Translations under genes and position numbers: made by a program
The notes under the pieces: model-generated
Told to the model about the DNA's origin: nothing
The model's input: only the letters and a program-made list of their open reading frames with translations
Databases searched by the model: none
Virus record (IMG/VR): IMGVR_UViG_3300038441_000600
Location: 1 to 44,045 of that record
Source: a virus
Length of the DNA stretch: 44,045 bases
Direction: 5' to 3' (one strand)
Part shown: positions 1-44,045 of the stretch, piece by piece
How the letters are laid out: the number at the start of each line of letters is the position of its first letter
How positions within the stretch are numbered: the first letter of the stretch is position 1

Positions 1-142
1 GCCGGGCGGGGGCTGCAGCCGCCGACGTATCCACGCTAGCCTGTGGCGTAGCGGGCGTACCCCGCCCGGCCATGGCCTGTGCCAGCGCCTGCCTGGGGTC
101 TTCTTTGCCCATCAGCTGGAAGATGATATCACCGATAGCCAT
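1..142 (-). CDS. N-terminal fragment of an internal virion protein (cut by window edge)
   Basis: An open frame starts at ATG 142 on the minus strand and runs off the window at base 1 without a stop (47 codons). It begins MAIGDIIFQLMGKEDPRQAL and continues into an Ala/Pro/Thr-rich linker. It lies 4 bases after the stop of the lysozyme-like gene, in the late operon. The frame open at the other window end (44045..42738) also begins with an Ala/Pro-rich linker, so both are probably parts of one gene in a circular map. Joined directly, the two pieces are out of frame by one base, so a few bases may be missing or the ends may not be adjacent. Function is inferred from position only. Confidence 0.6.
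   Translation of the reverse strand, partial: MAIGDIIFQLMGKEDPRQALAQAMAGRGTPATPQASVDTSAAAAPAR
24..62 (-). repeat. Copy A of a shared 39-base linker sequence
   Basis: On the minus strand this segment reads GGTACGCCCGCTACGCCACA and continues GGCTAGCGTGGATACGTC. It matches plus-strand 27758-27795 with two differences and encodes the same peptide GTPATPQAS(V/A)DTS in an unrelated gene. Confidence 0.75.
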
Positions 143-146
143 TTCG

Positions 147-947
147 TTACCCCATCAGGCTAAGGCCAGGCACCTTCTTGCGCTTGGCCGCTAGTACAGA
201 CTGCATCAGCTGTTGAGCCTGCGCCATTCGCGTAGCGTCAACTGCTTCGAGAGCGGGCAGCGAGCTCTGGATTGGCACCGCGTGCGCCTCTGCCTGGGCA
301 TCGCGGCTGGAACCCCCACCCATCGCCGAAAGGAGGGTGTCAAAGCCCTTGCCAACCTTGGTGTTCTCCGCTGCGGCGTTCAATCCCGCCTTGACGCCAT
401 CTGCCTTGAATACATCCCACGGGCTGGCGTCGGGCGTCGCTGCGGTGACCGACTCCGTGGGGGCTGCCAGAACACCTGCCACGGGACGGTCTTCGATATT
501 CCGACCGCCGAGGATAGGCGGAGCCATCTGGCCCGGCTCGGGCAGCGCCGCCATCTGCGGGCCACTGTTGATGGTGATACCGCGAGCGCCGCCGATGCCG
601 TCCCTATTGCCGATACCGGCCTTAGCTGCGCCGTACCATTGGCCCCAACCCTTCTGCGCCGCTTCATTAAGCGCAAAGTCGATGCCACCCTGCCAATCTT
701 TACGAGGATCGATGCCCGCCGCCAAGGCACGGTCGCCAAGCCCCGCGTTGTTTCCGCTGAGATACAGCTGAAACGGACCGAAGGAGTGCTCGGTGCCGCC
801 ATAACGCTGGCTGCGCGGAGCAGGCCCCTCTCCGCGACGGTACGGGTCTTTCAGGCCACCTTCGGAGCGCGCAACCCGGACTGCGATGTCCGGATCGATG
901 CCGCGAGCGCGAGCAGCCTGCCTGATGTATTCTTCAATGCCGGCCAT
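147..947 (-). CDS. Virion-associated lysozyme/transglycosylase-like protein
   Basis: This 266-residue protein has an N-terminal domain (about residues 1-115) resembling lytic transglycosylase-like domains in phage virion proteins. A helix ends in the pair SEGG (likely catalytic Glu near residue 29), followed by a motif SFGPFQLYLSG and the segment GWGQWYGA. The rest is Ala/Gly/Pro-rich and low in complexity. It sits among internal and tail genes and far from the separate endolysin, so it most likely opens the cell wall locally during DNA entry. The catalytic assignment is by motif only. Confidence 0.65.
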   Translation of the reverse strand: MAGIEEYIRQAARARGIDPDIAVRVARSEGGLKDPYRRGEGPAPRSQRYGGTEHSFGPFQLYLSGNNAGLGDRALAAGIDPRKDWQGGIDFALNEAAQKGWGQWYGAAKAGIGNRDGIGGARGITINSGPQMAALPEPGQMAPPILGGRNIEDRPVAGVLAAPTESVTAATPDASPWDVFKADGVKAGLNAAAENTKVGKGFDTLLSAMGGGSSRDAQAEAHAVPIQSSLPALEAVDATRMAQAQQLMQSVLAAKRKKVPGLSLMG

Positions 948-950
948 GTC

Positions 951-2039
951 TCACTTCTCCCCGATGTACTTCGGATCGGACAGGATGCCGAGGACGTCCT
1001 TGCGGACTGCCTTCTTACCGCCGATCTCGATGACTGCGTCCGGCTTGACGCGCTCGACGTCCTGAGCCATTGGGCCAACGATCTTCTTGGACTTCTTGGG
1101 CGCGCCCTTGAAGCGGTAGGAGTAGATCGGGACGTCCGCGATTTTGGACTGACCCACCTTTTCGATGTCCGTCTTGAGCGTCTTGTCGGAGATGCCGAAG
1201 ATACCGCCGAGCAGCGAAAGGATGCCGAGACCCATTTGGGCGAAGTCAGTGCCGCCGCCTCCGGAGGTTGTCTTCTGCGTGTTCTCGGTCTTACCGTAGG
1301 GCGACATGCCCAGCGACGACAGTAGAACGTTGAGACGCTCCAGATCGTAGCCTTCGGCCTGATCGAACTTGCCCTTGGCGTCGTCGAGCTCGCGCTGCGT
1401 CTGCTGCTGCTCCTGCTGGCCGATGCCGAGCATGCCGGCAAAGTCCTTGTTGCGCTTGTCCATTTCGGCCTGAGCCTGCGAAAGCATGCCCTGCCCAGCG
1501 GAACCCGCCGACTGGAGGTCTGCCAGCATCGACTGCGTAGCCTTGTCGAAGCCCTCGGAGCGGAGGCCCGCCGAAAGCTGGCCGGCGCTCTTCGCCGCCT
1601 CGGAGTTGGTCACCGCGTCGACGATCGCCGCGCGCGAACCGCCAAAGGCTTTGGCAGCAATGGCCTTGTCCGCGTTGCCCATCAGGGACTTGACGCGGCT
1701 TTCATCAAGCGCGCCTAGAGCCTTGCTCTCGACTTCGTTGATGAACGGGTTCATGTAGTCGTCGCGGTTCAGACCGGCGAGACCCGCACCCTGCTTGGCA
1801 AACATGTTGCCCGCGCCCGTGAGAGCTTCGGAGCCCGCGCCTAGTGTGTTCTTGAACAGGTCGTAAGCGTCCAGGGTCGTCTGGGAGGTCCCGGCGACAG
1901 TCTGACCCTGATACGGGTTGTAGGGCTTGTTGGCGATCTGCTCAGCAAGCTTGTAATTGCTTTGCGCCGCCTCGTCGACCCACTTGGGAAGCTCGACCTT
2001 GCTGATCTGGGTAGTCGTTGTCGGCTGTTTAGGCGCCAT
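951..2039 (-). CDS. Virion protein with C-terminal S74-like chaperone domain
   Basis: This 362-residue protein has a long helical, Ala/Gln-rich N-terminal region (about 1-260), a Gly-rich stretch (residues 262-285) and a C-terminal part with the hallmarks of the peptidase S74 intramolecular chaperone: SDKTLKTDI, then IYSYRFKG, then IVGPMAQDV and PDAV. In tailspikes and fibres this domain helps trimer folding and cuts itself off with a Ser-Lys dyad. Here it is attached to a protein that otherwise looks like an ejection or tail-tip protein. The start overlaps the end of the 119-residue gene by 11 bases, suggesting translational coupling. Confidence 0.65.
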   Translation of the reverse strand: MAPKQPTTTTQISKVELPKWVDEAAQSNYKLAEQIANKPYNPYQGQTVAGTSQTTLDAYDLFKNTLGAGSEALTGAGNMFAKQGAGLAGLNRDDYMNPFINEVESKALGALDESRVKSLMGNADKAIAAKAFGGSRAAIVDAVTNSEAAKSAGQLSAGLRSEGFDKATQSMLADLQSAGSAGQGMLSQAQAEMDKRNKDFAGMLGIGQQEQQQTQRELDDAKGKFDQAEGYDLERLNVLLSSLGMSPYGKTENTQKTTSGGGGTDFAQMGLGILSLLGGIFGISDKTLKTDIEKVGQSKIADVPIYSYRFKGAPKKSKKIVGPMAQDVERVKPDAVIEIGGKKAVRKDVLGILSDPKYIGEK

Positions 2040-2388
2040 CGGTGAAATCCTTTACGAAGGTGGCTGACACCATGTTCCAGCCGGGAAAGGCCTTCCGCAT
2101 GAAACCCATGCGCCCATCGGCAAATCCCAGATCGCAACCGTGCTCACGAGCGAAGCCGATAAGGTCCGCTTCGAGTATTTCCAAGTCGTCCAGATCGCCC
2201 ACCATGAAAACAATGTTGAGGGCTTTCTTTTGGGGGAATTCACAGACCTGCGTAACGGCCCACGAATCGTTCAGTGAGAAACTCTGCATCTGCCCGGCAC
2301 GGACAAGAGCCACTATGTCATCGAAAGTGTACAGCCCGCCCCTTTCGGCGAGTAGCTGTTCGACTGTTTCCTTCAAGGGGTGGTTCAT
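2029..2388 (-). CDS. Unknown late protein, 119 aa
   Basis: This is a compact mixed alpha/beta protein (119 aa). A short helical N-terminus is followed by a hydrophobic strand ALNIVFMVGDLDDLEIL and the segment GFMRKAFPGWNM. It overlaps both neighbours (4 bases upstream, 11 bases downstream), so it is translated as part of the tail/internal-protein operon. Similar small proteins lie next to internal virion genes in other podoviruses and some are annotated as acetyltransferase-like, but no acetyl-CoA motif is clear here. No function is assigned. Confidence 0.6.
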   Translation of the reverse strand: MNHPLKETVEQLLAERGGLYTFDDIVALVRAGQMQSFSLNDSWAVTQVCEFPQKKALNIVFMVGDLDDLEILEADLIGFAREHGCDLGFADGRMGFMRKAFPGWNMVSATFVKDFTDGA

Positions 2389-2594
2389 CCGAGCACCAAT
2401 GTCGCAGTTAGGGTTCCGGCGTCGTCCACCGCCACACTATACACCGAACCGTTCGGGGACGCAAGTAGTACGGAATCCGTAGCGGTGCGTTTCGGAATAT
2501 ACTGCAGGAACTCGCGATCGACAGCATTTGATACGTCGCGCATCCACTGATTAAGCTGCGCGTTGTCAGTCTGCGGGATTGGTGGCAGCTTCAT
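2385..2594 (-). CDS. Small late protein, 69 aa
   Basis: The 69-residue frame overlaps the tail protein upstream and the 119-aa gene downstream by 4 bases each (ATGA type), which strongly supports translation. The sequence has an amphipathic helix (QLNQWMRDVSNAVDREFL) and a beta-rich C-terminus (SVYSVAVDDAGTLTATLVL). It is probably a small tail or connector component. It is not recognised. Confidence 0.6.
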   Translation of the reverse strand: MKLPPIPQTDNAQLNQWMRDVSNAVDREFLQYIPKRTATDSVLLASPNGSVYSVAVDDAGTLTATLVLG

Positions 2595-4084
2595 TTCTTC
2601 CCCCGTGGCTTGACATCGAGATTGGTCGGTCCCATCGTCCAGTCTTCGCTACCGACCATGTTGACCCGCATGCGGAAATCGCGGGCTGTCTCGCGAACAT
2701 CGACGTAGCCGTTTGCCTTGATCGTCTTGGCCGCCGATGTGGTTTCAGGCAGCTGCGGCGACGATTTGATAAACTCGTAGGAGATGTTGTTCACCGGACC
2801 TGTGATTTCGGGGAGCATCTGGTGGATCGTCATCATGTTAACACCCTCCATGATGTTCATGGTGAACGTCTCCGCCCACGGCAACTCTTCAGCGCCGGGA
2901 TAGACGAAGCCAACCTCGTGGCGATAGACTTTGAGGCCATCCGACATGAATGGGTTGGTGTCATTGGAGTACCCGACGCCGCAAGTCCTGCCGACGAGGG
3001 CCATCGTCCAGAACTTTTCCTTGTAGTTGTAAATGGCCGCGCGGTTGTTTTCCATGTGGTCGGCGGATACAAAGAAGAACCATGCCTCCGACTTAGCGGC
3101 GACGTTGATCATAGACGCCTCGAAGCGGCTGTCGTCAATGGCGATCTGACCGTCGATCCAGTCCCAGATTGGGCATGGGACAGGGGAGATGTTCACGCCG
3201 TTGTAAATCCAGAAGCCGTTAACCGCCTCCCAGAACACCCCATCCGGTGTCTCGATGATCGCCGCCGCCGAAAGGGGAGTAGGGCACTCCACAATCTTCT
3301 CAACAGCGTAGATGTAAGGCAGCCCAACATAGGAGATACGGTGGGAGGCGACGTTGGTAAACATGATGAAATTGCTGCCGATGGACTTGTGGGCAACAAT
3401 CGGGGATCGCGGCTCGACGTTGTTCTTGCCGGCCTTGCTTGTGGTGGAAGCGAAATCCCAGTTCGTATCGTTTTCCTGATCGCACCATCCGTACTGCGAG
3501 GCGTCACCATCCATTCCGAACAGGATGATGTGGCGCTCTGGGGTCACAACGAAAGAACGGTTGCCGATCGGGGCGTTCGTAACGGCAGTCAGCAGCGATG
3601 CCGGGAAAGCGGGGTCCCAACGCAGGAGACGACCATCGGGGCTGGTCATCGCGCGAAGCTCGCCGCCCCAGTTGCTGAGAGTGAAGCAAGGGGTGGCTGG
3701 AAGAGCGCGCGAGCGGGACGAGCGGGGCGTTCCGTAGGTGCCGTCGCCGTACAGCAGGTCGCCATACCCGCCCTCGTCAGTGCCTATAGGGGGTTCCAGG
3801 CCCCCGGTCGGCGTGATGTCGGTAAGGACGCCGTCGATGTCGACGTAGCAGTGCTCTTCGCAGAGATAAGCGATATAGGTCTTGCCGTCGAGGCCGTTCC
3901 ACTTGTGCGAAGCGCGGCAGCGCGAGGCGAAAGCAGGGTAGTCGATTTCCTCCCAGCCGCCGATGGGGCGCAGGGTAACACCCTCCCAACGAATCAGGTT
4001 TGTCTCGCGCCAGCTAGCCGTCTTCTTTCGCTTGGAAGCGACGTTGACTACGCCGGGAGGAAAATCGATCGTGATGTCGTTCAT
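2591..4084 (-). CDS. Large tail structural protein
   Basis: This 497-residue protein is beta-rich with many aromatic and Gly turns. It begins MNDITIDFPPGVVNVASKRK and includes WEGVTLRPIGGWE near residue 35. The pattern and length resemble the podovirus tail/DNA-stabilisation proteins (P22 gp10-like and related tube or nozzle proteins) that follow the connector genes. It directly follows the collar-type fibre with a 4-base overlap. Assignment as a tail tube or nozzle component is inferred from architecture and position and not from a diagnostic motif. Confidence 0.6.
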   Translation of the reverse strand: MNDITIDFPPGVVNVASKRKKTASWRETNLIRWEGVTLRPIGGWEEIDYPAFASRCRASHKWNGLDGKTYIAYLCEEHCYVDIDGVLTDITPTGGLEPPIGTDEGGYGDLLYGDGTYGTPRSSRSRALPATPCFTLSNWGGELRAMTSPDGRLLRWDPAFPASLLTAVTNAPIGNRSFVVTPERHIILFGMDGDASQYGWCDQENDTNWDFASTTSKAGKNNVEPRSPIVAHKSIGSNFIMFTNVASHRISYVGLPYIYAVEKIVECPTPLSAAAIIETPDGVFWEAVNGFWIYNGVNISPVPCPIWDWIDGQIAIDDSRFEASMINVAAKSEAWFFFVSADHMENNRAAIYNYKEKFWTMALVGRTCGVGYSNDTNPFMSDGLKVYRHEVGFVYPGAEELPWAETFTMNIMEGVNMMTIHQMLPEITGPVNNISYEFIKSSPQLPETTSAAKTIKANGYVDVRETARDFRMRVNMVGSEDWTMGPTNLDVKPRGKK

Positions 4085-5046
4085 AGCTTGATCAGCACAT
4101 TTGCGATGATAGTGGGCTGAGTGTTGTTGTGAGCGTTGCCGGTACCCGCATTGCCGACGTTGCCGGAGACCGTGTGGGCGTGGTTGCCAGCGGAGTTGGC
4201 TGAAATGTAGGTGGCGGGGTTGGCGGAACCACTGCTGCCGCCCGAGGTGGAAATGCGGCTGTCACCGCCACCGGGGTTATCGTCGCCCGACGTTTCCATC
4301 GCGATAGTGTGCCCGTGAGCGCCGGTAGTGTTGGTGGACAGGGAAGAGCCGTCGTGCGTGTGGACGGGCATTTCTGCGGAAGACAACGTGTGAGTTGCAG
4401 AGCCACCCGCTGCGCCGAAAGTGTCGTCCAAGGGAGCCGTAAGGCGAGCGACGTTCGCGAGGTTGTCCCAGCCTGCAACGACGCGGCCCCGGATATCCGG
4501 AAGCGGCATGCGCTTGTTGGCGGCGTAGTCAACAGCGGCGCTTGCGCCGCGCGTGGAAGCTGCGCCCGTGCTCGTCTGGATCGGAAGCTCTGTCTGGGCG
4601 TAGTTGTCCCAGAGAATAGCGAAAAGGACAGCAGTGTCCGCGTTGGCGCGAGCCGTGCCGCCCGACGCCGCGTTGCCGATGGAGTTGCCGTTGAGGATAA
4701 GCCAGCCAGAAGGAGCCGCCTTGACGCACGAGTACTTAATGTCGCCGGGGGCGTAGAGCCACTGGTCGAAGTAGGACTTGAGCGCTGCCTTGATCGTAGC
4801 GAAGGTGATACGCTTGTCGGCAAACGTTGCCGCGCTGTCCGTCAGATGAAACTCGTCGGCGTCGACCACCGACGTTTTTTCGGTCAGGGCATGCAGGAAG
4901 CCAGCCTGGAACTTGTCGTCGTCCAGCCCCTTGATGAGGCCGTCGACTTCATCCCAATTCTCGTTGGTCTTGTCGCCCCAAGTGGTACCGGAGCCACCGA
5001 CTTCCGGCTTGACGAGGTTGTAGTTGGCTGTAAGTGAGTCGGCCAT
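4081..5046 (-). CDS. Tail fibre protein with collar domain
   Basis: A 321-residue fibre. Residues 1-40 (MADSLTANYNLVKPEVG) form an anchor shared with the second fibre gene at 5527..6477. The middle and C-terminal parts show a phage tail-collar domain: APSGWLILNG, then PLPDIRGRVVAGWDN, then His-rich segments VHTHDG, GAHGHT and GNHAHT, which in T4 gp12-like fibres bind metal along the trimer axis. It probably binds the host surface. The 4-base overlap with the following tail gene supports the end. Confidence 0.85.
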   Translation of the reverse strand: MADSLTANYNLVKPEVGGSGTTWGDKTNENWDEVDGLIKGLDDDKFQAGFLHALTEKTSVVDADEFHLTDSAATFADKRITFATIKAALKSYFDQWLYAPGDIKYSCVKAAPSGWLILNGNSIGNAASGGTARANADTAVLFAILWDNYAQTELPIQTSTGAASTRGASAAVDYAANKRMPLPDIRGRVVAGWDNLANVARLTAPLDDTFGAAGGSATHTLSSAEMPVHTHDGSSLSTNTTGAHGHTIAMETSGDDNPGGGDSRISTSGGSSGSANPATYISANSAGNHAHTVSGNVGNAGTGNAHNNTQPTIIANVLIKL

Positions 5047-5053
5047 TTCGGCG

Positions 5054-5527
5054 TTACCTCATTTTCGCTTGAAGCGCGGCCAAGAATTCAGCCATCGTAT
5101 AGAAGGGAACGCCCTGCTGCGCCGAAAGGGCGGCTTTGAACTGCGCGACGGTGTAAGCCGGGAGGGACGCCTTGGTCCGAAGCTCGTTCACCGCGTTCAT
5201 CGTTACGATGTTCTGGGCATTCATAGTGTTGAGGAGTACCAAACCGAGGGCGCGGACAACCGACCCCTCTTCCACAAGCGCCGCGTTTAGCCTAGCTTGA
5301 TCCTCGGCAGTTATGACGGCAGGTACAACGGGCTGCCATGCCCCGTTGCTGTAGACCTGCCGTGAATCACTTGGCGGTGAGGCTACCTCAATCGCACCAA
5401 CCGGGACTTCTGGGAAAACCCACCGTTGAGGCGGCAAATCCCCCTGCTCGTCTGCGGGGTCCTGAACCCAAACGCCGTCAAACGACCCGACATACTTTCC
5501 CGTCACGTCTGTGTAATATTTAGCCAT
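5054..5527 (-). CDS. Tail fibre assembly-like protein
   Basis: The chosen start (MAKYYTDVTGKYVGSF) forms an ATGA overlap with the stop of the upstream fibre gene; an in-frame start 30 bases further up would overlap more. The 157-residue product has an N-terminal Trp/Pro-rich part (GVWVQDPADE, then PPQRWVFPEVP) and a helical C-terminus. The layout resembles the small tail-fibre-assembly proteins that sit directly after fibre genes. It may be a chaperone for one or both fibres. Confidence 0.55.
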   Translation of the reverse strand: MAKYYTDVTGKYVGSFDGVWVQDPADEQGDLPPQRWVFPEVPVGAIEVASPPSDSRQVYSNGAWQPVVPAVITAEDQARLNAALVEEGSVVRALGLVLLNTMNAQNIVTMNAVNELRTKASLPAYTVAQFKAALSAQQGVPFYTMAEFLAALQAKMR

Positions 5528-6477
5528 CAAGCGAACGCCTTTAGAACGAACTTCCAATTGGCGGCTGTGGGGGTCACAACAGCGCCGGTGGACTTATTTC
5601 GAACACGCGGGACCACATTAGAAAGAAAGTACAGTGTTGTGCTGTTGGCGGCATTTGATATTGAAGACGAGCCAGCGTCATCGACATAGGGAACCGGGAC
5701 TTCGTCGCCGATAGCGTAGCCGAACTCAGCAGTAATACACTTCATCACTACTTGCTGTAGTTTGGGCACAACGCCGAGCGAGTGAGCCACTGTGATCAAA
5801 TTGGTGCCAGCAGTGACAGTCTGATCAGCGCTTATAAACCCCACAGTTAGTGGAAGTGCCACGCCATTCTTACTGTAATCAACGGCATTAATCTTGCCGA
5901 CACCGGGGTCAACCGTGCCGGCCATGAACAAACCCTGCCCAACGTCCAAGCGGCTGCTTAACGTTCCGGCATTAACTGTGGCCAATCTTATCGTAACGTC
6001 TTCACTACCGTTGACCGGGTCCAGGATTATCGGGTAAAGTTGGGCGTAATCCGTTACATTGCCCGCGCTGTCCTCACCGGTCCAAAGAATCGCCCCTAAT
6101 ACGTCGTTAACGGCCGGTGAGGCAGAGTTTCGATAGAGGTTTATGCTAGGCCCTGACACGTTGGTGCTCTCAGTGCTCACCAATGTAAGCAAAGCACCAC
6201 CAGCGGCGTTTGTGATGGTTACCGGGCTGCCGAAAAGTGCGGCCTTTATGTTAGCCCACGTGATCTTTTTGAGGATGTTGGATGCTGCGCTGTCGCGCAG
6301 ACCGAGTGTGTCGGCGTCCGCCAGCGTAGTTTTCGCTACAGCCTTGTCGATGTCTTGGTTTTTAATCTGGGCGTCAATGTCCGAGATCGTAGTGTTGATC
6401 TTCGGGCCCCAAGTGTTATTGTTCGCCCCGACTTCGGGCTGGACGAAATTGTAGTTGGTGGTTGTGCTGTCAGCCAT
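5527..6477 (-). CDS. Second tail fibre protein
   Basis: This 316-residue protein starts MADSTTTNYNFVQPEVG, closely matching the first 17 residues of the collar-type fibre. The start at 6477 makes a TAATG overlap with the upstream gene; an in-frame ATG nine bases further up is less likely. After the anchor it carries a beta-rich shaft (SPVTITNAAGGALLTLVST) and a C-terminal region without the His-rich collar repeats. It is probably a fibre using the same attachment site, or part of a branched fibre. Confidence 0.75.
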   Translation of the reverse strand: MADSTTTNYNFVQPEVGANNNTWGPKINTTISDIDAQIKNQDIDKAVAKTTLADADTLGLRDSAASNILKKITWANIKAALFGSPVTITNAAGGALLTLVSTESTNVSGPSINLYRNSASPAVNDVLGAILWTGEDSAGNVTDYAQLYPIILDPVNGSEDVTIRLATVNAGTLSSRLDVGQGLFMAGTVDPGVGKINAVDYSKNGVALPLTVGFISADQTVTAGTNLITVAHSLGVVPKLQQVVMKCITAEFGYAIGDEVPVPYVDDAGSSSISNAANSTTLYFLSNVVPRVRNKSTGAVVTPTAANWKFVLKAFA

Positions 6478-6884
6478 TAGTTCCACCCGACCGGGGTAAT
6501 GGGCGTCCAGATGCCCTGTTCAGGAGTTACGGGCGACCACCCGTCGTCTTCCGGCGTTTGCGGATTCCACAACGGCCCCGTCGAAAGGTCGCCCAGGAAA
6601 TCGACGCGGACAGACATCGCCCCCTCGAGCGCAAAGATGCCCAGGAAAGGTTCAGCGGAGAAGTTAACCTCGACGGACATCGCCCCTTCAAATTTGTGAA
6701 AGGTGGTGAAATCATTGTTGGTGGCGAACGATACTGACACGGTCATCGTGCCCGCCATGGGCTTCCATAGCTGGATGCTCGTCGCGGAGTACGCCACGAG
6801 GACAGACACAGAACCGGAAAGGCCGGTATACTCGATACCGAACAATCCTGATCCGTATGTGTTGGCCCCGTAGAGGTAACCCAT
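6477..6884 (-). CDS. Repeat-containing tail protein, 135 aa
   Basis: The start MGYLYGANTYGSGLFG at 6884 forms TAATG with the upstream stop. The product has internal repeats of a short strand of the form GxMSVxVxF (SVSVLVAY, TMTVSVSF, AMSVEVNF, AMSVRVDF). It ends in three copies of W-x-P-x-T-P (WNPQTP, WSPVTP, WTPITP). The repeats suggest an elongated beta structure on the tail. No family is recognised. Confidence 0.6.
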   Translation of the reverse strand: MGYLYGANTYGSGLFGIEYTGLSGSVSVLVAYSATSIQLWKPMAGTMTVSVSFATNNDFTTFHKFEGAMSVEVNFSAEPFLGIFALEGAMSVRVDFLGDLSTGPLWNPQTPEDDGWSPVTPEQGIWTPITPVGWN

Positions 6885-7252
6885 TAGTCCACCGACACCG
6901 CAAGAGTTCCGATTTCCCACCGGGCGATGTCGCCTGTGGTGACGACTTTCGACGCAGTCACTGCATCACCGCCGAGGAAATTGCCGCCTGACACAGCGTC
7001 CCAAGTGGCGAAATGGGTGATAGTTCCCCACGGCGCAGATGCTTGGGGGAATTGGATCGCCGCCGTGTTGGTGGACACTGTCGGGTTGGTTCCAGCCTGC
7101 GCAAAGGTCACTGGTCCCTGCCTAGCGTAGGACCCACCGGCTACCTCGGAAGCCCCCGTGTTGCCAGGAGCGCCAGTGTGGAGCGACACGTATCGCCCTG
7201 CGAGCAGGGCGGTGAGGATCAGCGCTTCGGCTGTTGGTCCAAGCTGAGACAT
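6884..7252 (-). CDS. Conserved minor tail protein
   Basis: This 122-residue protein matches a family common in phage tail operons, with the pattern YVSLHTGAPGNTGASEV, then GGSYARQ, then WGTITHFATWDA near the C-terminus. Members are usually annotated as tail fibre or minor structural proteins of unknown role. TAATG coupling to the next gene and a one-base abutment with the connector gene place it in the tail assembly block. Confidence 0.7.
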   Translation of the reverse strand: MSQLGPTAEALILTALLAGRYVSLHTGAPGNTGASEVAGGSYARQGPVTFAQAGTNPTVSTNTAAIQFPQASAPWGTITHFATWDAVSGGNFLGGDAVTASKVVTTGDIARWEIGTLAVSVD

Positions 7253-7872
7253 CAGCCAAATCCCTTCTTTTTCGTCTTGCCGGGCAGTATCAACAGACCG
7301 CCGCTCGTTTTCGACTTGATGTGCTCTTCATTGATGCTGTCGATGAACGTTTGCATGGCAGCCTGCCACGTCGCCGCCCGGTCATCTTCGATCGAATACA
7401 TCGTCGCCACCGAAAGGGTGGCAGTAACGTAGAGGCGGGAGTAATACTGCATCAACCAGTTGATGTCGTCGCCCAACGGCGGGATCGCCTGATAATAGGT
7501 GAGCTCGATGTTGCGCCCGTCAGTCTCTTCAACGGGATTGGTCATCAGGAAGTTGCCCGACAGGGTGTACCTTCCGATGTTGTAATTGGCGTCGAGCGGA
7601 TCGGGGTTCGAGTAGAACTGCGTGCGCTCGCGATAAGTAAGCGGGCGGTTGAAGTCAAGGTCCCGCACGAAGTCCAGTTCGAGCCAGTCAGTCGGTAGCA
7701 GCACGCGACCGTTACGGACGACGCCCGTATCGATCTGGATCATGTGCTTGCAACGCAGGACGGTGGAAATAAGTTCCTCCGCCATCCGCGTCCAAGACGT
7801 GATCAGGGCATCATCGTATTCGAAGTTAACCCAGCCCCGGATGACGCTGCAGTGATCGCCAATGGCGGTCAT
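7252..7872 (-). CDS. Head-tail connector/adaptor protein
   Basis: With the start MTAIGDHCSVIRGW at 7872 (ATGA overlap with the upstream stop) the product is 206 aa. The helical N-terminus (ALITSWTRMAEELI), the central LPTDWLELDFVRD with aromatic strands, and a C-terminal helix followed by a Lys-rich tail resemble the adaptor proteins that sit under the portal in podoviruses (T7 gp11 or P22 gp4 type). Its place between the lysis/capsid block and the tail genes fits. Confidence 0.65.
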   Translation of the reverse strand: MTAIGDHCSVIRGWVNFEYDDALITSWTRMAEELISTVLRCKHMIQIDTGVVRNGRVLLPTDWLELDFVRDLDFNRPLTYRERTQFYSNPDPLDANYNIGRYTLSGNFLMTNPVEETDGRNIELTYYQAIPPLGDDINWLMQYYSRLYVTATLSVATMYSIEDDRAATWQAAMQTFIDSINEEHIKSKTSGGLLILPGKTKKKGFG

Positions 7873-8165
7873 ACCCGACCCTTCCACACCCTAAAAACGG
7901 AGTTGTCGGGGTCGTTGAGCCACTTCGTCCAGTCGGCTTCGTCCCACTGCTCTAGGAGCGATTGCTCGTAGATTGTAAGAGGCACCCTGGCCAACAACTT
8001 GTTGGTGGAGCGCTCTTTGTGATTATCACGATCGCGCTCGATGCTCTTGAGAATGTCGTCCATCTGGACTTCGGTGAAGACCCGGAGGGTTTCCGGGTCC
8101 GCGTCGTCGACGATGGAGGTCCTGCGAACTCCGTCAGAGTTCCGGTATACTAATCTCGATTCCAT
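7869..8165 (-). CDS. Unknown protein, 98 aa, before the connector
   Basis: The product is rich in charged residues (MESRLVYRNSDGVRRTSI, then DDILKSIERDRDNHKER) and ends with a Trp/Asp-rich segment (EQWDEADWTKWLNDPD). A 4-base overlap links it to the connector gene. No good ribosome-binding site precedes the ATG at 8165, and a leftward promoter overlaps this codon, so a transcript from that promoter would lack it. The true start could lie downstream. Function unknown. Confidence 0.5.
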   Translation of the reverse strand: MESRLVYRNSDGVRRTSIVDDADPETLRVFTEVQMDDILKSIERDRDNHKERSTNKLLARVPLTIYEQSLLEQWDEADWTKWLNDPDNSVFRVWKGRV

Positions 8166-8193
8166 AGTAGCACGCCCATGCTGCCTGTGTCAA
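8164..8193 (-). promoter_or_regulatory. Leftward sigma70-type promoter before connector/tail genes
   Basis: On the minus strand TTGACA (8193-8188) and TACTAT (8169-8164) are separated by 18 bases, with TGC just before the -10. This resembles the other promoters of the window. The -10 overlaps the first codon of the 98-aa gene, so it would serve mainly the connector and tail genes. Confidence 0.55.
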
Positions 8194-8589
8194 TTACTGC
8201 CGGAACCCGGTTGGCTTCGGCTTGGAGTCCATTCGGTCCACCTTGTCGGTGAGGTTGTCAATTTTCGTCGACTGGACCTCGACCTTAGTGGAGAGGCCGC
8301 TAATGTCGTTCCTTATTGCCTCGACCGCGTTAATGACGGTTTCGGAAATCTGGTCGACACGGCGGCTCAGCTGCGCGATAGCCCCCTCGTTGTTGAGTAC
8401 CCGAAAAGGGATGGCGGTAAGGGGCTCGATCTGCCCCTTCATCTCCGCCATCGCAATCTCAGTTCGAGCGGACCTGTCGTCAACATCGTCGATGTATTTA
8501 ATGATGCCGATGGCTGCCCCTACGACAGCCAGGATAGTCGGCACATTGATGTTGAACCAATTCACGTTGATCTGCCTGTTCTGGTTCAC
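8194..8589 (-). CDS. Small membrane protein with coiled coil (holin- or spanin-like)
   Basis: GTG at 8589 is preceded at 8 bases by GGAGG, which decides the start. The 131-residue product has one hydrophobic segment (TILAVVGAAIGIIKYI, about residues 15-32) followed by a long heptad-rich helix and a Pro/Lys tail. It lies directly after the endolysin and a two-TM protein. One membrane anchor plus an external coiled coil fits a lysis accessory (antiholin or i-spanin-like) or a class III-type holin. Confidence 0.6.
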   Translation of the reverse strand: MNQNRQINVNWFNINVPTILAVVGAAIGIIKYIDDVDDRSARTEIAMAEMKGQIEPLTAIPFRVLNNEGAIAQLSRRVDQISETVINAVEAIRNDISGLSTKVEVQSTKIDNLTDKVDRMDSKPKPTGFRQ

Positions 8590-8606
8590 GGTCGTCACCT
8601 CCCGTT

Positions 8607-8987
8607 TTACCTCCCCAAGGGTTTCCTTGTAGCCAAGCGCCCGTAAATAGCGAACAGGATCGGGACCATGACTGCGATCTGCCCCCAATAGTCTTCCATC
8701 GAGTTGGGGACATCGTCCGTGAGCATGACAACGATGTTGCCAGTCTGCACCATCAGCGCACCGAAACCGCCGATGAGGACCCGCGAACGATACCACGGCT
8801 CGTTATTGGTGGCGTTTTCAGTATATTCCTTGACCTCCTGGGTCACCACCTCCCGTACCTTAGGCGCGTCCCTGCGGGTGACCGGAATGTTCTTGTGGGC
8901 CACGAGGCGGTCTACGATACCGTCGATAACCTTGCCCGCTACTTTTCCGGCGATAAGACCGCCGATGAAGGGCTGCTGGTTGCTCAT
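8607..8987 (-). CDS. Putative holin, two membrane segments
   Basis: The start MSNQQPFIGG at 8987 forms ATGA with the endolysin stop. The 126-residue product has two hydrophobic segments near the C-terminus (VLIGGFGALMVQTGNIVVML and IAVMVPILFAIYGRLA) and a charged N-terminal half. Position immediately downstream of the endolysin makes a holin role likely. The sequence does not belong to a holin family I can name. Confidence 0.65.
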   Translation of the reverse strand: MSNQQPFIGGLIAGKVAGKVIDGIVDRLVAHKNIPVTRRDAPKVREVVTQEVKEYTENATNNEPWYRSRVLIGGFGALMVQTGNIVVMLTDDVPNSMEDYWGQIAVMVPILFAIYGRLATRKPLGR

Positions 8988-9733
8988 CGTGCTCTCCTGA
9001 AAACGAGGCTGAGAAGCCATCTGAGGAAGCTGGGCTCAGGCTCAAGGTTGTTGGATTCCGATGGCACCTTCACGATGATGGGGCCGTTGCCCTTGCCGCC
9101 GCGCTTGTAGCCGGCAACTTCGAGGGCGCGCTTGAAAACGAGGGCATGTCCGGCGATCTTGGCAGCCTTGTCGGTGCCGTTCACCACTCCACGCGAATTG
9201 ATGAACTCGCGGAGGTCTTCCTCGTCGCTCTCGTCAATACCGTCGACGTAATCCCGGAGCTCCTTGCCGGTCCACCAGCCCTCGCGATTACCCAGAAACA
9301 GCGACATGGCGCTGATGAACGGGTCTCCCCGCTTTTCAGGGTTTTTTTCGAGGTCGATGCCGAGATGAAAAAGCTCGTTAAGGCGCTTGGTGGCTTTGAT
9401 AGCATTGGCGCGACCAGTATTCTGAACGTCGCCTTCGCCCCGGAAACGGTATCCGTCGCCCTTCTGGGTATTCCCGAGGATTTTGCCGATCCGAGTGCCG
9501 GGCTCATACTTGTTGAAGTACTCGCGCGAACCCCTTTCGGTGATCGGCTGCATCGTGTAAGCAGTCTCGTGGTAGGACGTAGCCAGATCGTAAGCCAACT
9601 CATCCACGAAACCGTCTGAGAAATACTCCTCCCAGACGTCGAGCAATCGCGTAAAGCCATTGACCTGACTTTGCGAGAGCGCTCCAGCGAAAAGGGGGCC
9701 GCGAATTGCCGAGTAAAACTTAGCGCGATCCAT
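8984..9733 (-). CDS. Endolysin, glycoside hydrolase family 19 type
   Basis: The 249-residue protein has the GH19/chitinase-like lysozyme pattern: SYHETAYTMQPITE (the Glu after His is the usual catalytic acid), a TERGSREYFNKYEPGT segment, then GDGYRFRGEGDVQNTGR, which corresponds to the G(R)GxxQxTGR substrate-loop motif. The C-terminal tail (FLRWLLSLVFRRAR) is hydrophobic and basic and may help membrane contact. It would cut peptidoglycan at lysis. Two small membrane protein genes follow directly and form the lysis cassette. Confidence 0.85.
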   Translation of the reverse strand: MDRAKFYSAIRGPLFAGALSQSQVNGFTRLLDVWEEYFSDGFVDELAYDLATSYHETAYTMQPITERGSREYFNKYEPGTRIGKILGNTQKGDGYRFRGEGDVQNTGRANAIKATKRLNELFHLGIDLEKNPEKRGDPFISAMSLFLGNREGWWTGKELRDYVDGIDESDEEDLREFINSRGVVNGTDKAAKIAGHALVFKRALEVAGYKRGGKGNGPIIVKVPSESNNLEPEPSFLRWLLSLVFRRAR

Positions 9734-9750
9734 TGCGGCCTCCTTGGTTG

Positions 9751-10056
9751 TTAGGCAGACACGGACACGAACAGGTTGGTGTCGCGGGTAACGCCCTCGT
9801 TGGTTTCACGGACAGTGAAGTTGTGCGTGCCAGCCGCCGAAGGGGTCGGACCAACTAGCAAGCTGTTTCCGGACAGCTTAACCCTATCCCCAGCGTCATC
9901 GGTCAGTGAAAGGGTGGACCCCACAGAAACGCCGATGAAATCACCGATTGGGGTGTCCTCCGCGCTGTTCTCGGAGAACTCGTTGTTGTCCAGCGTAAGG
10001 GCGACAAGATCAGCGCCATCGTACACCGACATGTAGACAGGAGCGTATTTAGCCAC
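9751..10056 (-). CDS. Ig-like capsid decoration or spike protein
   Basis: This 101-residue product is almost entirely beta: short strands with SVGSTLSLTDDAGD and a C-terminal AAGTHNFTVRETNEG, which is typical of bacterial Ig-like/cadherin-like folds. It follows the major capsid gene, separated by a hairpin. This position is typical of proteins that decorate the capsid surface. Confidence 0.6.
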   Translation of the reverse strand: MAKYAPVYMSVYDGADLVALTLDNNEFSENSAEDTPIGDFIGVSVGSTLSLTDDAGDRVKLSGNSLLVGPTPSAAGTHNFTVRETNEGVTRDTNLFVSVSA

Positions 10057-10077
10057 TTTGCTCTCCTACGGGTTGAG

Positions 10078-10101
10078 CCCCCGCGCCGAAAAGCGCGGGG
10101 G
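10078..10101 (-). terminator. GC-rich hairpin after the capsid gene
   Basis: A perfect 9-bp stem (CCCCCGCGC with GCGCGGGGG, loop of 6) lies between the capsid gene and the Ig-like gene. No T tract follows on either strand, so it may be an mRNA 3'-end stabiliser, a partial terminator or an expression-level setter. Confidence 0.55.
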
Positions 10102-10118
10102 CGGGTGCCTTGGGAGGC

Positions 10119-11117
10119 TTAGCTGCCGATGACGTCGCCCTGCTTCACACCGTTGAACAGGATGTGAGCGAGGGGGTTGCGCATCTCGATGCCCCACTCG
10201 GTGAGGATCATGCGGGTTTCGGCGTCACCGATCTTCGCCAGAGGAATCTGACGGAAGTTACGGAAGAAGCCAACCGCGATGAACGCCGGGTCGAGCAGGA
10301 GCGAGGTGTCGGTCGGAATCCAGCGCGACGGCATCACCTTGATGCGGCCGAAATCGGTCGCGATGACGTCGACGGTGGCGACAACCTCGGTGCGCCCGAC
10401 GATGACCTGCGTCGTGTTGCGACCCTGGAAGGTCGAAACCGTGCGCTTGATCGACGGGGGGACAACCATGATCGAAGGCGAGGCGCCGTTGTTGTAGGCT
10501 GCCTGCATTGCGTCACCGACCATGACTTCGGTCAGCGGAACCTGATTGGCTCCGGCGACAGCAGCGAAAGCGTCGGTAGCAACTGCCGGAAGGCCGGTCT
10601 TGTAGCCGACGACAGCAGCGCCTGCAACGGCGGCGCGGTCGACAGCCCTGGCGATCCAGTGGCAGATAGCTTCGGTCTTGCGGGCAGTCGGGGTGGTGTC
10701 GTCGCCGTTGACGCGAGCCTGACGACCCGACAGAATCTTCTCCATGTCCGACTTGAGGACCTTGGACTGGAGAGCCATCTGGTGAGCCATTTCCGAGCCC
10801 TTGCCGGCAGCGTCCGAGCTCTCCTGCGAACCGGAAACGGTCGCATCGCGCTTGGAAATCTGCGTGACGTTGGACAGACGGACGGTCGGGGTCGAAGCCG
10901 AGCGAGCGAGCTCGAAACCTTCAACCTGCGCGTTGTTCTCGTCGACGTCCGGCAGGTGTTCGGTCTGCCAGTCGAACTGACGGTTCTTGACGTTGCGGCG
11001 GCGCGACATGGACATGATCGGCGTGTCGAACGGATCGATGTTGTAGATCGCGTTCGACAGGTCTTCGCGGTTGGCCTGCGCCTGATAGGTGGTGAAAGCG
11101 TTTGTGACTTTTGCCAC
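10119..11117 (-). CDS. Major capsid protein (HK97-fold, DUF5309-like)
   Basis: The 332-residue product follows the scaffold gene and has the character of the SU10-like/DUF5309 major capsid family: an N-terminal arm (NAFTTYQAQANREDLSNAIY), the segment DPFDTPIMSM, and WQTEHLP followed by Val/Thr-rich strands. A late conserved part reads MILTEWGIEMRNP. Length and neighbours (portal, scaffold, decoration protein) agree with this role. Confidence 0.85.
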   Translation of the reverse strand: MAKVTNAFTTYQAQANREDLSNAIYNIDPFDTPIMSMSRRRNVKNRQFDWQTEHLPDVDENNAQVEGFELARSASTPTVRLSNVTQISKRDATVSGSQESSDAAGKGSEMAHQMALQSKVLKSDMEKILSGRQARVNGDDTTPTARKTEAICHWIARAVDRAAVAGAAVVGYKTGLPAVATDAFAAVAGANQVPLTEVMVGDAMQAAYNNGASPSIMVVPPSIKRTVSTFQGRNTTQVIVGRTEVVATVDVIATDFGRIKVMPSRWIPTDTSLLLDPAFIAVGFFRNFRQIPLAKIGDAETRMILTEWGIEMRNPLAHILFNGVKQGDVIGS

Positions 11118-11126
11118 GGGAAGCTC

Positions 11127-12266
11127 CTACTGGTTGATTATCTGGGCAAAGACGCTTGCGGCGTCCTCAACTGAGCCAGTCTTGCTCAGCTTCTTCTGTG
11201 CCCCGACAATCCCTTTGTGAGCCGTGCGCTTCGCAGCGCGTCCCGCTCCGGGGGTCATCGGCGAGCCACCAGCCTTCTTGACTGGCTTCGGCCTTGATGC
11301 CATAATGCGGTCATATTTCGAGGCTTTCAACAGCACCACAAGCATGCGGTGATCGAGGACCTCACTGACCTCTTTCTCGGAAAACCCAACAGAAAGCGCC
11401 GTGCGACGCATGCTCTTGGTATCCTTGATCATGTCCGCCTTGTCACGCCACTTGGCGTAATTGGCGAACTTGGGGAATTCGGCCTTGGCGAAAGCAACGA
11501 GCTCCGCCGCGTCGTCTTCCTGTGCCTTCCGGATAGCCTCTTCCCGCTTCTTGCGGATATCGGCCACCTTAGCCTTGTAGCTGTCGTACTGCTTCTGCAG
11601 CGAACGAGCCTCGGCTGGGTTTGCCTCGAACATCTTGTCCCAGTCGGGCTCCGTCGGCATGATGCTCGACAGAATTTCTTCAGCCTCCTCAAGGGAAGCA
11701 AAAACCTTGTTGCGGTCCGCGATGATCTTCTCAGCCGCCGCTTGAACCGTCTTGCCGGCCTCGGAAACCTCGTTCATCCGCTTGTGGAACGTCTGAACGC
11801 GGATATACCCATTCAGCGCCTCGCGGACAGGAACTTCTTTTTCCTCGCCGTCGATCATCACCTTGACGGGGGTGTCAAGGAACTCCTTGTCTTCTTCTTC
11901 GTCGTCGGCGTCCTCGTCGGCGTCCTCGTCGGCGTCCTCGTCGTCATCGGCGTTCTCGTCGACGTCGTCGCCCTCTTCCTCGGGGTCGCCGTTGTAGAAG
12001 TTCTCGTCGCCATTTTCGAGGGCAGCGATCTCTTCGTCGGTCAGCCCCTCATTGTCGGCCTTCTTGGCGGGGCGCTTCTTAAATTCGCGGTGAACCTGAT
12101 TGTCGCCGCCAGCGGCTTCCTCCTCATTTTCGAGGACGCCCATGTTGTCGAAGACCGGCTCCGGACGCGCCTTCACCTCGGAGCCGCCCGATGGAACGCT
12201 CTTGGGGGCTGTGTTGCCGATTGCCAGATCGAAGGCAGCTGCGGCTTGTTCAATACCGTCGGACAT
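11127..12266 (-). CDS. Capsid scaffold protein
   Basis: This 379-residue, strongly acidic, helical protein lies between portal and capsid. Around residues 80-128 it carries a run of Asp/Glu repeats (EDADEDADEDADD). A long charged helix follows and the end is basic (KKAGG, AKRTAHKG), as in scaffolds whose C-terminus binds the capsid protein. No protease motif is visible. It has its own promoter upstream (12284-12312). Confidence 0.75.
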   Translation of the reverse strand: MSDGIEQAAAAFDLAIGNTAPKSVPSGGSEVKARPEPVFDNMGVLENEEEAAGGDNQVHREFKKRPAKKADNEGLTDEEIAALENGDENFYNGDPEEEGDDVDENADDDEDADEDADEDADDEEEDKEFLDTPVKVMIDGEEKEVPVREALNGYIRVQTFHKRMNEVSEAGKTVQAAAEKIIADRNKVFASLEEAEEILSSIMPTEPDWDKMFEANPAEARSLQKQYDSYKAKVADIRKKREEAIRKAQEDDAAELVAFAKAEFPKFANYAKWRDKADMIKDTKSMRRTALSVGFSEKEVSEVLDHRMLVVLLKASKYDRIMASRPKPVKKAGGSPMTPGAGRAAKRTAHKGIVGAQKKLSKTGSVEDAASVFAQIINQ

Positions 12267-12283
12267 TCTGAACTCCTATGTGC

Positions 12284-12312
12284 ACTGTAGCACGGTTAGT
12301 GTGGGAAGTCAA
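12284..12312 (-). promoter_or_regulatory. Leftward promoter for scaffold and capsid
   Basis: On the minus strand TTGACT (12312-12307), a 17-base spacer ending in TGC, and TACAGT (12289-12284). The predicted start is about 12277, 11 bases before the scaffold ATG, so the leader is very short. It would allow capsid genes to be expressed apart from terminase and portal. Confidence 0.7.
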
Positions 12313-12336
12313 GTATACTCGGAACGCTAGTGGGTT

Positions 12337-12594
12337 CTAACCCTTTTCCGCATCCTTTCTGGCCATTGCGCCATCGTTTTGAATGGCCTTAATACTGCCC
12401 TTGATCTTCTCCAACGCCGAAAGGATAGCGTGGGCTTGGATACCGGCTTCGGAGCCGGGCGTCGAACCCATCAGAGCGACGATCTGTTCTTTGACGATCG
12501 AGTTGACGATCCCGTTGAACATGGAAGCCTCGGCCAGCATCCTCCCGGCTTCCTCCCCGAGAGCGATGCGGTCGTTGATACTCATTTTCGACAT
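12337..12594 (-). CDS. Small protein between portal and scaffold, 85 aa
   Basis: The helical 85-residue product (MSKMSINDRIALGEEAGRML, then HAILSALEKIKGSIKAI) begins 3 bases after the portal stop and ends just before the scaffold promoter. Small helical proteins at this position occur in related podoviruses. No function is known. Confidence 0.6.
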   Translation of the reverse strand: MSKMSINDRIALGEEAGRMLAEASMFNGIVNSIVKEQIVALMGSTPGSEAGIQAHAILSALEKIKGSIKAIQNDGAMARKDAEKG

Positions 12595-12596
12595 GG

Positions 12597-14687
12597 TCAG
12601 ACGCCTTCGTCTTGCTGGTTAGCTGAAAGGATGCCCTCGGGCACCTGCGGATTGGCGGCCTTCTCGCCGAAGATTTTGGCGAGCTCCAGCATGGCGTTGA
12701 CGTTGAGCTTGTCGCGCTCGAAGTCCGCATCGTTCTTGGCAACGGCGGTGTCCAGCTGGAGGCGGGCGTTGTCGTTTTCCTGCTTGCCGGTGGCGACGAG
12801 AACGTCCTTCTTGACTTTTTCGAGCTCCGCCTGAGCCAGAACAGTAGCCGGATCGGGTTCTTTGGGAGCCTCGGTGATCGCCTTCATGATCTCCGGCGTA
12901 AGCGAACCGAAATAACGGCCAAAGTTTTTGATGTTGGCGAGTGCCAGCTGATCCTGCTTGGTGTTCAGGTACATCTGAGGCGTCACAATGGGATTCGCGA
13001 TGCCAAACTTCTCGATGATCATCAGCTGGGCGTTTTCGATACTGCCAAGGGCCTGCAGGCGAATAACGTCGGAGCCCTTACCGAGGGTCGGGTTGATCTC
13101 TACCCTCATCGTCGGGTCAAACTTCGAAGGGTTGATGGTGACGTACTTGCCCCGGATGGGGATCGTGCGCTCCGGGGAAGGGTTGTTGACGATTTCGCGC
13201 GCCAGACCCTGCAGCATCGGCTTGAGACCGGTTTCAGCGAGGATGCGAGCAATCAGTTCGATGCGCTCCTGAGCCCCCGAAATGATAGCGTCGATGCCGG
13301 TTAGAGCCGTCGACTGCATCGCCTTCGGGTCGAGGCCCTTGGAGGCTTCCGTGATACCGGTGCGGCTTGCGCGGACCTTGTCCAGATAGTCGATGCTCAC
13401 CTGGACTTCTGCGCCCGCGTACGGGGTCTTCGAGAACGCCACAGCGGCGTTGGGGTCGCCCCTCGTGCGGATGACTGCACCCACTTCGTCGGACAGAACG
13501 TCATCGATGTTGGTGACGAGTTCATTGACGACAGTACGCGGGTTCATGCTTTCAGCCAGATTGTCCAGCTGGCCGCGCATCATGTTTGTCTTGAACTTCT
13601 GAATGTCCTTCGTAATGTCAGCGAGGCAATCACCGATAGCCGTATGTGGGCGGGGGTCGGAACCCCACAGGGCGAAATTGACGTGTGAAACGATCCTGTC
13701 GTGAATGATGGTGTAGTTGCTGCCCATCGTGCAGATGTAGTGAAGTTCGTCGATACCGTCGCCGTCGCCGTCGATGCGGATGAAGAATTCGCCGTATTGA
13801 ACACCCTCGATGACGCGCTCGTCAACCAGTCCGGGATTGCGCAGGAATCGCTCGTCGGAGTAGTAAAGCTGCTGCGTCATATTGGCGCGAATGTCATCCG
13901 GGTCGACGCCCTTCTGGATGAGAAACGACACCGGGACAAGCCTCTCGTGGCCGACGAGACCCGCCGACTTCACCGATTTAGCGTCGCGCGAGATGCGGAA
14001 TTCATCCGGGGGAACTGCGTCCGCCTTCGTAACAGGCTTAGTAACGACGCTGCGGATCGTAACCAGATCGATTACATCTTCGCTGGTCTGCTCAAGTTCG
14101 GTGACCTCACCATCTTCGCCCATCTCGTAGATGAGGGACTGGTATTGCTCCGGCGAAAGGTTCTGGTAGGTGTTTTCCTCGATTTCCGTGTCGGTGTCGG
14201 TCCACCATTTGGTGATGCCGCCCTTGACGGTCAGCGCGTCCTTGAACACCGAGTGGAGCATCAAGAACCCCTCGTTGTCGTTGTAGAACACGTAGTTGAG
14301 ATAGTCGTAAAGCTGGTCGGCCATCTCCTGATCGGCTTCCCGGCGCGGCACAAAATTGGCGATTTTTTCGCTGCCCGCCGTGAAGATGCGGATAAGCGAC
14401 GGGATCACCGCCAGAATGGTGTCGCGGACATCAGTGGAGATGAAGGACGACTTGTTGGTGCTGTCGAACTCTTCATCGGGGTCTGGACCGCCCAGAGCCG
14501 GAGCAATGCCGTTGTAGTACGCCTGATTTTCCTCGCGATAAGGCGCGAGATAGCTCTGCTCGAAGTCCACGGCGTCTTCGATGAGCGCGCGAACGCGGGA
14601 CTCGTAGCTTTCCGGATCGCCGGGCTCACCCGTGAGGATGACGTTGCCGGTCCCGCCGACGCCTGAGTTGGTGAAGATTGTTTCCAT
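12597..14687 (-). CDS. Portal protein
   Basis: This 696-residue protein fits the large portals of P22/SU10-like podoviruses. Residues 30-60 read ALIEDAVDFEQSYLAPYREE with AYYNG after it, followed by FISTDVRDTILAVIPSLIRI, a typical portal segment. The C-terminal 100 residues are helical and would form the barrel. It would form the dodecamer at the packaging vertex, where terminase docks and the connector binds. Its start shares one base with the terminase stop. Confidence 0.88.
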   Translation of the reverse strand: METIFTNSGVGGTGNVILTGEPGDPESYESRVRALIEDAVDFEQSYLAPYREENQAYYNGIAPALGGPDPDEEFDSTNKSSFISTDVRDTILAVIPSLIRIFTAGSEKIANFVPRREADQEMADQLYDYLNYVFYNDNEGFLMLHSVFKDALTVKGGITKWWTDTDTEIEENTYQNLSPEQYQSLIYEMGEDGEVTELEQTSEDVIDLVTIRSVVTKPVTKADAVPPDEFRISRDAKSVKSAGLVGHERLVPVSFLIQKGVDPDDIRANMTQQLYYSDERFLRNPGLVDERVIEGVQYGEFFIRIDGDGDGIDELHYICTMGSNYTIIHDRIVSHVNFALWGSDPRPHTAIGDCLADITKDIQKFKTNMMRGQLDNLAESMNPRTVVNELVTNIDDVLSDEVGAVIRTRGDPNAAVAFSKTPYAGAEVQVSIDYLDKVRASRTGITEASKGLDPKAMQSTALTGIDAIISGAQERIELIARILAETGLKPMLQGLAREIVNNPSPERTIPIRGKYVTINPSKFDPTMRVEINPTLGKGSDVIRLQALGSIENAQLMIIEKFGIANPIVTPQMYLNTKQDQLALANIKNFGRYFGSLTPEIMKAITEAPKEPDPATVLAQAELEKVKKDVLVATGKQENDNARLQLDTAVAKNDADFERDKLNVNAMLELAKIFGEKAANPQVPEGILSANQQDEGV

Positions 14688-16063
14688 TACCGGGCTCTCC
14701 TGATGTTCTTGCGAAGCGCCTTCGCAGAGCGAATTGAGACGACATTGTTGGAAGTCAAGTAGCCCATGACTTGCGAGATAGAGACCGAGCCATACCGGAA
14801 ACTATCGGAAGCATGCGAAGCCCAGTTGTGGACCGGCTTACCCGCCTTGGAGCGGTGATAGTTGCGAAGACCGGATCGGCCCTGCTCTGTCTTAACCTTG
14901 TCGAACCACACGAGCGGCAGCGTCGACCGAACAGCCTGAATGCCATCCTCCGGCGAAAGGGAGGGGGCGATGAAGATCGGTTCGCTCTCGGGCAGAAGAC
15001 CGACCATAACCTCGTAGCGGCTCTTACCGGTCCCAAGCTCCCTAGCTCTGATGTCGTGCGGCGGGACATGAGAGCCGAAGGTGTACTTCTGGCGGTGTCT
15101 GATGCGTTCCGGCACTTCGCCCTTGATCGGATCGACCCAAGTGCCTTTAACCATTTTCAGGGCATCTTCTAGGCCTTTTCCGGTGAATTCTTCGTAGTCG
15201 ATGGCGTGAAGCTCGCCGCCTGCCTTCTGGACAAACCAGATGGCCATGTAATCGTCGATACCCAAGTCCCACCAAGTGACGACGGGCTGCGTTGGATCGT
15301 ACGGAACCCCCGTGATCCTGCCCGCCGCCTCGGCTTGGTTCATGAGGTCCGCGTAATATGCGCCCTCGACCGGAGCGTCGAAGCTGCAGAGCATTTCGCG
15401 GGCGTACTCTTCCGCCGTCATATCCTTCGTCATTTCGACGACTTCGTCTGGATGCAGCGCATCGGTTTCGGTCACCGGGATAACGAAGAAGTCCCAGGAG
15501 GGATCGAGGAAGTTCTTTTTCTTAAGCTCGTGGAAGTGATCGTCGCCGTTGGACGTGCCGCTTATGATCGCCCAACCGCGATAATCAGCCAGACAAGGAC
15601 GAACGACAGTGGAAAATACGGACGGATTGAGGAGAGGAAACTCATCCAGCATAATTCCGTCAAAATAGAGACCGCGCATACGCTCGTAAGCGGCTGCGCC
15701 TCCGTAAAGACTGATGGTGGCACCATTGGGTAGAGTGCAAGTGAGATCGCTTTCAGAGTACTTGACATCTGGCAGGACACTCGTATAATGCTTAAGATAT
15801 CCCCAGATAAGGTCTTTCGTCTGGGCGAAGGAGGGGCCAACATAGGCGTAGCGGGGATGCGGGAATTTGCGCTTGTTTTGAAGCGCCGACTTAATCATCT
15901 CGTTGATGGCGGCGACTGACTTGCCAGCGCGGCGATGCGCTACAACGAACTTCCAACGCTTTTCGGAGGCGTGCAGAGGCTTAAAATGCTCACGCGGGGT
16001 ATACGGAATAATGATCCGCGTTGCCAGCGCCTCTGGCTTCGGCGCTTCCGCGTAATTGTTCAT
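14687..16063 (-). CDS. terL: Terminase large subunit
   Basis: The 458-residue packaging motor has an N-terminal ATPase with the Walker A-like motif AHRRAGKS (about residues 42-49) and Walker B GIMLDEFP (about 135-142). The C-terminal nuclease domain includes VTWWDLGIDDYMAIWF, with the first metal-binding Asp, and a late HNWASHASDSFRYG motif. It pumps DNA through the portal and cuts it. A near-perfect promoter on the opposite strand lies within the gene at 15762-15789. Confidence 0.92.
   Translation of the reverse strand: MNNYAEAPKPEALATRIIIPYTPREHFKPLHASEKRWKFVVAHRRAGKSVAAINEMIKSALQNKRKFPHPRYAYVGPSFAQTKDLIWGYLKHYTSVLPDVKYSESDLTCTLPNGATISLYGGAAAYERMRGLYFDGIMLDEFPLLNPSVFSTVVRPCLADYRGWAIISGTSNGDDHFHELKKKNFLDPSWDFFVIPVTETDALHPDEVVEMTKDMTAEEYAREMLCSFDAPVEGAYYADLMNQAEAAGRITGVPYDPTQPVVTWWDLGIDDYMAIWFVQKAGGELHAIDYEEFTGKGLEDALKMVKGTWVDPIKGEVPERIRHRQKYTFGSHVPPHDIRARELGTGKSRYEVMVGLLPESEPIFIAPSLSPEDGIQAVRSTLPLVWFDKVKTEQGRSGLRNYHRSKAGKPVHNWASHASDSFRYGSVSISQVMGYLTSNNVVSIRSAKALRKNIRRAR
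15762..15789 (+). promoter_or_regulatory. Consensus promoter antisense to terL
   Basis: On the plus strand TTGACA (15762-15767) and TATAAT (15784-15789) are both exact consensus hexamers, with a 16-base spacer. It points rightward, against the packaging operon. No convincing plus-strand gene follows. Confidence 0.5.
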
Positions 16064-16242
16064 GCCGGGTCTTTCTCTTGGAGATGAAAAGTCATCGTGG
16101 AGAATACCCGGTCAGGCACGAACATGACGACACCAGTATCGAACGTTACCTTCCACTTATCTTTGACCCCAGATGTCTTGGGGGATAGGAATGCCAGGGC
16201 AAGCCCTAGGTCTGCAGTGTCGATTTCAGATTTGTCACTCAT
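16060..16242 (-). CDS. Small protein between terminase subunits, 60 aa
   Basis: The 60-residue frame overlaps the large terminase (4 bases) and the small terminase (8 bases), which supports translation. It reads MSDKSEIDTADLGLALAFL with a beta-rich C-terminus (KWKVTFDTGVVMFVPDRVF). Not recognised. Confidence 0.55.
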   Translation of the reverse strand: MSDKSEIDTADLGLALAFLSPKTSGVKDKWKVTFDTGVVMFVPDRVFSTMTFHLQEKDPA

Positions 16243-16699
16243 GCTCGATTACCTTCGCGTCACTCTCTTCCGGCTGGAAGGAGGTCCCATCGGCCCAAGA
16301 GATGTTAATGGTGCCCTTCGGGGCATTAATGGTGACACCACCCTTCGCGGCTCCATACCCCCGATCGCCGCCAAGATTGGTCATGATGAACCGAGCCATG
16401 GTGTCTTGCCGACCCTTGTCCTCGTCATCCATCAGCGCATCGTAGGCGATATCCTCTGAGATATCCAGAAGCTGCTGTTGCGCCTCTTTGACCTCCGCCG
16501 AAAGGAAGGGGGAAGTCTTGATGAATGCGCGGAGCCGGGAAGAGGGCACCTTGAGCATTTCAGCCGCTTTGGTGACATTGCCGCGCTGCTTCCACAAGGC
16601 GGTGCGACATTCTTCGACGTCCAGAGGCAGCGAAGCAGGCCTCTCGTCGTAGGGCATTGTGGGCAAGGGGATCAGGTCTTGAGGTAGCATTGTGTCCAC
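16235..16699 (-). CDS. terS: Small terminase subunit-like DNA-binding protein
   Basis: The 154-residue product has a Fis/homeodomain-like helix-turn-helix (about residues 30-60: TALWKQRGNVTKAAEMLKVP, then SRLRAFI), a helical middle and a C-terminal Gly/Thr-rich part. It lies directly upstream of the large terminase, as small terminases do, and would choose the DNA to be packaged. A second Met at 16690 is an alternative start. Its promoter (16721-16749) sits in an inverted repeat. Confidence 0.7.
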   Translation of the reverse strand: MDTMLPQDLIPLPTMPYDERPASLPLDVEECRTALWKQRGNVTKAAEMLKVPSSRLRAFIKTSPFLSAEVKEAQQQLLDISEDIAYDALMDDEDKGRQDTMARFIMTNLGGDRGYGAAKGGVTINAPKGTINISWADGTSFQPEESDAKVIEHE

Positions 16700-16707
16700 A
16701 TACAGAA

Positions 16708-16749
16708 GCGCCGCTGCAGTATATTACCACAGCGGCGCGGTGCCGTCAA
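16708..16749 (-). promoter_or_regulatory. Leftward terminase promoter with inverted repeat around the -10
   Basis: On the minus strand TTGACG (16749-16744), a 17-base spacer ending in TGG, and TAATAT (16726-16721). A perfect 9-bp inverted repeat, GCGCCGCTG (16708-16716) with CAGCGGCGC (16730-16738), flanks the -10. It could be an operator for a dimeric repressor or a hairpin at the RNA 5' end. Confidence 0.65.
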
Positions 16750-16766
16750 GAGTGCCTGGAACCCGG

Positions 16767-17147
16767 TTACGGTTTCGGTAGCATGAACAGATCGCGCAAG
16801 TCGCCCAGCACGAAACGGTGTCCGCCGAACCCGAAGATGGTGTGCTCATTAGGCGTGGTCATCGGGTATGCGATTGCGATGAGGCGCAGCTTCTTGGCTG
16901 CTTCTTCGCCGCGTTGCATCTTGGCGACACGGTCATCTTCGTTGCGGCTGGCTTCGGCGGCGAATACCTCCGCAGCAGCGTCGATGCCGGAACCCGTGCC
17001 CGACGAAAGGGCAGCGGCGTCCTGCTCGGCATCGCCCGGTTCATTTTCGAGCGCCTTAACAGCGTCATCCGACGCCTTGGCGATCTTGGCTGCGGTTTCC
17101 GCCTTGAGCTTGTCGGCGGGGCTCAGTTCTTCCTGCTTACCAGCCAT
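16767..17147 (-). CDS. Unknown late protein, 126 aa
   Basis: The N-terminal two thirds is Ala/Glu-rich and helical (MAGKQEELSPADKLKAETAA). The C-terminus is globular and aromatic (HTIFGFGGHRFVLGDLRDLF). It lies between the terminator at 17169-17211 and the terminase promoter and has no visible promoter of its own, so it may depend on readthrough. Not recognised. Confidence 0.6.
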   Translation of the reverse strand: MAGKQEELSPADKLKAETAAKIAKASDDAVKALENEPGDAEQDAAALSSGTGSGIDAAAEVFAAEASRNEDDRVAKMQRGEEAAKKLRLIAIAYPMTTPNEHTIFGFGGHRFVLGDLRDLFMLPKP

Positions 17148-17168
17148 CTTGGCTATCTCCGGTTTCGG

Positions 17169-17211
17169 TTAAAAAGACGCCCCGGAGAGGGGATAACTAC
17201 TCCGGGGCGTA
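17169..17211 (-). terminator. Rho-independent terminator
   Basis: Read on the minus strand, an 11-bp GC-rich stem (ACGCCCCGGAG with CTCCGGGGCGT, loop 12) is followed by a run of T residues (CTTTTTAA). It closes the unit of the 107-aa gene and is the only textbook terminator seen on the left arm. Confidence 0.85.
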
Positions 17212-17215
17212 GAGG

Positions 17216-17539
17216 TTAGGCCAGTTCCTTGAACGACAGCTTGTCGCCGGGGGCAACCGGAATGATCAGCGGAACGTTCGGCGCCGTCTGATAGCCCAAG
17301 GCGGGCGCATCGGCGGCGGTCGGGTCAGCGCCGACAGCAACCCAGCAGGCTTCGTCGTGCACGATGCGCGCGTGAAGCTTGGTGTAAGCCGGGGTGGTAG
17401 CGACCTGGATGCGGGAACCGGCGACCGTGGCGGTCGTGGAGGTTGTCTCCTTGGCCGTCTGGAAGATTTCCTTGATGACGCCGGGGAACTGATCGTAGCG
17501 ATCGCCCAGTCGGACGATTTCGACTCTTGCGGTACCCAT
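17216..17539 (-). CDS. Small beta-rich protein, 107 aa, with own promoter and terminator
   Basis: The 107-residue product is mostly beta with Thr/Ala runs (ETTSTTATVAGSRIQVATTP), the segment HDEACWVAVG and PLIIPVAPGDKLSFKE at the end. Such sequences are typical of small virion or cement-type proteins, but this is only a resemblance. It is monocistronic, with a promoter at 17583-17611 and a strong terminator at 17169-17211, which suggests high, independent expression. Confidence 0.65.
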   Translation of the reverse strand: MGTARVEIVRLGDRYDQFPGVIKEIFQTAKETTSTTATVAGSRIQVATTPAYTKLHARIVHDEACWVAVGADPTAADAPALGYQTAPNVPLIIPVAPGDKLSFKELA

Positions 17540-17582
17540 TTAGTCCATCCTATTTCAGTATCGGGGTGCCCTATGCCCGGAA

Positions 17583-17611
17583 AGAATAGCACGCGCGCGT
17601 AGGGCCGTCAA
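17583..17611 (-). promoter_or_regulatory. Leftward promoter of the 107-aa gene
   Basis: On the minus strand TTGACG (17611-17606), a 17-base spacer containing ACGCGCGCGT and ending in TGC, and TATTCT (17588-17583). Confidence 0.7.
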
Positions 17612-17643
17612 GTACCTAGTCGAATGCTGCGCCGCAGACAGTT

Positions 17644-18096
17644 CTATTTGGCCACGAAAGCGCGGACGTTGGCGTCCTTAGCTTCCAGGAGTTTGCGCAG
17701 CGCAACAGTGCGCTCCGGGTTACGCGGAGTAGTGTCGACTATTTCTCGCGCCAGAACGCAGAATGGGCGAGATCGCCCCCGTAGAGCTTCCGGCAGATGT
17801 GCGTAATGGAAGAACTGCAGAATGTGGTCCTGCTTGATTTCTTCATCGGTGAACTCCTGAGGGCTTGGATGCAGCGCATCTCTTTCGGCGCGCTCCGCCG
17901 CGAGGGTCGTCATGCCCAGTGTATTCAGACCAAGCATATGGCGAATCATGGTTTCCGCCTGAACGGCTGTCAGCAAATTGGTGCCGACAGGGGTGCGACC
18001 TTTTTCGAAGCTTACGCCGCCATCCGGATCGAAGTCCTGCGGCAGTTTCCACGTCAGGAACCGGTTTACCATTAGTTTGATTTGTTCGTTTGTCAT
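17644..18096 (-). CDS. Protein with C-terminal Acb2/Tad1-like hairpin domain (putative anti-CBASS/Thoeris sponge)
   Basis: The 150-residue product has two parts. Residues 1-50 (MTNEQIKLMVNRFLTWKLP, then PVGTNLLTAVQAETMI) match a small domain common in phages. Residues 92-150 form a helical hairpin: FFHYAHLPEALRG, then LAREIVDTTPRNPERTVAL, then RKLLEAKDANVRAF. The spacing of the HLP, PRNPER and LLEAKDAxVRA motifs is that of the Acb2/Tad1 helical-hairpin family, whose members bind cyclic nucleotides and block CBASS or Thoeris immunity. Early-type promoter control fits an anti-defence role. The assignment is by remembered family pattern and is unproven. Confidence 0.55.
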   Translation of the reverse strand: MTNEQIKLMVNRFLTWKLPQDFDPDGGVSFEKGRTPVGTNLLTAVQAETMIRHMLGLNTLGMTTLAAERAERDALHPSPQEFTDEEIKQDHILQFFHYAHLPEALRGRSRPFCVLAREIVDTTPRNPERTVALRKLLEAKDANVRAFVAK

Positions 18097-18284
18097 CGTA
18101 TTTCCAATCTTAAGTGCCGCCGCAAGACCTCTATCTCTAGCCGTTTCCTGACCCAGTATTCCGCGTTAGCGGGGTCGCCCATTTCTTCGGGGTTGCGCAC
18201 CTTAAACCCGCCGACGATGCAGTCGTGCAGGTCCTCGTGGCTCATCTGGGCAACTGGCGTTCCGCGAAAAGTGTGGTCTAGCAT
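18093..18284 (-). CDS. Small protein upstream of the Acb2-like gene, 63 aa
   Basis: The start at ATG 18284 (MLDHTFRGTPVAQMSHEDL) is preferred because it lies downstream of the promoter at 18401-18429; a longer frame would need a start at the predicted transcript end. The end overlaps the Acb2-like gene as ATGA, so the two are co-translated. The C-terminus is a basic helix (YWVRKRLEIEVLRRHLRL). Not recognised. Confidence 0.5.
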   Translation of the reverse strand: MLDHTFRGTPVAQMSHEDLHDCIVGGFKVRNPEEMGDPANAEYWVRKRLEIEVLRRHLRLEIR

Positions 18285-18400
18285 GGTATTCAGGCCTCGA
18301 CACCGAAAGGGTGGCCGGAGAGCCGCCAGCAACGACAACTCTCCGACCTGGGCTTGGGCTGTCCCCGGCCTCCGTTGTGGCGACCTCTTAGGGACCACTT

Positions 18401-18429
18401 ATTAAAACACGCGCGCGTACGGGGGTCAA
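18401..18429 (-). promoter_or_regulatory. Leftward promoter of the Acb2-like operon
   Basis: On the minus strand TTGACC (18429-18424), a 17-base spacer with the same GCGCGCGTG core as the promoter at 17583, and TTTAAT (18406-18401). A leader of about 110 bases precedes the first gene and contains one CCTTTCGG word. Confidence 0.65.
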
Positions 18430-18434
18430 GTAGG

Positions 18435-18566
18435 GGGTAAATACAGAGAACCCCGCCGAGAGGGTATCGCAGCGGGGTTCTCGGGTAACAGTGCCCAAGG
18501 ACGGTGGAATGGTGAGCTGCCCGCTATCCACTTCGCGTCAGCAGCGCCCTCATCCTTGGGGCTTGT
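18435..18566 (-). ncRNA. Putative small RNA, about 130 nt
   Basis: The promoter at 18573-18602 would start a leftward RNA near 18566. No plausible gene lies ahead before the next promoter; the only small frame, ATGAGGGCG near 18550, stops after nine codons. The RNA would end in an 11-bp hairpin (GAGAACCCCGC at 18446-18456 with GCGGGGTTCTC at 18472-18482) followed by a weak T-rich stretch. Confidence 0.5.
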
Positions 18567-18572
18567 AGGGAT

Positions 18573-18602
18573 ACTATACCACGGGGGACACTGGGCTGTC
18601 AA
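18573..18602 (-). promoter_or_regulatory. Leftward promoter of the putative small RNA
   Basis: On the minus strand TTGACA (18602-18597), an 18-base spacer ending CGTGG, and TATAGT (18578-18573). It overlaps the end of the 75-aa gene. Confidence 0.7.
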
Positions 18603-18826
18603 GTAGGGGGTAGTGTTCCGGGCATGCGCGCCGAAAGGTCGACCCACGGGATGGCGAAATCGAGCGCCTCATGCTTGTGGAAAATTGGTTGGACGTCCGT
18701 TAACTCAACGCCCTCGACAATGTCATGCCACTCAATTTCGCCGGCATTCACAGTGGCGTATTGCGGTTGACCGTGCCCGTAATCGCGGAACAGGTAGTAG
18801 TTGTCTCCGTGAAGATATAGACGCAT
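18599..18826 (-). CDS. Early-type small protein, 75 aa
   Basis: First gene leftward of the divergence region, with its own promoter (18854-18882). The 75-residue product starts MRLYLHGDNYYLFRDYGHG and is rich in Tyr, His and Asp, with IEWHDIVEGVELTD in the middle. By position it should be made early. Function unknown. Confidence 0.6.
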   Translation of the reverse strand: MRLYLHGDNYYLFRDYGHGQPQYATVNAGEIEWHDIVEGVELTDVQPIFHKHEALDFAIPWVDLSARMPGTLPPT

Positions 18827-18853
18827 GGCTCTAGGCTCCGTTGGGGATAGGTC

Positions 18854-18882
18854 AGTGTAGCACGGGGGAGTGAGGGTGTCAA
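18854..18882 (-). promoter_or_regulatory. First leftward promoter from the divergence region
   Basis: On the minus strand TTGACA (18882-18877), 17-base spacer ending CGTGC, TACACT (18859-18854). This is one of the best matches to the shared promoter pattern. Confidence 0.75.
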
Positions 18883-19085
18883 GTAGGTGGGGGTTGAGGC
18901 GGCTTAGCTGGTGTGGTATGTGGGTTCTAGGAAGCGGCGCTCCGGGGGAAATGTGGCATTATGATTCGAGGAAGCGCCGAGGCCCAGAAGGGTCCCCCTC
19001 GCCTCCGTCTTGGGTCCCTTCTTGCAAGGGGGGATAGCGAAGCACAAGCGCCCCACACAACCGGGAAGCGCAGCATCGGCGCATC

Positions 19086-19188
19086 GCAACCAACGCGTGT
19101 CCACAACTCGCAGACGCAGCGAAGCGGCTCAGCACAACCGCGCCGCAGCCTGCAACCAACGCGTGCGATGAAGCGGCTCGGCACAACC
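19086..19188. repeat. Imperfect direct repeats
   Basis: GCAACCAACGCGTG occurs at 19086-19099 and 19152-19165. GAAGCGGCTC followed by A or G and GCACAACC occurs at 19121-19139 and 19170-19188. The order is kept, so the unit looks like a diverged tandem duplication. Confidence 0.75.
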
Positions 19189-19196
19189 AGCGCAGA

Positions 19197-19322
19197 CGCC
19201 TCGCCGCTTCCTCGTGTTCCACGTGAAGCGCCTCGCACACGACGACGCGCAGAGACAGCGCAGCAGCGCTTCGCCACACGCCGCAGCCGGGCAGGCGTGG
19301 AACACGAGGAAGCGGCGAGGCG
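19197..19322. repeat. 27-bp perfect inverted repeat
   Basis: Bases 19197-19223 are the exact reverse complement of 19296-19322, with 72 bases between. The inner end of the left arm together with the next bases reads TGTTCCACGTGAAGCG, close to the bacterial parS site (TGTTTCACGTGAAACA); the right arm carries the half site CGTGGAACA. It could form a cruciform or bind a dimeric protein. Confidence 0.8.
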
Positions 19323-19778
19323 GAGGCGAGGCGGAGGCGCTTCGCACGACGCGGCGGCGAAGCAGGGATGCCACGTGCTACGAACCGATGCCACAGGGGC
19401 GGCGGCGAGGCGACGAAGCAGCGAAAGCGAGGCGAATCGCCTGCCCCGTACGCCGCATGCGTGGTCCCACTGGCTGCGGTACGCTACGACGCTACGACTC
19501 CCGTACCTGCGGGCCGGGGCGGCCCCCGCTACGGCACTAAGCCGAAAGGGGCCCATAGCCCCGGTACCCGTAGCCCAGCCCCTAGGTACGAGAGAGAAAG
19601 GGACGCAGCGTAGCGCAGCCTATGGGCTGCCACACTAGGCGTAGCCAACCCGGAAGCCGCGCATCGTCGCCTCTCCGCCTGCACGCTGGTGCCACATGCC
19701 CAGCCGCCGCGCTTCTACAACTCGAAGCCCCTGCTTACAACTCCCGATACTGCGACACCCTGTCACATCCCCCCTATC

Positions 19779-19807
19779 TTGCGTCGCCTCTCCGCTCGTG
19801 GTAAGAT
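19779..19807 (+). promoter_or_regulatory. First rightward promoter
   Basis: TTGCGT (19779-19784), 17-base spacer ending CGTGG, TAAGAT (19802-19807). The -35 is weak, but the extended -10 and spacing match the family. It would drive the first four small genes. Confidence 0.6.
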
Positions 19808-19838
19808 GGGGCAGATAAGAGAGACACAGGAGACACCA

Positions 19839-20084
19839 ATGCCCATCACCCACATCGTCGCCGTCCTCCGCCGTGATGGCAAGATCGCCCGCATCCCCGC
19901 AGACGCCCCCGCCGCTGCGCATCTGGCCGGTCTGGGCGAGGAAGACGTCGCCGCCGCGATCGCAGAGGCAGGCTGGTGCGGCAGCCATGGCCGGGACCTC
20001 CTAGGCGGCACGCGTCCCGTCGTGGTGTTTCCCTGCGACACAAAGCGCATCCCGGCAGCCGCCGCCGCCTATCTCCGCCAGTAA
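19839..20084 (+). CDS. Early small protein, 81 aa
   Basis: ATG 19839 follows an AGGAG box and lies about 25 bases after the predicted start of transcription. The product (MPITHIVAVLRRDGKIARIP) is Ala/Pro-rich with a short beta start and the motif GWCGSHGRDLLGGTRPVVVF. Function unknown; placed first in the rightward early unit. Confidence 0.6.
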   Translation: MPITHIVAVLRRDGKIARIPADAPAAAHLAGLGEEDVAAAIAEAGWCGSHGRDLLGGTRPVVVFPCDTKRIPAAAAAYLRQ

Positions 20085-20109
20085 CCCAAGCACACAAGGA
20101 ACCAAGACC

Positions 20110-20355
20110 ATGGAAGACGGCTATCACGTGAACGTCGCCCGCAACACCGAGCGCAAGGCATGGGACAGCACCCCACAGAAGCCGCGCTACGACAGCCACC
20201 ACTACTGCGCGATCTTCCTAGGCCGCGTCAGCCGCGAAGAGGCGATCGACATGACGCGCGATCTGCAGCAGCGATTCCCCGAGGGCGACGAGCCGGGTCA
20301 GTTTCACCTTTCGCTGACGTTCTGGCAGGCGACTGGCCACGGCATCAAGCTCTAG
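20110..20355 (+). CDS. Early small protein, 81 aa
   Basis: Preceded by the leader ACACAAGGAACCAAGACC, which recurs before the next gene. The product starts MEDGYHVNVARNTERKAW and carries HHYCAIFLGRVSREEAI and FHLSLTFWQATG, suggesting a small alpha/beta fold. Function unknown. Confidence 0.6.
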   Translation: MEDGYHVNVARNTERKAWDSTPQKPRYDSHHYCAIFLGRVSREEAIDMTRDLQQRFPEGDEPGQFHLSLTFWQATGHGIKL

Positions 20356-20382
20356 ACCCCAAACACACAAGGAACCAAGACC

Positions 20383-20598
20383 ATGCGCATCGTCTACAGC
20401 ATCGGCACAAGCGGCGGGCCTGAATACCCGACCATGGAGGAAGCAAAGACGCACGTAGAGGCGCTAGGCGAGGGCTATGTCGTAACGTGGGTCGTCCACC
20501 CGAACATGCCGCGCTGCCTTCCAGCGGAGGTCTACAAGTCCAGCGCCATGACGAGCTATGTCGACGGCGCATGGCGCGAACACAACATACACGGCTAG
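20383..20598 (+). CDS. Early small protein, 71 aa
   Basis: Uses the same ACACAAGGAACCAAGACC leader. The product (MRIVYSIGTSGGPEYPTMEE) has an alternating beta-helix pattern (EAKTHVEALGEGYVVTWVVH). Not recognised. Confidence 0.6.
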   Translation: MRIVYSIGTSGGPEYPTMEEAKTHVEALGEGYVVTWVVHPNMPRCLPAEVYKSSAMTSYVDGAWREHNIHG

Positions 20599-20609
20599 GA
20601 GACACAACC

Positions 20610-20786
20610 ATGACGATCGCCGAAGCAGTACGAGCCGCGCTGGACGAATGGGCGCAATCCCCGGAGTTCGACCTCGACGACGCAACGGGCCTAATCGAGG
20701 GGCACGTAGACGACGCCGTGATCGAGTGGGCAATAGCGCACGGCTACCAACAAGACGATGGCGGCTACTGGCACCGGGCATCTTGA
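20610..20786 (+). CDS. Early small protein, 58 aa
   Basis: ATG 20610 follows TAGGAGACACAACC. The acidic 58-residue product reads MTIAEAVRAALDEWAQSPEF and ends GYQQDDGGYWHRAS. Its stop overlaps the -35 of the next promoter, which shows how tightly these units abut. Confidence 0.55.
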   Translation: MTIAEAVRAALDEWAQSPEFDLDDATGLIEGHVDDAVIEWAIAHGYQQDDGGYWHRAS

Positions 20787-20811
20787 CACCCGCCTTTCGG
20801 CGTGCTACGAT
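20783..20811 (+). promoter_or_regulatory. Rightward promoter
   Basis: TTGACA (20783-20788), 17-base spacer containing CCTTTCGG and ending CGTGC, TACGAT (20806-20811). Confidence 0.75.
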
Positions 20812-20839
20812 ACCCGGATCGACAACAAGGAACACCCCG

Positions 20840-21070
20840 ATGCTCTGGATTTCCTGCCGCTCCGCCCTCGTCGCTCGTGCTTCGTATCGGCCTCGCCGTC
20901 TCGTGGATGCCGCTTCGCTCTGGCCTTGGGGCGGGCAGCCGCGCGTTGTGCGTCCCGATGCGTTGCGCTCGGCCCCGCGTCCCGGCGCTGGCTTGCGTTC
21001 GCGCGGCCTTCTCGCCTGCGCCCGCTTCTCGATCCCGGCTGTTCCGGCGATCCCCCGGCCCCGCCGCTAG
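20840..21070 (+). CDS. Possible Arg-rich protein, 76 aa
   Basis: ATG 20840 follows CAACAAGGAACACCCCG, the usual leader type, and a promoter. The encoded product (MLWISCRSALVARASYRPRR) is very rich in Arg, Ala and Pro, and all three plus frames stay open here, so coding is uncertain. The stretch may instead be an untranslated RNA ending in the hairpin at 21058-21077. Confidence 0.3.
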   Translation: MLWISCRSALVARASYRPRRLVDAASLWPWGGQPRVVRPDALRSAPRPGAGLRSRGLLACARFSIPAVPAIPRPRR

Positions 21071-21077
21071 GCGGGGC
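21058..21077 (+). terminator. GC hairpin
   Basis: GCCCCGCC (21058-21065) pairs with GGCGGGGC (21070-21077) across a 4-base loop. No T tract follows. Confidence 0.45.
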
Positions 21078-21110
21078 ATCGTCCACCCCAAACACACAAG
21101 GAACCCGCAC

Positions 21111-21275
21111 ATGCGCAACTTCCTCGACGACTACTGGAACACGCCTGAACCCCAAAGGCGCAATCCCCCGCCCCGCCTTTCGGCGTGGCTTACTGTCTGC
21201 ACCGAATGCGTCGGCTATCTAGGCTTGGCTGTCGCTATTCTCGCCTGCCTAGCAATCGTGAGGGACACGCTATGA
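21111..21275 (+). CDS. Small single-pass membrane protein, 54 aa
   Basis: ATG 21111 follows ACACAAGGAACCCGCAC. The N-terminus is polar and Pro-rich. The C-terminal half is one hydrophobic helix (CVGYLGLAVAILACLAIV). It may act on the host membrane early in infection. Not recognised. Confidence 0.6.
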   Translation: MRNFLDDYWNTPEPQRRNPPPRLSAWLTVCTECVGYLGLAVAILACLAIVRDTL

Positions 21276-21304
21276 GGTCCCTCAAAAACCGGACGGAGGT
21301 CTTC

Positions 21305-21598
21305 ATGACACCGAAAGAACACGTAAAGTACCAGCGCGAAATGGCGAAGCAGCTGAAGAAGGCGATCCCGCTTCGCGACACCCAGATGCGCCTAGTAGGT
21401 CAAGTGAGCAGCAACGGAGCGTGTTTCGGCATTACGGCGATGCGCGACCCGCTTGCTCTGATGCCTCTATGGAACGAACGCAAGCACGACGGACTACCCT
21501 ATCGCACTCACCTGCAAGCGGTGGCGACACTGCGCGGGCTGAGGGTAGTCCACAGACTGCGACACTCTGTCGCACCCTCGGAGTCGAAGGGCACTTGA
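21305..21598 (+). CDS. Early protein, 97 aa
   Basis: ATG 21305 is preceded by GGAGG at 5 bases and is preferred. An ATG at 21272 overlaps the upstream stop and would add 11 residues. The product (MTPKEHVKYQREMAKQLKK) is basic and helical, with GACFGITAMRDPLALMPLW in the middle. Function unknown. Confidence 0.55.
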   Translation: MTPKEHVKYQREMAKQLKKAIPLRDTQMRLVGQVSSNGACFGITAMRDPLALMPLWNERKHDGLPYRTHLQAVATLRGLRVVHRLRHSVAPSESKGT

Positions 21599-21623
21599 CA
21601 CAGCCCTCAAGGCATGGTACACT
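21595..21623 (+). promoter_or_regulatory. Rightward promoter of paralogue 1
   Basis: TTGACA (21595-21600), 17-base spacer ending ATGG, TACACT (21618-21623). Near the predicted RNA start lies a short hairpin, CGGATC-gagacc-GATCCG. Confidence 0.75.
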
Positions 21624-21676
21624 GTTTTTACGGATCGAGACCGATCCGGCGCAACGAAACCAACGGAGCAACGACC

Positions 21677-22120
21677 ATGACCACCGCAACCGAAACCCGC
21701 AATGCCGAAGCCCTCGCAATCCTCGCGCAGGCTGAACTCGACGCCGCGCTGCCTAAGAGCGTCGTGTCCGCCAACTACAAGAAGCGCTACGCAGAGCGCG
21801 CCCTGACTGCCCGCAAGCCCAAGGACGTCAGCCGCAAGGTCGTCGCCCGCTCGTGTGGCGACTGGCTGGCTCTGGAGCTCGCCAAGCACTGCATCGGCGA
21901 AAAGAACAAGCTGAACGTCGACGCATTCACCGCGATCCTCGATGCCAATGGCGTGGATCACAGCCACTGGAACCGCACGAGCAAGGGCTGGCAGGGCCGG
22001 TTCCGCATGACGGGCAGGCTCGCCCTGCAGCGGGTCGTCGCCGAGGCTGGCGAAATGGAGCTCGCCGATGGCTCGACCGTTGCTGCACCCAAGACATGGA
22101 TCGCCAAGCACCAGCACTAA
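21677..22120 (+). CDS. Paralogue 1 of an unknown phage domain (GWQGRxRMTGR), 147 aa
   Basis: ATG 21677 lies behind its own promoter. The product has an Ala-rich helical start and then the domain: SANYKKRYAER, CGDWLALELAKHCI, ANGVDHSHW, GWQGRFRMTGRLALQ. The same succession occurs in the products at 25314..26333 and, more diverged, 31028..31528. Proteins with this core are frequent in phages of proteobacteria and actinobacteria and have no assigned role that I know. The basic core and separate strong promoters would suit an abundant DNA- or RNA-binding protein, but this is inference. Confidence 0.75.
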   Translation: MTTATETRNAEALAILAQAELDAALPKSVVSANYKKRYAERALTARKPKDVSRKVVARSCGDWLALELAKHCIGEKNKLNVDAFTAILDANGVDHSHWNRTSKGWQGRFRMTGRLALQRVVAEAGEMELADGSTVAAPKTWIAKHQH

Positions 22121-22212
22121 CGAGGAAGGCCGCATGCCTTTCGGTGTCCCGCCTCTTGCCCCCATGGGGCGGGCATCCCAAGGGCAATCACGCCCCGAAC
22201 AAGGAGAGAACT

Positions 22213-22491
22213 ATGGTTAAGGACAAGTACGCCGAGGCGATGCCCGCACCTGACTATCGCGACGATCTGGAACACGCTGTCGCGTATCTGACTATCACCA
22301 AGGTCGTGCGCGAAAACCAGCCCATCGTGAGGGGCGCAGCCGAACACAACACGCTCGGCAAGGTGATCGACGACATGCTGGCTGACGTCGCAATGCAGGG
22401 CGGCGAAGTCCAGTCGTTCGAGCTCGAAGTCACGTCCGATTACTGGCGCGAGTTCGCCGAAAAAGTGCGGGGCAAAGCAAATGGCCGATAA
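22213..22491 (+). CDS. Unknown protein, 92 aa
   Basis: ATG 22213 follows AAGGAGAG. The product (MVKDKYAEAMPAPDYRDDLE) is helical and acidic, with FELEVTSDYWREFAEKVRGK near the end. The 92 bases upstream contain a hairpin (GCCCCATGGGGC) and a CCTTTCGG word. Function unknown. Confidence 0.6.
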   Translation: MVKDKYAEAMPAPDYRDDLEHAVAYLTITKVVRENQPIVRGAAEHNTLGKVIDDMLADVAMQGGEVQSFELEVTSDYWREFAEKVRGKANGR

Positions 22492-22819
22492 GAGAGCAAC
22501 GCCGCTCCGTATCGCTCCAAACGGCAGCATCGAAACTGGAAAACAGGCACCGGCGCAGCGTCCTTTCGGCACCCACCCCGGCCTAACTAACCTCAAATAC
22601 GCAATCGAGGTGATCGAAGGTCTGCGCTTCATCGGCATGGACCAGAACCCCAAGGGTGTTCGCGACATGCTGTCCACCGGCTGCTTCCAAGTGGAGATGG
22701 AGATTCACGACAAGGACGTCGAGATTGCTCGTCTCAGGATGCAGATCGAGAAACTGATAAGCGATGCGGCGTGGGAAGCAAGTGCTCGTCACGCCGAAAG
22801 AAGCGGAGGGACGCTATGA
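22481..22819 (+). CDS. Unknown protein with C-terminal coiled coil, 112 aa
   Basis: The start overlaps the upstream gene by 11 bases. A flexible N-terminus (ADKRATPLRIAPNG) leads to YAIEVIEGLRFIGM and a heptad-like helix (VEIARLRMQIEKLISDAAW). Similar short proteins occur in early phage operons. Function unknown. Confidence 0.6.
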   Translation: MADKRATPLRIAPNGSIETGKQAPAQRPFGTHPGLTNLKYAIEVIEGLRFIGMDQNPKGVRDMLSTGCFQVEMEIHDKDVEIARLRMQIEKLISDAAWEASARHAERSGGTL

Positions 22820-23001
22820 CCGACGACGCCTACCACATCCATTACATGTCTGTTGAGGAATTGTCAGAGTTCCTATGTGAGAACCCGAACGTGGTTAGCC
22901 ACAACAAGGACGTCCAGATCTTAGTCCGCAACCGGATAACCGTCCTGCAGCAACGCATCCAGCGGGCGGGTGCTCTTTTCAAGGCGTTGACCGATGGTTG
23001 A
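22816..23001 (+). CDS. Unknown protein, 61 aa
   Basis: ATGA overlap with the preceding stop supports the start at 22816. The helical 61-residue product reads MTDDAYHIHYMSVEELSEFL and ends RIQRAGALFKALTDG. It overlaps the next small frame by 8 bases. Confidence 0.6.
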   Translation: MTDDAYHIHYMSVEELSEFLCENPNVVSHNKDVQILVRNRITVLQQRIQRAGALFKALTDG

Positions 23002-23167
23002 GAAAACCGGCAACGAAACAGAAATGGACAAAGTCATGGCGATGGACGCGTGGCAGCTGCTAACCTACGCCTTAGAGAATCCCGAGTACCTGTCCGACCC
23101 CTATTACAGCCTTATCGGGAACGCAATCAACGCCCGATACGAACAATTGGAGAATGAACGTGGCTGA
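22994..23167 (+). CDS. Unknown protein, 57 aa
   Basis: ATG 22994 lies inside the end of the previous gene. The frame encodes MVEKTGNETEMDKVMAMDAW and continues QLLTYALENPEYLS to a stop at 23165-23167. Overlaps on both sides support it. It resembles the previous product in length and in its ENPxxxS segment (CENPNVVS against LENPEYLS), so the two may be distant duplicates. Confidence 0.55.
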   Translation: MVEKTGNETEMDKVMAMDAWQLLTYALENPEYLSDPYYSLIGNAINARYEQLENERG

Positions 23168-23258
23168 TTTTTTCGCCTTGGGCTTCTACGATTTCGTTGT
23201 GATCGGCGTAATGCTGTCGATTGCGGTGGTGGCCCTCGGAACGATGAAGGGTAGTTGA
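23154..23258 (+). CDS. Tiny membrane protein, 34 aa
   Basis: ATG 23154 is preceded by TTGGAG and overlaps the previous gene by 14 bases. The product, MNVADFFALGFYDFVVIGV followed by MLSIAVVALGTMKGS, is a single transmembrane helix. Its stop lies within the -35 of the next promoter. Confidence 0.5.
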   Translation: MNVADFFALGFYDFVVIGVMLSIAVVALGTMKGS

Positions 23259-23283
23259 CATGGGGTACGCCCTGTGCTACACT
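23255..23283 (+). promoter_or_regulatory. Rightward promoter
   Basis: TTGACA (23255-23260), 17-base spacer ending TGTGC, TACACT (23278-23283). It precedes the 66-aa gene and the HTH gene. Confidence 0.75.
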
Positions 23284-23313
23284 ACCAGTATCGACAACAC
23301 AGGAGCGCAGACC

Positions 23314-23514
23314 ATGAGTGTGGAACAGGAAGAGGCTGGCAGGACCATCAGTGAGCCCGTTTACTTGGGCGATGGGCTCTACGCCGAGTTCGACGGCTAC
23401 CAGATCGAGGTTTACGCCTCCAACGGCGTGGGCAAGAGCGATCGTGTTTACTTTGAACGCGCCGTCGCCGCTGCTTTCATCGCCTACGTTAAGCAGGTGA
23501 TGCCCGATGACTGA
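23314..23514 (+). CDS. Conserved small phage protein, 66 aa
   Basis: ATG 23314 follows CAGGAGCGCAGACC. The product carries VYLGDGLYAEFDGYQIEVYA and VYFERAVAAAFIAYV, a pattern seen in many small phage proteins of unknown role. It overlaps the HTH gene by 8 bases. Confidence 0.65.
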   Translation: MSVEQEEAGRTISEPVYLGDGLYAEFDGYQIEVYASNGVGKSDRVYFERAVAAAFIAYVKQVMPDD

Positions 23515-24097
23515 CCTTACCGCCATTCTGCCCGCAGGGGCTTTCCAGACCAAGCGGACCGACGAGTTCGCGCCGAAGCTGGGCTTCGAGGAACGCTGCG
23601 CTATCTTGGCGCTGTTGCGCGCTGGGGTTCGCCGCCCGATTCTAGCCGCAGCCTTTGGCATCGACAAGCGCACGATCGGCCATATCGGCAACAACGCTTC
23701 GCAGCATTACCGCAACGTGCGGCAGGAATACGAAAAGCTGGGCGCGGTCGACTTCAAGGAAAAGTACCTGACCGAGGCAATCCTAGCCAAGCTCAAGGCG
23801 GCGGCTGACGAGTTCAAGCCCCCAGAGCCGCGCCTCAATCCCAAGATCAACCCCGCGCAGGCGAGCCCCCGCGCGCGCGGAAAAAGTGGCATCCAGACGG
23901 TCAAGCCCGACCAGTGCCGCTTTTCGCACCGCCTCGACATTCAATGGAAAGAGCCACCGGACACCCCTACGACCGGCTGGCATTTCCGCGATCTGGACAG
24001 TGACAGCCCAGATGCGTGGTACCACAACGGCGTCGAAAGCCTGAAAACGAGTCAGGCCTGCTTCGCCGAGGCTGTCGCAAACCTCACCGACGACTAA
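23507..24097 (+). CDS. Helix-turn-helix DNA-binding protein, 196 aa
   Basis: Residues 26-62 form a resolvase-like or MarR-like helix-turn-helix (GFEERCAILALLRAG, then AAAFGIDKRTIGHI). The middle is Lys- and Pro-rich. The C-terminal part contains GWHFRDLDSDSPDAWYHNG and CFAEAVANL. It could be a transcription regulator of the early-to-late switch or a DNA-processing accessory protein. Confidence 0.6.
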   Translation: MTDLTAILPAGAFQTKRTDEFAPKLGFEERCAILALLRAGVRRPILAAAFGIDKRTIGHIGNNASQHYRNVRQEYEKLGAVDFKEKYLTEAILAKLKAAADEFKPPEPRLNPKINPAQASPRARGKSGIQTVKPDQCRFSHRLDIQWKEPPDTPTTGWHFRDLDSDSPDAWYHNGVESLKTSQACFAEAVANLTDD

Positions 24098-24129
24098 GTT
24101 TCTACACCCCGCAACAAAGGAGACGGGAA

Positions 24130-24687
24130 ATGACGACCGAAGTAAATCGTGTCTGCGATTGTGCGACCTGCAAAGAGCAGGCTATTCTGGCCGCAGAGTT
24201 TCTGTGCCAGCTGATGGACAAGGGCCACTGCGCCATTTCGGTGGCTGCGGTGGGTTCCGCCATGCAGACCATGATTGCCAGCCTCATGTTTGCCGCAAAA
24301 GCGGGCAAGGCTGGTGTCGACACCAGCCACCCGTTGGCCGAACTACTGTTCGTGCCCGAGGTCCACGGCGTGATGAAGGAACTGGACGACGTTATGCTGG
24401 CGTTCCTCGAAGAACGGAGCGACGGCGGCACGAGCAAGGCGGCTGGCGACATCGTGCAGGACATGCTGAACGGTGCAGTTGAGCGCGCCAACGAAAAGCG
24501 AGTGGGCGACAAGCGCAAGGCGGACTGGGACAAGAAAACCAGCCGCAAACCAACGGCGGACTACGTTGAAGAGCACAAAATCAAAGGAACCGATGACGTC
24601 GCTGGTCCGCGCGTCTACGCGTTCACCGGCACGCTTGAGGAACTGATGGAACACCTCAGCGACCCGCGCAACGCGCCGAAGCACTAG
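24130..24687 (+). CDS. Unknown protein, 185 aa
   Basis: ATG 24130 follows GGAGACGGGAA. The N-terminus has a Cys cluster (VCDCATCKEQAIL) that could bind a metal. A long helical region and a Lys-rich C-terminus follow (VGDKRKADWDKKTSRK), with EELMEHLSDPRN at the end. Not recognised. Confidence 0.6.
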   Translation: MTTEVNRVCDCATCKEQAILAAEFLCQLMDKGHCAISVAAVGSAMQTMIASLMFAAKAGKAGVDTSHPLAELLFVPEVHGVMKELDDVMLAFLEERSDGGTSKAAGDIVQDMLNGAVERANEKRVGDKRKADWDKKTSRKPTADYVEEHKIKGTDDVAGPRVYAFTGTLEELMEHLSDPRNAPKH

Positions 24688-24696
24688 GCTCAACAC

Positions 24697-24716
24697 GGGC
24701 GGCGCAAATGCCGCCC
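24697..24716 (+). terminator. Intergenic hairpin
   Basis: GGGCGGC (24697-24703) pairs with GCCGCCC (24710-24716), loop of 6. No T tract follows. It is just before the ribosome-binding site of the next gene. Confidence 0.4.
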
Positions 24717-24735
24717 AACAAGGAGGCATGGGCAA

Positions 24736-25212
24736 ATGCTTGCGATAATACACATAGAATTCGAAAACAACGACCTGATCAACAATCGGTTGACCAAGGA
24801 TCAGTATACCCAACTTCGCGACCAAGTAGTCGGCCTCCGCCTTTCGGAGTGGGACGACGAAACAAACAAACCCAAAAGCTCTTGGTACGGTTGGGGCGAA
24901 GACGTTTGTGTCGACCTCACCGACGACGTTAGGCTGCTGGAAAAGCTCGGCATCAAATACAGCGTCCAGCGTGTCAAGAACACCTACACTCACCTTGCCC
25001 CGGCGCAAGACCCTGGCCAGACGCACGTCACCTACAACTTCGCGCTTCCTAACATCGGGCTTCTGGTTATCGATGAAGTTACGTGGCTGGACGATGCGTG
25101 CACCGAAGAACTGCAGCGGCACCTCAATGAGAAATGGCGCATCATAGCCGTTTGTCCCCCGAATGGTGCCCGAAGGCCGGACTACATACTAGGACGAACG
25201 AAGACCACTTGA
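24736..25212 (+). CDS. Conserved phage protein, 158 aa
   Basis: The start follows AAGGAGG. The N-terminal half has short strands and a GWGEDVCVDL segment. The C-terminus reads GLLVIDEVTWLDDACTEEL and WRIIAVCPPNGARRPDYILG, a tail seen in many phage proteins of unknown function. No P-loop or catalytic motif is evident. The stop lies within the -35 of the following promoter. Confidence 0.6.
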   Translation: MLAIIHIEFENNDLINNRLTKDQYTQLRDQVVGLRLSEWDDETNKPKSSWYGWGEDVCVDLTDDVRLLEKLGIKYSVQRVKNTYTHLAPAQDPGQTHVTYNFALPNIGLLVIDEVTWLDDACTEELQRHLNEKWRIIAVCPPNGARRPDYILGRTKTT

Positions 25213-25237
25213 CACGGCAACATCGCCGTGGTAAAAT
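25209..25237 (+). promoter_or_regulatory. Rightward promoter of paralogue 2
   Basis: TTGACA (25209-25214), 17-base spacer containing CGGC-aacatc-GCCG and ending TGG, TAAAAT (25232-25237). Confidence 0.78.
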
Positions 25238-25239
25238 AC

Positions 25240-25275
25240 ACGGGTAGCTAGGGGATTGGCTACCCGTTTTGCGTT
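25240..25275 (+). terminator. Terminator-like hairpin at the start of the paralogue 2 transcript
   Basis: ACGGGTAGC (25240-25248) pairs with GCTACCCGT (25259-25267), followed by TTTTGCGTTTT. Upstream readthrough RNA would form the full 9-bp terminator. RNA starting near 25244 would keep about 6 bp as a 5' hairpin. Confidence 0.6.
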
Positions 25276-25313
25276 TTCAATCCACACACATTGTCAAACG
25301 AGGAACCACCACA

Positions 25314-26333
25314 ATGACGATCCATCATTCACAGGTAAAGAAAGCCGAGAAGCTGGGCATCGAGCTCACCGAGGACGGCGATGCGGTGCGGGCGTTCTGG
25401 CCCAAGCGCGCGCTGGCCATCGTCGGCGCATCGGCAAGTGACGTAATGGCGCAGATGCAGGCAGCCATCGCCGTGTGCGATGGCGACGAGTACCGGATGC
25501 GGGGCGAGGGACGCCTCGTAACGGTAACCCGCATCGAGGATGGCGCATTCTTGGTTGGCTCGCCCATGGCGGCAGTGTCGGCCCACAAGCAGATCAAGCT
25601 GGACAAGAACGCGGTCTGGCAGGACACCGACCCGCGCAACACCGAGCTCCCCGATGTCGACCTCACTTCTTTCGATGATACCCCCGGCAACACGGGGGGC
25701 TATGACGGCCCTTTTGGTGCAAGCGCCACGGACACTATTGCTTCGGGGACAAAGAGTACTGTTGAGCGCAGCGAAAAGGGCGTGGCCCTTAACGGCGCTA
25801 TCGCCTACGCCGAGGGCACCCCGGCTGGCGACTGCCCGTACAACAGCGAGGGCGGCGATGACGAATACGAATTGTTCGTAAAGTGGAACGACGACTGGGA
25901 CGCGGCGGCGGACCTTGCAGCCGAGGAAGAAGGCGAAAAGGGCGGCTCGGTGGTTGCGCAGAAGTACCGCGCCAAATACGCCGAGCTAGGCCACCCCACC
26001 CATTGCGGCGACTGGCTGGCAAGCTTGCTCAACAACCTGTGCCTGACCAAGAAAGACACCGATCTGGGCCGATTCGAGACGATCTGCGCCGCCAATGGCG
26101 TGGACACCTCCAAGTACAAGCGCGACGGCGTCGGCTGGCAGGGCCGCATCCGAATGACAGGCCGCAACTTGCTGGCCAAGCAGGTCTATCTGGCAGGCGG
26201 CGTGATCAAAACCCCGGTGGAGGGGGCGGAGCCCGAATACCGCGCTCCTGCCGACTGGATGCAGATGCAGCGGTTCAAGATGCCGCAGGCTCAGCAGGCC
26301 GCGCCCATTCCGGCACCTGCCGCTGCAGCCTGA
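25314..26333 (+). CDS. Paralogue 2 of the GWQGRxRMTGR domain, 339 aa
   Basis: ATG 25314 follows GAGGAACCACCACA. Residues 1-110 form an extra N-terminal domain (KKAEKLGIELTEDGDAVRAF, later YRMRGEGRLVTVTRI). An acidic Gly/Thr-rich linker follows. Residues 220-310 repeat the domain of paralogue 1: QKYRAKYAELGHPTHCGDWL, ANGVDTSKY, GWQGRIRMTGRNLLA. The end is Ala/Pro/Gln-rich. It has a private promoter and leader hairpin. Function unknown. Confidence 0.75.
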   Translation: MTIHHSQVKKAEKLGIELTEDGDAVRAFWPKRALAIVGASASDVMAQMQAAIAVCDGDEYRMRGEGRLVTVTRIEDGAFLVGSPMAAVSAHKQIKLDKNAVWQDTDPRNTELPDVDLTSFDDTPGNTGGYDGPFGASATDTIASGTKSTVERSEKGVALNGAIAYAEGTPAGDCPYNSEGGDDEYELFVKWNDDWDAAADLAAEEEGEKGGSVVAQKYRAKYAELGHPTHCGDWLASLLNNLCLTKKDTDLGRFETICAANGVDTSKYKRDGVGWQGRIRMTGRNLLAKQVYLAGGVIKTPVEGAEPEYRAPADWMQMQRFKMPQAQQAAPIPAPAAAA

Positions 26334-26398
26334 CCCCTCACCAACGTCCGTCCTGCTGCTGGCCCGGAATGCGCCAGCAGCCGCCCTAGGAGGCAAAC

Positions 26399-26749
26399 AT
26401 GACCGAACTCACGCCGCGTCAGATCGAAGTGAACAGCAAGATCGACGCTATTATCGCCGGGGCTCTGGCCAATAACCTACCCCCTTTCGCTGTGCACTTG
26501 CTCGACAAGGTGATGCGGCCTTATGCCCACGCGCTGGATTTTGCCGAGGAACACAAAGTGATGCCGCCCGAAGCGTCGTTCGAAATCGCCAACCTGATGG
26601 GGTCGATGGTCGTTGAATTCCTCGTGCGTGCAGTTGACAGGAGGGATGGCCCGCTGGCGGCGGACCAAGCACAGGCGTTCATCAACAACATGACGGACGC
26701 CACCAATCAATCCCTCCATGCCAACTTCCAGATGGGGGCAACACAATGA
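26399..26749 (+). CDS. Unknown helical protein, 116 aa
   Basis: A strong AGGAGG precedes ATG 26399. The product is all-helical (LTPRQIEVNSKIDAIIAGAL), with PFAVHLLDKVMRPYAHALDF and a C-terminal FINNMTDATNQSLHANF. The upstream gap holds a hairpin (CTGCTGGC with GCCAGCAG). Function unknown. Confidence 0.6.
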   Translation: MTELTPRQIEVNSKIDAIIAGALANNLPPFAVHLLDKVMRPYAHALDFAEEHKVMPPEASFEIANLMGSMVVEFLVRAVDRRDGPLAADQAQAFINNMTDATNQSLHANFQMGATQ

Positions 26750-26937
26750 GCAAGACCCGTGACAAGCCCATGACATCGCAGACCAAGGCGGCGCTGATGG
26801 ACGAGGTGATCGAAAAGTTGATCACCCGGTGGCCCAACGACCCCAAGGCGGCGATGGAGTTCTCGCTCAACTTCTTCACCAGCAACGACCTTGTCGGCAT
26901 CAAGGCGGAGCTCGACGCATTGGGGACAAGGAGATGA
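26746..26937 (+). CDS. Unknown protein, 63 aa
   Basis: ATGA overlap with the preceding gene and with the next one. The product reads MSKTRDKPMTSQTKAALMDE and ends LVGIKAELDALGTRR; it is helical and basic. Not recognised. Confidence 0.6.
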   Translation: MSKTRDKPMTSQTKAALMDEVIEKLITRWPNDPKAAMEFSLNFFTSNDLVGIKAELDALGTRR

Positions 26938-27440
26938 TCAGTCACCGCAAACCGAAAAGCGACGACCACATCGAAGTCGGCGACATCGTCATGTGCGTTA
27001 CTGACGAATACACAAGTGTTCGTTACGGCGACGTCCGCCCTGTGTTGGGCATCAATGAGTACGGCAACCTCAAGCTACCCAACAAGCGATCGCCCTACGA
27101 CACTTCAGACTACAACCGGGCCAACTTCCGGCTCAAACACAAGAAAATTCACCAACCACAGGAGACGAAAATGGCCGGAGTTATGTTCATCGCAATCCGC
27201 ATCCACTTTGGCGACAGCGAATTTCGCTACGGCGATTCGATCGAGATGCTAGTAAACACCGTAAACTCCACGAGCACGGGTATCGACAACGACGACATGT
27301 TAGCCAGCAAGTCGTACGAAGAGGTAAAGCGATACGTCGAAAGGCGCATCAAGACAAACCCCACCGAAAAGTGGCTGCTGTTCTCGGGCACGACACTGGC
27401 CGAGACCCCCACCCCGCCCATCACTTTTCGGAGTGCTTGA
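26934..27440 (+). CDS. Unknown protein, 168 aa
   Basis: ATG 26934 overlaps the upstream stop. The first 75 residues form a small beta domain (HIEVGDIVMCVTDEY, then YGDVRPVLGINEYGNLKL) like those in short phage proteins. An internal ATG at about 27171 follows AGGAGACGAAA and could start a separate 89-residue protein (MAGVMFIAIRIHFGDSEFRY). The two halves may be a fusion or two nested products. Confidence 0.5.
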   Translation: MISHRKPKSDDHIEVGDIVMCVTDEYTSVRYGDVRPVLGINEYGNLKLPNKRSPYDTSDYNRANFRLKHKKIHQPQETKMAGVMFIAIRIHFGDSEFRYGDSIEMLVNTVNSTSTGIDNDDMLASKSYEEVKRYVERRIKTNPTEKWLLFSGTTLAETPTPPITFRSA

Positions 27441-27442
27441 CC

Positions 27443-27856
27443 ATGGCTGACCGGTACGAACTCGTGCCTAACACGACCAAGTCCAAGTTGCCGGGCATCG
27501 ACTGCCCGGCTAAGCCCCGCAACCCGATCCGCACGGCTATCCCCATCGTGCGGGAACTAATGGAGTACCTCGATAAGCGGCGCTTCCGCCTGCGGGGTGT
27601 CATCGGACAGGACCGCATCTACAAGTGGCGAAGCGGCAAGAGTGGGCCGCAGTTGCAGGCGTTCATCGATCTCGCTGCCCGATACAACTTCGAGGTCATG
27701 TTGGTGCCGAAGAACAGGGTGGCCGCAGTGCGGGCGCTGCTGGCCCCCGCCAGCCCCGGTACGCCTGCTACGCCACAGGCTAGCGCGGATACGTCCCGTG
27801 GCGCGGGCACCGGGGCCGCTACCGCCGCCCGCACGGGCCAGCAGCGGGCGGCGTGA
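27443..27856 (+). CDS. HTH protein, possible Cro-like regulator, 137 aa
   Basis: ATG 27443 lies 2 bases after the previous stop. Residues 35-85 look like a one-domain helix-turn-helix: RRFRLRGVIGQDRIYKWRSG, then LQAFIDLAARYNFEVMLVP. The C-terminal 40 residues are an Ala/Thr/Pro linker containing GTPATPQASADTS, nearly identical in DNA and peptide to a stretch near the left window end on the other strand. It may repress one of the local promoters. Confidence 0.6.
   Translation: MADRYELVPNTTKSKLPGIDCPAKPRNPIRTAIPIVRELMEYLDKRRFRLRGVIGQDRIYKWRSGKSGPQLQAFIDLAARYNFEVMLVPKNRVAAVRALLAPASPGTPATPQASADTSRGAGTGAATAARTGQQRAA
27758..27795 (+). repeat. Copy B of the shared linker sequence
   Basis: Lies in the C-terminal linker of the HTH protein. 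It differs from copy A (minus strand 62-24) at two positions, both C/T changes. Confidence 0.75.
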
Positions 27857-27857
27857 C

Positions 27858-28256
27858 ATGGTCGACGACAACGGCAATGAAAACCTAGGCCGGACGAAGG
27901 TCGAAGTCTCATATGTCAATCAGGAGCAAGATTACGAGCTACTCCTGAGGCTCCCGCCGAATGTGCGGGAGTTTGTCCTCTATGACGCTGGTACGCCGTT
28001 CAACGTGCAGGACATCTTCGACGGGTACAAGATACTTAGCGACGCCATGCGGGAGCGCAGTATTTACTCCTTCTTTGGTGGCGGCAACCCCGAAAGGGTA
28101 AGCGACCGCGAGATTTGGAGTGCTGTCCTTTCGCATCTTAAGAAGGTGTCACGAGAGGACCACATGTTTGTGTACGATGGCACCTATCCGGGTGACATTA
28201 GGCATTACCGCCACTCCCTTTCGACGGCAGTTCCAAAACTTCGCCGCATAAGTTGA
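27858..28256 (+). CDS. Unknown protein, 132 aa
   Basis: ATG 27858 is one base after the previous stop. The product reads MVDDNGNENLGRTKVEVSYV and has REFVLYDAGTPFNVQDIFDG and an Arg/His-rich end (GDIRHYRHSLSTAVPKLRR). It contains several CGAAAGG/CCTTTCG words (28091, 28127, 28217). Its stop lies in the -35 of the primase promoter. Confidence 0.55.
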   Translation: MVDDNGNENLGRTKVEVSYVNQEQDYELLLRLPPNVREFVLYDAGTPFNVQDIFDGYKILSDAMRERSIYSFFGGGNPERVSDREIWSAVLSHLKKVSREDHMFVYDGTYPGDIRHYRHSLSTAVPKLRRIS

Positions 28257-28281
28257 CACGCCTGCCGGGGCGTGGTATAGT
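28253..28281 (+). promoter_or_regulatory. Rightward promoter of the primase-helicase
   Basis: TTGACA (28253-28258), 17-base spacer ending CGTGG, TATAGT (28276-28281). The predicted RNA start is near 28288, exactly at the first arm of the structured leader. Confidence 0.8.
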
Positions 28282-28287
28282 GTATCG

Positions 28288-28366
28288 TCTGTGGTGGACG
28301 AAATCCCGGTGGGGCGAAAGGGCGACGGTCCTCCCACCGGGGAAACCACAGAATTGGACACCACAG
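28288..28366 (+). promoter_or_regulatory. Structured, switch-like leader RNA of the primase-helicase
   Basis: An outer stem TCTGTGGT (28288-28295) with ACCACAGA (28345-28352) encloses a 9-bp stem CCCGGTGGG (28305-28313) with CCCACCGGG (28333-28341). A second partner for the first arm, CACCACAG (28359-28366), can pair with CTGTGGTG (28289-28296) and lies against the ribosome-binding site GGCGGAG before ATG 28380. The two pairings exclude each other, as in riboswitches or protein-controlled leaders. Confidence 0.6.
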
Positions 28367-28379
28367 GCGGAGCAACTCC

Positions 28380-30929
28380 ATGGCATTCGAATCCATCGCT
28401 GGCGGCTTTAAGGTCAGCGCCCAAGACCAGCAGCTGGTCAACGCGCAGCGCGCTATCACCAAGGTCATTAACGACCGGTTCATCCAGGTCGGCGCGGTCT
28501 TCCTCAAGACCAGCAGCAAGAACCCCCACGAGGATGACTGGTACAAGCGCGGGCATCGCGACACCGATCTTCAAGCGTGGATTGACAATCCCGATCTGAA
28601 CTACCACAACGCAGGGTTCAACCTGCAGATGGGCTGGCTCGATATCGACATCGACGCAGAGGACCCCGAGTACAACGAATGCATCCTCGCGGCGCTTAAT
28701 CACCTCAAGATTGACACGCGGTTCAAGTTCGGCCGCCTTTCGGTGGGTGTGGCAAGCCACGTCATGGTTCAGCTGGGGGAGGACGAGGCCACCAACTTCG
28801 ACAAGCTCACCCGCTTCGAGCCCAAGGAATTCCGGATCGAAGGCAAGCGCTACCACGTTCAGCTGCGCGGCTTCTCCACCAATACGAGCGCCGCCAACGT
28901 AGCTAAGTCGGCCAAGCAGACCGTGATGCCGGGTTCCATCTACACCCACAAGACCGAAAGGGACAGGTACGACATCTCTGTCTGGTACGGGCCAGCAGGC
29001 GTTGCGACTGAGGTCAAGAACATCACCTCGACGACGCCCCGGCGCGTCAACTTCAACGAGATCGTCCGCGCCATCTGCTTCGGCACATTCCTGTACTGCC
29101 TCAAGGAAGAGTGGGTCGAGGGCAGCCGCCAGATGACGGCGCAGAAGGTGACCGGCTGGCTCGCGCGCGTCATGAAGGACAGCGCCGCGATGAATAACCA
29201 CGAGGTGGTGTCGTCCGACGTGTTTTGCCCCGTCGACGACGAGGGCATCGCCGAATCGCTGCTGTATTTCATCTGCGACTACATGCACGACGACGAAAAG
29301 CACATGCGGGTGCGCGCTTTCCATGACGCCGTGGCCAAGCTGGAGCGCAACCCCGACGCCAAGGTTCCCGGCTGGCCCGCAATGGAGCAGCTTATCGGCG
29401 GCGCTAAGACGCTGGCGTTGCGTACTGTGTTCATGCCGGGCTCAGACGTGTCGCAGTTGACCAAGATGGCTGAAAGGTACGTGTATGACGAAACTGACAA
29501 CCAGTACATTGACCGCACTCGCTTCTTCACTACTGGCGGGTTCGTCCATGCCGGTGAAGAACTCGAACGGAGACATCGTGGCGATGTCGTCCGAATTGGC
29601 GGGAAACCTAAGCAGGCCTTTTCGGTGTACGAGTCCAGCGACATGCGAAAGCGAGTCGGGTTCAGAGACCTTTATCCAGACCTTAATCCGGGAGGCATTT
29701 ACCGCATCTCAGGACTGGGGGAAGTCCTCTCTGATGATGACGACGGGGACAATACCGCTCTATCGGTATTTAATACGTGGCGAGGATGGCCTGTGGGTGT
29801 TCCGGACAAAGTTGATGAGCGACTACTTTCTGACCTCGTTGGACGTCTCGATACCGTATTGGGATATCTCACCCAGGATAAGGTCGAGCAAATAGACTGG
29901 ATCAAGCGCTGGATGGCGTGGACGTTCCAGCGCCCCGGCGACAAGCAGCAGATCGCTTGGGTGGTAGTGGGCGAGCAGGGCATCGGCAAATCGTGGATTG
30001 GCAACATCTTTATGCGGGCTCTCATGGGCACGCTCTGGGGATCGGCGTCACCGAAAGTGATGGAGGGCGACTTCGTCATTGGGCCGTTCCTCAACAAGAT
30101 GTTCGTGTTCATCGACGAGGCCAAGTTCCACTCCGAGGTGGGCGTCGACGAAATCAAGAAGCTGATCCGTGGCGTGGACGTTCCCGGAGCGGAGAAGTTC
30201 CAGGATGCGCGCAACTATAGACTGTTTGCCCGACTAATGTTTGCGTCCAACCGCATGAACATGAATATCGGTCAAGCCAACGTGCGCGACCGTGCTTTGT
30301 TCTATACCCGCGCGTATGACCGCGACTACAAGCGTATGACCGAGGCCGATTTTCGCACTTGGGCGGAGACGCTCAAGCCATGGTTTCAGGAGTACACCGA
30401 TCTGCTCCAGCAACGAACGGTGCGTGAACACTACATGCACTATTTCCTCAACGTGGTAAAGACCGACAAGTTCGAGGTCGAGAGCATCAAGCATTCCAGC
30501 AGCGCCGACGCGCAGATCGTTATCGGCAACATGTCGTGGTCGCGCCGCATCGCCAAGTACATCATCGAAGATGGGCGCATCCACGAGGACCTCGACATCT
30601 CGTACCCATTCACGGTGCCCGAGCTCAACCGGCGTGTGGTCGACGTGTGCAGGGAGCTAGGCATGTCGAATGTGCAGGGCAGCCACATCTTGGCGGAGTT
30701 CGAGAGCGCTGGTGTCCTTGAGAAGATCGTAGTCGCCGGTCAGAAGAAGCTGCGCTTCACCCACAAGATCGGCTCCCTCACCCAGTTTTTCGGCGTGGCG
30801 ATCGGTGTCGACCTCGAACCCCGCTACGAGTTCACCGAAAAGGACATGGGGCCCAACGACTGCGACGGTTCCACCCGCCCCTCATGGCGTGGGTCCAAGC
30901 TGGGCGTAGTGGCTCAGAGTAGGGTGTAG
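28380..30929 (+). CDS. Primase-helicase (AEP-like N-terminus, SF3-type helicase)
   Basis: This is the largest protein in the window (849 aa). An N-terminal region contains GFNLQMGWLDIDIDAEDPEY, whose DID pattern resembles the metal site of archaeo-eukaryotic-type primases, with SVGVASHVMV following. The C-terminal half is a superfamily 3-like helicase (DUF5906 type): Walker A VVGEQGIGKSWI near residue 531, Walker B KMFVFIDEAKFH near 577, and LMFASNRMNM as the sensor. It would prime and unwind DNA for the phage polymerase. Expression is probably controlled by the leader RNA just upstream. Confidence 0.85.
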   Translation: MAFESIAGGFKVSAQDQQLVNAQRAITKVINDRFIQVGAVFLKTSSKNPHEDDWYKRGHRDTDLQAWIDNPDLNYHNAGFNLQMGWLDIDIDAEDPEYNECILAALNHLKIDTRFKFGRLSVGVASHVMVQLGEDEATNFDKLTRFEPKEFRIEGKRYHVQLRGFSTNTSAANVAKSAKQTVMPGSIYTHKTERDRYDISVWYGPAGVATEVKNITSTTPRRVNFNEIVRAICFGTFLYCLKEEWVEGSRQMTAQKVTGWLARVMKDSAAMNNHEVVSSDVFCPVDDEGIAESLLYFICDYMHDDEKHMRVRAFHDAVAKLERNPDAKVPGWPAMEQLIGGAKTLALRTVFMPGSDVSQLTKMAERYVYDETDNQYIDRTRFFTTGGFVHAGEELERRHRGDVVRIGGKPKQAFSVYESSDMRKRVGFRDLYPDLNPGGIYRISGLGEVLSDDDDGDNTALSVFNTWRGWPVGVPDKVDERLLSDLVGRLDTVLGYLTQDKVEQIDWIKRWMAWTFQRPGDKQQIAWVVVGEQGIGKSWIGNIFMRALMGTLWGSASPKVMEGDFVIGPFLNKMFVFIDEAKFHSEVGVDEIKKLIRGVDVPGAEKFQDARNYRLFARLMFASNRMNMNIGQANVRDRALFYTRAYDRDYKRMTEADFRTWAETLKPWFQEYTDLLQQRTVREHYMHYFLNVVKTDKFEVESIKHSSSADAQIVIGNMSWSRRIAKYIIEDGRIHEDLDISYPFTVPELNRRVVDVCRELGMSNVQGSHILAEFESAGVLEKIVVAGQKKLRFTHKIGSLTQFFGVAIGVDLEPRYEFTEKDMGPNDCDGSTRPSWRGSKLGVVAQSRV

Positions 30930-30955
30930 GAAGGCAACAGCATTCCTAAGGGGAC

Positions 30956-30984
30956 TTGACGGGCACGTCGCGGCGTGTTAAAGT
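30956..30984 (+). promoter_or_regulatory. Rightward promoter of paralogue 3
   Basis: TTGACG (30956-30961), 17-base spacer containing CACG-tcgcgg-CGTG and ending TGT, TAAAGT (30979-30984). Confidence 0.72.
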
Positions 30985-31027
30985 GAGGGTACATCGCGAC
31001 GACGATGCCCAATCAAAGGAGAAGACA

Positions 31028-31528
31028 ATGAGCCGCAAGAATAACGCCGCCGAGGAAACCCAGATGGAAGACCAGATGGAAGACCAGACCGAAACCGTCG
31101 AACAGCCCGTCGCCGAAGCTGCGCCGGTCGCCGCCGAGAAGACGACCAAGTCGATCGTTCCTGCCAAGTACGCCGGCAAGTACAAGGGCGGCGGCTCCGA
31201 TCCGCTGGCCGAGTTCATCAAGAGCCAGTCGACCGGCAAGGACGGTTTCGAGTTCACCGCTTTCTTCACGCTCTGCCGTAAGAACGGTCTGCCCGAAGAC
31301 AAGGTCGCTCACTACGAATCGCAGGTCGCCGAAAAGCTCCAGGGCGCCAATGGTCGCGCTCGCATGACGCTCCGCAACATGCTGGCGACGATAGCCCGCA
31401 AGAACGGCAAGCTGATTGCGCTCAACGGCGAGGAAGTCGAAGTGGCGGTCGCCAAGCCCGCAGTTTCCGGCGCCGCTGCTGCCGCTCAGGCATCGGCTGC
31501 AACGGAAGAGCAGACGTCGGCCGAATAA
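31028..31528 (+). CDS. Paralogue 3, diverged GWQGRxRMTGR-type protein, 166 aa
   Basis: ATG 31028 follows AAAGGAGAAGACA. An acidic Gln/Glu-rich N-terminus (QMEDQMEDQTETVEQ) precedes the domain: AKYAGKYKGGGSDPLAEFI, FTLCRKNGLPEDKV, LQGANGRARMTLRNMLATIA, with an Ala-rich tail. The domain aligns by order with paralogues 1 and 2 (KYRxKYA, DWLA, ANGV, GRxRMTxR). It is monocistronic, with its own promoter and a strong hairpin after it, so it is probably abundant. Confidence 0.7.
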   Translation: MSRKNNAAEETQMEDQMEDQTETVEQPVAEAAPVAAEKTTKSIVPAKYAGKYKGGGSDPLAEFIKSQSTGKDGFEFTAFFTLCRKNGLPEDKVAHYESQVAEKLQGANGRARMTLRNMLATIARKNGKLIALNGEEVEVAVAKPAVSGAAAAAQASAATEEQTSAE

Positions 31529-31543
31529 GGTCGCCGTCACTCT

Positions 31544-31574
31544 GGTGCCCGTCGCGTAGAGTTCGACGGGCACC
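31544..31574 (+). terminator. Hairpin after paralogue 3
   Basis: GGTGCCCGTCG (31544-31554) pairs perfectly with CGACGGGCACC (31564-31574), loop 9. No T run follows. It probably ends or protects the paralogue 3 mRNA. Confidence 0.6.
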
Positions 31575-31575
31575 A

Positions 31576-31795
31576 CTATCCCGGTGCATCGTGCAAAGTC
31601 CTAGCCGACTGAACAGGGGTTCAAGTCCCCGACCGGGGCTCTACTTTTCCAAGGGGTGTCTAGGTTCCGCTGTCACGGGGCCGAAAAGTCGGGGGTTGAC
31701 AGACCCTAAAGCTTCGTCTCATAAACGGGCTGAAACGATCTGGCCCCCTTTGAAAAGTAGAGTAGCCGCCTAAGTGGTCACGCACTCTGGCGCTC
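31576..31795 (+). ncRNA. Highly structured non-coding region of unknown class
   Basis: About 220 bases without a gene. A tRNA T-arm-like hairpin GGGG-TTCAAGT-CCCC lies at 31616-31630. An 18-bp helix with one mismatch joins 31639-31656 (CTCTACTTTTCCAAGGGG) to 31745-31762. Inside it are further pairings, including CTGTC with GACAG, CCGA-aaag-TCGG and GGGGCC with GGCCCC. No complete tRNA or tmRNA can be built, since an anticodon arm and tag frame are missing, and no known ribozyme core is recognised. Confidence 0.45.
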
Positions 31796-31841
31796 GAACG
31801 CCCCGAAGGTTTGGCACGCACCTTCGGGGCGTTCTCGTATT
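31796..31841 (+). terminator. Strong terminator
   Basis: GAACGCCCCGAAGGT (31796-31810) pairs perfectly with ACCTTCGGGGCGTTC (31820-31834), loop 9, followed by TCGTATTT. It separates the structured region from the next promoter. Confidence 0.75.
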
Positions 31842-31852
31842 TCCCGGACCCC

Positions 31853-31881
31853 TTGACTGGCCCCCTGCGCCGTGGTATACT
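31853..31881 (+). promoter_or_regulatory. Rightward promoter of the replication accessory genes
   Basis: TTGACT (31853-31858), 17-base spacer ending CGTGG, TATACT (31876-31881). A small hairpin GGTCCG-agag-CGGCCC follows in the leader. Confidence 0.78.
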
Positions 31882-31923
31882 CTAACTACGGTCCGAGAGC
31901 GGCCCGGTACAACGGAGATAACG

Positions 31924-32415
31924 GTGAAAGATTCCACGCTAGAACTAATGGGCAAGATTTGTCGCGGGATGGTCGGACTGGCCGAGATGATCCGCGACGA
32001 CACGGCAGAGGTCACCAAGACCCGTGACCATATCGCCGTCATCAAGCACTACAATCACATACGCATCGCTAATGAAACCATCAAGGAAGCCCGAAAGGCG
32101 CTGGACCAGATGGAAGAGGAACTGTCCCGCGAGACGGTACCCGAGGTGATGCGTGAAAACAGCGTCAAGACCACCACGGTCGAAGGCGTCGGCAGGGTCA
32201 CCATTTCGGCGCGGACGTCCTGTTCCATGATCGACAAAGAGCTCGGCATGGAGTGGCTCACTGCCAACGGCCACGGGGGCATGATTCAGCCCACCGTCAA
32301 CGCCTCTACGCTCGGCGCTTTCGCCAAGTCGCAGATGGAAGAAGGTCGCGAGCTCCCGGTGGACAGGTTCAAGACGAGCCTGATGACCTACACGAGCATC
32401 ACCAAGGTCAAGTAG
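31924..32415 (+). CDS. Conserved phage protein, 163 aa, probable DNA metabolism
   Basis: GTG 31924 behind CGGAGATAAC is the best start; the next ATG would remove 8 residues. Residues 1-85 are helical and likely coiled coil (KALDQMEEELSRETVPEVM). Residues 86-163 form a beta domain (VEGVGRVTISARTSCSMIDK, then MEWLTANGHGGMI and PTVNASTLGAFAKSQME). Proteins of this pattern occur next to replication and recombination genes in podoviruses; the role is unknown. Confidence 0.6.
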   Translation: MKDSTLELMGKICRGMVGLAEMIRDDTAEVTKTRDHIAVIKHYNHIRIANETIKEARKALDQMEEELSRETVPEVMRENSVKTTTVEGVGRVTISARTSCSMIDKELGMEWLTANGHGGMIQPTVNASTLGAFAKSQMEEGRELPVDRFKTSLMTYTSITKVK

Positions 32416-32655
32416 ATGGAACACGATCAGTCCAGCAATTTAAGGGCTGTCGCGCCGCTGCGCAGGTTTCGCGTGCGAGTGTTCGAGAATGACTGCCACT
32501 ACGACGTGTTCGTAACAGCGCACCTCGTGTTCAATAACAAGGATCGCGGCGAGGGCTTAGTTTTTCGCCGCTATTATGAGGACAGCGTCCGCACCGAAAA
32601 GGTCGCTGAATTTGAGCCCGGAACCTTCACCTTCTATGAGGAAGTCGACCAATGA
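32416..32655 (+). CDS. Unknown protein, 79 aa
   Basis: The start is directly after the previous stop and the end overlaps the next gene by 4 bases. The product is beta-rich with FRVRVFENDCHYDVFVTAHL and the C-terminal FEPGTFTFYEEVDQ. Not recognised. Confidence 0.6.
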   Translation: MEHDQSSNLRAVAPLRRFRVRVFENDCHYDVFVTAHLVFNNKDRGEGLVFRRYYEDSVRTEKVAEFEPGTFTFYEEVDQ

Positions 32656-33503
32656 CTGAACTTGTCAAGACCAACACCCAGTTGCCCGCTCACTTGCAGG
32701 GCGTCCAGAAATCCGCCAAGCTCGGCAACGTCGACAGCAGCGACCTGATTCTTCCCCGCGTCAAGCTTCTGCAGGCCGTATCGCCGGAGCTTGACGCTTT
32801 CAACAACGCCAAGAAGGGCGAGTTCTGGCACACTATCGCTGGCGAATCGCTCGGCACGGTTCTGCGCGGCATCCCGATTGTGGTCCGCAAGTCTTATGTC
32901 CTGTGGTCGCCGCGCGGCGATGATCGCGGCGTTCTGGCCCGCGCCAACGACGGGCTCAACTGGGACGCCCCGGCAGGCACCGAGTTCACGGTCAAGCCGA
33001 AAAAGAGCCCCCACAACGTCACCTACAAGCTCGGCGACACCGTTCATGACCGCGTCGACGGCCTGCCCGCCCTTTCGGAGTTTGGCTCGTCCATTCCGGG
33101 CGACACCAATTCGCCCCCGGCAGCGGCGCTCACCTACCAAATCCTCTGGTACTTTCCCGACCTTCCAGGCATGTCGCCCGCGATCATGCTCAACACCCGC
33201 TCGTCGGTGAAGCCCGGCAAGGACCTTATCTCCAAGATCGACATGCGGCCCGTCGACCATTACGCCGGGGCGTACCAGATCAGCATCGCCAAGGAAGTCG
33301 GCGATGATGGCGACTTCTACAACTACCGCTACGCGATGGACGGCTACGCGACCGAGGACGAGTTCACCTTCGCTAAGCAGCTGTTCGAGCGGTTCGGCGG
33401 CGCTGACTGGAAAGCCAACGACGAAGACACCAGCGACGACGACGCCAAGGCAGGCGGCGGCGGCAAGTCGTCGGGCGGCGCAAAAGACAGCAAGAAGTTC
33501 TAG
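32652..33503 (+). CDS. Possible ssDNA-binding protein, 283 aa
   Basis: The 283-residue product has an N-terminal region with LPRVKLLQAVSPELDAFNNA and GTVLRGIPIVVRKSYVLWSP, a central beta region ending ISIAKEVGDDGDFYNYRYAM, and a C-terminal tail that is first acidic (NDEDTSDDDA) and then Gly/Ser/Lys-rich. A beta core plus acidic tail and a place between primase-helicase and polymerase suggest a phage ssDNA-binding protein, but no diagnostic OB-fold motif is visible. Confidence 0.5.
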   Translation: MTELVKTNTQLPAHLQGVQKSAKLGNVDSSDLILPRVKLLQAVSPELDAFNNAKKGEFWHTIAGESLGTVLRGIPIVVRKSYVLWSPRGDDRGVLARANDGLNWDAPAGTEFTVKPKKSPHNVTYKLGDTVHDRVDGLPALSEFGSSIPGDTNSPPAAALTYQILWYFPDLPGMSPAIMLNTRSSVKPGKDLISKIDMRPVDHYAGAYQISIAKEVGDDGDFYNYRYAMDGYATEDEFTFAKQLFERFGGADWKANDEDTSDDDAKAGGGGKSSGGAKDSKKF

Positions 33504-33514
33504 CAGCAGAGCCG

Positions 33515-33685
33515 GGTCGACAAAGCGACCGTAAAGCTGCCCTACTCGGTTGGTGCGCCGTCGATGGCCACCTTGAACCAGATCAGACGGAGCCGGTAGG
33601 GCGGCAGGTGGACAGGCAAGGCAGGCGTTTACGCCACAGCTAGACGGGGCAGGAATTGGCGCTAGTCGCATCTCTTTCCTGCCCC
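33515..33685 (+). ncRNA. Structured intergenic RNA before the polymerase block
   Basis: Three folded parts occupy the 200-base gap. First, GGTCG (33515-33519) pairs with CGACC (33526-33530). Second, a long bulged hairpin joins GCTGCCCTAC (33536-33545) plus CGG to CCG plus GTAGGGCGGC (33596-33605), with CCGTC/GACGG inside it. Third, GGGGCAGGAA (33646-33655) pairs with TTCCTGCCCC (33676-33685), just before the GGAGG of the next gene. It could be a leader RNA, a processing site or a small RNA with terminator. Confidence 0.5.
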
Positions 33686-33704
33686 ACTCCTTTCGGAGGT
33701 AATC

Positions 33705-33950
33705 ATGGCAATGTACCCCATAAACACGCCGCTCGAAAAGTGGCTCACCATCTGGGTTTTCCACGAGGTGGAACGCATCGTAGACGCGAAGTCTAAGGCG
33801 AAAGAACGCTTCAAGTTCTCTGGTATGTCTCCTGAGCAGCGGCGGGCAGCTGGGCTTCCCACCAATCGCGAGGCGGCAATCGCCTACATCAAGCAACAGT
33901 GCGCAGACCGCATCGAGGTCGACGAGGTGGGCAACACATGGCTGAGGTAG
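33705..33950 (+). CDS. Unknown protein, 81 aa
   Basis: ATG 33705 follows CGGAGGTAATC, a strong ribosome-binding site that includes a CCTTTCGGAGG word. The helical, basic product reads MAMYPINTPLEKWLTIWVFH and EVERIVDAKSKAKERFKFSG. It precedes the polymerase gene. Not recognised. Confidence 0.6.
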   Translation: MAMYPINTPLEKWLTIWVFHEVERIVDAKSKAKERFKFSGMSPEQRRAAGLPTNREAAIAYIKQQCADRIEVDEVGNTWLR

Positions 33951-34132
33951 GCGGTGCCAATGTCCTCAAAAGCGTGAAGCTAGCCAACGCCAAGTTGCGC
34001 AGGCTCCGCGATCAGTTTCGCACATACAGGGGCCTCGAAAACAACTACAGTAAGAAAGCTTCAAGGAAGCTCCAGGAGATAGCGATGACCCGCCATCTGA
34101 TGAAAGAGAATGGGATACCAGAAGATGAGTGA
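33938..34132 (+). CDS. Small basic protein, 64 aa
   Basis: ATG 33938 lies inside the end of the preceding gene, and the end overlaps the polymerase start. The product is strongly basic and helical (VKLANAKLRRLRDQFRTYRG). It may bind nucleic acid or the polymerase, but nothing shows this directly. Confidence 0.55.
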   Translation: MAEVGGANVLKSVKLANAKLRRLRDQFRTYRGLENNYSKKASRKLQEIAMTRHLMKENGIPEDE

Positions 34133-35951
34133 CTATCTCGACGCAATTGACCCCGAACTAGCGCTGATGATCGTGCGGGAAAGTAAGGTGATCGCCTATG
34201 ACACCGAAACTTCCGGCCTTGTCCACGGCGTTGCCTTCATCTGCGGGTATGTCATCACCGATCACTCGCACTCCCTTTACATTCCGGTCCGCCACGAGGG
34301 CGGCGGCAACATTCCGTTCGTCGAGGAATTCGAGCAGGAGCTCAACGCGGCGTTTCAAGAGCGCGGGCGTCTCGGCCTTCGCACGGTCGGTCACAACCTT
34401 GGCTTCGATCTGCGCATGTCGGCGTGGCACAACGTCTGGCCCCAAAGCCCCCTCGAAGACACGTTGATCAATGAAGGTCTGATCGACGACCGGACCATCG
34501 GTTACGGCCTCGACGACTGTTGCCGCAGACACCAAGTCACCGCCAAGAAGGGCGACGAGCTCTACCGCGCTATCGCTGAGAGGTTCGGCGGAATCCCCGA
34601 TCGCAAACAGATGGCTAACTTCTGGCGGATGCCGGGGGACCAATTCGAAGTGGTGGACTACGCCACGGGTGACGGCGTGTCGACGTTGGAGTTGTGGTCG
34701 TCACAGAACGTGCTGCTCGACCAAGAACAGCTGAGGGTTCCGTGGCAGCTGGAGTGCGACCTCCTGCCCTACCTCGCCCGCATGCACAGACGCGGAATCC
34801 GAATTGACGCCGACTACGCCGAAAGGGTGGAGGACGACCTCAAGGATCAGATCAAGGAAGCCAGTTCCGTATTTTCGGCGGGTTTCAACGTCCGGTCCCC
34901 CAAGGAAGTCGAGGCGCTGTATCGGGCCAACGGCTACGGCGACGACTCCTTCGATCGCACGGATACCGGCAAGGTTTCCTTCACCGAAAGCTGGCTCGAA
35001 ACTAATGAGATCGGCAGCAGCATCCTCGGCGTTCGCCGTCTGGAAAAGGCGCGCGACAGCTTTATCGCCCCGCTCGCCGTCACCAACAACATCGCTGGGC
35101 GGGTTCACGCCACGCTCAATCAGTCCAAATCCGACGAATACGGCGTTGCTGGTTCCCGCCTCTCCTGCTCGGTCCCCAATCTCCAGGCGTTCCCCAAGCG
35201 CAACAAGCAGGTCGGCAAGGTCGTGCGCCGCCTAGTCATTGCTGATGACGGTATGTTGCTGGAGGAAGGCGATGCGATGCAGCAGGAGCCGCGCTTCTTT
35301 GCCCATTACAGTGAAGACGAGGCGCTGCTTCACGGCTACAACACCGACCCGTCCTTCTCGGTCCACCATCGCGCCAACGACATGATGTTCGACGGGCAGG
35401 AGTACGATAAGGCCAAGCGCATGGCCATGGGCATCCTTTCGATGATGTACCCCAGGGCGCTGGCTGGCCATCTGCGCATCAGCGTCAAGGAAGCCTCGGC
35501 GCTGCGGCAAAAGTTCCTCTACGAGGCGTTCCCCGCGATCGGCCAGTTCCAAAAGGACGTGGTCAGTGTATTCGAGAGCCGGGGTTATGTTCGCTCGATC
35601 CTAGGCCGAAAAGCGAGGCTGGAGACGAGCAAGTGGGCGTACAAGGGCGTGTCGCGCGTGATCCAGAACAGCGGCGGCGACCATATCAAGACGTGCATTC
35701 TGCGCGCCTGCCAGTACGAGGACGCCTACCCCGACTTGGTTCAAATCCTACTGTCCATTCACGACTCCGTTATGTGGCAGCGCGACCCGGCCCACTCCCC
35801 CAAGGAGTTGGTGCGCGTAATGGAGAACGTGCCGCACGAGCCGCAGTTCAACCTCCGCCTGCCCATTCCTTTCGAGGTGGGCTCCGCTCGCAACTGGTCG
35901 GACGCGTCGTACGGCCCCAAGATCAAGGATAAGATGGGATGGCAAATCTAG
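34110..35951 (+). CDS. dpoZ: Family A DNA polymerase with 3'-5' exonuclease (DpoZ-like)
   Basis: The 613-residue product has an intact exonuclease: AYDTETSGL (Exo I, about residues 29-37), TVGHNLGFDLRM (Exo II) and DYATGDGVSTL (Exo III). The polymerase motifs follow: A (EEGDAMQQEPRFFAHYSED), B (EYDKAKRMAMGILSMMYP) and C (LSIHDSVMWQ). Motif A is altered from the usual DYSQIELR. ATG 34125, which overlaps the previous stop, is an alternative start five codons in. Linkage to PurZ, MazZ and DatZ suggests the DpoZ group, which copies 2-aminoadenine DNA; the proof-reading domain may help exclude A. The subgroup call is inferred from context. Confidence 0.85.
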   Translation: MGYQKMSDYLDAIDPELALMIVRESKVIAYDTETSGLVHGVAFICGYVITDHSHSLYIPVRHEGGGNIPFVEEFEQELNAAFQERGRLGLRTVGHNLGFDLRMSAWHNVWPQSPLEDTLINEGLIDDRTIGYGLDDCCRRHQVTAKKGDELYRAIAERFGGIPDRKQMANFWRMPGDQFEVVDYATGDGVSTLELWSSQNVLLDQEQLRVPWQLECDLLPYLARMHRRGIRIDADYAERVEDDLKDQIKEASSVFSAGFNVRSPKEVEALYRANGYGDDSFDRTDTGKVSFTESWLETNEIGSSILGVRRLEKARDSFIAPLAVTNNIAGRVHATLNQSKSDEYGVAGSRLSCSVPNLQAFPKRNKQVGKVVRRLVIADDGMLLEEGDAMQQEPRFFAHYSEDEALLHGYNTDPSFSVHHRANDMMFDGQEYDKAKRMAMGILSMMYPRALAGHLRISVKEASALRQKFLYEAFPAIGQFQKDVVSVFESRGYVRSILGRKARLETSKWAYKGVSRVIQNSGGDHIKTCILRACQYEDAYPDLVQILLSIHDSVMWQRDPAHSPKELVRVMENVPHEPQFNLRLPIPFEVGSARNWSDASYGPKIKDKMGWQI

Positions 35952-36298
35952 GCAACTCGATTCGTCCGAAAGGTAAGTCGTTCCACAGCATCATGCGGGC
36001 TGTTATGGCGGCGATATCCGAGCCAGACACAAGCGTGGTCCACATCAGCGACTCCCTTCACACAGCGCGGCATCACATGCAATACGCGGCCCACATCGTT
36101 CAGCCGCTTGGCGAGTTCGCCAAAGTGCGCCTGACAGACATGTGGATTGTGTTCGACAACGGGTCGCGAGTCAACTTTGTGTCGGGGCGTGACACCTACT
36201 GGGTAAAGGGCAACCGGCACCGCAGATTCTTCATCGACCATTACGCGTTCGAAGAGGGGTTGACACCGGTTGAGCTCCGTGGTAAAGTGGAGGTGTAG
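35939..36298 (+). CDS. Unknown protein, 119 aa
   Basis: Overlaps the polymerase end by 13 bases. The product has an N-terminal helix (SFHSIMRAVMAAISEPDTS), a middle reading FAKVRLTDMWIVFDNGSRVN and a basic segment GNRHRRFFIDHYAF. Its last codons contain a promoter-like sequence. Function unknown. Confidence 0.6.
   Translation: MANLGNSIRPKGKSFHSIMRAVMAAISEPDTSVVHISDSLHTARHHMQYAAHIVQPLGEFAKVRLTDMWIVFDNGSRVNFVSGRDTYWVKGNRHRRFFIDHYAFEEGLTPVELRGKVEV
36260..36288 (+). promoter_or_regulatory. Putative promoter ahead of the Z-nucleotide genes
   Basis: TTGACA (36260-36265), 17-base spacer ending CGTGG, TAAAGT (36283-36288). It lies inside the end of a gene. The predicted start near 36295 leaves no ribosome-binding site for the gene at 36302, so it would serve VRR-NUC, PurZ, MazZ and DatZ downstream. 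Confidence 0.6.
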
Positions 36299-36301
36299 GG
36301 G

Positions 36302-36532
36302 ATGGTAGTCCGGCCTAATGACCCAACCGTGGCGATTGAGGGGAAAATTGAGCACAAAGCACCGAAATCGTACCTTATGGAACTTACGCTCGGTGGCCGC
36401 TATTTCGTGCCGTTTTCTCAGATACTCGGCGGCATGGACGGTATCGGTGACCCGGACGGCCACGGCAATTTCCAAATCGAAGTCTCGCAGTGGTGGTGGG
36501 ACAGGAAAACGGAGGTAGAGGATACGCGATGA
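36302..36532 (+). CDS. Unknown protein, 76 aa
   Basis: GGAGG lies 7 bases before ATG 36302. The beta-rich product (VAIEGKIEHKAPKSYLMELT) ends with a Trp cluster (SQWWWDRKTE). It overlaps the nuclease gene as ATGA. Not recognised. Confidence 0.55.
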   Translation: MVVRPNDPTVAIEGKIEHKAPKSYLMELTLGGRYFVPFSQILGGMDGIGDPDGHGNFQIEVSQWWWDRKTEVEDTR

Positions 36533-36912
36533 AGCCGGAAGCGAAAGCTAAGAACGCGATTGTCGACGCCTTCCAGGAGGGTGGGCATTATGCGCGCCGC
36601 TTCGAGGATCAGTTCTATGTCGGTTTCCCCGATATGATACTGATACCTCGCGGCTATCCGGCTTTCTTCACCGAGGCTAAGATTGTCGACGGGCTGCAAT
36701 TCAAGCCCCGACTTCGGCAATGGGTTGAGCTTGACCGGCTGTCCCTTTCGCCGAAGCACGTGATTCCCACAATGTTGGGGGTAAAGGCGGGTGTCCACTA
36801 CCTGCACAAGTTCGCCAAAATCGTGCACATTGTCGACTGCGTAAAGCAGCGGGATGGCGAACACATAGTGGATTTGTTCAAGCGATACTACCACGAAAGG
36901 ATGGAATTATGA
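36529..36912 (+). CDS. VRR-NUC family nuclease, 127 aa
   Basis: This small PD-(D/E)XK enzyme has an N-terminal helix (KAKNAIVDAFQEGGHYARRF), then the active-site motif GFPDMILI followed by FFTEAK, and a C-terminal basic helix. Phage VRR-NUC proteins are structure-specific nucleases often found next to SNF2-like helicases and polymerases, as here. Overlaps on both sides (ATGA) tie it to the Z-gene unit. Confidence 0.85.
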   Translation: MKPEAKAKNAIVDAFQEGGHYARRFEDQFYVGFPDMILIPRGYPAFFTEAKIVDGLQFKPRLRQWVELDRLSLSPKHVIPTMLGVKAGVHYLHKFAKIVHIVDCVKQRDGEHIVDLFKRYYHERMEL

Positions 36913-37307
36913 GTGACAACAAACGCGTTGCCGGTGACCTCATCACCCAAGCGGCCAAGACAGTCCTGAAAGACCGCCCCGGCGTCCACGGGTCGGTTGA
37001 AAACAGCTTCCAGATGATCGCCGACCTCTGGAACGTGCGTATCGCCCACAAGCGCGCCATTCACGGCAGCGATGCTCTGCTCAACCCGGCTGACGTGGCG
37101 CAGTTCATGGCCGACCTCAAGTCGTGCCGCACCTCTTACGGCGACCCGATGAACGCTGACAACTTCGTCGACGGCATCGGCTACCTCGCCTTGGCGGGCA
37201 TGCTCACCTTGCCCGACCCAGACGCTTCCAAATCGGTGGGGGACGAGCTCGAAAAAGAGTTCCCGCCAATAAGCGGCAAGACCGTTCACACCAACATCAA
37301 CGCGTAA
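36909..37307 (+). CDS. DUF6378-like phage protein, 132 aa
   Basis: The product has a helical core with WNVRIAHKRAIHGSDALLNP, SCRTSYGDPMNADNFVDGIG and YLALAG, the pattern of small phage proteins annotated DUF6378. It begins in an overlap with the nuclease gene. An E/K-rich C-terminus follows. The function of the family is not known to me; conserved linkage with nucleotide metabolism genes is suggestive. Confidence 0.65.
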   Translation: MSDNKRVAGDLITQAAKTVLKDRPGVHGSVENSFQMIADLWNVRIAHKRAIHGSDALLNPADVAQFMADLKSCRTSYGDPMNADNFVDGIGYLALAGMLTLPDPDASKSVGDELEKEFPPISGKTVHTNINA

Positions 37308-37318
37308 GGACACGACAA

Positions 37319-38383
37319 ATGCACAGCGTCCCCTTGTTCGAAGCGACCGGAGCTCACGTTCTGGTCGATGGTCAATACGGCTCCACGGGCAAGGGGGTGC
37401 TGGCCGCTTGGCTGGCACTCAGGGCCATGGAGCGGGGTATCGTTTTCGACACTGTCGTCAGCAATGCCGGTCCGAACTCTGGTCACACGTTTTACCACGG
37501 CAGCGAAAAGCACGTCCTGAAACAGCTGCCCACGTTCGCCGTAGCGTCCTACCTTCTCCACAACGAGGACTTCGCTCCGGACGTCGTCCTTTCGGCGGGC
37601 GCGATCATCGACCCTATTCAGCTGGGCGTCGAGGCCGAAAAGTACCCCGGCATCACGATCCATGTTCACCCCAATGCGGCGGTCATCACCGCCGAGGACC
37701 GGGCGGCGGAGCATTCCGGCACCATAGCCGCCGTGGCTGGTACCCGAAGTGGCACTGGCGCGGCGCTAGCCCGGAAGGTGCAGCGGGACCCCAAGGCGGT
37801 GGTAGCGGGTGCGAGGCTGCCGGTCCAGATGACCTCGCAGCCCAACATCAAGGTCGCCGCCGTTGAGCACGACGCCTACAACGATCGGGTGTTCGTCGAG
37901 GTGAGCCAGGGTTTTTCGTTGGGCATTAACCAGCCGTTCTATCCGAAGGTCACGAGCAGGGAGTGCACCGTTGCACAAGCCATCGCTGATGCTGGTATTC
38001 CGCCGAGGCACGTCACCAAGACTTACCTATCGCTTCGTACTTTTCCGATACGCGTCGGCAACGTGGATGGGCACGACAGCGGGGACTGGTACCCCGATCA
38101 GGTTGAAACTGACTGGGTCGCGCTCGGTGTCGAACCAGAACTCACCACCGTCACCCAGAGGGTGAGGCGTGTCGCAACATGGTCCGAGGAACAATTCCTC
38201 GATGCCTGCCGTGCCAATGACCCGGACATTGTGTTCCTGAACTTCCTCAACTATATTGATGACGTGGAAGTTCGCATGCGGTTCATCGACGGCGTTGCCG
38301 ATCTTCGGGACAACCTGCCCCGCTGGTACGATATCTACGGCAGCACCGGCCCCAAGTCGGAGGACGTAAGCTACTATGGTTAA
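37319..38383 (+). CDS. purZ: PurZ: phage adenylosuccinate synthetase homologue for 2-aminoadenine synthesis
   Basis: The 354-residue product is a shortened PurA-type enzyme. The nucleotide-binding loop reads DGQYGSTGKG (residues 17-26), where host PurA has GDEGKGK. The catalytic Asp of PurA is replaced by Ser22, the hallmark of PurZ, which accepts dGMP in place of IMP. VSNAGPNSGHTFYHG and VLKQLP correspond to the NAGHT region, and GTRSGTGAALARKVQRD to the GTTxRGIGP loop. It would join dGMP and aspartate to make the precursor of dZMP. RBS AAGGACACGACAA. The gene overlaps the MazG-like gene by 8 bases. Confidence 0.93.
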   Translation: MHSVPLFEATGAHVLVDGQYGSTGKGVLAAWLALRAMERGIVFDTVVSNAGPNSGHTFYHGSEKHVLKQLPTFAVASYLLHNEDFAPDVVLSAGAIIDPIQLGVEAEKYPGITIHVHPNAAVITAEDRAAEHSGTIAAVAGTRSGTGAALARKVQRDPKAVVAGARLPVQMTSQPNIKVAAVEHDAYNDRVFVEVSQGFSLGINQPFYPKVTSRECTVAQAIADAGIPPRHVTKTYLSLRTFPIRVGNVDGHDSGDWYPDQVETDWVALGVEPELTTVTQRVRRVATWSEEQFLDACRANDPDIVFLNFLNYIDDVEVRMRFIDGVADLRDNLPRWYDIYGSTGPKSEDVSYYG

Positions 38384-38840
38384 CCACACTTACGACGATG
38401 ACTACGAGGAAGAAATAGTGCGCAACGAAAAGGAACACTCTACGCACCCGGTCCGCCCCTTGGTGCCCCGCCTATCCAGAGAAGACATGGAACAAATCGC
38501 TAGCAGGGTAGAGAAGGCGGCGGGCGTAGATTTCCACGTGAATCTTCAATCTCCGCCCAATCAGCCCCTGACGATCGAAATCCCAAGCGAGGTCCTCCAG
38601 TATCGCGAAGATATCCGCCGCTTCGTCGACGCGATGCTCTACAAATTGAAGGTCCACCACCGAAAAGGCAGGTGGGAGGGTAAGACCATCGACGAATATC
38701 TGCCGCTATTGGAGGGGGAGGTGGCCGAGCTACGGGAAGCCTGTGGCGGCGGCAACTTGATAGAGATACTCATGGAGGCCGCTGACACCGCCAACATGGC
38801 TATGATCATATCAGCAATAGCGGTGGAGCGAGGGAAATGA
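38376..38840 (+). CDS. mazZ: MazZ: MazG-like dGTP pyrophosphohydrolase
   Basis: The 154-residue product has a MazG-type helical domain from about residue 82: MLYKLKVHHRKGRWEGKTID, then the metal-binding pattern EVAE with 15 residues to EAAD. In Z-phages this enzyme turns dGTP (and dATP) into the monophosphate, supplying dGMP to PurZ. An N-terminal extension of about 80 residues (acidic, then SREDMEQIASRVEKAAG) is not part of the MazG fold and looks like a separate small domain. Confidence 0.82.
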   Translation: MVNHTYDDDYEEEIVRNEKEHSTHPVRPLVPRLSREDMEQIASRVEKAAGVDFHVNLQSPPNQPLTIEIPSEVLQYREDIRRFVDAMLYKLKVHHRKGRWEGKTIDEYLPLLEGEVAELREACGGGNLIEILMEAADTANMAMIISAIAVERGK

Positions 38841-39046
38841 GTACGCCTTTCATGGGTACTGTAGGTTTCGACACCGGAATCAAGGACAAGCACGGGAACC
38901 CCATCCACATCGGGGACGAGCTACGTTTCGACGAAAGGGAGTGGGGCGGACCCTGCATATTCACGGTGGGGTTCGTCGACGGAGAGTTGACGGGCTGCGG
39001 CTCGATCGGTGACTGGTCGGAATGGTGCGAGGTGGTGCAGAAATGA
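38837..39046 (+). CDS. Unknown protein, 69 aa
   Basis: ATGA overlap with MazZ. The beta-rich product (GIKDKHGNPIHIGDELRFDE, then WGGPCIFTVGFVDG and [10 protein letters not shown]) resembles small YopX-like or SH3-like phage proteins. It overlaps the next gene by 4 bases. Function unknown. Confidence 0.6.
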   Translation: MSTPFMGTVGFDTGIKDKHGNPIHIGDELRFDEREWGGPCIFTVGFVDGELTGCGSIGDWSEWCEVVQK

Positions 39047-39249
39047 CCAGTCGCCCTACACACGACGCGGTGCAGATCGTCAAGGCCGTCCTTTGGGAAG
39101 AAGCCAAAGGCAAGCTCCGAGCCCTCGTTGCCGCCGAGGGGTCAAGATACAGCACTCCTGAAAAGGGCGAGCCCTTCAAGCACGAGGTAATCTCGGAGGA
39201 AATCGAGGCGTTCATCAAGGCTTTTGAGGGCGAGGAGTACAATCTGTGA
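39043..39249 (+). CDS. Unknown protein, 68 aa
   Basis: ATGA overlap at 39043 and another with DatZ at its end. The product is helical and charged ([20 protein letters not shown]), ending [15 protein letters not shown]. Its tight linkage between MazZ and DatZ suggests co-regulation, but no function is seen. Confidence 0.6.
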
Positions 39250-39800
39250 CCAGTCGCAACACAATTTTCAACGAGTTGGATCACCGCCTTTCGGTCGTTA
39301 AGCGTTGGGGCATCCTCCACACAATCCAGACGCAATCGGTGGCGGAGCATTGCTTCAACGTTCAGCGCATCGCCATGCGGATTGCGCGAGAATGGTTCGG
39401 GATACAGAACCCCTCCGTTATGCTCCAGATTGCCGAAAGGGCGCACCACCACGACGATCTGGAATCGGTGATGGGCGACCCGCCCACGATGATCAAGCCG
39501 TACCTCGACGAGGAAGGCATGGCGAGGGATCACGCCGATCTTGTGCCGATACGCACGGTCAATAACGAAGTGAAGCGAATCGTCAAGCTGGCCGACATGC
39601 TTGAGGCGTTCCACTTCATCTGCATCGAGCGGTTGCTCGGCAACAGGTTTGTCGAGAACCACTACAAGAGCTACTGGAACGAAATCGGTGACTACGTGAT
39701 CACGGCGTTCCCGGATTGTAACATATGGGGCGACGTGTCAGGTGTCATGGAGAACATGGCGAACGACATCTCCGAACGCCACAGCAAGCGGGGCCGCTGA
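39246..39800 (+). CDS. datZ: DatZ: HD-domain dATP triphosphohydrolase
   Basis: The 184-residue product is a YfbR-like HD phosphohydrolase. Its metal residues lie in [17 protein letters not shown] (His), [15 protein letters not shown] (His-Asp) and [12 protein letters not shown] (last Asp). In Z-genome phages DatZ strips the triphosphate from dATP, which removes A from the pool and makes substitution by Z almost complete. It sits in the same overlapping gene string as PurZ and MazZ. Confidence 0.88.
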
Positions 39801-39801
39801 C

Positions 39802-41190
39802 ATGCAGCTTTTCGATGTGCAGAAGGAAGGCTTGCGGCGCAGCGGCGGCGCTCGTGGCTTCGGGTATTTCATGGAGCAGGGCCTCGGTAAGACGTTGACC
39901 GCCGAGGCCGACTACCTGGAACGCGTGGCAGAAGGTAACGCCGACCGTTCCATCGTGGTGTGCCCCAATTCGTTCAAGGGCGGGTGGGTGTCGGACGCCG
40001 AAAAGCACGGGCTGGAAATCGACCAGATGGTTTACGACAGCGGCAGCAACGCCGCGTCGTATTGGGCGAACCGTCCGTCCAATCGCCCCAAGCAACTGAT
40101 CATCAACTACGAGGCCATCCGCTCCGAAGCGACGATGAACTTCCTTAAGGGGTTCATGCTCAACCGCCGCGTTTTCGGCATATTTGACGAGAGCATCAAG
40201 CTCAAGACATTCAACAGCAGCCAGACCAAGGCCGCCATCGAAATCAGCAAGGATTTTTCCTACTCCCGCATCCTTTCGGGGAAGCCGGTTTCGCAGGGTC
40301 CGCATGACTTGTGGGCGCAGATGCGCGTCATCGGTCAGCTGAATGGTCGCGAGTACTATCCGTTCAAGACTATGTTCTGCAAGATGGGCGGCTTCAAGAT
40401 GAAGCAGGTGATGGGGGTCCAGAACGAGGATTTTCTCCGCCCGATGATCGAACCGCATGTGTTCCGGGCCACTAAGCTGGACTGGACCGACCTACCGCCC
40501 AAGCTGTACACCAGCCGGGAATACAAGATGTCGGGTGACATGCTCACTATGTACAAGCAGATGCATGAGGAATTCGTTGTTTGGCTCAACGAAGATGAGA
40601 ATGTATCGGTAGACGCCGCCATCACGAAGTACATCAAGCTGGCGCAGATTCAGTGCGGCTGGATTTACGACAACGAAGGCAAAGTCCGCCAGCTGGTCGA
40701 CGACGAAAAGAACCCGCGCCTAAACCTGCTGTCTGACACGATTGAAGAAGAGATCGTGGGCAAGACAATCGTCGTGTATCACCACAAGCCGGTGTACGAC
40801 CAATTGATGCGGCGCTTCAAGCATCTGAACCCGGCGTGGATCAAAGGGCAGATGAAGTCGGAAGAGATTGAGGCCCAAAAGCGCCGCTTCAATGAGGACG
40901 ACGACTGCCGCATCATTTTCTTGCAGGATGACGCCTCGAAGTACGGCCACACGCTTTTGGGCAACCAGTCCAAGACGGAGACGGCTTGCTTCAACACGTT
41001 GTTTTATGAGAACAGTTACTCGCTCGACACCCGGAGCCAGATCGAGGACCGAAACCACCGGCATGGGCAGACGATGGATTCGGTCCTCTACACCGATCTA
41101 ATCGGAAGTCCGCTAGATCGGGATTGTGTTGCGGCTCTGGTGCGCAAGGAAAGTGTTTTCCAAGCTATTTTCGGCCACCTTAGGCGCTAA
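39802..41190 (+). CDS. SNF2/superfamily 2 helicase
   Basis: The start ATG 39802 is just after the DatZ stop (462 aa). Motif I is MEQGLGKTLTA (about residues 24-34), motif Ia VVCPNSFKGGW, motif II FGIFDESIKLK, motif III ILSGKPVSQGPHDLWAQMR, and the last motif QIEDRNHRHGQT. These mark a compact SNF2-like DNA translocase of the phage type. With VRR-NUC it could act in replication restart or recombination on the modified genome. The stop overlaps, on the other strand, the end of a tiny membrane protein frame. Confidence 0.88.
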   Translation: MQLFDVQKEGLRRSGGARGFGYFMEQGLGKTLTAEADYLERVAEGNADRSIVVCPNSFKGGWVSDAEKHGLEIDQMVYDSGSNAASYWANRPSNRPKQLIINYEAIRSEATMNFLKGFMLNRRVFGIFDESIKLKTFNSSQTKAAIEISKDFSYSRILSGKPVSQGPHDLWAQMRVIGQLNGREYYPFKTMFCKMGGFKMKQVMGVQNEDFLRPMIEPHVFRATKLDWTDLPPKLYTSREYKMSGDMLTMYKQMHEEFVVWLNEDENVSVDAAITKYIKLAQIQCGWIYDNEGKVRQLVDDEKNPRLNLLSDTIEEEIVGKTIVVYHHKPVYDQLMRRFKHLNPAWIKGQMKSEEIEAQKRRFNEDDDCRIIFLQDDASKYGHTLLGNQSKTETACFNTLFYENSYSLDTRSQIEDRNHRHGQTMDSVLYTDLIGSPLDRDCVAALVRKESVFQAIFGHLRR

Positions 41191-41267
41191 GGTCTGGGCG
41201 GCGGGCTAAGCAGTACGATCACCGTGATGGTGCAGATGATGAACACGCCGAAAAGGAGCAAGTTCAC
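41187..41267 (-). CDS. Tiny hydrophobic peptide, 26 aa
   Basis: GTG 41267 overlaps the stop of the 490-aa gene as GTGA. The frame encodes VNLLLFGVFIICTITVIVLL and ends SPPPRP, a single membrane helix with a Pro tail. Its stop overlaps the stop of the helicase gene on the other strand. It would be the last product of the late operon. Confidence 0.4.
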   Translation of the reverse strand: MNLLLFGVFIICTITVIVLLSPPPRP

Positions 41268-42736
41268 TCGCTGTTCCCCTTCGCCAAAAGCCCGCCGCCG
41301 ACACCGCCCATCTTGTTTTTCAGGAACTCCTTGAGCCAAGAAGCTTGTTTCTTACCGCCGCCCAACTTGTCTACGAGTTTTTCGATGTTAGCCTTGGTGT
41401 AGCTCTTAGCCCCCGCCTTAACCAGTGGCGGGACAATCAGAGCCGAAGTGCCGCCGACAGCTGCGCCGACTGGACCGGCCAGAATGCCGCCCGCCGCCGC
41501 GCCGCTTCCGAACGAGCCTAGCTTGGTTGCGGCGCTAACGGCGCTGTTGGCCAGCCCCTGTTCCCAGCCCTCGCCGCGCACGATGTTCTTGAGCAGTTCG
41601 GCTTCTTCGTCGTCCATCCCGCGAGTGCCCTTGTTGAGCATCTGACGGAATGGTCCGATCTCGCCGGCGATGGTGCCGCCCGCGTTCTTGCCCTTCTCGA
41701 TCGCCTGCTCCACGCCCTTTCGGACCTGCAGCGTTCGGTTGCTCTCGCGGGCTCCCTTGATGAGCCTCTGGGCTTCAGCGTTGGACGCGTTCTTCGGCTG
41801 GACTGTTTCGACGAAATCGTCGATAGCCCGGCGCATCAGATCGCCCATGTGGCTTACGCCATTGCCCCCGGAAACGTCACGGTCGATGATCTGGCGCTGG
41901 GTGTCCAGATCGAGAAGGCTCCGAGGGCTCCGCTCCGAAAAGCGCTTGGCCCGGATTGCGGCGGGCTTGTGCAACTCGGGGTCCATGTGAGCCCCGCGAA
42001 GCTTGCCCTGCATGTCCTTCGCCAGCTTGGCGATGTCCTTCGGGTTGTACTCGATGCCCGCATCGTCGACAGCTTTGTAGGCGGCATCCTTTGCCGTGTA
42101 CATTTCATCCAACGATTTGGGTGGGGTTACGCTGTCGCCCAGAATACCCGGCAGCAAGCCGGTCTTCTTGGACAGCCAGCCAAGTCCGGAGCTCAGCGTC
42201 TTGCCGAGCACGGTTCCGCCAGCGCCGCCGACCATGCCTTGAAGCATGCCCGTATCGGCGTCCTCGCCTTCGCCCGCCGCAACGCCGCCGCCAACCAACC
42301 CGCCCGCCAACGTCTCGCGTACCATCGACGGCAGGAACCCCGACCCCGAAATAGCGGGCAGCGCCGTGCCAACTGCCGTCGAGGCGATCTTGCTCGGGGC
42401 GATCAGAGCGAGAATATCTGTACCGATCTTGGCTGATCCCGCCCTTTCTCGAGCTTCTTCACTCTTTTGCGCTTCTGCTTCCGGGTTAGGTAGAAGCTTG
42501 TTGAGCTGCCCAAAAGTGATAGTATCTGCAAAATTTCTGGCGGTATCGTCCGCCGCTTGTGCGGCTTGCAAGTACCAGGGTTGCGCACGGAATTTTTCCA
42601 CCGCAGTTGGCTCCGGCGTCAATGCCGCAGCTTGGGACATCGATTTGATCTCAGCGGCCAGACGGCGGGCAGCGTTGGTGTCGCCCGCCTTGTCCGCGTT
42701 ACGGAGAGCTTTCTCGAGTTGTTCGCGTGTCGCCAT
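41264..42736 (-). CDS. Internal virion (DNA ejection) protein, 490 aa
   Basis: The product has a helical N-terminus (TREQLEKALRNADKAGDTNA), a Gly/Ala-rich hydrophobic middle (ETLAGGLVGGGVAAGEG) and a second near the end (GSGAAAGGILAGPVGAAVGG), with a Lys-rich tail. Gly-rich hydrophobic stretches in a large helical late protein are typical of podovirus ejection proteins that pass into the host envelope. It follows the next internal protein gene by one base. Confidence 0.6.
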   Translation of the reverse strand: MATREQLEKALRNADKAGDTNAARRLAAEIKSMSQAAALTPEPTAVEKFRAQPWYLQAAQAADDTARNFADTITFGQLNKLLPNPEAEAQKSEEARERAGSAKIGTDILALIAPSKIASTAVGTALPAISGSGFLPSMVRETLAGGLVGGGVAAGEGEDADTGMLQGMVGGAGGTVLGKTLSSGLGWLSKKTGLLPGILGDSVTPPKSLDEMYTAKDAAYKAVDDAGIEYNPKDIAKLAKDMQGKLRGAHMDPELHKPAAIRAKRFSERSPRSLLDLDTQRQIIDRDVSGGNGVSHMGDLMRRAIDDFVETVQPKNASNAEAQRLIKGARESNRTLQVRKGVEQAIEKGKNAGGTIAGEIGPFRQMLNKGTRGMDDEEAELLKNIVRGEGWEQGLANSAVSAATKLGSFGSGAAAGGILAGPVGAAVGGTSALIVPPLVKAGAKSYTKANIEKLVDKLGGGKKQASWLKEFLKNKMGGVGGGLLAKGNSE

Positions 42737-42737
42737 A

Positions 42738-44045
42738 TCAGTCCCCGTACTGCTTGACCAGATCTTCGATGCTGCCCTCTTCGGCCTTAGGTGCTTCCGG
42801 GGCCTGCACTTTTCGAAGCATCCGGCGGACCTTCTCGCGGTCCTTCTCTTCCGGATAGCTGTTGATCAGAGTGTCAACATCGGTGTTGTACTGCTCGATT
42901 TTCTTGCGTGCGCCCTTCTCCATGATGTCGAATATTTGGCGCATGCCCTTTTCGGTGAGGGAGATGTCCCCACCAACTGCCTGTTCGATGAACTTGCGGT
43001 CGGCGTCCGAAATCGCGGTGCCGGAACCCAGCGCTTTGATCTTGGAGAGGACAGCCTCTTTGAGGGAAGCCTTGAATGCCTCGGTGGTCGACGTCGCTTC
43101 ATCGGGGATGTCCATGATGTCAGCCCAGACCTTGCGGCCTTCGAGCTCCAACGGCGAAAGGGCGCTGCCGCCGACGATACCCTTGTCGAGCTTGCTGCGA
43201 GCATTCGTCACATAGTCGATCGTGTCGCGAGCGCCGGTTGCGGCGTCGAACTCGGTATCGTAGCGCTCGGCGTTGGTCTTCGCGAGCTCCTTGGTGAGGT
43301 TGTCGGAGCTATCGCCTGTGTTGACGTCCACCTTCGTCGTGACCGGCTTGGTGAGCCTCCACTCGTCAAAGGACTTGACAGGCTGCTGACGGGATTCCTG
43401 ATCCAGCCGATACGCCTCGTAGTCCTTCTGATCGGTGGTCACCCCGGTACCTGGAATGTCGTTCTTGCCAACCGGGGTCTTGTCGTCCTTGTATACGGCG
43501 AGCTTGCCGCCAGTCTTCGGGTCATCGACAAGCTCAATCTCGCGCTTCTTTGGGACACCCATCGGCGATGAGATGTTGCCGTTTGTTTTGTCAACAATGA
43601 CGAAAGTGCCGTCTTCCTGTTTAACGACTTCGTTGTTAGGCTTCTCCGCTTCGGCGATCACCTTGTCGAGTTGGCCCGTATCGAAAAGGTACTGGGCCGT
43701 TGCGACATCGAGGCCGTACTTCGCCGCAATTGCGGGTACAGTTGCCCGCTGCGCCGCCTTCTGCGACATCGCCGCTTGCCCGGCGTTCATCTTCATCATG
43801 TTCTCGATGAGCGTCGCCGGATTTTCGGCAGGGTCGGCCATGTAGGCTGCCAGAATACCCTTGCGATTTTCCTCGTGGGCCAGCGAAGCGCCGATCAGGC
43901 CGATGCCGCGATCGATCTGGCGGTTAGCCTCCTGACGCTTCATTAGGTTGGAGTACAGGTTCACCAGTTCGGTCGGGCTCTGGTAAATTTCGGCCTGCGC
44001 CGGGGGCGCTGCCGGGGCACCCGCAGGGGTGGCAGTACCGGGGGC
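42738..44045 (-). CDS. Internal virion protein (C-terminal part, cut by window edge)
   Basis: The frame is open to the window end. GTG 43964 is a possible internal start, but 27 more codons upstream are open (APGTATPAGAPAAPPAQAEI) and look like the continuation of a longer gene. The body is helical and charged: GIGLIGASLAHEENRKGILA, EYRLDQESR-like segments and a long C-terminal helix (SYPEEKDREKVRRMLRKVQA). It probably continues the fragment at 142..1 across the map junction. It is likely an ejection or tail-tip protein. Confidence 0.6.
   Translation of the reverse strand, partial: APGTATPAGAPAAPPAQAEIYQSPTELVNLYSNLMKRQEANRQIDRGIGLIGASLAHEENRKGILAAYMADPAENPATLIENMMKMNAGQAAMSQKAAQRATVPAIAAKYGLDVATAQYLFDTGQLDKVIAEAEKPNNEVVKQEDGTFVIVDKTNGNISSPMGVPKKREIELVDDPKTGGKLAVYKDDKTPVGKNDIPGTGVTTDQKDYEAYRLDQESRQQPVKSFDEWRLTKPVTTKVDVNTGDSSDNLTKELAKTNAERYDTEFDAATGARDTIDYVTNARSKLDKGIVGGSALSPLELEGRKVWADIMDIPDEATSTTEAFKASLKEAVLSKIKALGSGTAISDADRKFIEQAVGGDISLTEKGMRQIFDIMEKGARKKIEQYNTDVDTLINSYPEEKDREKVRRMLRKVQAPEAPKAEEGSIEDLVKQYGD

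Follow-up and report, generated by a model that had tools for sequence, protein, structure and literature searches.

In phage T4, the mRNA of the replication enzyme encoded by gene 43 carries a leader hairpin with a four-base loop, which is bound by gp43 and controls the ribosome-binding site (RBS) (PMC3014915). The leader of T4 gene 32 contains a pseudoknot, and according to a 2010 review viruses may offer no other example of a pseudoknot in translational autoregulation (PMC3014915). In preQ1 riboswitches of classes II and III, an anti-SD segment pairs with the Shine-Dalgarno sequence (SD) as a pseudoknot helix, and in class III a hairpin loop docks on the helix (PMC11625349). In phage P4, one complementary segment, the CI RNA, has two target copies, seqA and seqC, in the leader 5' of the replication genes (PMC4825925).

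Herein, we describe the leader of a primase gene in the 44-kb virus record IMGVR_UViG_3300038441_000600; the whole stretch of DNA analysed, 44,045 nucleotides, is referred to as the window. In this leader, one 5' segment (the key) can pair with either of two downstream sites (K1 and K2), which lie beyond a bulged hairpin (H2). Since dozens of related phages retain this two-way design through matched mutations, the leader is very probably a genuine and so far undescribed switch that turns the start of phage DNA replication on or off. Like the T4 gene 43 operator, it precedes the gene of a replication enzyme, has a hairpin with a four-base loop and would act at the RBS; the T4 operator, however, is a single gp43-bound hairpin, whereas the present leader combines two exclusive long-range pairings with a bulged hairpin for which protein binding is a proposal. 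As in T4 gene 32, a pseudoknot would form in the leader of a phage replication protein, but the T4 pseudoknot nucleates cooperative gp32 binding, while here a loop would exchange between two partners. The anti-SD loop resembles that of the preQ1 classes, from which the leader differs in the second, competing partner of the loop, in having no Rfam match and apparently in lacking a conserved metabolite pocket. Unlike P4 CI, a separate processed RNA that acts on transcription termination, the leader has no terminator that we could find, and its second target is the RBS. It would work like known translational switches and is a member of none of the families compared. At the gathering level, Rfam gave no match for the window and six relatives, and at a relaxed E-value the leader gave chance-level matches only. 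No prior description of the primase leader was found in the open-access literature, although an earlier account in a subscription journal is possible.

The features of the locus, all on the + strand, are as follows:
28253 to 28281, +, sigma-70 promoter TTGACA-17-TATAGT with an extended -10 (TGgTATAGT), an 11/12 consensus match
28285 to 28301, +, 5' hairpin H1, UCGUC-(UGUGGUG)-GACGA, with the key in its loop; stem -8.9 versus -2.8 kcal/mol shuffled
28288 to 28296, +, the key (arm 1), UCUGUGGUG, which pairs with K1 or K2
28305 to 28341, +, bulged hairpin H2, supported by covariation and a covariance model
28305 to 28313 with 28333 to 28341, +, main stem of H2, 9 bp, perfect
28314 to 28318, +, 5' bulge of H2, GCGAA
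28319 to 28323 with 28328 to 28332, +, upper stem of H2, AGGGC/GUCCU
28324 to 28327, +, tetraloop of H2, GACG
28345 to 28352, +, K1, the proximal partner, ACCACAGA; key:K1 pairing leaves K2 free of the key (putative ON state)
28359 to 28367, +, K2, the distal partner, CACCACAGG, directly 5' of the SD; key:K2 pairing is the putative OFF state
28369 to 28372, +, SD GGAG, 7 nt 5' of the AUG, by direct reading
28380 to 30929, +, primase-polymerase/helicase-like gene, 849 aa (PHROG DNA primase; Pfam DUF5906)

The usual promoter spacing places the transcription start at about 28287-28289 and leaves a leader of about 92 nt before the primase gene. An equivalent promoter lies at the same place in nearly all relatives, and most of them have a leader of roughly 80-160 nt. 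The homologue in Ochrobactrum phage vB_OspP_OH (62% protein identity) is annotated as a DNA primase-polymerase. Elsewhere in these genomes, where many genes have a promoter of their own, leaders are mostly 25-50 nt long; the primase leader is the long, structured exception.

Several observations concern the promoters themselves. By a strict scan, about 15 sigma-70 promoters of the window each serve a single gene and combine TTGAC with an extended -10 (TGnTA...); relatives, too, have many such promoters. The spacer between the -35 and -10 boxes at 28253-28281, like that of relatives, holds an inverted repeat of the ACAGCC...GGCTGT type, which co-varies mildly between phages (104/175 matched versus 84 with halves swapped) and may be the operator of a repressor. 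On the - strand of the window, at 18440-18602, a strong promoter (TTGACA-18-TATAGT) is followed by a non-coding, highly structured transcript of about 140 nt (-59.8 kcal/mol), with a GAGAACCCCGC...GCGGGGTTCTC hairpin at its 3' end. Structured transcripts without open reading frames also follow promoters in the OH phage (40883, -) and in record G006 (29887, -); a sequence search for relatives of the window's transcript found no similarity, including to these two.

A first-pass annotation had read the leader as a first arm with two exclusive partners, a 9-bp perfect stem between the arms and a second partner touching the RBS. All of these elements are present. The first arm lies one base further to the right than it had been placed (CTGTGGTG occupies 28289-28296; TCTGTGGTG begins at 28288), and the stem is formed by CCCGGTGGG (28305-28313) with CCCACCGGG (28333-28341). 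K2, where CACCACAG lies at 28359-28366, abuts the SD and does not contain it; in most relatives the SD itself is inside K2. What that reading missed were hairpin H1 and the conserved bulge and tetraloop of H2.

The leader RNA (28288-28379) folds with a z of -4.4, and 0/200 shuffles folded as well. The double-partner value of the window was reached by 0/5000 shuffles of the 5' segment and by 2/6000 sites of matching geometry picked at random from this genome and those of relatives, and sites complementary to the key were no commoner elsewhere in the window than expected by chance. Nascent RNA up to 28352 folds as key:K1, while the full leader folds as key:K2; thus, the two pairings do compete.

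To follow the design across phages, viral contigs with a related primase were collected in overlapping sets of 24, then 54, then 61 loci. From these, 38 non-redundant leaders of the same primase gene were recovered, down to about 45% protein identity, and L001, which is the same virus, stands for the window in all counts. In the phage collection searched, vB_OspP_OH was the one relative to turn up that has been cultured. The double-pairing rule, namely a 5' segment able to form helices with two downstream sites that do not overlap, was evaluated per non-redundant leader. It was set on the first 30 leaders and then applied to 8 more (L024 and 7 leaders fetched after the rule was fixed), whose 5' and 3' segments were cut by hand around H2. 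All energies are those of nearest-neighbour models without pseudoknots.

The first-pass annotation had staked its reading against the outcome that neither pairing is conserved in relatives. The result strongly favours a switch-like leader: both pairings were kept in 38/38 leaders, with compensatory changes between key families, and in each leader one segment has two mutually exclusive partners, one of which involves the SD region. In the first set (30/30), the weaker helix had a mean energy of -13.3 kcal/mol, compared with -8.9 when keys were swapped between phages and -7.6 for shuffled keys. In the later set, the double pairing was found in 8/8, including all 7 leaders fetched after the rule was fixed, and four of the eight beat all 37 non-cognate keys. 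A weaker-helix energy of -12 was reached by 32 of the 38 leaders, versus 0.9% of random genomic sites. The positions of the partners are also regular: K1 lies 0-15 nt 3' of the central hairpin, and K2 ends 2-12 nt before the AUG over the 38 leaders. In the first 30 the distance is 3-19 nt, L028 being the sole case above 12; there, visual inspection places the SD in a later helix, CUCCUA with UAGGGG.

The key families are unrelated in sequence (UGUGGUG, CCCCCUG, GUGAGAG, UCCUUGG, GCUCCGUGG and UCCUCG), and the pairing is kept throughout. For keys other than C-runs, cognate pairs usually beat all but the closest relatives; the cognate energy and the mean non-cognate energy were -16.4 and -7.2 for the window, and -13.3 and -3.2 for L055. 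The keys of the C-run group are plain C-runs, so that their matching to K1 and K2 is partly a matter of low complexity; the controls were less extreme there, and the group adds less. A near relative of the window, L143 (69% primase identity), has a compensated insertion, with one base added in the key and one in K2 (GUGGUUG / CAACCAC). Because the leaders are related by descent, their counts are not independent events, and most of the evidential weight is carried by the unrelated key families and the out-of-sample set.

The central hairpin H2 is a structured, operator-like element directly 5' of the primase RBS. The same plan was found in 29 of the first 31 leaders: a main stem, a 5' bulge of 4-6 nt, a five-position upper stem and a tetraloop that reads GACG or GGCC, with exactly five bases on the 3' side (29/31). 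The first base of the bulge is a purine in 33/34 leaders and the last base is A in 30/34; the bulge and the GACG/GGCC loop are the only strongly conserved unpaired bases. Since MAFFT misplaced the bulge gaps, the pair counts were taken from a table with correct gaps and from a subset free of gaps (A4). Pairing was kept in 382 of 406 pair cells, versus 268 expected and 290 in the best of 1000 shuffles. In the gap-free subset, covariation was 0.79, versus 0.22 when shuffled and at most 0.16 when slid, and 10/12 pairs had changes on both sides. A covariance model, R1, matched the window at 28307-28339 with 38.1 bits, the window sequence having been in the model's seed, and across the records searched it placed H2 once per genome, before the primase only. 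A corrected DNA pattern for the core hairpin gave 22 matches, of which those before the primase are real and the others that were checked look like chance; a scan of bacterial genomes gave one distant match only. The H2 motif is absent from L024 and L027 and altered in L149 and L196; all four keep the double pairing.

The 5' hairpin H1 holds the key in its loop. Its stem sequence varies and remains paired (UCGUC/GACGA in the window, GCUCU/GGAGU in OH, UGCAC/GUGCA in the C-run group, GCUCU/GGAGC in L056). Over 30 leaders, the stem energy averaged -8.5, versus -5.1 shuffled, and H1 was clear in about 20/30 (about two thirds). In the window, a transcription start at 28287-28288 would leave 2-3 of the 5 pairs in the RNA. 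With the key in the loop of H1, coexistence of this hairpin with the key pairings would make each state a pseudoknot; we infer such alternative pseudoknots around H2 in many relatives.

Taken from sequence comparison, the leader is probably a cis-acting bistable translational switch that controls the synthesis of the replication primase and that would probably be gated by a factor reading H2. With the key on K1, the RBS would be free (ON), and with the key on K2 it would be closed or crowded (OFF). Because K1 is transcribed first, a new mRNA would start in the ON state and could then exchange to K2. We computed both states in 30 leaders by enforcing either key:K1 (state A) or key:K2 (state B). 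The states are nearly isoenergetic: B was favoured in 12 leaders and A in 13, with a median difference of 0.05 kcal/mol. The SD region was less open in B in nearly all leaders, with hardly any difference in the window; there, the SD region is about equally open in both states (RNAfold), partly from a small local GGAG/CTCC hairpin, and blockage in the window would therefore be steric.

These energies bear on whether the leader could act as a kinetic timer without any ligand, in which the nascent key:K1 form is translated and then refolds to key:K2, giving a short pulse of primase per transcript. K1 is always 5' of K2, and the window's nascent and full RNAs fold as A and B, as such a timer would have it. 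It needs B to be the stabler state everywhere, yet A is favoured in 13/30, and it leaves the conserved bulge and tetraloop of H2 without a reason; we consider it unlikely. In the switch that we favour, a factor acting in trans, probably a protein, would most likely dock on H2 and shift the balance between the two pairings.

The distribution of the switch bears on what such a factor may be. On a midpoint-rooted primase tree, both sides of the root include phages with the switch. It is absent from L002, from L019 (through a partial deletion) and from L032, L033, L036 and L037, which probably amounts to at least three losses; L173 and L182, which are not on the tree, add two more short leaders. 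The switch is dispensable, having been lost repeatedly from genomes that retain the primase. In L019, the deletion (2928-3001) removed H1 and the 5' half of H2 and left K1-like and K2-like G-runs, a natural scar of switch loss. In a comparison of gene content across 31 records, of which 22 have the switch, no family tracks its presence or absence. A MazG-like gene, considered as a regulator, at first seemed a perfect marker; it is absent from the switch-bearing record G019 and present in the switchless G025 and G026, and was rejected on that ground. The effector could then be a phage protein present throughout, most simply the primase, or a factor of the host, or there may be none.

The window also carries a Z (2-aminoadenine) gene set at 34110-39800 (+):
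34110 to 35951, +, family A DNA polymerase (polA)
37319 to 38383, +, PurZ-like gene, which matches the solved PurZ 7odx
38376 to 38840, +, MazG-like gene
39246 to 39800, +, DatZ-like dATP triphosphohydrolase

G019, the contig of L055 (L111-L113), has primase, polA, helicase and the leader switch; purZ, MazG and DatZ genes were looked for in it and none was detectable, so that G019 is apparently a non-Z member of the group and sensing of the Z nucleotide is not required. A riboswitch responding to a small molecule, namely a nucleotide such as dZTP, dGTP or dGMP, would suit a phage with the Z gene set, and metabolite switches that use an anti-SD/SD pseudoknot do exist in the preQ1 classes (PMC11625349). 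It is nevertheless very unlikely here: G019 has the switch without these genes, the switchless records include the purZ carriers G007, G009 and G010 besides the MazG carriers G025 and G026, the pairing segments vary freely with few conserved unpaired bases outside H2, unlike a typical metabolite pocket, and no Rfam riboswitch matches. The first-pass annotation had proposed a riboswitch or a protein-controlled leader that might link replication to nucleotide state (dATP, dGTP, dZTP or dGMP). A switch-like leader of that general type is what the 38 conserved double pairings point to, while the nucleotide link is not supported.

Control by an antisense RNA of the P4 CI or P1 C4 type, with H1-H2 processed out and acting in trans on K1 and K2, is more improbable still. 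As with P4 CI RNA and its seqA and seqC, a single loop could pair with two sites in its own transcript, 5' of phage replication functions (PMC4825925). However, neither the leader nor the sequence after it yielded an intrinsic terminator, the lack of an Rfam match at the gathering level means that no curated family of that kind is present, pairing in cis is sufficient, and vB_OspP_OH is described as virulent (PMC7139368), so that lysogenic immunity is unexpected. Least plausible is a DNA-level element, a replication origin or primase-loading hairpin lying in the leader by accident: H2 adjoins the primase gene and its pairs are mostly Watson-Crick (G-U only 3%), yet it always lies between the promoter and SD of the same gene in the same orientation, nearly all leaders carry the bulge on the 5' side of the RNA, and the second partner always ends shortly before the AUG.

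Returning to the translational switch, the most economical candidate for the factor would be the primase-polymerase itself, through autogenous feedback. Within this reading, another phage or host factor is a fair contender that falls short of being probable, and primase autoregulation is slightly more doubtful. The effect on translation, the pseudoknots and any binding to H2 are what we infer from the alignments and computed folds. Tentatively, the leader may represent a new class of phage regulatory RNA with exchanging pseudoknots, in which one hairpin loop would choose between a decoy (K1) and the RBS (K2), a factor would read the bulged GACG/GGCC hairpin, and a replication protein would feed back on its own synthesis.

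With 38 leaders, several unrelated key sequences and repeated natural deletions, the switch is directly testable with small reporters. If the reading is true, the H2 hairpin would be a ready bait for a phage or host RNA-binding factor, and a dedicated RNA switch would guard the primase of a widespread, hardly studied phage group, many members of which carry the Z gene set.

Follow-up and report, generated by a model that had tools for sequence, protein, structure and literature searches.

This locus raises two questions: whether the phage that carries it replaces adenine (A) by 2-aminoadenine (Z) in its DNA, and which kind of polymerase would build such a genome. The window, that is the whole stretch of DNA analyzed, is the IMG/VR virus record IMGVR_UViG_3300038441_000600 (44,045 bases). 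The opposite strand of the window carries portal, major head, scaffold, DNA ejection and endolysin genes, comparable with those of the Ochrobactrum podovirus vB_OspP_OH (hereafter OH). No terminal repeats were found in the window; one frame stays open across its joined ends, so the genome appears near-complete, which is less than proof of completeness. A scan of bacterial genome contigs for a host revealed no relative.

On the plus strand, a replication module contains a PrimPol-like primase/helicase homologous to OH gp22 (28380..30929), a Gam/Pam3-gp33-like protein (31774..32415) and a Pam3-gp34-like protein (32652..33503). The same strand then carries, in one operon, a family A DNA polymerase (PolA), PurZ, a MazZ-2-type hydrolase and DatZ, together with a putative VRR-type nuclease, a DUF6378 protein and a SNF2 helicase. 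The first-pass annotation had taken these genes for the full Z cassette of a podovirus-like phage. All the genes that it named are present as plus-strand open frames at the positions it gave, and family searches recover PolA, the DUF6378 protein, a PurA/PurZ-type synthetase, an HD hydrolase and the SNF2 helicase. Homology, residue checks and synteny also support the cassette as a whole; the supposed novelty of the gene order needed correction, and the DpoZ label of the polymerase turned out not to be straightforward. From gene identity, catalytic residues and synteny we infer a pathway in which MazZ would convert dGTP to dGMP, PurZ would make dSMP from dGMP, aspartate and ATP or dATP, host enzymes would complete dZTP, DatZ would destroy dATP, and the family A polymerase would then build Z-DNA, so that dA is predicted to be replaced by dZ in the virion. 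With a probability of about 0.8, we consider that the window phage replaces A by Z and that its polymerase represents a PolA lineage of its own, adapted through the nascent-base-pair pocket.

PurZ (37319..38383, plus strand, 354 aa) matched the PHROG family of 2-aminooxy adenylosuccinate synthetases (2e-55). PurZ was also its best NCBIfam model, with 222 bits vs. 121 for the nearest PurA model; the curated cut-off of 300 bits, which was not reached, is a database threshold and not a biological feature. The nearest PDB entries were PurZ of phiVC8 (4e-48) and of S-2L. As first noticed, the P-loop reads GSTGKG instead of GDEGKGK, and the catalytic Asp of PurA is thus replaced by Ser22. The protein matches the S-2L or phiVC8 substrate set at Ser22, Asn53, Thr142, Gln197, Arg245, Val246, TTVT 276-279, Arg283, Asn308, Phe309, Asn311, Gly344 and Pro345, and its dATP/ATP pocket residues match PurZ of the same two phages. 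Ala50, Gly130, Ser131, Tyr203, Cys204 and Arg244 of S-2L PurZ differ both in the window and in OH. The phylogeny, which could have placed this protein with canonical PurA, joined it to known PurZ (98/94), outside PurA and outside PurZ0, the latter forming a group of its own (99/97). Within this assemblage, the window PurZ and its IMG/VR relatives constitute a sister clade to all characterized PurZ.

The MazG-like gene (38376..38840, plus strand) lies directly after PurZ. Its match in the family search was weak (phrog_9860, 1e-5), and it aligned with phiVC8-type MazZ-2 proteins (30-34% to those of phiVC8 and ZP6), with the four acidic metal ligands kept (Glu115, Glu118, Glu134 and Asp137) and an N-terminal extension of about 60 aa. 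Judged by this alignment and these residues, it is of the MazZ-2 type. DatZ (39246..39800, plus strand), an HD-domain protein, matched the PHROG family of dATP triphosphohydrolases (2e-19). Thirteen of the 14 S-2L DatZ residues checked are identical, among them the HD metal residues, Arg19, Trp20, Lys81, Lys116 and Ile22, the residue that excludes Z and G; the sole difference is Pro79, which is replaced by Met82. Most of the residues by which PurZ and DatZ are recognized in the enzymes of solved structure are present here, so the locus is best explained by a Z genome.

The remaining genes of the operon, all on the plus strand, are less telling. An ORF of 119 aa (35939..36298) was found only in the close copies of the window, being absent from OH and from the other loci of the clade; it weakly resembles large terminase subunits in their N-terminal region. 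It is followed by a small ORF of 76 aa (36302..36532), which is conserved in OH and in much of the clade. The putative VRR-NUC/PD-(D/E)XK nuclease (36529..36912), whose ATG overlaps the previous stop, was called on a weak endonuclease match and the motif PDM...FFTEAK. The DUF6378 protein (36909..37307; family search 6e-18) directly precedes PurZ in most of the clade. PHROG labels it a phosphofructokinase, a name that seems mistaken. Its structural model is all-helical and of low confidence (pLDDT 66), with no fold match at E<=0.001, and was too weak for the protein to be retained as a second MazG-like hydrolase. A search for DUF5664 gave no match anywhere, the controls being silent too. Two small ORFs (38837..39046 and 39022..39249) are open frames of unassigned function. 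The SNF2-type helicase (39802..41190; family search 6e-13) lies in a frame that opens at 39742; the ATG at 39802 was chosen, as it fits the start of the OH gene.

Neither the cassette nor its gene order is new, contrary to what had been supposed of the order. When 50,697 phage records were searched at the protein level, OH (Wolominvirus) came closest for PurZ (59% identity) as well as for the polymerase (62%), and it presents the same succession of polymerase, small ORF, nuclease, DUF6378, PurZ, MazZ, small ORF, DatZ and SNF2. It was published in 2020, its genes being read as nucleotide salvage and similarity being noted to phiVC8, ZP6, PMBT28 and SH-Ab 15497 (PMC7139368), and its MazZ-2 figures among the Z-phage sequences of Czernecki et al. 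(2021; PMC8342488). Between MazZ and DatZ, the window has small ORFs that set it apart from OH. As the same order recurs in OH and in dozens of IMG/VR contigs, the cassette is not a chance assembly. The phiVC8-like Z phages (DpoZ-2, PurZ, MazZ-2, DatZ) have the same four functions. The cyanophage S-2L (PurZ, MazZ-1, DatZ, PrimPol) has similar PurZ and DatZ residues and, like the window, a primase-polymerase-like gene, whereas its MazZ is of type 1 and PolA is absent. The Wayne/Supakev-like phages resemble the window in having a PurZ-family gene and an adjoining PolA; they differ by PurZ0, by DutZ/DmtZ in place of DatZ/MazZ, and by a DpoZ-1 with Phe.

What would be new is the polymerase, which appears to be neither a phiVC8-like nor a Wayne-like DpoZ. 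This enzyme of 613 aa (34110..35951, plus strand), with a 3'-5' exonuclease, matched Pfam DNA_pol_A (3e-40), and its best NCBIfam model was DpoZ, with 273 bits vs. 173 for PolA, below the curated DpoZ cut-off of 500 bits. The predicted structure (pLDDT 91.5) found its best fold match in DpoZ 7pbk (TM 0.80). The alignment columns were validated by reproducing the phiVC8 DpoZ numbering (D26, E28, D85, R161, M165, R440, L455, F459, G548, S583). Exonuclease, catalytic and metal-site residues are kept, the exonuclease residues and insertion 1 being shared with phiVC8-like enzymes; insertions 2 and 3 of DpoZ-2 are absent. At the DpoZ-2 signature positions Leu455, Phe459 and Gly548, the window reads Met440, Ser444 and Ser515. 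Its O-helix is AKRMAMGILS, in which Ser444 corresponds to Tyr766 of the Escherichia coli enzyme and Tyr432 to Arg754, while Ser515 corresponds to Asn845. The position of the O-helix Tyr, called universally conserved in family A (PMC12220841), is Phe in both known DpoZ clades (PMC8599892), and two is also the number of DpoZ groups in the open-licence papers covered (PMC12884076). With insertions 2 and 3 and the DpoZ Phe missing, a preference of this polymerase for Z is inferred rather than established.

The replacement of the dNTP-binding Arg754 by Tyr432 (window positions 35403-35405) is shared by two contigs identical to the window (L010 and L011). Arg754 is kept in OH and in every other correctly aligned member of this PolA family, and the window's own copy of the polymerase may be impaired or compensated.

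Scans of the viral contigs of IMG/VR added dozens of loci with the same module; the records come from metagenomes, and fragments may be among them. Among 80 distinct PurZ-linked polymerases of the clade, position 766 is Thr in 78 and Ser in two, the window and OH. It is Tyr in 15 distinct PurZ-less relatives, and position 845 is mostly Ser in the clade. The R-x3-K-x3-F-x3-Y spacing of the O-helix is ungapped throughout the clade, so the assignment of Thr or Ser does not depend on the choice of alignment. A large group of polymerases in which the supposedly universal Tyr aligns with Thr or Ser is the surprise of this cassette. The change to Thr or Ser arose once, and the link with PurZ thus mostly reflects shared ancestry. 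Thr766 without PurZ was seen at six loci (three distinct sequences), which were discounted as counter-examples because their contigs end before the PurZ position. The locus L087 (IMGVR_UViG_3300033146_005439) weighs against our explanation: this 111-kb contig encodes a divergent PurZ (GSTGKG) next to a PolA with the canonical O-helix Tyr. The latter is apparently interrupted by an intein-like stretch.

In the maximum likelihood tree, the window clade and the locus L141 formed one group (100/100), apart from the phiVC8-like DpoZ (100/100) and the Supakev enzyme. L141 (IMGVR_UViG_3300038492_000504) has a sister polymerase with Tyr, an adjoining YfbR-like HD protein, a nuclease and SNF2, with no PurZ in 59.9 kb. 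It may represent the module before Z was adopted; no further relatives of it were found. We read the clade polymerase as a third Z-adapted PolA lineage, in which Tyr766 to Thr or Ser, Phe762 to Met or Leu, and Asn845 to Ser would have provided the adaptation, without phiVC8-type insertions and Phe. What the sequences show directly is the pattern of residues and its association with PurZ; the changes are predicted to cause the preference for Z. The polymerase may also be an offshoot of the phiVC8-like DpoZ lineage, descended from one Z-adapted ancestor, L141 having later lost PurZ and returned to Tyr. This scenario we take seriously and would still bet against. It draws on the moderate grouping of DpoZ-2 with L141 and the window clade (94/84), on insertion 1 and on several genes common to the replication modules; the missing insertions 2 and 3 and Phe are harder to accommodate. 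A tree in which DpoZ-2 and the window clade were forced together without L141 was rejected by the AU test in two samplings (p 0.0003 and p 0.0008). The same result would be expected if the L141 line had lost PurZ, so it does not prove three separate origins.

The distribution of DatZ is the main indirect argument for Z selection by the clade polymerase. Among 79 distinct intervals between PurZ and SNF2, 35 contain MazZ and DatZ, 39 MazZ only, four DatZ only and one neither. Also, nine PurZ-bearing records of 42-45 kb, all with MazZ, contain no DatZ, YfbR-like or dUTPase gene anywhere. The 39 cassettes and nine long records without DatZ fit a polymerase that selects Z itself, and they are the mirror image of S-2L, which has DatZ and no PolA. 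A contrast is offered by the locus L130, nested inside the PurZ-bearing clade (100/99). Its operon consists of polymerase, the conserved small ORF, unrelated small genes, nuclease, DUF6378 and SNF2; the PurZ-MazZ-DatZ block is missing, and no match to any of the three was found in its 44,213 bases. Given the nested position, loss of the block is the simplest reading. In the L130 polymerase, positions 766 and 845 are both occupied by Asn. No second case of this kind was found, and L130 remains a single contrast.

The most far-reaching account, held tentatively and at somewhat less than even odds, is that of a third lineage with Thr or Ser, whose Z selection would make DatZ dispensable, and of which at least one descendant went back to A when the trio was lost and both of these residues changed. 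On sequence grounds, the clade polymerase is predicted to prefer dZTP to dATP. Reportedly, the structural study of the phiVC8 polymerase found no single determinant of Z vs. A selection. We think it rather unlikely that the genome contains Z through the nucleotide pool alone, PurZ, MazZ and DatZ enforcing it as in S-2L around an unselective polymerase, with Thr or Ser serving relaxed or lesion-tolerant synthesis on Z templates. The window does keep DatZ, the S-2L PrimPol is unselective and depends on DatZ (PMC8065100), and the Y766S change makes Klenow polymerase a mutator whose site is more open and less faithful (PMC3121766); against this stand the many DatZ-less cassettes and records, and L130, in which the trio was lost and the same residues changed. 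The phage's own primase-polymerase-like gene could carry part of the synthesis, which counts against the third-lineage account. It is very improbable that the genes serve ordinary nucleotide salvage and that A is retained in the phage DNA, which was the view of the OH authors in naming an adenylosuccinate synthase, a pyrophosphatase and a nucleotidase (PMC7139368), given the replacement of the catalytic Asp of PurA by Ser, the place of the protein in the PurZ clade and the dATP-specific pocket kept in DatZ.

The third-lineage clade would constitute a natural set of enzymes that handle the nascent base pair in another way. With its tens of homologues and a nested PurZ-less relative, it makes the discrimination between Z and A by polymerases testable through swaps of one or two residues. 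Our data also suggest that PurZ phages in general can dispense with DatZ, and that environmental viromes commonly contain Z phages like this one, of which only one has been isolated.
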